Below are positions 1 through 22,754 of a DNA stretch of 22,754 nt, piece by piece. The translations under genes and the position numbers were made by a program. Source of the DNA: a virus; IMG/VR virus record IMGVR_UViG_3300044997_000687, positions 1 through 22,754 of that record; one strand, given 5' to 3'. Each line of letters opens with the position of its first letter. Within the stretch, counting starts at the first letter, position 1. The notes beneath the pieces were generated by a model. That model was given only the letters and a program-made list of their open reading frames with translations, was not told the origin of the DNA and made no database searches.

Positions 1-124
1 GATCTTTTGCTAAATAAAATCCAAATTGAGTTCCATAATAAGCTATTACCCCATTGATCAAAAGCATTAATGTTAGTTTACTTTTCCATCCAAACCAATT
101 GAATAAATTTTTAAGCTTATTCAC
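1..124 (-). CDS. Small membrane protein, N-terminal part (cut by window edge)
   Basis: A GTG start at 124 opens a frame that runs off the left edge. The start sits 3 nt after an AGGAG Shine-Dalgarno, a rather short spacing. The visible 41 residues begin with a basic, aromatic stretch (NKLKNLFNWFGWKSK) followed by a hydrophobic run (LTLMLLINGVIAYYG) that fits one membrane segment with a positive N-terminus. It lies directly downstream of the 438-residue gene on the same strand and may be cotranscribed with it. I do not recognise a family, and the product is incomplete here. Confidence 0.5.
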   Translation of the reverse strand, partial: MNKLKNLFNWFGWKSKLTLMLLINGVIAYYGTQFGFYLAKD

Positions 125-139
125 TATCTCCTATAGATT

Positions 140-157
140 ACACAAAGGAGATTGTGT
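140..157. repeat. Short inverted repeat between genes
   Basis: ACACAA and TTGTGT form a 6-bp stem around a 6-nt loop, between the stop of the 438-residue gene and the next minus-strand start. On the minus strand no U-run follows, so a terminator role is weak. It could be a processing or stabilising hairpin. Confidence 0.3.
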
Positions 158-162
158 TCAAT

Positions 163-1479
163 TTATTTTTTATTTTTGTAGTCTTGCAAACAAGATTTAA
201 ACTTGGCTTTGTCGTCGCCTTCTTTAGTTTTTATGCATTCTTTTAAAAACTCATTAAATTTTTGACCTTCGGTTACCATCATATTTTTATATTCTTTATT
301 ATCCTCATATCCGTAATTAGAGGCTTTGTTTTGGCAATATTGTTTTTGACTGAAGCCTTTTGGATACTTGCAATCTATACTTCTTTTATATTTCATGCTC
401 CATTTGGCTTCAATTTTTTCTAATTGAATTTCTGTTTTGCCTAGAAGATCGCCCTTTTCCCAAGTCATGCCTTTGTTTGTGCATTCGTAAACTACTGCAT
501 ATCCTACATCTTCTAAAACTCCTTGAGATTGACCTTCGACTTTAATACCAAGGTCTAAAATTTCTTTAACAATTCCTTCGCTGCCATAGTGTTTGCAACT
601 AGGATTAATATTTCTTACTTTATCTCCAACTTTAAACATATAAGACGCTTCATTCTCTTTCATTTCTTCGCCTTCTTCATTTTCTTTATTAAACATTACA
701 TAATTATGAATTGTAATCATATAATCTTCGGCAAGAGCTGCCATAGATTGTAAAAATGGTTCTGTAAGATTTTCTTTTACCATTGGATCTTCTAATTTAT
801 CTAATATATTTTTTGCGTGTTGCTGAATAGAAGTTATTGAACCAACAATCATGCCATAAAAATCTTCTTTATAATCTTCGAATTCATCTTCTACTTCTTC
901 AACTTGAGCTAATGTTTGATCCATTTTTAAAAGTTCAGTTTGATCAAACTCTGTCTCACCATCCCATTCATAATCTTCATTTAAATAATCACTAGCTTGA
1001 GCTTTTTTGATAGCTTCTGGACTTGGGCGGTCTTTAGAACCTTTTTGTGCTGGACGATAGTTTTTGCCCATTCTTTTCTTTTTTTGTTGAATATTATACC
1101 AAAGACCTTTACCCTTAGCTTGAATTTCTGCTTCTAGAGTAATTTCGCTTTGTATATTTTCGCTAGCTGCAACTTTTTTACTTGGATGCCATGACCACTG
1201 ACAGCTCCAATATCGTGCGCGATATTTTGGCCCCGGATTATCGCAATTATGTCTAGCTCTAAATGAATTTCTTCTGGCTGGATCTGACCTTTTTATAGAT
1301 AAGTTCGGATCACCAAATTTTACCATTACAATATTGCCCTTATCATTCTTTACATACACCCCAAATTTCTTTTTGCTTCCTTTTGGAAGTCTAAATGGCT
1401 TATTAAGTGGAGCTTTGCCTTTCTTCTTTTTAGCAGCTATACTAGAAGTAAAATCAATTTCTAATTCTTTCTTTTGCAT
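163..1479 (-). CDS. Modular phage protein with Cys-containing N- and C-terminal modules and an SH3-like module
   Basis: This 438-residue protein is built from modules seen in many large-phage proteins. Residues 34-95 hold the 'FGVYVKN-DKGN-VKFGDPN-RRNSFRARHNCD-RYWSC' module, often found next to prohead protease or scaffold proteins. An acidic linker of about 70 residues follows near 150-215, then a helical stretch. A beta-rich module at roughly 285-360 (FKVGDKVRNINP, YGSEGIVKEI) resembles an SH3/KOW fold. The C-terminal module (RSIDCKYPKGFSQKQYC) is another short Cys element common in phages. A capsid or scaffold-associated role is an inference from the module types. The start ATG lies inside a short upstream ORF (1461-1559), which suggests translational coupling. 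No Shine-Dalgarno is visible. Confidence 0.7.
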   Translation of the reverse strand: MQKKELEIDFTSSIAAKKKKGKAPLNKPFRLPKGSKKKFGVYVKNDKGNIVMVKFGDPNLSIKRSDPARRNSFRARHNCDNPGPKYRARYWSCQWSWHPSKKVAASENIQSEITLEAEIQAKGKGLWYNIQQKKKRMGKNYRPAQKGSKDRPSPEAIKKAQASDYLNEDYEWDGETEFDQTELLKMDQTLAQVEEVEDEFEDYKEDFYGMIVGSITSIQQHAKNILDKLEDPMVKENLTEPFLQSMAALAEDYMITIHNYVMFNKENEEGEEMKENEASYMFKVGDKVRNINPSCKHYGSEGIVKEILDLGIKVEGQSQGVLEDVGYAVVYECTNKGMTWEKGDLLGKTEIQLEKIEAKWSMKYKRSIDCKYPKGFSQKQYCQNKASNYGYEDNKEYKNMMVTEGQKFNEFLKECIKTKEGDDKAKFKSCLQDYKNKK

Positions 1480-1559
1480 ATATATGAATCTGTGTCCTTA
1501 TCGTATACTAAATTAATCCTTTTTTCGCCAGCATCTGTTGTTTGTAATTGTCTGCTCAT
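1461..1559 (-). CDS. Possible 32-residue small protein overlapping the modular gene
   Basis: An ATG at 1559 opens 32 codons ending in TAG at 1461, overlapping the next gene by 19 nt in another frame. The composition looks protein-like (MSRQLQTTDAGEKRINLVYD...). A promoter-like TTTAAC-N18-TAATAA lies just upstream with 5 nt to the ATG, matching the leaderless layout seen elsewhere in the window. It may be a leader peptide or a short accessory protein. No homologue is recognised. Confidence 0.4.
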   Translation of the reverse strand: MSRQLQTTDAGEKRINLVYDKDTDSYICKRKN

Positions 1560-1589
1560 AATATTTATTATTACACAATAAAAACATTG

Positions 1590-1808
1590 TTAAACTAAAA
1601 ACTTAAATAAACTTTGCTCGTCTCTGCTTATGTATTTTTCTTCTACCCAATGAGAGTATATTAAATCATTAAAAATATAATATCTAATAGAATAATCCCA
1701 ATTGTACTTTGCTTCTCTTATATTTGTTATTTCGCCCTTTTCTATTTCGTTATTCCATTTATTATAAGTAAATACTATTTCGCCAACTTGGAATAAGGCT
1801 TTCTTCAC
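1590..1808 (-). CDS. Small hypothetical protein (72 aa)
   Basis: A GTG start is chosen because it is the only in-frame start and is preceded at exactly 15 nt by the AGTGTA promoter-like box. The upstream ATG out of frame hits a stop at once. The protein opens with FQVGEIVFTYNKWNNEIEKGEITNI, the pattern of a small SH3-like beta-barrel module, and is rich in Tyr and Trp. It lies between the tmRNA and the 438-residue gene on the same strand. Function is unknown. Confidence 0.6.
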   Translation of the reverse strand: MKKALFQVGEIVFTYNKWNNEIEKGEITNIREAKYNWDYSIRYYIFNDLIYSHWVEEKYISRDEQSLFKFLV

Positions 1809-1823
1809 ATATTATTTTACACT
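1809..1823 (-). promoter_or_regulatory. AGTGTA-type promoter box, leaderless layout
   Basis: AGTG followed by a TAAAAT hexamer and 5 nt, then the GTG start. It is one of seven such boxes at the same distance from a start codon. Confidence 0.45.
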
Positions 1824-1867
1824 TTTCTAGTATAACAAAATAATAATATTTATCAAAAAAATAAACT

Positions 1868-2254
1868 TGGACCAGTGCGGAGTCGAACCGCTTCTTTTAG
1901 TGAATTTAAATTAAAATACTACAAGTTTAGTTGTTTTTATTTTTAGCTTTGTATAGGTAAACAACAAACATACTCTGCGATTTTATTTTGAGTACTAAGC
2001 CTATAAAGAATAAAAAAACTTTAAAGACAAAGACATCTAAATACGCAACTATCCATTAGATGTGTCATGGTAATCACGCTGTAGAACTTAAGCTACAGAA
2101 GCGGTCTCCTCAACTAGAGAAACTCTAGCAGAGATGTGACCTTTGTATTTGGCTGTTTTGGCAGTTAATACTTTTAAGGCTTTTTAAAGAGTCCCACCTA
2201 AACCTCTACTTGCATTTTAATTCCGATTCCTAAAATCGAAACCAAATCTGGCCC
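1868..2254 (-). ncRNA. ssrA: tmRNA (transfer-messenger RNA), one-piece
   Basis: The 3' end has a T-arm-like GCGG-TTCGACT-CCGC followed by CTGGTCC and discriminator A. The 5' end starts GGGCCAG and continues with the tmRNA-typical GGTTTCGA. The two ends pair as a 7-bp acceptor stem with one G-U pair. CCA is not encoded. The resume region reads TTAACT then GCC, close to the cyanobacterial GTAACT-GCG pattern. The tag ORF ends in the loop of a CTGTAG/CTACAG hairpin, the expected place for helix 5. The length (387 nt) fits a one-piece tmRNA. In trans-translation it would rescue stalled ribosomes using host alanyl-tRNA synthetase and SmpB. The identity-giving G-U pair of Ala tRNA-like domains is present as G3-U. 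Confidence 0.9.
2088..2162 (-). other. tmRNA proteolysis-tag reading frame
   Basis: The resume codon GCC at 2162 is followed by 23 more sense codons and TAA at 2088. The tag reads AKTAKYKGHISA then RVSLVEETASVA. It is longer than most bacterial tags and ends SVA rather than the usual LAA or VAA. Its middle (CTAGAG/CTCTAG) can form a hairpin, which is unusual for the mRNA-like part. Confidence 0.75.
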
Positions 2255-2283
2255 AATGAGAAAGAACTTATCTTATGTTACAC

Positions 2284-2312
2284 ATTATAAAGTTTTTAAT
2301 AATTTTTGACAA
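2284..2312 (-). promoter_or_regulatory. Promoter of the tmRNA
   Basis: TTGTCA (2307-2312), a 17-nt spacer and TATAAT (2284-2289). Transcription would start near 2277, leaving a leader of about 23 nt to be removed by RNase P. It overlaps the 3' end of the 69-residue gene. Confidence 0.7.
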
Positions 2313-2494
2313 TCTTTTTTATAAACAAAATTAAATTTAATTCTTACTCCATTTACATCAGACATTAATTGAGGTATGGCAATGCATGGATACTCATTAG
2401 GCTGATCAGAAATAATATCATTATCAATATTATAATGCTTAATACATTTTTGAGTATAAACCGACCATCTGGTTTTATTCTTAACTATTTCCAT
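2285..2494 (-). CDS. Small hypothetical protein (69 aa)
   Basis: ATG at 2494 with its own promoter-like TTGCTT-N17-TATAAT ending 7 nt before the start. The protein is mixed polar with two Cys (CIKHYN, YPCIAIPQL) and a basic C-terminus (KKDCQKLLKTL). No signal peptide or membrane segment is seen. It lies immediately upstream of the tmRNA, and its last codons carry the tmRNA promoter. Family not recognised. Confidence 0.55.
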   Translation of the reverse strand: MEIVKNKTRWSVYTQKCIKHYNIDNDIISDQPNEYPCIAIPQLMSDVNGVRIKFNFVYKKDCQKLLKTL

Positions 2495-2501
2495 TTATTG
2501 T

Positions 2502-2530
2502 ATTATAAAAAAACTTTGACAAAAAAGCAA
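2502..2530 (-). promoter_or_regulatory. Minus-strand promoter for the 69-aa gene
   Basis: TTGCTT (2525-2530), 17 nt, TATAAT (2502-2507), then 7 nt to the ATG. It overlaps the divergent promoter at 2516-2544, so the two probably exclude each other. Confidence 0.55.
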
Positions 2531-2544
2531 ATGTATTCTAATAT
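2516..2544 (+). promoter_or_regulatory. Strong plus-strand promoter for a structured RNA
   Basis: A perfect TTGACA (2516-2521), 17-nt spacer and TAATAT (2539-2544). It is the only clear plus-strand promoter in the first 10 kb, and no gene follows it, only the structured region to about 2878. Confidence 0.75.
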
Positions 2545-2550
2545 AAATTA

Positions 2551-2878
2551 ACATAGCTTCCAATTAGAGCAGTTTGTTGATGTCAAATAATCAAATATTA
2601 ATCCCTGAGATAGCAACGTCTCAAGGGCTGACGACTATTAAAACCTTTATTTGTACATAATATGGCTTTTGAAGGGAATGTAGCTATAGGCATCGCAGAA
2701 TGTAGTGATCGAAGCTACCTCTGATCCGTAAGTGCGATGGCCCATTTATCGCTGAAATCGTGATAAATTTGGAGTCAAAAGAAAAGTTGGATTGATAATA
2801 CTTAACTCTATATTTATAAGATCTAGAGGTAAAGCCCTTTTGGATATCAAAGAAAAGTTAAATAATTTAAGGATTTAG
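2551..2878 (+). ncRNA. Unidentified structured non-coding RNA, about 330 nt
   Basis: This gene-free stretch follows a consensus promoter and is visibly richer in G+C (about 45% in 2600-2790) than its surroundings, as structural RNAs are in A+T-rich genomes. Helices visible by eye include CCCTGAGA/TCTC-A-AGGG (2603-2627), TATTA/TAATA around 2636-2664, CATCGCA/TGCGATG (start about 2691; end about 2740), ATTTATC/GATAAAT around 2744-2768, and CTCTA/TAGAG around 2808-2830. GTAGCT and AGCTAC could pair across the CATCGCA helix as a pseudoknot. It does not match 6S, SRP, RNase P, group I or tmRNA signatures known to me. The 3' end is uncertain. Confidence 0.55.
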
Positions 2879-2880
2879 TA

Positions 2881-3396
2881 TTAAAACCAAACTTCGTTGT
2901 ATATTACTCTTAATTTTTTAATCCAATCTGTTAAATGATAAGATATTTCATCTTTATTTGAATTTTCAAATCCATTTTTCGCTATATTATAATACGTAGC
3001 TTCAGATGGATAAGCTCTTCTTAATTTTTCTAAACTCTTATAAAAAAATCCTAAAAATACAGTAACGGATTTTGCAGTATCTTCATTATGATCTAATTGA
3101 AAAAAATATTTATTTTGTAATGGATATTCTATAAGATCATAAAATTTACTACTAACAGCTTCAGATATATATTCTTTTTCTTCAAAAGAATATTTTAAAT
3201 CTTTTGTATATTTAATAATTGTTAATTCTGTAAAAACAGGAAAACTGATATCTACTATTCCATCAATTTTATCTTCTGAAACTTTATTTAAAATCTCTGG
3301 TAGACAATCTGGGTCTTGTAAAAGTAAAAAAGTTTTTTCTTCTGATAAATTTAATTTCTTGGCAAAAAAATCTATATCTCGGTCAGAAAGCGTCAC
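2881..3396 (-). CDS. Hypothetical protein (171 aa)
   Basis: A GTG start is supported by an ACTGTA box 15 nt upstream and by the lack of any in-frame ATG nearby. The protein is acidic to neutral, rich in Phe, Tyr and Lys, and mostly helical by appearance. It has no membrane segment or recognised motif. It opens with TLSDRDIDFFAKKLNLSEEKTFLLLQDP, like a small helical domain. It lies tail to tail with the unidentified plus-strand RNA and just downstream of a small membrane protein. Function unknown. Confidence 0.6.
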   Translation of the reverse strand: MTLSDRDIDFFAKKLNLSEEKTFLLLQDPDCLPEILNKVSEDKIDGIVDISFPVFTELTIIKYTKDLKYSFEEKEYISEAVSSKFYDLIEYPLQNKYFFQLDHNEDTAKSVTVFLGFFYKSLEKLRRAYPSEATYYNIAKNGFENSNKDEISYHLTDWIKKLRVIYNEVWF

Positions 3397-3411
3397 ATTA
3401 ACTATTACAGT
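3397..3411 (-). promoter_or_regulatory. AGTGTA-like box (ACTGTA variant)
   Basis: ACTG then TAATAG and 5 nt before the GTG start. It is a one-base variant of the box seen before other genes and overlaps the stop of the upstream gene. Confidence 0.3.
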
Positions 3412-3749
3412 TAATTTTTATTTTTATTAATTAAATTTTGTTGAATAGTCTCAAAGTTACGATCAAGTTTTGCTTCAATTCTATCAAAATAAGTTTCAAA
3501 TGATTCTTTTGTCACATAAGTTGTGCTTACTTTAAGAGCCAAATCAGCTATTTCTTGTTGATGTTTACGACTTTCTGACTCTACTTCTTTTCTCAAAGTT
3601 ATAAAATCAGAAAATATTTTTTCATTTAGTTTATTTAATAATTCGTCTTGATTATCAAGAAGTGAAAATACTCTAGTAAATAACCATCCTCCTAAAAATG
3701 TGAGAGCCCCAAGAACTATATTGAATAATGTGCCCATATCGAAATTCAT
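3411..3749 (-). CDS. Small membrane-anchored coiled-coil protein (112 aa)
   Basis: Residues 8-30 (LFNIVLGALTFLGGWLFTRVFSL) form one membrane helix. The remainder is a charged, heptad-like helix (LLNKLNEKIFSDF, LRKEVESESRKHQQEIADL) with a C-terminal segment VTKESFETYFDRIEAKLDRNFETIQ. This layout is common among small phage membrane proteins encoded near holin or spanin genes, but no lysis gene is visible here, so a lysis role is only a possibility. The ATG start has an AGTGTA box exactly 15 nt upstream and no Shine-Dalgarno. Confidence 0.65.
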   Translation of the reverse strand: MNFDMGTLFNIVLGALTFLGGWLFTRVFSLLDNQDELLNKLNEKIFSDFITLRKEVESESRKHQQEIADLALKVSTTYVTKESFETYFDRIEAKLDRNFETIQQNLINKNKN

Positions 3750-3764
3750 ATATATATTTACACT
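3750..3764 (-). promoter_or_regulatory. AGTGTA-type promoter box, leaderless layout
   Basis: AGTG, TAAATA, then 5 nt before ATG. Same spacing as the boxes at 1809, 3991, 18060 and 20173. Confidence 0.45.
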
Positions 3765-3789
3765 TATATCTTATTATTTTTAATTAAAA

Positions 3790-3990
3790 TTATGGTAAAG
3801 TAGCATATCCATCATTTGGTATTTTATTTAGCTCTACAGCCGCATAATGAGGCGGTAGAAGCTTTCTGTAATGCTCTAAAACATGTTGATAATATTTACA
3901 TTCAACTTGCCCAGCTAATCTTTGAAGAATAACTTCACATTCTTTAATAGTAAGTTGATTTACTTTTTTCTTTTTTTTAACTTCGCTCAC
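3790..3990 (-). CDS. Small basic conserved phage-type protein (66 aa)
   Basis: The GTG start is set by the AGTGTA box 15 nt upstream. The N-terminus is very basic (EVKKKKKVNQ). The core LTIKECEVILQRLAGQVECKYYQHVLEHYRKLLPPHYAA looks like two amphipathic helices and resembles small hypothetical proteins in other large phages. It follows nrdB on the same strand with a short gap that holds a 9-bp inverted repeat. Function unknown. Confidence 0.6.
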   Translation of the reverse strand: MSEVKKKKKVNQLTIKECEVILQRLAGQVECKYYQHVLEHYRKLLPPHYAAVELNKIPNDGYATLP

Positions 3991-4005
3991 GCTATATAAT
4001 ACACT
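3991..4005 (-). promoter_or_regulatory. AGTGTA-type promoter box, leaderless layout
   Basis: AGTG, TATTAT, then 5 nt before GTG. It forms one arm and the spacer edge of the inverted repeat at 3995-4021. Confidence 0.45.
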
Positions 4006-4021
4006 TTTAGTATGTATTATA
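3995..4021. repeat. Perfect 9-bp inverted repeat after nrdB
   Basis: TATAATACA and TGTATTATA flank a 9-nt spacer, overlapping the nrdB stop codon and the promoter box of the next gene. It could be an operator or an RNA hairpin. No U-run follows, so a classical terminator is unlikely. Confidence 0.5.
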
Positions 4022-5081
4022 GTTTCATATTCCCAAAATCATCATCAGATATATCAGTTTTTCTTGCTCCAATCTTGTAGGTAGAGATCTCTGTTTCTTG
4101 TGGGGCTACTTGCACTTTACTACTATCAAGATAGCTATCTAGCCATCCAGCAATTGGGTTATCTTTTTGATTAAATATCTTCTTATACCCTAGAGATCTT
4201 AAACGAGCATCACAAAGCCACTTTGAATATCCGCCTAAAACTTCTGCATTTAATCCCAATAAAGAGCCTTTACTAAATAAATATTCTGCCCATTCAATCT
4301 CATTCTTAGCGGCTTGTTCATAAAAAGCATAGACTTTATCTTCGCTTTTCTTTACGATTGAAGTAAAACCTTCTTTTTCTTCCTCTTTAAGAATTTTAAT
4401 TAAATTTTGAGTGGTTGCAAAATGGAGAGTCTCATCTCTTTGGATAAACTTAATAATCTTAGAGTTGCCTTCCATTTTACCACGATATCCAAAATAAAAT
4501 GAACAAGCAAAACTAACATAGAATACAAGCCCTTCCATAACATTCACAGAAAGAATACAATCAAATATTTTTTGTCTTACATCTTTTTTATCATCATCTC
4601 CAAGTATTTTATCAAAATTATTTCTTATTAATTCAGCACGAGATACTATTTCTTTATCTTCCATAATACTATCGAAAAATTTGCTTGCATCTGGATGAAC
4701 ATTATTAAGTAGATAGGAGTAGGAATAACTATGAATACCTTCAAACCTTTGCCAAGTATTCATGCAAATTTCAAGTTCTGGATTACTGACATAATCTTTA
4801 AGAGAATGAATACTTCTAGAAAGCATACTGTCGCCTAATGTTTGAAATTTTAGATTAGTATCAAAAACAAATCTTTCTTGACCAGCGAGATCTCTATAAT
4901 CACCACGATCTTTATTAAGAGCAATCTCATGAGGCCACCAAAAAAACTCTTCTTGTTTTTTAAATAACTCAAAAAAGATAGGATATTTAAAGCGGTCATA
5001 TCTTTGAAGATTCAGATCTTCACCAAAAAATAATGGCTGTTTGGTATAATCTATATTCTTTAAATTTAGAACGCTTTTCAT
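4017..5081 (-). CDS. nrdB: Ribonucleotide reductase class Ia, small (radical) subunit
   Basis: The 354-residue R2 subunit makes the diiron-tyrosyl radical used by NrdA to reduce ribonucleotides. All expected ligands are visible: Asp61 (GDYRD), Glu114 and His117 (FEGIH), the radical Tyr121 (HSYSY), Glu183 (NVMEG), and Glu217 and His220 (RDETLH). The C-terminus TDISDDDFGNMKL matches the tail that docks on NrdA, and QVAPQETEISTY is typical of the enterobacterial/T4 class. The ATG comes 3 nt after the nrdA stop without a clear Shine-Dalgarno, so it is probably coupled to nrdA. Length is normal and no intein or intron is present. Confidence 0.97.
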   Translation of the reverse strand: MKSVLNLKNIDYTKQPLFFGEDLNLQRYDRFKYPIFFELFKKQEEFFWWPHEIALNKDRGDYRDLAGQERFVFDTNLKFQTLGDSMLSRSIHSLKDYVSNPELEICMNTWQRFEGIHSYSYSYLLNNVHPDASKFFDSIMEDKEIVSRAELIRNNFDKILGDDDKKDVRQKIFDCILSVNVMEGLVFYVSFACSFYFGYRGKMEGNSKIIKFIQRDETLHFATTQNLIKILKEEEKEGFTSIVKKSEDKVYAFYEQAAKNEIEWAEYLFSKGSLLGLNAEVLGGYSKWLCDARLRSLGYKKIFNQKDNPIAGWLDSYLDSSKVQVAPQETEISTYKIGARKTDISDDDFGNMKL

Positions 5082-5084
5082 GGG

Positions 5085-7340
5085 TTATAGTTTACACGCT
5101 CCAGAAGAACAATCGCGATCTTCTTTTTGATTCATTAACTGTTCTTTATCACCATCATCAGTATTATTATAATAGAGACTAATTAAACCTAAAGAATAAG
5201 CTTGTATAATTTCTTTCATGACTTTAGCGTCTGGAAGAACATTATTTTCATAATGAGAATAATTATAGTATACATTGGTTGATATGGCCATGTCAATATA
5301 TTTTTGAATAATAGCATTAATCTTTAATAAGCCAGAATTATCCTTTAAATCATAAACTAATTCATAATTTTTTTCGTATTTTCCTATCCCCGGAACAAGT
5401 ACTGGTAATTTGCCCATCTTACTCATTTTATACGTAATTAAACTACGTATTGGTTCGACACCATTAGTAGAAGATTGTATTACAGAACTGCTTTCACATG
5501 GCATACATGAAGATAAAGTTGAATGTCTTAATCCAAATTCTTTTATATCTTCTCTTAATTTTTCCCAATCTAAAGATAATTTTCGTTTACAAATTTCATC
5601 TAGTTTATCTTTATAAGTATCAATTGGAAGAATGCTTTTTGAATATTTAGTATGATTAAATTTTTCACATTTCCCTTTTTCTTTTGCTAATTCAACACTA
5701 GATTTTAATAGATAATATTGAAAATATTCCATCCATTCATCTAATATTGGTAAAGTTTTATCAGATGTATATTTTAATTCATTTTTCGCAAGAAAGGCCG
5801 CTAAATTTGTTATACCAATTCCAAGACTGCGACGTTTTTTTGCAAAATTTTCAGCAGCAATATTAAAATAATCTTGAATTTCTATTATCTCATCAAGAAA
5901 TCTTACAATAAGATCACAAGTCTTTTCAAGATCTTGCCAGTTTTTAACTTCTAGCATATTGACTGCCGAAAGAATACACATACCAATTTCACCATTTTTA
6001 TCGTGATAATCGTTTAAAGGAATTGTTGGATGTATAACTTCAGTACAAAGATTACTCATTGTTACTTTATCTAACCATGCGCCATGTTCGTTTGCGTGGT
6101 CTATATTTAAGATATAGATTCTACCAGTTTCTACTCTTTCTTTAATAATTAAAGAAAATAATTTACGCGCAGAGATTTTCTTTTTTATTTTTAGTTTTTT
6201 AGTTTCGCACTCTCTATATACTTTATCAAAATTTTTTGTGCCCCATGCTTCGTATAATTCTGGAACCTCATAAGTATTGAATAAAGTAATTTCTTCATCC
6301 TTAAGAAATCTATCATAAAATAATTTACTCATACCAACTGTATAGTCGAGTTTACGAACACGATTATCATCTGTGCCTGCATTATTTTTTAATACTACGA
6401 CATCTTCAATTTCATAATGCCACCATTGTATATTACAAGTAGCACTACCACCCCGTAAGCCATTTTGCTGCCACGCTTTTACGCTACTTTCATAAATTTT
6501 AAGGAAAGGAATTAAACCAGTATGAACAACTTCTCCATTTTTTATGGGAGATCCAATCGCTCGAATTTTGGATACATCTATACCAATACCACATCTACTT
6601 GCAGTTGCCATACTTACGGCTGTTGCGCTTGCCGTGATGCTTTCCTTAGTATCATCTACGCCGATTAAGCAGCAACTTGCATAATTTTTGCTAGAAGTTC
6701 TTACTCCCGCCATAATTGGAGTTGGTAGATTTATTTTATGTTTACTTATAGCATCATAAAATTTACGTACATAAGAAAGTCTTGTCTCGGTTGGATAATT
6801 TATAAATCCATAGATTGCAATTAATATATAAGCAAACTGTGGAGTCTCATAAATTTTATTAGATACACGATCTTTTACTAGATATTTGTCGCAAAGCTGT
6901 TTTATTCCTGCGTATGTAAAAATATAATCTCTTTCGTGATCAATAAATTCTCCCATTTTATTTAGTTCATCCTCATTGTATTTTTTTAATACGATCGGAT
7001 CATAAATTTTATTTTTTATGCCTTGATGTATAAATTCTATTAATCTTGGAGCATGTTTACCTCGCCAAACATATTTTCTTAATTGATAATTTAATAATCT
7101 ACCCGCGACATATTGATAATTAGGTTTTTCAATAGAAATTAAATTTGCGGCAGATTCTATTAAAAGCTTATGAATTTCTTTGGTTGTAACACCATCATTA
7201 AAATTAATTTTTGCATTTATTTCTATATCAGTTAGACTTACATTCGTTAAGTCTTTAATAGCCCAGTTTATTATTCTGTGAATTTTATCTATATTAAATT
7301 TTTCAGTAGTTCCATTTCTTTTTTTTACTTTTATATTCAT
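5085..7340 (-). CDS. nrdA: Ribonucleotide reductase class Ia, large (catalytic) subunit
   Basis: The 751-residue R1 subunit reduces NDPs to dNDPs. An N-terminal ATP-cone (KKRNGTTEKFNIDKIHRIINWAI) is present, implying dATP/ATP activity control. Catalytic residues are intact: Cys223 (ASCC), Asn430, Cys432 and Glu434 (NLCTE), Cys455 (GEIGMCILS), Tyr723-Tyr724 (LYYNN) and the redox tail Cys744/Cys749 (DCSSGACKL). The ATG at 7340 is preferred over in-frame TTG codons upstream because it directly follows a hairpin and because homology begins there. It leads an nrdA-nrdB operon. No intein or intron interrupts it. Confidence 0.97.
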   Translation of the reverse strand: MNIKVKKRNGTTEKFNIDKIHRIINWAIKDLTNVSLTDIEINAKINFNDGVTTKEIHKLLIESAANLISIEKPNYQYVAGRLLNYQLRKYVWRGKHAPRLIEFIHQGIKNKIYDPIVLKKYNEDELNKMGEFIDHERDYIFTYAGIKQLCDKYLVKDRVSNKIYETPQFAYILIAIYGFINYPTETRLSYVRKFYDAISKHKINLPTPIMAGVRTSSKNYASCCLIGVDDTKESITASATAVSMATASRCGIGIDVSKIRAIGSPIKNGEVVHTGLIPFLKIYESSVKAWQQNGLRGGSATCNIQWWHYEIEDVVVLKNNAGTDDNRVRKLDYTVGMSKLFYDRFLKDEEITLFNTYEVPELYEAWGTKNFDKVYRECETKKLKIKKKISARKLFSLIIKERVETGRIYILNIDHANEHGAWLDKVTMSNLCTEVIHPTIPLNDYHDKNGEIGMCILSAVNMLEVKNWQDLEKTCDLIVRFLDEIIEIQDYFNIAAENFAKKRRSLGIGITNLAAFLAKNELKYTSDKTLPILDEWMEYFQYYLLKSSVELAKEKGKCEKFNHTKYSKSILPIDTYKDKLDEICKRKLSLDWEKLREDIKEFGLRHSTLSSCMPCESSSVIQSSTNGVEPIRSLITYKMSKMGKLPVLVPGIGKYEKNYELVYDLKDNSGLLKINAIIQKYIDMAISTNVYYNYSHYENNVLPDAKVMKEIIQAYSLGLISLYYNNTDDGDKEQLMNQKEDRDCSSGACKL

Positions 7341-7370
7341 AAGATTCAACAAGCAGTGAATCTTATATTA
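7341..7370 (-). promoter_or_regulatory. nrdA leader: -10 box and hairpin abutting the start codon
   Basis: TAATAT (7365-7370, preceded by TG) fits a -10 box without a good -35. The predicted short leader is almost entirely an 8-bp inverted repeat, AAGATTCA/TGAATCTT (7341-7348 and 7357-7364, 8-nt loop), ending at the base before ATG. It could block ribosome access or bind a regulator. It does not match the NrdR box. Confidence 0.5.
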
Positions 7371-7379
7371 CATTGATTT

Positions 7380-7417
7380 TGTTGATAATAAAAGAAAAAA
7401 TTAAAAACTTATCAACA
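7380..7417. repeat. 9-bp inverted repeat upstream of nrdA
   Basis: TGTTGATAA (7380-7388) and TTATCAACA (7409-7417) are perfect inverted copies 20 nt apart, between the nrdA promoter and the upstream gene's stop. TTATCAACA is one base from the DnaA box TTATCCACA. The repeat could equally be a hairpin ending the upstream transcript. Confidence 0.45.
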
Positions 7418-7420
7418 TTT

Positions 7421-7771
7421 TTAATCTAATTTACTTTTTGGGTGTATCTTACCTTTTCGTTTTTTAGACCAATCTTTAAAATATTTTTCTTTCACAGGGT
7501 CCTTGCCGTATAATTTTTTTCTTTTTTCAGAAAGTTCCGCGCTTCTGTCCCATAAATCTCCATAAGTTCCTTTTGTGTCTTTTGTAAATCTCGAAAATTC
7601 TTCTGATGTTGATTCTGCTTTCAATGTGCCTTTTGTATTAATTTCTGGAGCAAAAAACACTCTTTCCCATCTAATGCCGTCTTTATCTATATAAACATGG
7701 TCTTCGTGCGCGGATTGAACAACGTCTATTGTTTCTTCTGTCTCTGGGTGTATATAAGTATATAATGGCAT
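7421..7771 (-). CDS. FmdB-like N-terminal domain protein lacking zinc ligands (116 aa)
   Basis: The N-terminus MPLYTYIHPETEETIDVVQS resembles the FmdB zinc-ribbon opening (MPxYxY followed by CxxC), but every cysteine is missing from the protein. RWERVFFAPEI follows, as in FmdB-like phage proteins. The C-terminal half is lysine-rich (KKRKGKIHPKSKLD). The ATG overlaps the glycosyltransferase stop by one base. It may be a regulatory or virion-associated protein; function is not established. Confidence 0.55.
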   Translation of the reverse strand: MPLYTYIHPETEETIDVVQSAHEDHVYIDKDGIRWERVFFAPEINTKGTLKAESTSEEFSRFTKDTKGTYGDLWDRSAELSEKRKKLYGKDPVKEKYFKDWSKKRKGKIHPKSKLD

Positions 7772-8859
7772 TATTTAAGAATATTTAGTATGTTGTTTTT
7801 TAATTTATCTGAACTGAATTTATCTTGTAATTTTAAACCTTCACTATTTAACTTATTAGTTTTTACTTTTCCTATTGTCTTTTCACAAGCAGATATAAAA
7901 TCATCTGGGTCAAAATCAAAAATATTGCCTTGATTGAATGGTTGGTCTTTATGAAAGAACATGTTGTCATATGCTTCTATTTTACCATTAGGTTCAATTA
8001 GTGTTGAATTTAGTTGATTTGCCCATTCTTTATAAGCATGAGCATTCAATATTATCCCATGCTTTCCAATACTGATAGATTGAAATTCAGGCAAACCCCA
8101 ACCTTCTCCACCGCTCATTCCTATAATGATATCGCCACTATTTAAAAAATCATTATACATTGAATTTTTTTGCATATGACCAAGAAAAGATATATTGAAA
8201 TAATTTTTGCCTTCAAGAATAGAATTAAACAAAGTCTTGTTGTCTTCTTCTTTTAAGAATCCATTATAGATCGCGCATTGAAGATGATATCCTCTTTGAT
8301 TTCCGTATTTTTTAAGCCAAGTTTGAATTATTTTCTTATGATGCTTTCTTTTTTCTAATTTACCGACTAAATTAAATACAATTCTTCCATCATTAAAATA
8401 ACTTTTGTCTAATTTTTTAAAATTATATTTATCAAAAGCTAGAGGTAGATATTCTACATTTGAACAACCTAGGGCTGTAAATATATTAACTGCATGATTT
8501 GAGCTAAAAAATACCTTATCGTGGTTTTTTACGATATTTATTTCTTCTTTAGTTGGGTTATCTAATTCATAAAATGAAAGAAGAAATCTTTTGTTTGAAG
8601 TGGATTCTATTGAACCATTAAGATGCCATAGTTTAAAACATGGAAACTCTCTTTTAATTTTATACAAATAATTTTCGGTTTTTGATTTTATATATTCAAA
8701 AAAAGATTGATCTATATCCTGAGAAGATAGATCTATACCATTACCAATAGGATTGACTATATAATCTAGATTTTTTTCTAGAAAAAATTCTCTTAATATA
8801 AGAGAAGAAACCTGCCCAAAGCTTACGGAATTAACAGGTACGTTTAAGATGAAGCTCAT
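7771..8859 (-). CDS. Glycosyltransferase, GT-B fold, GT4-like
   Basis: The 362-residue protein has the C-terminal Rossmann half of GT4 enzymes: a beta strand and basic loop FNLVGKLEKRKHH at 162-174, where the donor phosphates usually bind, and the SGGEGWGLPEF motif at 249-259, matching the family's E-G-[FW]-G-L-P-x-x-E region. The N-terminal half is shorter and less conserved. It would transfer a sugar from an activated donor. The target (modified DNA bases, virion proteins or host surface) cannot be told. It starts inside the stop of the preceding small gene (ATGA overlap), so translation is coupled. Confidence 0.8.
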   Translation of the reverse strand: MSFILNVPVNSVSFGQVSSLILREFFLEKNLDYIVNPIGNGIDLSSQDIDQSFFEYIKSKTENYLYKIKREFPCFKLWHLNGSIESTSNKRFLLSFYELDNPTKEEINIVKNHDKVFFSSNHAVNIFTALGCSNVEYLPLAFDKYNFKKLDKSYFNDGRIVFNLVGKLEKRKHHKKIIQTWLKKYGNQRGYHLQCAIYNGFLKEEDNKTLFNSILEGKNYFNISFLGHMQKNSMYNDFLNSGDIIIGMSGGEGWGLPEFQSISIGKHGIILNAHAYKEWANQLNSTLIEPNGKIEAYDNMFFHKDQPFNQGNIFDFDPDDFISACEKTIGKVKTNKLNSEGLKLQDKFSSDKLKNNILNILK

Positions 8860-9155
8860 AGAATATCATCTTCATCCTCTTGAACTGGTTTTTTAGTAGA
8901 TACACTTTCGCCTTGTTCTGGTGTTTTTTTAGATTCTAGAAGTTTAGATTCTAGGGGTTTAGATATATAAAGCCTATAATCTGGAGCTTTTTCATTTGAT
9001 TTATTGCTATTAGCAAAAACCACAATATCGGTTCTTGTTCCATCGTGGTCTAAAATATATCCAGATAAAAAAGATAGTCCAGCCTTACTTTTCTTCTTCC
9101 AAAGAGCGCCTAGCTCTTGATTTTTATTACTGTTGGTATTATTTGTTTTATTCAT
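8856..9155 (-). CDS. Small conserved phage protein with SSB-like acidic tail (99 aa)
   Basis: The core ELGALWKKKSKAGLSFLSGYI ... GTRTDIVVFANSNKSNEKAPDYRLYISKP is a small beta-rich module known from many phage hypothetical proteins and reminiscent of DUF736. A flexible linker rich in Lys, Glu and Ser leads to an acidic end, QEDEDDIL. That end resembles the partner-binding tip of single-strand DNA-binding proteins, but homology to SSB is not shown. A consensus promoter lies directly upstream, and the ATG is 8 nt after its -10 box. It leads an operon with the glycosyltransferase and FmdB-like genes. Confidence 0.65.
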   Translation of the reverse strand: MNKTNNTNSNKNQELGALWKKKSKAGLSFLSGYILDHDGTRTDIVVFANSNKSNEKAPDYRLYISKPLESKLLESKKTPEQGESVSTKKPVQEDEDDIL

Positions 9156-9163
9156 ATTTTTAT

Positions 9164-9192
9164 ATATTACTATGTTTATTATATTTTGTCAA
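9164..9192 (-). promoter_or_regulatory. Promoter, near-leaderless layout
   Basis: TTGACA (9187-9192), 17 nt, TAATAT (9164-9169), 8 nt to ATG. The -35 lies in the last codons of the sigma-like gene. Confidence 0.65.
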
Positions 9193-9766
9193 AGTAATTT
9201 TTACTAGCTATTTTTTTATTTAAAAAGCCAAGAGTTTTATTATGAATGTTAATTGCAGTTTGAGTGCTTATTTGTAATTTTTTACCTATATCATTCCAAG
9301 ATTTTAATTTTTTTGCTTCAAAATATCTTAATTTAAAGATTTTTTCAATTCTTTTGTCTTTCATATTATGAAGTAAATTAAAAATATATTCAATTTTGGA
9401 TTTGTCTATTTCATTATTTTTTTCTTCAGCTTGTTTTTTTTCTACTAAATATTTAATATTTTCGTCATCAAGACATAAATTATTTTTGTTCTTGTAAATC
9501 ATATTTAAACAATAATATCGAATTTGATTTCCGAGCCAAGTAGAAAATTTAATTTTCCTTTTTGAATCAAAAGATAATACTGATTGATATACCACATATG
9601 TTTTGTCTTTTAGAATATCTTCTATACTATAATTTTTATTATTTAGTTGAGATAAATATTTCTTTATTATTTTTAAACATAAACCACCGTGAAGATTTTC
9701 TAGTTCTTTTAACGAATCAGAACATTTAAATTTTTTTATTCTTTTAATTAATTGAGATTCTGTCAT
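9179..9766 (-). CDS. Sigma-70-family RNA polymerase sigma factor
   Basis: This 195-residue protein has the two-domain form of small alternative sigma factors. A region-2-like segment at 48-90 ends with FDSKRKIKFSTWLGNQIRYYCLNMI, which matches the -10 recognition helix area (FD..R..KFSTWL...IR). A region-4-like helix-turn-helix at about 128-190 reads LRYFEAKKLKSWNDIGKKLQISTQTAINIHNKTLGFL. It would direct host RNA polymerase to phage promoters. It overlaps the dNMP kinase gene by 23 nt and is probably coupled to it. Lys and Asn content is high. Which promoters it reads is unknown; the AGTGTA boxes are candidates. Confidence 0.8.
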   Translation of the reverse strand: MTESQLIKRIKKFKCSDSLKELENLHGGLCLKIIKKYLSQLNNKNYSIEDILKDKTYVVYQSVLSFDSKRKIKFSTWLGNQIRYYCLNMIYKNKNNLCLDDENIKYLVEKKQAEEKNNEIDKSKIEYIFNLLHNMKDKRIEKIFKLRYFEAKKLKSWNDIGKKLQISTQTAINIHNKTLGFLNKKIASKNYFDKI

Positions 9767-10328
9767 ATATATTTCTTAAATGTTTTTGCACAAGTTCATA
9801 TAAAAAGTTAGTATCTTGACAAGTATCCCAACAGACACAATAATCTGCAACAGCCTTTAATTTATTATCATTAGCTTTTTCTTCTATATTGGCGGGAGGC
9901 ACAAGCGTTCCATCGTCTAATCTACGACAAATATGTATTAGTATACCATTATGAGATTTGAGCCAAGAATATTCGTCATCTTTATATTCAATATATCTAA
10001 TGTCTGTGATTATTGGTATTGTTTTACTTTTTATAAAATTTTTAACTTTATCTTCTAATAAAGATGTCCAATATTTACCCTCGGTTTGAACTCTTCTACA
10101 TTTCCCATAAGCGACCATTAATGGTCTTATTAGTTCCTTGTCTGATCCATCACATTTATATAAATCTATATTAAAGTTATCTTTAATAAATTCATAAAGC
10201 TCTTTTTTTAGAGCATCAGCAAGAGCCAGTCTTTCAGATTCAATCTGCCTTTCCCTTAAATATTTATTTAATATTGCATAAAATGTATCTTTTCCAGATC
10301 TAGCTACACCAGTAATACCTATAACCAT
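9744..10328 (-). CDS. Deoxynucleoside monophosphate kinase, T4 gp1-like
   Basis: The 194-residue P-loop kinase begins IGITGVARSGKDTF, with a Walker A at residues 7-15 where the usual GKT/GKS is GKDT, as in T4 gp1. EGKYWTSLLEDKV, IITDIRYIEYKDDEYSWLK and ILIHICRRLDDG fit the substrate and lid regions of that family. It phosphorylates dNMPs to dNDPs, feeding phage DNA synthesis together with RNR and dCMP deaminase. The start ATG lies 6 nt after a TTGACA-N17-TATCAT promoter. It leads a two-gene unit with the sigma-like factor. Confidence 0.85.
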   Translation of the reverse strand: MVIGITGVARSGKDTFYAILNKYLRERQIESERLALADALKKELYEFIKDNFNIDLYKCDGSDKELIRPLMVAYGKCRRVQTEGKYWTSLLEDKVKNFIKSKTIPIITDIRYIEYKDDEYSWLKSHNGILIHICRRLDDGTLVPPANIEEKANDNKLKAVADYCVCWDTCQDTNFLYELVQKHLRNIYDRISIN

Positions 10329-10334
10329 AGTGTA

Positions 10335-10363
10335 ATGATATTATATATAAAAATAAATGTCAA
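10335..10363 (-). promoter_or_regulatory. Promoter of the dNMP kinase-sigma unit, leaderless layout
   Basis: TTGACA (10358-10363), 17 nt, TATCAT (10335-10340), then 6 nt to ATG. Confidence 0.7.
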
Positions 10364-10374
10364 GCTATATAAAC

Positions 10375-10403
10375 TTGATTTTAAAAAATATACATAATAT
10401 AAT
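10375..10403 (+). promoter_or_regulatory. Divergent promoter of the Cys-rich gene, leaderless layout
   Basis: TTGATT (10375-10380), 17 nt, TATAAT (10398-10403), then 6 nt to ATG. It stands back to back with the promoter at 10335-10363, 11 nt between the -35 boxes. Confidence 0.7.
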
Positions 10404-10409
10404 AATCTT

Positions 10410-11294
10410 ATGGGTGCAATATATGATATAGGAAGTTGTTTGCCCCCAGAAGTATGTCCAAATGGAGAGCCTACCAAAAGGCCCTGCGGGGAAGCTGGAG
10501 ATCAAGTTCTTGATTGGACATTAATTTTGGAAGAAGAGCTTATATGTTGGTGGTCTTGTTGTAAAAAAATTAATGTTCAAATAAATGGATATTATAGTAT
10601 GGAAACTACTAGAGGCTTATATCAACAATTCGATACCTTTAATGATGATGTACCAATCGTTGGCGGTGATGGATGTCCCTGTGGACAAATGGAAAAAACT
10701 TTTTATAAAAGTTCTGGAGTTCAAACTAAATTTACTTTTGTACCTTGTGGCGGTGCACGCGCTTGCTTACCATGTAATGATACAGCGGATAATTCTATAT
10801 CCGTGACCTTAAAGCACTATACAAAATCATATACTGGTTTTGATATATACGTACAAGTTCCAGAGATTACTATAGGTCCAAATGCTTATGGAGCATTCCC
10901 TTGTAGGCTCGGTGGATTAGGAGCAAATCAAAGATTGAAGTATTTTGATACTTGCGTTCCATATCCAATACCAATTCTTGACGCTCTGGCTTGTGGTCAA
11001 AAACATAAAGTAGCAAGATGGCGAGTTACAAAAAAAACTTGGACATACACAGTTAGCTGGAGTTGGACAACCTGCAGACCACCAGCAGACCCTTGTGCAG
11101 ATTGTAATTCTTGTCATGATGGTAAACATTATGAAGGAAGAGAAAGTAATTGTGGGGCGGGAGGAAGCTGTAGTGGATCTCAAGGATGTAGAAGTCCCGG
11201 AACTCACGATAAAAGACAAACTGGATCAATCACGTTAATTATAACGAATACAGAAAATTGTCAAAATATGGATAATAGATGTAAGAAGTGTTAA
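10410..11294 (+). CDS. Very cysteine-rich protein (294 aa), possibly structural
   Basis: The protein has 24 cysteines in 294 residues, many in CxxC, CC or CPC clusters (WWSCCKK, GDGCPCGQ, CADCNSC, CKKC). The middle is beta-rich and aromatic (QINGYYSMETTRGLYQQFDTF, WTYTVSWSWTTC), and the end is a Gly/Ser/Cys-rich segment (NCGAGGSCSGSQGC). It has no signal peptide or membrane segment. The pattern suits a metal-bound or disulfide-knotted virion or tail protein, but this is only an inference. It leads a plus-strand operon and its G+C is higher than that of its neighbours. No family recognised. Confidence 0.7.
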   Translation: MGAIYDIGSCLPPEVCPNGEPTKRPCGEAGDQVLDWTLILEEELICWWSCCKKINVQINGYYSMETTRGLYQQFDTFNDDVPIVGGDGCPCGQMEKTFYKSSGVQTKFTFVPCGGARACLPCNDTADNSISVTLKHYTKSYTGFDIYVQVPEITIGPNAYGAFPCRLGGLGANQRLKYFDTCVPYPIPILDALACGQKHKVARWRVTKKTWTYTVSWSWTTCRPPADPCADCNSCHDGKHYEGRESNCGAGGSCSGSQGCRSPGTHDKRQTGSITLIITNTENCQNMDNRCKKC

Positions 11295-11295
11295 A

Positions 11296-11997
11296 GTGAA
11301 AAAAGTATTTTTAGTTAATTTTCCATCATTAAATGAAATTAATTTTCATAGATATTTTACATTTTTACAAATTTGTGGAATGCATAACCCAGTAAATATA
11401 AACACATTTAATTTTAAACCATTCTGCTCGGGGTATACAATATCTTTTAATATTGAAATGATTAGAAGAAAATTTCCAGATTCTCTTTTCGTTCATTTTC
11501 AAACGGATCCAAATTTACTATACAAACAATTTATTTTTTGCAGAGAAGCAGAATTAATAGATAATTTTATAGTTAATGATTTTAAAGAATATCTAGGTCT
11601 AGATATAAATAATTTTTCTTTTAATGATTTATATGAAAAAAATTCTATTTACAATAAGATGATTAGTAATCTTTTTAAAGATAATCCAAATTTTATTAAC
11701 CTAGGATTAATAAATAGTTTTAGAGAATTTATATTAACAGAAGAAAAATTAAAAGATTTTTTCTATATTCATAATCTTGATACAGATACAAACATTAATA
11801 CTTTAAAAGATTTAATAAAAAATAATGAAACTAAGTTCTTAGATTACTTAGACTTTGAATCTCAAGATTTGGGTATACCAAATATATATACAATTAACGC
11901 ACTGGTATCTGATTTTATATTTAATGTTGCTTTTAATTTAAAACATGCGCCGTCTTACTGCAATAATTTAAAAATTGAAATAGAAAATGCATATTAA
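11296..11997 (+). CDS. Hypothetical protein (233 aa)
   Basis: A GTG start 1 nt after the Cys-rich gene's stop suggests coupled translation. The sequence is rich in Asn, Phe, Ile and Lys, with MKKVFLVNFPSLNEINFHRYFTFLQ at the N-terminus and a region NIEMIRRKFPDSLFVHFQTDPNLL. It appears to be a soluble alpha/beta protein, with no membrane segment or recognised motif. It overlaps the DUF6065-like gene by 11 nt. Function unknown. Confidence 0.65.
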   Translation: MKKVFLVNFPSLNEINFHRYFTFLQICGMHNPVNINTFNFKPFCSGYTISFNIEMIRRKFPDSLFVHFQTDPNLLYKQFIFCREAELIDNFIVNDFKEYLGLDINNFSFNDLYEKNSIYNKMISNLFKDNPNFINLGLINSFREFILTEEKLKDFFYIHNLDTDTNINTLKDLIKNNETKFLDYLDFESQDLGIPNIYTINALVSDFIFNVAFNLKHAPSYCNNLKIEIENAY

Positions 11998-12682
11998 TTT
12001 TATTAAGAATACTGAATTTGATTTTCAAATAAAAGAATCAAATCAAAAGAACTGCTCTTTGAAAAATGAAGGAAATACGCTTTTCTACTCCTGTTTACCA
12101 TTTAAAATTGCTAACTCAATAGGTTGGGATATAATCTTACCTTTTAATTTTAGCGCGACTTTACTTGACGATGGCTCTATAAAAATTGAAGCAGAAGAAA
12201 AGTATCAATATCTTTTCTCAGATAAGATTGGAAACGAAATATTAGCGATGCAAATACCTTATTTTATAGAATCTTCTAAGAATTGTTTTATTCATGTAAG
12301 AGGACCAATTAATATATATAAGCAAAATTTATATCCTTTAGAAGCTTTTGTAGAAAATGATTGGTTTCATAGTTATATGACTATGAATTGGAAAATAACA
12401 GAGAAAAACAAAGCAATAGAATTTTACAGTGGCGAATCAATGTGCAGAATCGTACCATATCCAAAAAATTTTATTGAACAATTCGAAATACAATCTGAAC
12501 GAAAAGAGTCAATATTTAGTAAAATACAGAAATTTAATTTTATGAATAGATTTTCCAGCAATTATTCAATCTTAGGTAAATGTTATCAGCTAGGAATTGA
12601 TGGAGAAAATAAAGTTGACAATGTAAAAAATATAGAATACAATAAAAGTAAATGTCCATTTTTAAGGAAATTTAAAAAATGA
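11987..12682 (+). CDS. DUF6065-like protein (231 aa)
   Basis: The order of motifs fits the DUF6065 family found in phages: CLPFKIANSIGWDIILPFNF near residue 36, QIPYFIESSKNCFIHVRGPIN near 87, PLEAFVENDWFHSYMTMNWKITEKNKAIEFYSGESMCRIVPYP from about 114. The family's biochemical function is not known to me. Here it is followed by a short C-terminal tail (NIEYNKSKCPFLRKFKK). It overlaps both neighbours, ending in an ATGA overlap with the next gene, so it belongs to the operon that begins at 10410. Confidence 0.7.
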   Translation: MHINFIKNTEFDFQIKESNQKNCSLKNEGNTLFYSCLPFKIANSIGWDIILPFNFSATLLDDGSIKIEAEEKYQYLFSDKIGNEILAMQIPYFIESSKNCFIHVRGPINIYKQNLYPLEAFVENDWFHSYMTMNWKITEKNKAIEFYSGESMCRIVPYPKNFIEQFEIQSERKESIFSKIQKFNFMNRFSSNYSILGKCYQLGIDGENKVDNVKNIEYNKSKCPFLRKFKK

Positions 12683-12981
12683 TTAAACAAATTAATTCAT
12701 CAATAGAGCTTATAAAATTTATTAATTCTTTTCCTATATCCCAAGAAGATAAGCATAGCGTAAATATATTACAAGATTCACTATCCAATATGGATGATTC
12801 AAAATATGATAGTAACTATATAAACGGTATTAGAGATAAGATATTTGATAATTTAGAAAAAATCCTAAACGATTTCTTTTCTAAAGATGAAAAAATAGAT
12901 TCTTTCAAAAAAGATAATAATATAGATAGAATTATCATTTCAATCAGCGAAAAAAATAATACTTTGTATGCAACAGTTTGA
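12679..12981 (+). CDS. Hypothetical protein (100 aa)
   Basis: The start overlaps the DUF6065-like stop as ATGA. The product is acidic and Ser, Asp, Asn and Ile-rich, likely helical in the first 70 residues (LIKFINSFPISQEDKHSVNILQDSL, IRDKIFDNLEKILNDFFSKDEKI) with a short beta end. No motif is recognised. It is placed between the DUF6065-like and membrane genes of the same operon. Confidence 0.6.
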   Translation: MIKQINSSIELIKFINSFPISQEDKHSVNILQDSLSNMDDSKYDSNYINGIRDKIFDNLEKILNDFFSKDEKIDSFKKDNNIDRIIISISEKNNTLYATV

Positions 12982-13327
12982 TTTGCTAAATTTTATTTTT
13001 TTTAATTCCATGTTTTTATTTGTATTATTTAATACAAATTTTATATATGAATACGCCAAGCTTCTCAAATTAGACAATATAAAAATATTTCAAGACTATA
13101 CAGATTTTATATACAAGAATGATTTTATAAATTTTACCACATTCTTAAGTTTTAAAAATAATTTTATCTGTAAACTAGTAAGTTGCCCATTATGCATAAA
13201 CTTCTGGTCTAGTTTATTTATATCTTTTATATTAAAAAATTTATACATTATTGGTATAATATATGTAATATCTATTGTAATATATTTTGGAACATCTATA
13301 CTATATGGAAAATATAAAAATATTTGA
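12968..13327 (+). CDS. Small membrane protein with CPLCxxFW motif (119 aa)
   Basis: It has three hydrophobic stretches: residues 5-26, about 75-92 and about 92-112. Between them, LVSCPLCINFWSSLFISFI carries the CPxCxxFW signature seen in small phage membrane proteins and in DUF1360-like proteins. The pair of cysteines at a membrane edge may bind metal. It overlaps the preceding gene by 14 nt. Role unknown. Confidence 0.65.
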   Translation: MQQFDLLNFIFFNSMFLFVLFNTNFIYEYAKLLKLDNIKIFQDYTDFIYKNDFINFTTFLSFKNNFICKLVSCPLCINFWSSLFISFILKNLYIIGIIYVISIVIYFGTSILYGKYKNI

Positions 13328-13592
13328 GAATGTAGGCGAATTCTCTCTTTATCTCAAGAGAGCTACATTAGATTTAGATTCTTTAAATTATTTTATACAA
13401 GTAAAAGATGCTCACGAAAACTCCTTTGGAGGATGTAATTGCAATAGAGGAAACCGAGCTGCAAGGGCTATAGAAATTTACAAAAAAATCATAGTTGAAT
13501 CCTCAACGGAAAATATACAGAAATTAAAAGCTAATCTAAATATAGGGAAACTTATATTTAAACAAGATGGAACAGAATTTGCTAAATTTTAA
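13305..13592 (+). CDS. Small phage protein with GGCNCNRGNR motif (95 aa)
   Basis: The ATG at 13305 is chosen over a TTG 18 nt upstream. It overlaps the membrane protein gene by 23 nt. HENSFGGCNCNRGNRAARAIEIYKKI matches a small conserved phage family with a GGC.C...R.KAA.E.Y pattern, probably metal-binding. The C-terminus LNIGKLIFKQDGTEFAKF is beta-rich. It is the last gene of the operon starting at 10410. A separate promoter follows at once. Function unknown. Confidence 0.6.
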   Translation: MENIKIFENVGEFSLYLKRATLDLDSLNYFIQVKDAHENSFGGCNCNRGNRAARAIEIYKKIIVESSTENIQKLKANLNIGKLIFKQDGTEFAKF

Positions 13593-13593
13593 G

Positions 13594-13622
13594 TTGACTT
13601 TATTCTAAAGGTCGTTTAAGAT
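13594..13622 (+). promoter_or_regulatory. Promoter of the GMP reductase-like operon, leaderless layout
   Basis: TTGACT (13594-13599), 17 nt, TAAGAT (13617-13622), then 6 nt to the ATG at 13629. This spacing supports ATG 13629 over the TTG at 13623. Confidence 0.65.
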
Positions 13623-13628
13623 TTGATT

Positions 13629-14726
13629 ATGTTCAAAGAAGCAATCGGATACGAAGATATTTCACTACTTCCAAATTTCTCAGATATTTCATCTAGAAAA
13701 GATATATCTACGATTACAAAAATTTCTAAAAATAAATACATAGATATTCCAATTATTCTTTCACCAATGGATACAGTATCTTCTGTAAAAAGTTGCATAA
13801 AAATGAATCAAATCGGCGCAGCTGGAGTTCTTCATAGATTTATGTCTATAGAAGATCAAGTAAAGAAATCTATTAAAATCAAAGATGAAAGCAATTTTTG
13901 TATTAATGCAATAGGATTAAAGGACGCAAAAGAAAGAATTTCACAGTTAGCTCCATATACAGACATCTTCTTTTTAGATACAGCTAATGGCTTATCTTCA
14001 AGAGTAGAACATTTCTTAATAGAATACAAACAATCATTATATTTACAAGATGTAATTGTTGGAAATACTTTAACCAAAGAAAGCGTGTATCGTCTTGCTA
14101 ATTTAAAAGCTGATGGATTCAGACATTTAATAGGTCCGGGGTCTATGTGTTTGACTCAAATAAAAACTGGTATAGGTTGCCCTAGCGTTACAGGATTATC
14201 TTACGCTTGGAAAGCGGTAAGAAATTTTCAATTAGCAAACTTAGATTATTTTAGACATGAAAATCCAAAAGAAGAAAATCGTCCAAGTATTTTAGCTGAC
14301 GGTGGGATAAGATATCCTAAAGATCTAGTCAAGGCAATAGCTAGTGGGGCAGACGCGGCAATATGCGGCAGAATATTCGCTGGTCTTTCCGATATACTAG
14401 ATGAAGATAATATTATTGAAGAAAAGGGAAAGAGATATTTTAAATATAGGGGCATGGCAAGCAAAGACGTTGTTGAAGATTATGAACTTTATGACGGTTC
14501 TAAGAAAAATTTATTTGTTGAGGGCGATAATACATTAATTCCTATTGTAGAGAATAAGACGATAGAAGATGTCGTTTATGATTTTACGAATGGCTTAAGA
14601 AGCTCTATGAGTTATTTGGGCTTTTTAAACATTGAAGAGATGCGCGGAGGTCTGTGGACAGATAAGATAAAAGCTGTTAGAGTCACCGCAAATAACATGT
14701 ATGAAGGATTTGCTCATGGAAAATAA
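13629..14726 (+). CDS. IMP dehydrogenase/GMP reductase family, probably GMP reductase
   Basis: The 365-residue TIM-barrel enzyme starts IGYEDISLLPNFSDISSRKDIST as the family does. It has DTANG at 117-121, the catalytic loop IGPGSMCLTQIKTGIGCPS with Cys174 and Thr176, ADGGIRYPKDLVKAIASGA, and GLRSSMSYLG. There is no CBS domain. DTANG followed by S and the HF pair resembles GMP reductase (ANG-S-EHF), and no Arg-Tyr flap dyad of IMP dehydrogenases is recognisable. The ADGGIR motif, however, is IMPDH-like. As a GMP reductase it would turn GMP into IMP, the substrate of the PurA-like enzyme at 17057. It leads an operon with a lipoprotein and dCMP deaminase. Confidence 0.75.
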   Translation: MFKEAIGYEDISLLPNFSDISSRKDISTITKISKNKYIDIPIILSPMDTVSSVKSCIKMNQIGAAGVLHRFMSIEDQVKKSIKIKDESNFCINAIGLKDAKERISQLAPYTDIFFLDTANGLSSRVEHFLIEYKQSLYLQDVIVGNTLTKESVYRLANLKADGFRHLIGPGSMCLTQIKTGIGCPSVTGLSYAWKAVRNFQLANLDYFRHENPKEENRPSILADGGIRYPKDLVKAIASGADAAICGRIFAGLSDILDEDNIIEEKGKRYFKYRGMASKDVVEDYELYDGSKKNLFVEGDNTLIPIVENKTIEDVVYDFTNGLRSSMSYLGFLNIEEMRGGLWTDKIKAVRVTANNMYEGFAHGK

Positions 14727-15027
14727 ACAAATAAAAACCTATGATATTATCAAGTATATTATACTTGGAATTCTAACTATAGTTTCTTGTGGTACAGGAA
14801 GATCTCAGGGCTGCTACTCAAAAGGTATAGAATATTATTCTACAAAATCACAGTATGACTCCAATTTTAAACAAACAAAACTCTTGCAATATCAAAAAGA
14901 TAATTTAAATATCTTTAATAAGAAAGAGTGCATTGAAAGATCTAGAATACAAGCAGTTATAGACGCAAAAGAGAATGAAAATTTTAGACTTAAAAGAAAA
15001 ATGGATCATATTTTATATAATAAATGA
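14716..15027 (+). CDS. Predicted lipoprotein (103 aa)
   Basis: The ATG at 14716 is preferred because GAAGGA sits about 9 nt upstream. A hydrophobic segment at 11-24 (IIKYIILGILTIVS) ends in a lipobox IVS-Cys25. The mature part is polar and helical with Lys, Glu and Asn (NIFNKKECIERSRIQAVIDAKENENFRLKRKM). It overlaps the GMP reductase-like gene by 11 nt and the deaminase by 4 nt. An outer-membrane lysis protein (o-spanin) would be one option, but no i-spanin partner is adjacent. Function unknown. Confidence 0.6.
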   Translation: MENKQIKTYDIIKYIILGILTIVSCGTGRSQGCYSKGIEYYSTKSQYDSNFKQTKLLQYQKDNLNIFNKKECIERSRIQAVIDAKENENFRLKRKMDHILYNK

Positions 15028-15440
15028 GAATATCGTTTGAAAAGATGGCAATAAAAATCGCTGATTCTGTAAAAGATCGATCTGAAGATCCATATAAAAA
15101 AGTTGGGGTAGCAATCTTAAATAAAGAGGGTAGACTTTTAAGCGTTGGCTATAACGGGCTTTTATCCAAGCAAATTGCCCCTGATTCTTTTTGGGATAAT
15201 CGAGATGAGAGAAGGAAATATGTCATTCACGCAGAAGTAAATGCTTTAGCTTGTATCTCTAGGTATGATAATCCATATATATTAGCTTCAACTCTTTTGC
15301 CATGCGCAAACTGTGCAATTAATATATGTTCTTATGGTATAAAAAAAGTTTGCTATCTAGAAGAATATTGTTTAGATCAAGCAGCGCATGATATATTTAA
15401 TTTTTATAAAGTAGAACTTTTGAAATTTACTTTAAATTAA
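15024..15440 (+). CDS. dCMP deaminase family protein
   Basis: The 138-residue zinc deaminase carries HAEVNAL (His69, Glu71) and LPCANCAINI (Cys94, Cys97), the metal and catalytic residues. SEDPYKKVGVAILNKEGRLLSVGYNGL and the DERRKYVIHAE stretch match deoxycytidylate deaminases. It turns dCMP into dUMP, the precursor of dTMP. No thymidylate synthase is in the window. Length is somewhat short for the family. It overlaps the lipoprotein gene by ATGA and completes the operon. Confidence 0.88.
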   Translation: MRISFEKMAIKIADSVKDRSEDPYKKVGVAILNKEGRLLSVGYNGLLSKQIAPDSFWDNRDERRKYVIHAEVNALACISRYDNPYILASTLLPCANCAINICSYGIKKVCYLEEYCLDQAAHDIFNFYKVELLKFTLN

Positions 15441-15459
15441 TATATTTTATCTGTATAAT
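15431..15459 (+). promoter_or_regulatory. Promoter, leaderless layout
   Basis: TTTAAA (15431-15436), 17 nt, TATAAT (15454-15459), then 5 nt to the ATG at 15465. The -35 is weak. Confidence 0.5.
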
Positions 15460-15464
15460 ATAGT

Positions 15465-15632
15465 ATGAATAAGAAAGATCAGTTAGTTCAAATGCTAGAC
15501 CAAATTATTCTTAAATATGAATGGGAAGACTCTAAAATAAAAAATGAATTAAATGGAGACAGTTGGGATGTTTTTCATTTAAAAAAATTTAAAGAATTGC
15601 TTTTATATTATATTAATGAAAAAGAGAAATAA
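15465..15632 (+). CDS. Small hypothetical protein (55 aa)
   Basis: An ORF with its own promoter-like sequence 5 nt upstream. It is charged and helical (NKKDQLVQMLDQIILKYEW, HLKKFKELLLYYINEKEK), soluble, with no motif. It overlaps the next small gene by 17 nt. Function unknown. Confidence 0.55.
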   Translation: MNKKDQLVQMLDQIILKYEWEDSKIKNELNGDSWDVFHLKKFKELLLYYINEKEK

Positions 15633-15780
15633 ATCTAAATATTACGGGGTTTATTCTAAAATGGATAATTTTTTACATGGAGTATTTCCATTTTCAAAAG
15701 ACGGCTTTAAAGAAGCCGAAGCTTATATTTCAAAGATAAAAAATAGAAAAAACACTAGTTTTTATATTAAAAAGAAATAA
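15616..15780 (+). CDS. Small basic hypothetical protein (54 aa)
   Basis: ATG at 15616 and stop at 15778-15780. KYYGVYSKMDNFLHGVFPFSKDGFKEAEAYISKI...FYIKKK has the look of a small beta-beta-alpha module of the type found in short phage proteins that carry out unknown tasks. It is strongly basic. It is convergent with the 329-residue minus-strand gene, only 2 nt apart, with no visible terminator between them. Confidence 0.6.
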   Translation: MKKRNKSKYYGVYSKMDNFLHGVFPFSKDGFKEAEAYISKIKNRKNTSFYIKKK

Positions 15781-15782
15781 AA

Positions 15783-16772
15783 TTATTGATTCTCTGGCAA
15801 GTTTGGATCAGCTAATTCTTTGTTATGGACTTTTTTAGTACCTCTTTTAAAGTCATGGTATATATTTTTAATTATTTGTACAGGCTTTTCTACAATTTTT
15901 TCTATTTGTTTTTCGATGATAATAGGTTTTTCTATAATATTTGATCTGTTGTTTTTAATTAATGAATTATAAGCTATAACTAAACATACAGCCAATGGAT
16001 CAAATACTATTACAATTAAAATAATAAATAGCCTTACGGCTGTTTCAGTTTTTAGTCCAAATGCTTCTGCTATAAATTTAAAAGTTCCGACTTCTCCTTT
16101 AGTATTATCACTTTCTAGAATCATTATATTTTGTGCAATTTCAGATGATTGTGTTTCTAATTTTTGAAGATCAGAAGTAACAGAAGATATTTGAGAGAAT
16201 AAACTATTAATGTTTTGTTGAGAAGTTTCTACTATTTTAGTTTTACTATCTAATAATTTTTGATCTGCGACCTTTTCAGTTTTTGCAGAAGAAAATAATC
16301 CGCCGCCAGTTGTTTTTGTTGTAGTTACATCTTGTTTAACTGCTGTATCTAAAGATGATTGATAGATTTTTTGTAATTCTATAAGATCTTTTAATTTATT
16401 CTTATTGAATTCTACTTGAGAAATAATGAATGTTTGTTGAGACTTTAAAGATTGAATTTTGGCTATATTTAAACTATATTGTGAAAAATTCCTTTGAAAT
16501 GCGTCTGATAAAAATCCAAATATACCAAGGCTAGTTATGCCCATAAGAAGAATAGTGGCAATTAACATATATTTTCTTAAAATTTTATTAGTTTCATTCC
16601 AATAACGATATAGATAACTAGCTGCCACTAATTTTGCTAATTCCATAGTTCCTGCCATAATTGCGACACTCCAAAAACTAGCAGCAAATAATAAAGCAAT
16701 TCCTTTTACAGAAAAGAAAGCGGCGCATCCAGCTAGTGCAAAAGCTGAAAAAGCTAATATATATTTAAACAT
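15783..16772 (-). CDS. Multi-pass membrane protein with a long coiled coil (329 aa)
   Basis: Three N-terminal membrane helices (about residues 3-21, 28-52 and 68-92) are followed by a long helical coiled-coil region of about 100-220 (SQYSLNIAKIQSLKSQQ, QKLETQSSEIAQNIMILE) with a Gly-rich break (TTTKTTGGGLFSSAKTEK). A fourth membrane helix comes at about 243-268, then a charged repetitive tail with IIEKPIIIEKQIEKIVEKPVQI. This layout is common in large phages as a hypothetical membrane protein. A role in the cell envelope or lysis is conceivable but not shown. The ATG has an AGTGTA box 14 nt upstream. Confidence 0.75.
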   Translation of the reverse strand: MFKYILAFSAFALAGCAAFFSVKGIALLFAASFWSVAIMAGTMELAKLVAASYLYRYWNETNKILRKYMLIATILLMGITSLGIFGFLSDAFQRNFSQYSLNIAKIQSLKSQQTFIISQVEFNKNKLKDLIELQKIYQSSLDTAVKQDVTTTKTTGGGLFSSAKTEKVADQKLLDSKTKIVETSQQNINSLFSQISSVTSDLQKLETQSSEIAQNIMILESDNTKGEVGTFKFIAEAFGLKTETAVRLFIILIVIVFDPLAVCLVIAYNSLIKNNRSNIIEKPIIIEKQIEKIVEKPVQIIKNIYHDFKRGTKKVHNKELADPNLPENQ

Positions 16773-16786
16773 ATATTATTTACACT
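16773..16786 (-). promoter_or_regulatory. AGTGTA-type promoter box, leaderless layout
   Basis: AGTG, TAAATA, then 4 nt before ATG (14 nt in total, one less than the others). It is divergent from the promoter at 16798-16826. Confidence 0.45.
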
Positions 16787-16797
16787 CACATTTTGTC

Positions 16798-16826
16798 TTT
16801 ACTTTGCTTATTATGTAGAATATAAT
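16798..16826 (+). promoter_or_regulatory. Promoter for the SEC-C-like gene and PurA-like gene, leaderless layout
   Basis: TTTACT (16798-16803), 17 nt, TATAAT (16821-16826), then 7 nt to ATG. Confidence 0.55.
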
Positions 16827-16833
16827 TTTTCTT

Positions 16834-17073
16834 ATGGAAGAAAATAAAGATATACAAAAAATTAATGTAGGCCCATACATAAGATCCTCTCCTTTATCTC
16901 CAATAGTTCGTATTTTAGAAAAAATATCTAGAAATACAGTTTGCCCACTGACCAATAAGAAATTCAAACATTGTTGTGGTCAAAGTGGACAAAACTTTTG
17001 TAATAAATCTAAAGAAAATTTAGAAAATTATATGGAAGAATTAAAATCAAATCCAAATGATAAAATTGGTTGA
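16834..17073 (+). CDS. Small protein with SEC-C-like metal-binding motif (79 aa)
   Basis: ISRNTVCPLTNKKFKHCCGQ resembles the SEC-C motif (CPCGSGKKYKKCCG), but only the first of the leading Cys pair is present, so it is a degenerate or variant version. The C-terminus is polar and acidic. The ORF overlaps the adenylosuccinate synthetase-like gene by 17 nt, implying cotranscription and coupling. Function unknown. Confidence 0.6.
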   Translation: MEENKDIQKINVGPYIRSSPLSPIVRILEKISRNTVCPLTNKKFKHCCGQSGQNFCNKSKENLENYMEELKSNPNDKIG

Positions 17074-18055
17074 TATACTTTTTGGTCTTTCTTGGGGTGA
17101 TGAAGGCAAAGGTAAAATAAGTAATGCCATATCTGAAAATTATGATATGGTCTGCCGTTGGAATGGTGGCCCAAATGCAGGTCATACAGTTTATATCAAT
17201 GATAAAAAGTATAAAACTCATATTATTCCTTGCGGAGTATTTAAAAATAAACCTAGTATTATTGGACCAAATTGTGTTATCAATGTGGATAAATTTTTTG
17301 ATGAAATAGAATATTTAGAGAAAGAAGGATTTGATACATCTTTAGTAAAAATTAGTCACCGAGCGCATATTATTACAGAAAAACATATTCAATATGATTT
17401 ATCATTTTTAAAGCAAAGACTTGGAACAACAGGACAAGGAATTGCGCCAGCATATGCAGATAAAGCTATAAGACTAGGTAAATTAGCTAGAGATTATATT
17501 GATAAAAAGTATCTTTGGGACGGTAATCTATATGGAAATATACTTTGTGAAGGCGCACAAAGTTTTTGGCTGGATATAAATTATGGCAATTATCCGTATG
17601 TGACTAGTAGTGAAACACTTCCATATTCAGCTTGTTCTTTAGGGTTTTCTCCTAAAAAAATTCGAGATATCATTGGCGTTGCGAAGATCTATGATACAAA
17701 AAGCGGTATTGATCCTCTATTTCCAGATTTTTTAATAAATATGCCTCAAGAAAAAAGGTTAATAGAAGAAGGAAATGAATTTGGCACGACTACGGGAAGA
17801 ACTAGAATTGCAAATTGGTTAAGAATAAATCATCTAATATACGCAATTAGGACATCTGGAACAACGAAATTAATAATTAATAAATGCGATATACTAGATA
17901 AACTTGGAATATATAAAATTATAATTAGTCCAGATGAAGGATTTGATTATATTTCTTTCAAATCTTTAAAAGAAATGCAGGATTTTATATACAAACAGAT
18001 TGGGGAGCATTGTGGAATCGAGACAACGTTTTCTGGACACAGAAGTTTAGTTTAA
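17057..18055 (+). CDS. Adenylosuccinate synthetase family (PurA/PurZ-like), short form
   Basis: At 332 residues it is about 100 shorter than bacterial PurA (about 430) and close to the phage PurZ size. Motifs are intact: GLSWGDEGKGK at 10-20 with Asp15 and the P-loop, NAGHT with His43, GTTGQGIAPAY at 123-133, EGAQ at 165-168, YVTSS, TTTGRTR at 244-250, and NKCD at 275-278 for guanine nucleotide. PurA joins Asp to IMP with GTP, the first step to AMP. Characterised PurZ enzymes act on dGMP for 2-aminoadenine DNA and have Ser in place of the catalytic Asp, which this protein retains. A true adenylosuccinate synthetase is therefore favoured. No purB, datZ or mazZ is seen here. Confidence 0.85.
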   Translation: MIKLVDILFGLSWGDEGKGKISNAISENYDMVCRWNGGPNAGHTVYINDKKYKTHIIPCGVFKNKPSIIGPNCVINVDKFFDEIEYLEKEGFDTSLVKISHRAHIITEKHIQYDLSFLKQRLGTTGQGIAPAYADKAIRLGKLARDYIDKKYLWDGNLYGNILCEGAQSFWLDINYGNYPYVTSSETLPYSACSLGFSPKKIRDIIGVAKIYDTKSGIDPLFPDFLINMPQEKRLIEEGNEFGTTTGRTRIANWLRINHLIYAIRTSGTTKLIINKCDILDKLGIYKIIISPDEGFDYISFKSLKEMQDFIYKQIGEHCGIETTFSGHRSLV

Positions 18056-18059
18056 ATAT

Positions 18060-18074
18060 AGTGTAATTTTATCT
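18060..18074 (+). promoter_or_regulatory. AGTGTA-type promoter box, leaderless layout
   Basis: AGTG, TAATTT, 5 nt, then the GTG start. It is nearly identical to the box at 20173-20187 (AGTGTAATTTATCTT there). Confidence 0.5.
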
Positions 18075-18295
18075 GTGAGTAATCAAAACGAAGCTCTTGC
18101 AATTTGTTCTGAGTTTGCAGATGAATATGGATTTAATGTTGAGGATGGAGAAACTTTAGTTGTATATACAGAAAGCAAATATCTTAATGAATTAAAAAAT
18201 ATGCTTGAAAAAAAAATTATAAACTTTTTTCATATCAAGTATATGGTACAGATGTTCTTATTAACTTTATTCCAGATAATCAAGATATTTTTTAA
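18075..18295 (+). CDS. Small protein made through a probable -1 frameshift (73 aa)
   Basis: The GTG start lies 15 nt after an AGTGTA box. The first 47 codons read as a normal soluble protein (ALAICSEFADEYGFNVEDGETLVVYTE). At 18208-18216 there is a run of nine A with the ideal slippery A-AAA-AAA in frame. A -1 shift there continues as NYKLFSYQVYGTDVLINFIP and stops at 18293-18295. Without the shift the end is a Phe/Ile-rich tail typical of a non-coding frame, stopping at 18305. Programmed frameshift, transcriptional slippage or an assembly error are all possible. No family recognised. Confidence 0.55.
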
Positions 18296-18301
18296 TAGAT
18301 T

Positions 18302-18330
18302 TTGATTTTATATATAGTTTGATATATAAT
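18302..18330 (+). promoter_or_regulatory. Promoter, leaderless layout
   Basis: TTGATT (18302-18307), 17 nt, TATAAT (18325-18330), then 6 nt to the ATG at 18337. This supports the start at 18337 rather than the upstream codons. Confidence 0.65.
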
Positions 18331-18336
18331 ACATAC

Positions 18337-18525
18337 ATGAAGATAATACTTTCTTATATATTGTATTTTATCGGTGATATTATCAGTAGAACCACGATGC
18401 AATGGTTAAATGGATTTGGTTATTCTATTTATAGTAAAGTTATGAACTGGAGTGTTGAATTAGATAATCAACATAAGATATGGAAACCAGTCAAGCAAAG
18501 GAAAAAAAGAAATGATTACTATTAA
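18337..18525 (+). CDS. Small membrane-associated protein (62 aa)
   Basis: An N-terminal hydrophobic segment (IILSYILYFIGDIISR) precedes an aromatic part, WLNGFGYSIYSKVMNWSVELD, and a basic tail (KPVKQRKKRND). Short phage proteins of this shape (membrane segment, then Y..YN.LM..S.DLQ) are common, but I know no function. The start is fixed by the promoter. It overlaps the next gene by 14 nt and leads a small operon running to the flavoprotein gene. Confidence 0.6.
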   Translation: MKIILSYILYFIGDIISRTTMQWLNGFGYSIYSKVMNWSVELDNQHKIWKPVKQRKKRNDYY

Positions 18526-18715
18526 AGATATTTCAAATTTAAAATTAAGCAAAAAACAAAAGAAAAAGCTTTTAGCTAAAGGCAAACTAAGAGATCCATT
18601 TGAAATTTGGGTAGATCATCATAATCATAAACTAGAAATTATTAGAACTTGCAGCAGCTTATTGGGAGCAACTGTTTCATCTTTGGTCTTACTTAAAGTA
18701 TTTGGGGTTTTATGA
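18512..18715 (+). CDS. Small basic protein with C-terminal hydrophobic segment (67 aa)
   Basis: The N-terminus is highly basic (LKLSKKQKKKLLAKGKLRDPFEIWVDHHNHK), followed by a hydrophobic stretch at 49-66 (LLGATVSSLVLLKVFGVL) that could insert in a membrane. It overlaps both neighbours by a few nucleotides. No homologue recognised. Confidence 0.55.
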   Translation: MITIKDISNLKLSKKQKKKLLAKGKLRDPFEIWVDHHNHKLEIIRTCSSLLGATVSSLVLLKVFGVL

Positions 18716-19038
18716 TTTTAAAAAAAATATTAGAATTTTTTGATAATAATTCTAAAGAGTTGATCTTGCCAGAAGATATCGATCCGAACACTTTGCCTCA
18801 ATATGGCAGACTTTATAAAATAGAAAACGAACTATTAGCATTTCGGTATGTTTATTGTCGTGGAGATAGCGAAAAAGGTATTCATAGATTTAAACATCAT
18901 CAATTAAAAGAATATATATTTAATGATTTTAGGGCGGTCGAAAGAGAGGCTACAAAGAAAGAAATAGAAATTTATAATAAAATAAAGGATCACATTAATG
19001 AACTCGCTAAAGAAGAACAAAACTTTAACAATAATTAA
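18712..19038 (+). CDS. Hypothetical protein (108 aa)
   Basis: ATG overlaps the previous stop. The middle (GRLYKIENELLAFRYVYCRGDSEKGIHRFKHHQLKEYIFNDF) looks like a compact alpha/beta domain with several His. The C-terminal region is a charged helix (VEREATKKEIEIYNKIKDHINELAKEEQ). It overlaps the flavoprotein gene by 41 nt. Function unknown. Confidence 0.6.
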   Translation: MILKKILEFFDNNSKELILPEDIDPNTLPQYGRLYKIENELLAFRYVYCRGDSEKGIHRFKHHQLKEYIFNDFRAVEREATKKEIEIYNKIKDHINELAKEEQNFNNN

Positions 19039-19612
19039 TGGATCAATTGGAGGGAAGAATGGCAACACGGGTTCTCTTATTAGAAAGATAAGAAAAAAAA
19101 TTAATAAGATTGACGCAAATATATCAATAAAGATTTTGCATCTACACAAAGATTTTTATTGGCCCCAAGTTCGACATATAATTAGAAAAAGTGACGCTCT
19201 TATTTTTTGTACAGGAACATATTGGGATTCTTGGGGATCAAATATGCAACATCTCTTCGAGAAAATGACAGAGATAGAAGGCAAGAAACATTTGCTTGGT
19301 AAACCTGCGGGTGTAATTGTGACGATGCATTCAGTAGGAGGAAAAGAAGTTGCGTCTAGAATGCAAGGAGTTCTATGTTCGATGGGGTGCGTCCTACCTC
19401 CTTTCTCTGCGTTTGCATATAGTTATGCAGATCATGTTGCTCATCAATCAAGATATCTAGGAAAAAAATTGTTAGATGATGTTTGGAATATTGAAGATCT
19501 TCATGCGTTATTATGGAATATAATAGCTTCAATGAAAAACAACAAAGATTGGAAAGTTTGGGATTACTTAGATACCGCAGCTTATAATCCAAACTCTGTA
19601 TGGTTAAAATAA
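18998..19612 (+). CDS. NAD(P)H-dependent FMN reductase-like flavoprotein
   Basis: The 204-residue protein starts with the flavodoxin-like phosphate loop INGSIGGKNGNTGSLI (residues 13-28). It continues with DALIFCTGTYWDSWGSNMQHLFEKMTEIEGKKHLLGKPAGVIVTMHSVGG, matching the FMN isoalloxazine and dimer regions of this fold. These proteins use NAD(P)H to reduce quinones, iron or flavin. The phage role is unclear; it might serve redox supply to ribonucleotide reduction. The ATG lies 41 nt within the preceding gene. Confidence 0.75.
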   Translation: MNSLKKNKTLTIINGSIGGKNGNTGSLIRKIRKKINKIDANISIKILHLHKDFYWPQVRHIIRKSDALIFCTGTYWDSWGSNMQHLFEKMTEIEGKKHLLGKPAGVIVTMHSVGGKEVASRMQGVLCSMGCVLPPFSAFAYSYADHVAHQSRYLGKKLLDDVWNIEDLHALLWNIIASMKNNKDWKVWDYLDTAAYNPNSVWLK

Positions 19613-19616
19613 TTTT

Positions 19617-19703
19617 GGTGCGATGGCTGAGTGGTCTAAAGCAGGAGTTTACTAAACTCTCGATGGATAAAACCATCCGTGCGTTCGAATCCTACTCGCA
19701 CCA
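19617..19703 (+). tRNA. tRNA-Ser with anticodon ACT
   Basis: A perfect 7-bp acceptor stem GGTGCGA/TCGCACC, D-arm GCT...AGC, anticodon stem GGAGT/ACTCT with loop TTACTAA (anticodon ACT at 19651-19653), and a long variable arm GATGG-ataaaa-CCATC typical of Ser/Leu tRNAs. The T-arm loop is TTCGAAT, with one C-C mismatch in its stem. Discriminator is A and CCA is not encoded. Anticodon ACT reads the AGU codon. Bacterial tRNA-Ser for AGY normally has G at position 34. Confidence 0.85.
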
Positions 19704-19800
19704 ATTTACTAACGATTTTTTTGCAAATAAGAGGTCGTATTTACTAATAAATTTTTTGCAAATAAGTCAATTTGCTAACAGGATTTTTGCAAATAAGGAG
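19704..19800 (+). repeat. Three tandem degenerate repeats (35, 31, 31 nt) after the tRNA
   Basis: Units start at 19704, 19739 and 19770. Each has ATTT(A/G)CTAA, a short variable part, and TTTTTGCAAATAAG. The last unit's end supplies the AAGGAG Shine-Dalgarno of the next gene. The unit resembles a repeated translated or transcribed leader. The function is unknown and it is not CRISPR-like. Confidence 0.75.
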
Positions 19801-19808
19801 TTTAATTT

Positions 19809-19985
19809 ATGAATGAAAAAACGCCAAATAAAGGTGCGGGAAAAGGAGATTCTCCAAGAAATTGTTTCTCTAATAGGTTTAAACAAAACTTTGATACGAT
19901 AGATTGGAAAAAGGAAAACGATAAATCGTTGATTAAAAAAGAATTAAAAAAACAAAATGGCTCATCAACATACATTTATAAATAA
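19809..19985 (+). CDS. Small basic conserved phage protein (58 aa)
   Basis: The AAGGAG 7-8 nt upstream gives this ATG a strong Shine-Dalgarno, unlike most genes in the window. KGAGKGDSPRNCFSNRFKQNFDTIDWKK belongs to a short family widespread in large phages (GKGD.PR.CFS..FR.N.D.IDW). The C-terminus is lysine-rich. No function is known. Confidence 0.7.
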   Translation: MNEKTPNKGAGKGDSPRNCFSNRFKQNFDTIDWKKENDKSLIKKELKKQNGSSTYIYK

Positions 19986-19986
19986 T

Positions 19987-20172
19987 TTACCATTCTATTC
20001 TAGGCTTCTCTGGTTTTATAGTAAAAACAAAAAAGGTTTTAAAGATTCTTATATAAATTGTTGTTTCTTTTTTATCTTGTTTAAAATAAGATATATGGAG
20101 ATTACCAGTATTTAAACCATAACAAAAAACGAAAAAAATAGTAGCTATAATAAATCCTTTAAGCGTTTTCAT
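19987..20172 (-). CDS. Small membrane protein (61 aa)
   Basis: Starts with a short basic N-terminus and a hydrophobic helix (TLKGFIIATIFFVFCYGLNTG), a likely signal anchor. It is followed by a beta-rich basic part (TTIYIRIFKTFFVFTIKPEKPRIEW). ATG lies 15 nt after an AGTGTA box. It is divergent from uvsE, and the two promoters overlap. Convergent with the 58-aa gene with 1 nt between them. Function unknown. Confidence 0.6.
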   Translation of the reverse strand: MKTLKGFIIATIFFVFCYGLNTGNLHISYFKQDKKETTIYIRIFKTFFVFTIKPEKPRIEW

Positions 20173-20187
20173 AAGATAAATTACACT
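20173..20187 (-). promoter_or_regulatory. AGTGTA-type promoter box, leaderless layout
   Basis: AGTG, TAATTT, then 5 nt before ATG. It shares one base with the divergent -35 of uvsE. Confidence 0.45.
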
Positions 20188-20215
20188 TGACTATTTTTGT
20201 ATATTAATTTAATAT
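20187..20215 (+). promoter_or_regulatory. Promoter of uvsE operon, leaderless layout
   Basis: TTGACT (20187-20192), 17 nt, TAATAT (20210-20215), then 6 nt to the ATG at 20222. Confidence 0.7.
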
Positions 20216-20221
20216 GGTAGT

Positions 20222-21121
20222 ATGAGCAGAAAAGGAGTTTGCTGTATTGTTTTATCTCTAGCAGAGAAAGATGAACCCATTAAGTTTAATACTATGACTT
20301 ATGCTCGTTTTTCATCTATGAATAGACAAGAAGCGTTATCTACTCTTTCTTCTAGAATCTTGAATAATATGATTACTACACATCATTATATCAAGTATTG
20401 TGCTGACCATAATCATATATATAGAATCTCGTCAGATTTATTTCCTCTTATTACTTATGATAAAGCAGATGTTAAGCTCGAATATTTACCAGATTATACC
20501 CGAATATTAGCATCATTTAATAGTATCAAAAAACTAATACAATCTACTAATGTTCGTATATCTTGTCATCCTTCTGAATTTAATGTTCTTGCTAGTGACA
20601 ACGACAACGCAGTAGATAAAACAATCAAAGAATTAAATCACTATGGTTGGTTTATGACACAGATTGGTTGCCCACTTAACTATGATTCGCCTATGAATAT
20701 GCACATACATAATTCCAAAGGCGATTTAAATGATGTAGTTAAAAAGTTTATGAGCAACTTTGATAGACTATCAGAAGATGTAAAGACTAGATTAGTTATA
20801 GAGAATGACGACAAAGATACTTGCTGGTCTATTAAGAAACTGATGAAATATTTTCATTCTGTGTCTAATATTCCTATTACTTTTGATTATCTTCATCACA
20901 AATGTCATCCAGATAATCTATCAGAGGAACAAGCATTTCATCTTGCACGAATCACTTGGGGTAATCATATTCCATTATTTCATTATTCAGAGAGTATTAT
21001 TGGACACAAGAACCCACGCAAACACGCTGATTATGCTACTCGTTTGCCCGATACATACGGATATAATGTAGATGTAGATTTTGAATTAAAAATGAAAGAA
21101 CAATCTTTCGCAAAGCTATGA
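20222..21121 (+). CDS. uvsE: UV-damage endonuclease, UvsE/UVDE family
   Basis: The 299-residue TIM-barrel nuclease nicks DNA 5' to UV photoproducts. The family's metal-binding and active-site regions are visible: ISCHPSEFNVLAS, MNMHIHNSKGD, TRLVIENDDKDTCW, ITFDYLHHKCHP and HIPLFHYSES, plus the closing KHADYAT. The N-terminus has the conserved GVC-LS and TYARFSSM start. It leads a plus-strand operon with a PD-(D/E)XK-like gene overlapping its stop (ATGA). No partner photolyase or ligase is in the window. It may protect phage DNA from sunlight damage. Confidence 0.93.
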   Translation: MSRKGVCCIVLSLAEKDEPIKFNTMTYARFSSMNRQEALSTLSSRILNNMITTHHYIKYCADHNHIYRISSDLFPLITYDKADVKLEYLPDYTRILASFNSIKKLIQSTNVRISCHPSEFNVLASDNDNAVDKTIKELNHYGWFMTQIGCPLNYDSPMNMHIHNSKGDLNDVVKKFMSNFDRLSEDVKTRLVIENDDKDTCWSIKKLMKYFHSVSNIPITFDYLHHKCHPDNLSEEQAFHLARITWGNHIPLFHYSESIIGHKNPRKHADYATRLPDTYGYNVDVDFELKMKEQSFAKL

Positions 21122-21594
21122 TTGAAGTAGAAATATCAGATGAAATTTTAGTTAAGGCTAGGCAAAAGGCTAAAAGCCTTGGCATATTGCATAATTCTAT
21201 TACAAAAGGAGAAGGGAATATTGCTGGATATATTGGTCAAATGCTAATCGCAGAACATCTTAAAGCAAACGAACCAGATAATTTTGATTTTGATGTAGAA
21301 AGAGATGGTATAAAATACGAAGTAAAAACAAAGCGTTGCACTTCTAAACCAAAACCAGAATATTGTTGTAGTGTTTCGGATTTTAATACCAAACAAGATT
21401 GTCATTATTATGTTTTTGTTAGGCTAATAGATCATTTTTCTAAAGCGTGGATTCTCGGTAAGAAAAAGAAATCAGATTATTTTAAACAAGCAAAATTTTA
21501 TAAAAAAGGAGATGTAGATGAAAAGTCTCATTTAGGTTGGACATTTAAAGCGGATTGTTATAATCTATCTATATCAGAATTGGAGGACTTATGA
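21118..21594 (+). CDS. PD-(D/E)XK nuclease-like protein (158 aa)
   Basis: The core has an N-terminal helix with Gly and acidic residues (ITKGEGNIAGYIGQMLIAEHL), then NFDFDVERDGIKYEVKTKR. That gives the D...(x)...EVK signature of the PD-(D/E)XK fold, with Glu-Val-Lys at about 79-81. DCHYYVFVRLIDHFSKAWILGKKKKSDYF resembles the beta strands after the active site in restriction-like folds. It is a candidate nuclease, possibly for host DNA breakdown or repair alongside UvsE, but it could be an inactive or structural relative. It overlaps uvsE and is followed by a small membrane gene with a strong Shine-Dalgarno. Confidence 0.6.
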   Translation: MIEVEISDEILVKARQKAKSLGILHNSITKGEGNIAGYIGQMLIAEHLKANEPDNFDFDVERDGIKYEVKTKRCTSKPKPEYCCSVSDFNTKQDCHYYVFVRLIDHFSKAWILGKKKKSDYFKQAKFYKKGDVDEKSHLGWTFKADCYNLSISELEDL

Positions 21595-21716
21595 TTAATA
21601 ATATTATTAAAATTTTGGCGTTAGGTGGAATGATATTTAATGTTATAAAAGGAAATTTTCAAATGGCAATATTCTTTGGTATTTGTGTATTACTATTAAA
21701 AGTAAGTGAAAAATAA
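21591..21716 (+). CDS. Tiny membrane protein (41 aa)
   Basis: GGAGG lies 5 nt before this ATG, one of the strongest Shine-Dalgarno signals here. The ORF overlaps the upstream stop as ATGA and the phosphoesterase start by 11 nt. Its sequence (IIKILALGGMIFNVIKGNFQMAIFFGICVLLLKVSEK) is almost wholly hydrophobic, with two short helices around a polar turn. Unknown role. Confidence 0.6.
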   Translation: MINNIIKILALGGMIFNVIKGNFQMAIFFGICVLLLKVSEK

Positions 21717-22368
21717 ATATCTAATATTATCAGACATTCATCTTGGGAGTAAAGATTGCAAGCCTAAAACCCTATTAAAAGTTTTAAGAAAATATAAAGC
21801 AAAAACAATAATAATTGCTGGCGATCTTTTTGACCACCATAATTTACATAGATTATGTAAAACTCATTGGAAAGTTCTTTCTAGACTACGCAAAATTTCT
21901 AAAAAATGCAAGGTAATTTATTTAATTGGCAATCATTGTTTTCTTAAAGCTGAATTTATGAGTATTCTTCTTGGTTTTAAATGCAAGAACGAACATATTA
22001 TTAATTTAAACGAAGAAAAGATATTAGTTGTTCACGGAGATATATTTGATATATTTTTTACAAAATATAAACATATAACTAATTTTATAATTAAATGCTA
22101 TTATTTTTTAAGAAAATTTACGCCTTATGCTGATGATATATTTCAGTTATTTTATAAGAAAAATATGTCTTTTATAGAAAAAAATTCAAAAGTAAAACAA
22201 AACGCACTAAACTATATTGAAATGAATGAATATGATAAGATTATATGTGGTCATACTCATAATCCAGAACAAGAAAAAAAATATATAAACACAGGAAGTT
22301 TTTGTGAACAAAGATGTTCTTTTGTTGTAATAGATAAAGAAGGAATTAAACTAATATATGCAAATTAA
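21706..22368 (+). CDS. Calcineurin-like metallophosphoesterase
   Basis: The 220-residue protein has all five blocks of the metallophosphoesterase fold: LSDIHLGS (Asp10, His12), IAGDLFDHH (Asp40, Asp43), LIGNHC (Asn76, His77; the usual acidic residue after His is Cys), VVHGDIFD (His110, Asp112) and CGHTHNPE near residue 187. The order and the HGD block resemble LpxH-like and related phage phosphoesterases. The substrate is unknown. The start is GTG at 21706. It overlaps its neighbours at both ends (11 nt each), so it is cotranscribed with uvsE. Confidence 0.85.
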   Translation: MKNKYLILSDIHLGSKDCKPKTLLKVLRKYKAKTIIIAGDLFDHHNLHRLCKTHWKVLSRLRKISKKCKVIYLIGNHCFLKAEFMSILLGFKCKNEHIINLNEEKILVVHGDIFDIFFTKYKHITNFIIKCYYFLRKFTPYADDIFQLFYKKNMSFIEKNSKVKQNALNYIEMNEYDKIICGHTHNPEQEKKYINTGSFCEQRCSFVVIDKEGIKLIYAN

Positions 22369-22627
22369 TCACGATTATTTATTACAGATGGTTAAAAGAT
22401 TATCAGAAGATTATAAACCTTTTGGAGAGGTAGAAAGATGGGCAAATCCAGAAGCAGAATATCCAGATTGTTCTATGGGATGCAAATATTATCTTCAATT
22501 AAAAGGAGAATTAGGCAACGATTGGGGCGTATGCTCTAATAGGAATAGTCACAGATACGGATTATTGACTTTTGAACATCAAGGATGTCAAAAATTTAAG
22601 TTTGACAAAGAAAATAATTTAGAATAG
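22358..22627 (+). CDS. Small Cys-rich conserved protein (89 aa)
   Basis: EYPDCSMGCKYYLQLKGELGNDWGVCSNRNSHRYGLLTFEHQGCQKFKF gives a spaced set of four Cys (C-x3-C ... DWGVC ... HQGC), the signature of a small conserved protein found in bacteria and phages. It probably binds zinc. The function is unknown. It overlaps the phosphoesterase by 11 nt and ends the uvsE operon. Confidence 0.7.
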   Translation: MQINHDYLLQMVKRLSEDYKPFGEVERWANPEAEYPDCSMGCKYYLQLKGELGNDWGVCSNRNSHRYGLLTFEHQGCQKFKFDKENNLE

Positions 22628-22630
22628 TAT
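22602..22630 (+). promoter_or_regulatory. Promoter of the last gene, leaderless layout
   Basis: TTGACA (22602-22607), 17 nt, TAGTAT (22625-22630), then 6 nt to ATG at 22637. The -35 is inside the end of the preceding gene. Confidence 0.6.
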
Positions 22631-22636
22631 ACTAAT

Positions 22637-22754
22637 ATGGGCTTATTTAATTATGTTAAAGTAGAACAAGAGCTTCCTCTGGATGATACTCTAAAAACGC
22701 TAAATCATAATTGGCGTAACGAAGAATATCAAACAAAAGAACTAGAAGTAAGTA
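22637..22754 (+). CDS. Conserved phage-type protein, N-terminal part (cut by window edge)
   Basis: ATG at 22637 opens a frame to the window edge: MGLFNYVKVEQELPLDDTL...LNHNWRNEEYQTKELE. The opening resembles a widespread phage protein that begins MG-FDYV..E..LPLP and has W...EFQTKDL. Function unknown and incomplete here. The start is supported by the promoter directly upstream. Confidence 0.6.
   Translation, partial: MGLFNYVKVEQELPLDDTLKTLNHNWRNEEYQTKELEVS

Follow-up and report, generated by a model that had tools for sequence, protein, structure and literature searches.

The results establish that positions 2516-2859 on the plus strand of a 22,754-base virus record (the window, that is, the whole stretch of DNA that was analysed) constitute an autonomous structured-RNA gene with its own promoter. 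That this is a real structured-RNA gene is virtually certain. Judged from sequence comparison, the best explanation would be a new family of trans-acting structured RNA, encoded by its own gene, in a lineage of large metagenomic phages. The original prediction, which concerned positions 2516-2878 (+), had named three findings that would speak against it, and none of them was made: we found no known RNA family, abundant covariation, and no conserved coding frame.

Homologues of the RNA form four clades

Related loci were collected with several queries. A search with the 171-aa downstream protein yielded 35 of them, and one with a 15-mer of the RNA a further set; scans with the repeats R1 and R2, described below, added more distant RNA members. 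Alignment A1 comprises 49 distinct sequences that fall into clades A (which includes the window), B, and C. A weak match in locus L011 on renewed search revealed a fourth clade, D, whose relationship is barely visible in its sequence, and a pattern common to clades C and D yielded about twenty more loci; alignment A3 comprises 16 distinct clade D sequences. The total is 65 distinct homologues, all from metagenomic phage contigs. The collection of related phage sequences that the original prediction had proposed thus supplied abundant covariation.

A detector that used the promoter and the repeat pair only recovered the RNA loci again, plus some unrelated repeat matches. In bacterial genome contigs, the R1-R2 pattern gave 0 matches and the C/D pattern 5 chance matches; cultured phages gave no match beyond the promoter, plasmids gave no match, and sister phages with NrdA 75-78% identical carry no such RNA near nrdA. 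Given the fragmentary contigs and the sequence searches used, the family seems confined to this phage lineage. The RNA is single-copy in the 17 long contigs in which it was found with the queries used.

Covariation supports a fold with two pseudoknots

The folding energy of the region, taken as a lone sequence, is not significant (z = -1.23), and the minimum-energy fold of one sequence misses the helices P3 and PKb. Since the lone minimum-energy fold is unexceptional, the case was made from homologues: of the folding check proposed originally, single-sequence energy gave no support, and the support came from helices that covary among homologues. Helices were found by a systematic scan for covarying, stacked columns and were then counted with controls. 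In clades A-C (alignment A1), the final model, of 69 pairs, has 94.3% of its cells paired, vs. 30-51% with partners slid, and double changes occur at 36 pairs and in 302 cells, vs. 25.6 pairs and 79±10 cells in shuffled alignments; because the shuffles ignore the relatedness of the sequences, the sliding control and the strand swap (below) weigh more. Clade D (alignment A3, 16 sequences) was unused in finding the first model, and its helix positions were assigned manually on L011. In this clade, 98.1% of the cells in the corresponding helices are paired, vs. 33-44% with partners slid, and double changes occur at 18 pairs and in 54 cells, vs. 8.1 pairs and 15±4 cells in shuffled alignments; P4 was revised once clade D was known, after which both sets were counted with the new version. 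Clades A and D are almost unalignable, yet have 12 helices and two pseudoknots in common. We conclude that covariation in the alignments provides decisive support for the predicted fold. The several complementary helices and the possible pseudoknot of the original prediction are both borne out, the helices as 12 conserved ones and the pseudoknot together with a second, each supported by covariation.

The fold begins with hairpin P1 (2556-2570, +; 2556-2559 with 2567-2570), for which double changes occur at 3 of 4 pairs and 100% of cells are paired, and hairpin P2 (2576-2595, +; 2576-2580 with 2591-2595), which covaries in clades A and D, has a register shifted in clades B and C, and lacks its outer pair in the window. 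Long-range helix P3 (2596-2797, +; 2596-2604 with 2789-2797) shows double changes at 6 of 7 pairs. Swapping of P3 strands gave own-clade means of 21, 19, and 35, vs. 9-17 between clades; that is, P3 strands fit within their own clade only, not across clades. Within P3 lies hairpin P4a/P4b (2610-2638, +; 2610-2613 with 2635-2638 and 2617-2620 with 2630-2633), with 100% and 95% of cells paired and three covarying pairs, and kept in clade D. P4 was at first drawn as a GNRA hairpin; P4a/P4b supersedes that version and has one strand of PKb in its loop.

Pseudoknot PKb (2623-2839, +) pairs the P4 loop (2623-2629, AAGGGCT) with 2833-2839 (AGCCCTT), crosses P3, and joins the P4 loop to the 3' end of the RNA. 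Its cells are paired in 99.4% of cases, with double changes at 4 of 7 pairs, and its strands in clade D read CGGAGCTT/AAGCTCCG and CAAAGCTT/AAGCTTTG. In several clade D RNAs (L366, L367, and L361), GGAGC lies shortly after the 3' strand of PKb, before R2, and could pair with that strand in place of the P4 loop, a possible alternative fold that is not present in all clade D members. Pseudoknot PKa (2680-2718, +) pairs 2680-2685 (GTAGCT) with 2713-2718 (AGCTAC) and crosses helix P7, with 98% of cells paired and double changes at 2 pairs. P7 itself (2689-2742, +; 2689-2697 with 2733-2742) has 97.7% of cells paired and shows double changes; its strands in clade D are CTAGCGC/GTGCTAG and CTAACGC/GCGTTAG.

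The remaining helices are hairpin P5 (2644-2675, +; 2644-2648 with 2671-2675), with double changes at 4 of 5 pairs in A1 and A3; helix P8 (2707-2727, +; 2707-2711 with 2722-2726), with double changes at 4 of 5 pairs; hairpin P9 (2745-2767, +; 2745-2752 with 2760-2767), with double changes at 6 of 8 pairs and, in clade D and most of clade C, a loop of GNRA type; and hairpin P10 (2805-2830, +; 2805-2809 with 2826-2830), with one-sided changes only and with 93.9% of cells paired in A1 and 96.8% in A3.

The RNA has a conserved promoter and does not encode a conserved protein

The RNA is preceded by a sigma-70-type promoter, TTGACA-N17-TAATAT (2516-2544, +), in which TTGACA starts at 2516, TAATAT ends at 2544, the spacer is 17 bp, and the score is 10/12. 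The region contains many promoter-like sites (26 vs. 16.9 expected), and the match alone is therefore weak; we judge the promoter to be real because it is conserved among homologues. TTGACA is kept in 59 of 60 homologues, and the spacer, the sequence of which drifts, is exactly 17 bp in 52 of the 52 homologues with a scored -10 element. The near-perfect plus-strand promoter noted originally accordingly stands, with its weight coming from conservation. An expressed transcript is predicted from the conserved promoter. The promoter region alone (window 2503-2550) shows a weak likeness to regions of Enterococcus and Staphylococcus phages (E 0.04-0.4).

The conserved RNA block begins 5-10 nt past the -10 element in homologues (mostly 6-9 nt, most often 6), and transcription is expected to begin with ACAU (2551) or slightly ahead of it. 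The block runs from ACATAG to GAAAAGTT in the aligned homologues, and the sequence beyond diverges. Conservation in alignment A1 (49 distinct homologues) extends to the end of R2 and stops at about 2859, slightly inside the end at 2878 predicted originally, giving a structured RNA of about 310 nt (2551-2859, +); across the family, the length is about 285-320 nt. No intrinsic terminator was detected on the plus strand between 1500 and 4500, and the 3' end is therefore placed from conservation only.

The homologue alignment, read as plus strand, contains 266 G-U cells vs. 73 A-C cells, an excess that shows that the RNA is read from the plus strand, as the promoter predicts. The region 2516-2878 contains no ORF of at least 60 aa, its stop-free stretches are short and lack conservation, and no reading frame stays open across the RNA family, in agreement with the original view that the region holds no convincing gene. 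The raised G+C noted originally is present (34.7% in the RNA region vs. 28.7% in the window and about 23% in the flanks), but is only a mild signal, as about 10% of same-length windows reach that value.

The RNA carries two unpaired repeats with identical cores

Two unpaired repeats, R1 (GGAGTCAAAAGAAAAGT; 2771-2787, +) and R2 (GGATATCAAAGAAAAGT; 2842-2858, +), are present: R1 precedes the 3' strand of P3, and R2, at the 3' end of the conserved block, follows the 3' strand of PKb. The repeat core is [C/T]AAAGAAAAGT in clades A-C and ATTGG[G/A]AAnn in clade D. For 62 of 62 distinct RNAs compared, spanning six variants, the R1 core is identical to the R2 core; a seventh variant, ATTGGGAATT, is present in both copies of L356/L363. 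The bases flanking R1 and R2 differ, and R1 is longer by one base, which makes simple copying of a longer tract unlikely. The plainest reading of these sequences is that R1 and R2 would both bind one partner; gene conversion or an internal structural need could in principle also account for the identity. The strict identity of R1 and R2 provides a direct handle on function.

The phage genomes searched (17 contigs with clades A-C, and the clade D contigs) contain no conserved complement of the repeat core elsewhere, which leaves a protein or a host RNA as partner. R1 and R2 as antisense to a phage target were considered and rejected: there is no conserved site, and the extra CTTCCCAAT sites examined sit inside coding sequence. 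Complementarity of the A-C core to a T-rich box upstream of nrdA was likewise rejected, since clade D has a similar box and a different core.

Alleles of the RNA are exchanged among related phages

In the window, the RNA lies beside a tmRNA gene (1867-2254, -; Rfam RF00023, ARAGORN), which is not part of it and from which a 69-aa ORF separates it, and the RNA is on the plus strand, opposite to the neighbouring genes; position and direction are both as originally described. Rfam detects only this tmRNA and a tRNA in the window. The tmRNA tags (window 1868-2254; L002, L021, L091, and L105) are of two kinds, AKTAKYKGHISARVSLVEETASVA-like and AKPAKLKGSFSLRVSHKK..LIAA-like, the latter occurring with RNA clade C. 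A conserved element upstream of nrdA (window about 7360-7420, -) comprises TGTT[A/G]ATAA, a T-rich box around TTTTTCTTTT, and a TGTAATAT-like sequence; it occurs also in L016, L004, L051, L017, L011, and L369, with or without the RNA there, and is possibly a phage middle-type promoter. An adenylosuccinate synthetase-like gene (window 17057-18055, +; Pfam PF00709), shorter than the profile, is perhaps PurZ-like.

NrdA is 87-91% identical between phages with different RNA clades, of which A and D are barely alignable as RNA. On the nrdA tree, the four RNA clades are scattered, requiring 8 changes vs. a minimum possible of 3, and close neighbours carry different clades (L378, A, and L406, D; L396, B, and L403, D). 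The scatter indicates that deeply divergent alleles have been exchanged, unless nrdA itself has moved; nrdA may itself recombine, and the tree shows exchange at the locus, not its direction. That close relatives exchange such deeply divergent alleles suggests that diversity is selected for, which in phages is frequently a sign of interaction with the host or with rival phages.

Discussion

We regard as evenly balanced the proposal that the RNA is an early trans-acting scaffold that docks one partner at two sites, with both mechanism and partner conjectural. According to this proposal, host RNA polymerase would transcribe the RNA early in infection, the double pseudoknot would form a rigid scaffold displaying R1 and R2 as two equal docking sites, and both sites would dock a single kind of partner, either a host RNA or a protein, perhaps a dimeric one. 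The RNA would thereby sequester or organise the partner to the benefit of the phage, a benefit that would be tied to hosts or rivals. Were the partner to vary from host to host or among competing phages, R1 and R2 would be expected to change together and alleles to be swapped. A more specific version, which we offer tentatively and consider rather doubtful, is a two-handed specificity factor, in which the double-pseudoknot scaffold would carry two identical recognition sites. Its alleles, deeply divergent and exchangeable, would have spread among closely related phages, a pattern expected if the RNA targets a variable host or rival-phage component.

The position of the RNA bears on whether it could instead regulate the ribonucleotide reductase operon, nrdA-nrdB, in cis, as a leader or riboswitch. 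In clades B and D, it shares the strand of nrdA and stops about 100-140 nt short of that gene, as such a leader would; however, a leader should lie always 5' to the operon and co-directional with it, and in most A and C genomes the RNA is convergent with the operon, facing its end, or distant from it, and some A genomes place it among other neighbours. In addition, nrdA retains an upstream element of its own (GTTAATAA ... TTTTTCTTTT ... TGTAATAT-like) at loci that lack the RNA, and nearly all RNA members have their own promoter. The varying position, together with the element of nrdA's own, leads us to reject the cis leader in favour of an autonomous, trans-acting gene; a leader or riboswitch is largely refuted by position and hardly tenable. 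A role as sponge for one of the host's RNA-binding proteins, for instance Hfq or CsrA, is highly improbable. Hfq prefers ARN-like sequence and CsrA prefers GGA, and in clades A-C the repeats begin with GGA and contain the A-rich, ARN-like AAAGAAAAGU; but clade D has AUUGGGAAGU, without an A-rich run, R2 in clade D is not always preceded by GGA, and there are two sites only, outside hairpin loops.

A pseudoknotted scaffold that ends in variable sequence and has conserved unpaired bases could also be a ribozyme or the guide or scaffold RNA of an RNA-guided nuclease (omega-RNA or tracrRNA-like). We consider this very unlikely: no nuclease or transposase gene is seen travelling with the RNA, no TnpB/IscB/IsrB-type nuclease gene was recognised among the neighbours (by clustering and inspection, with some neighbours domain-searched), the 3' flanks track the adjacent gene and not a guide, and neither HEARO nor any Rfam ribozyme family matches. 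The ORF that starts directly after R2 in L060 (150-809, -) looks like a methyltransferase/spermidine synthase, and L002 has a shortened remnant of it in the same place. An RNA-only assembly like GOLLD or ROOL, a homo-oligomer or cage in which R1 and R2 would serve as quaternary contact elements, would fit the size, the pseudoknots, the phage location beside tmRNA and tRNA genes, and the lack of a protein gene inseparable from the RNA. By analogy it is conceivable but unlikely, as the length is half that of GOLLD and ROOL or less, neither family matches, the repeats lack self-complementarity, and the fold shows no evident symmetric kissing loop.

As the original prediction held, the RNA resembles no family that can be named. 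The covariance models of Rfam 15 (4227 families) gave no match in the RNA at the gathering threshold, and at E up to 10 gave chance matches only for clades A, C, and D, one of them in the window region; RNase P RNA, group I intron, 6S RNA, SRP RNA, HEARO, and ribozymes are among the models without a match. Text searches of open papers returned no description of such an RNA.

The favoured reading, a trans-acting structured RNA with its own gene, invites comparison with three systems. Like tmRNA (RF00023), which is adjacent in many of these phages, the RNA is predicted to be a pseudoknotted stable RNA; unlike tmRNA, it has no tRNA-like domain or tag reading frame that we could find, and RF00023 matches 1867-2254 only. 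GOLLD and ROOL are encoded by phages and prophages, lie near tRNA islands, and form cages, GOLLD (>800 nt in many members) a 14-mer and ROOL (659 nt in the solved example) an 8-mer (PMC12286853). Like GOLLD, the new RNA is a large, pseudoknotted, phage-encoded orphan near tRNA-type genes, but it is about 310 nt long and does not match the covariance model (conserved 3' domain); like ROOL, it is phage-encoded and has multiple pseudoknots and no known protein partner, but it is much shorter and does not match the covariance model. It is rare for a natural RNA of this size to have two pseudoknots that covariation supports across sequences that can scarcely be aligned. In family and anatomy, the RNA is categorically new; as an orphan structured phage RNA, its companions are GOLLD and ROOL.
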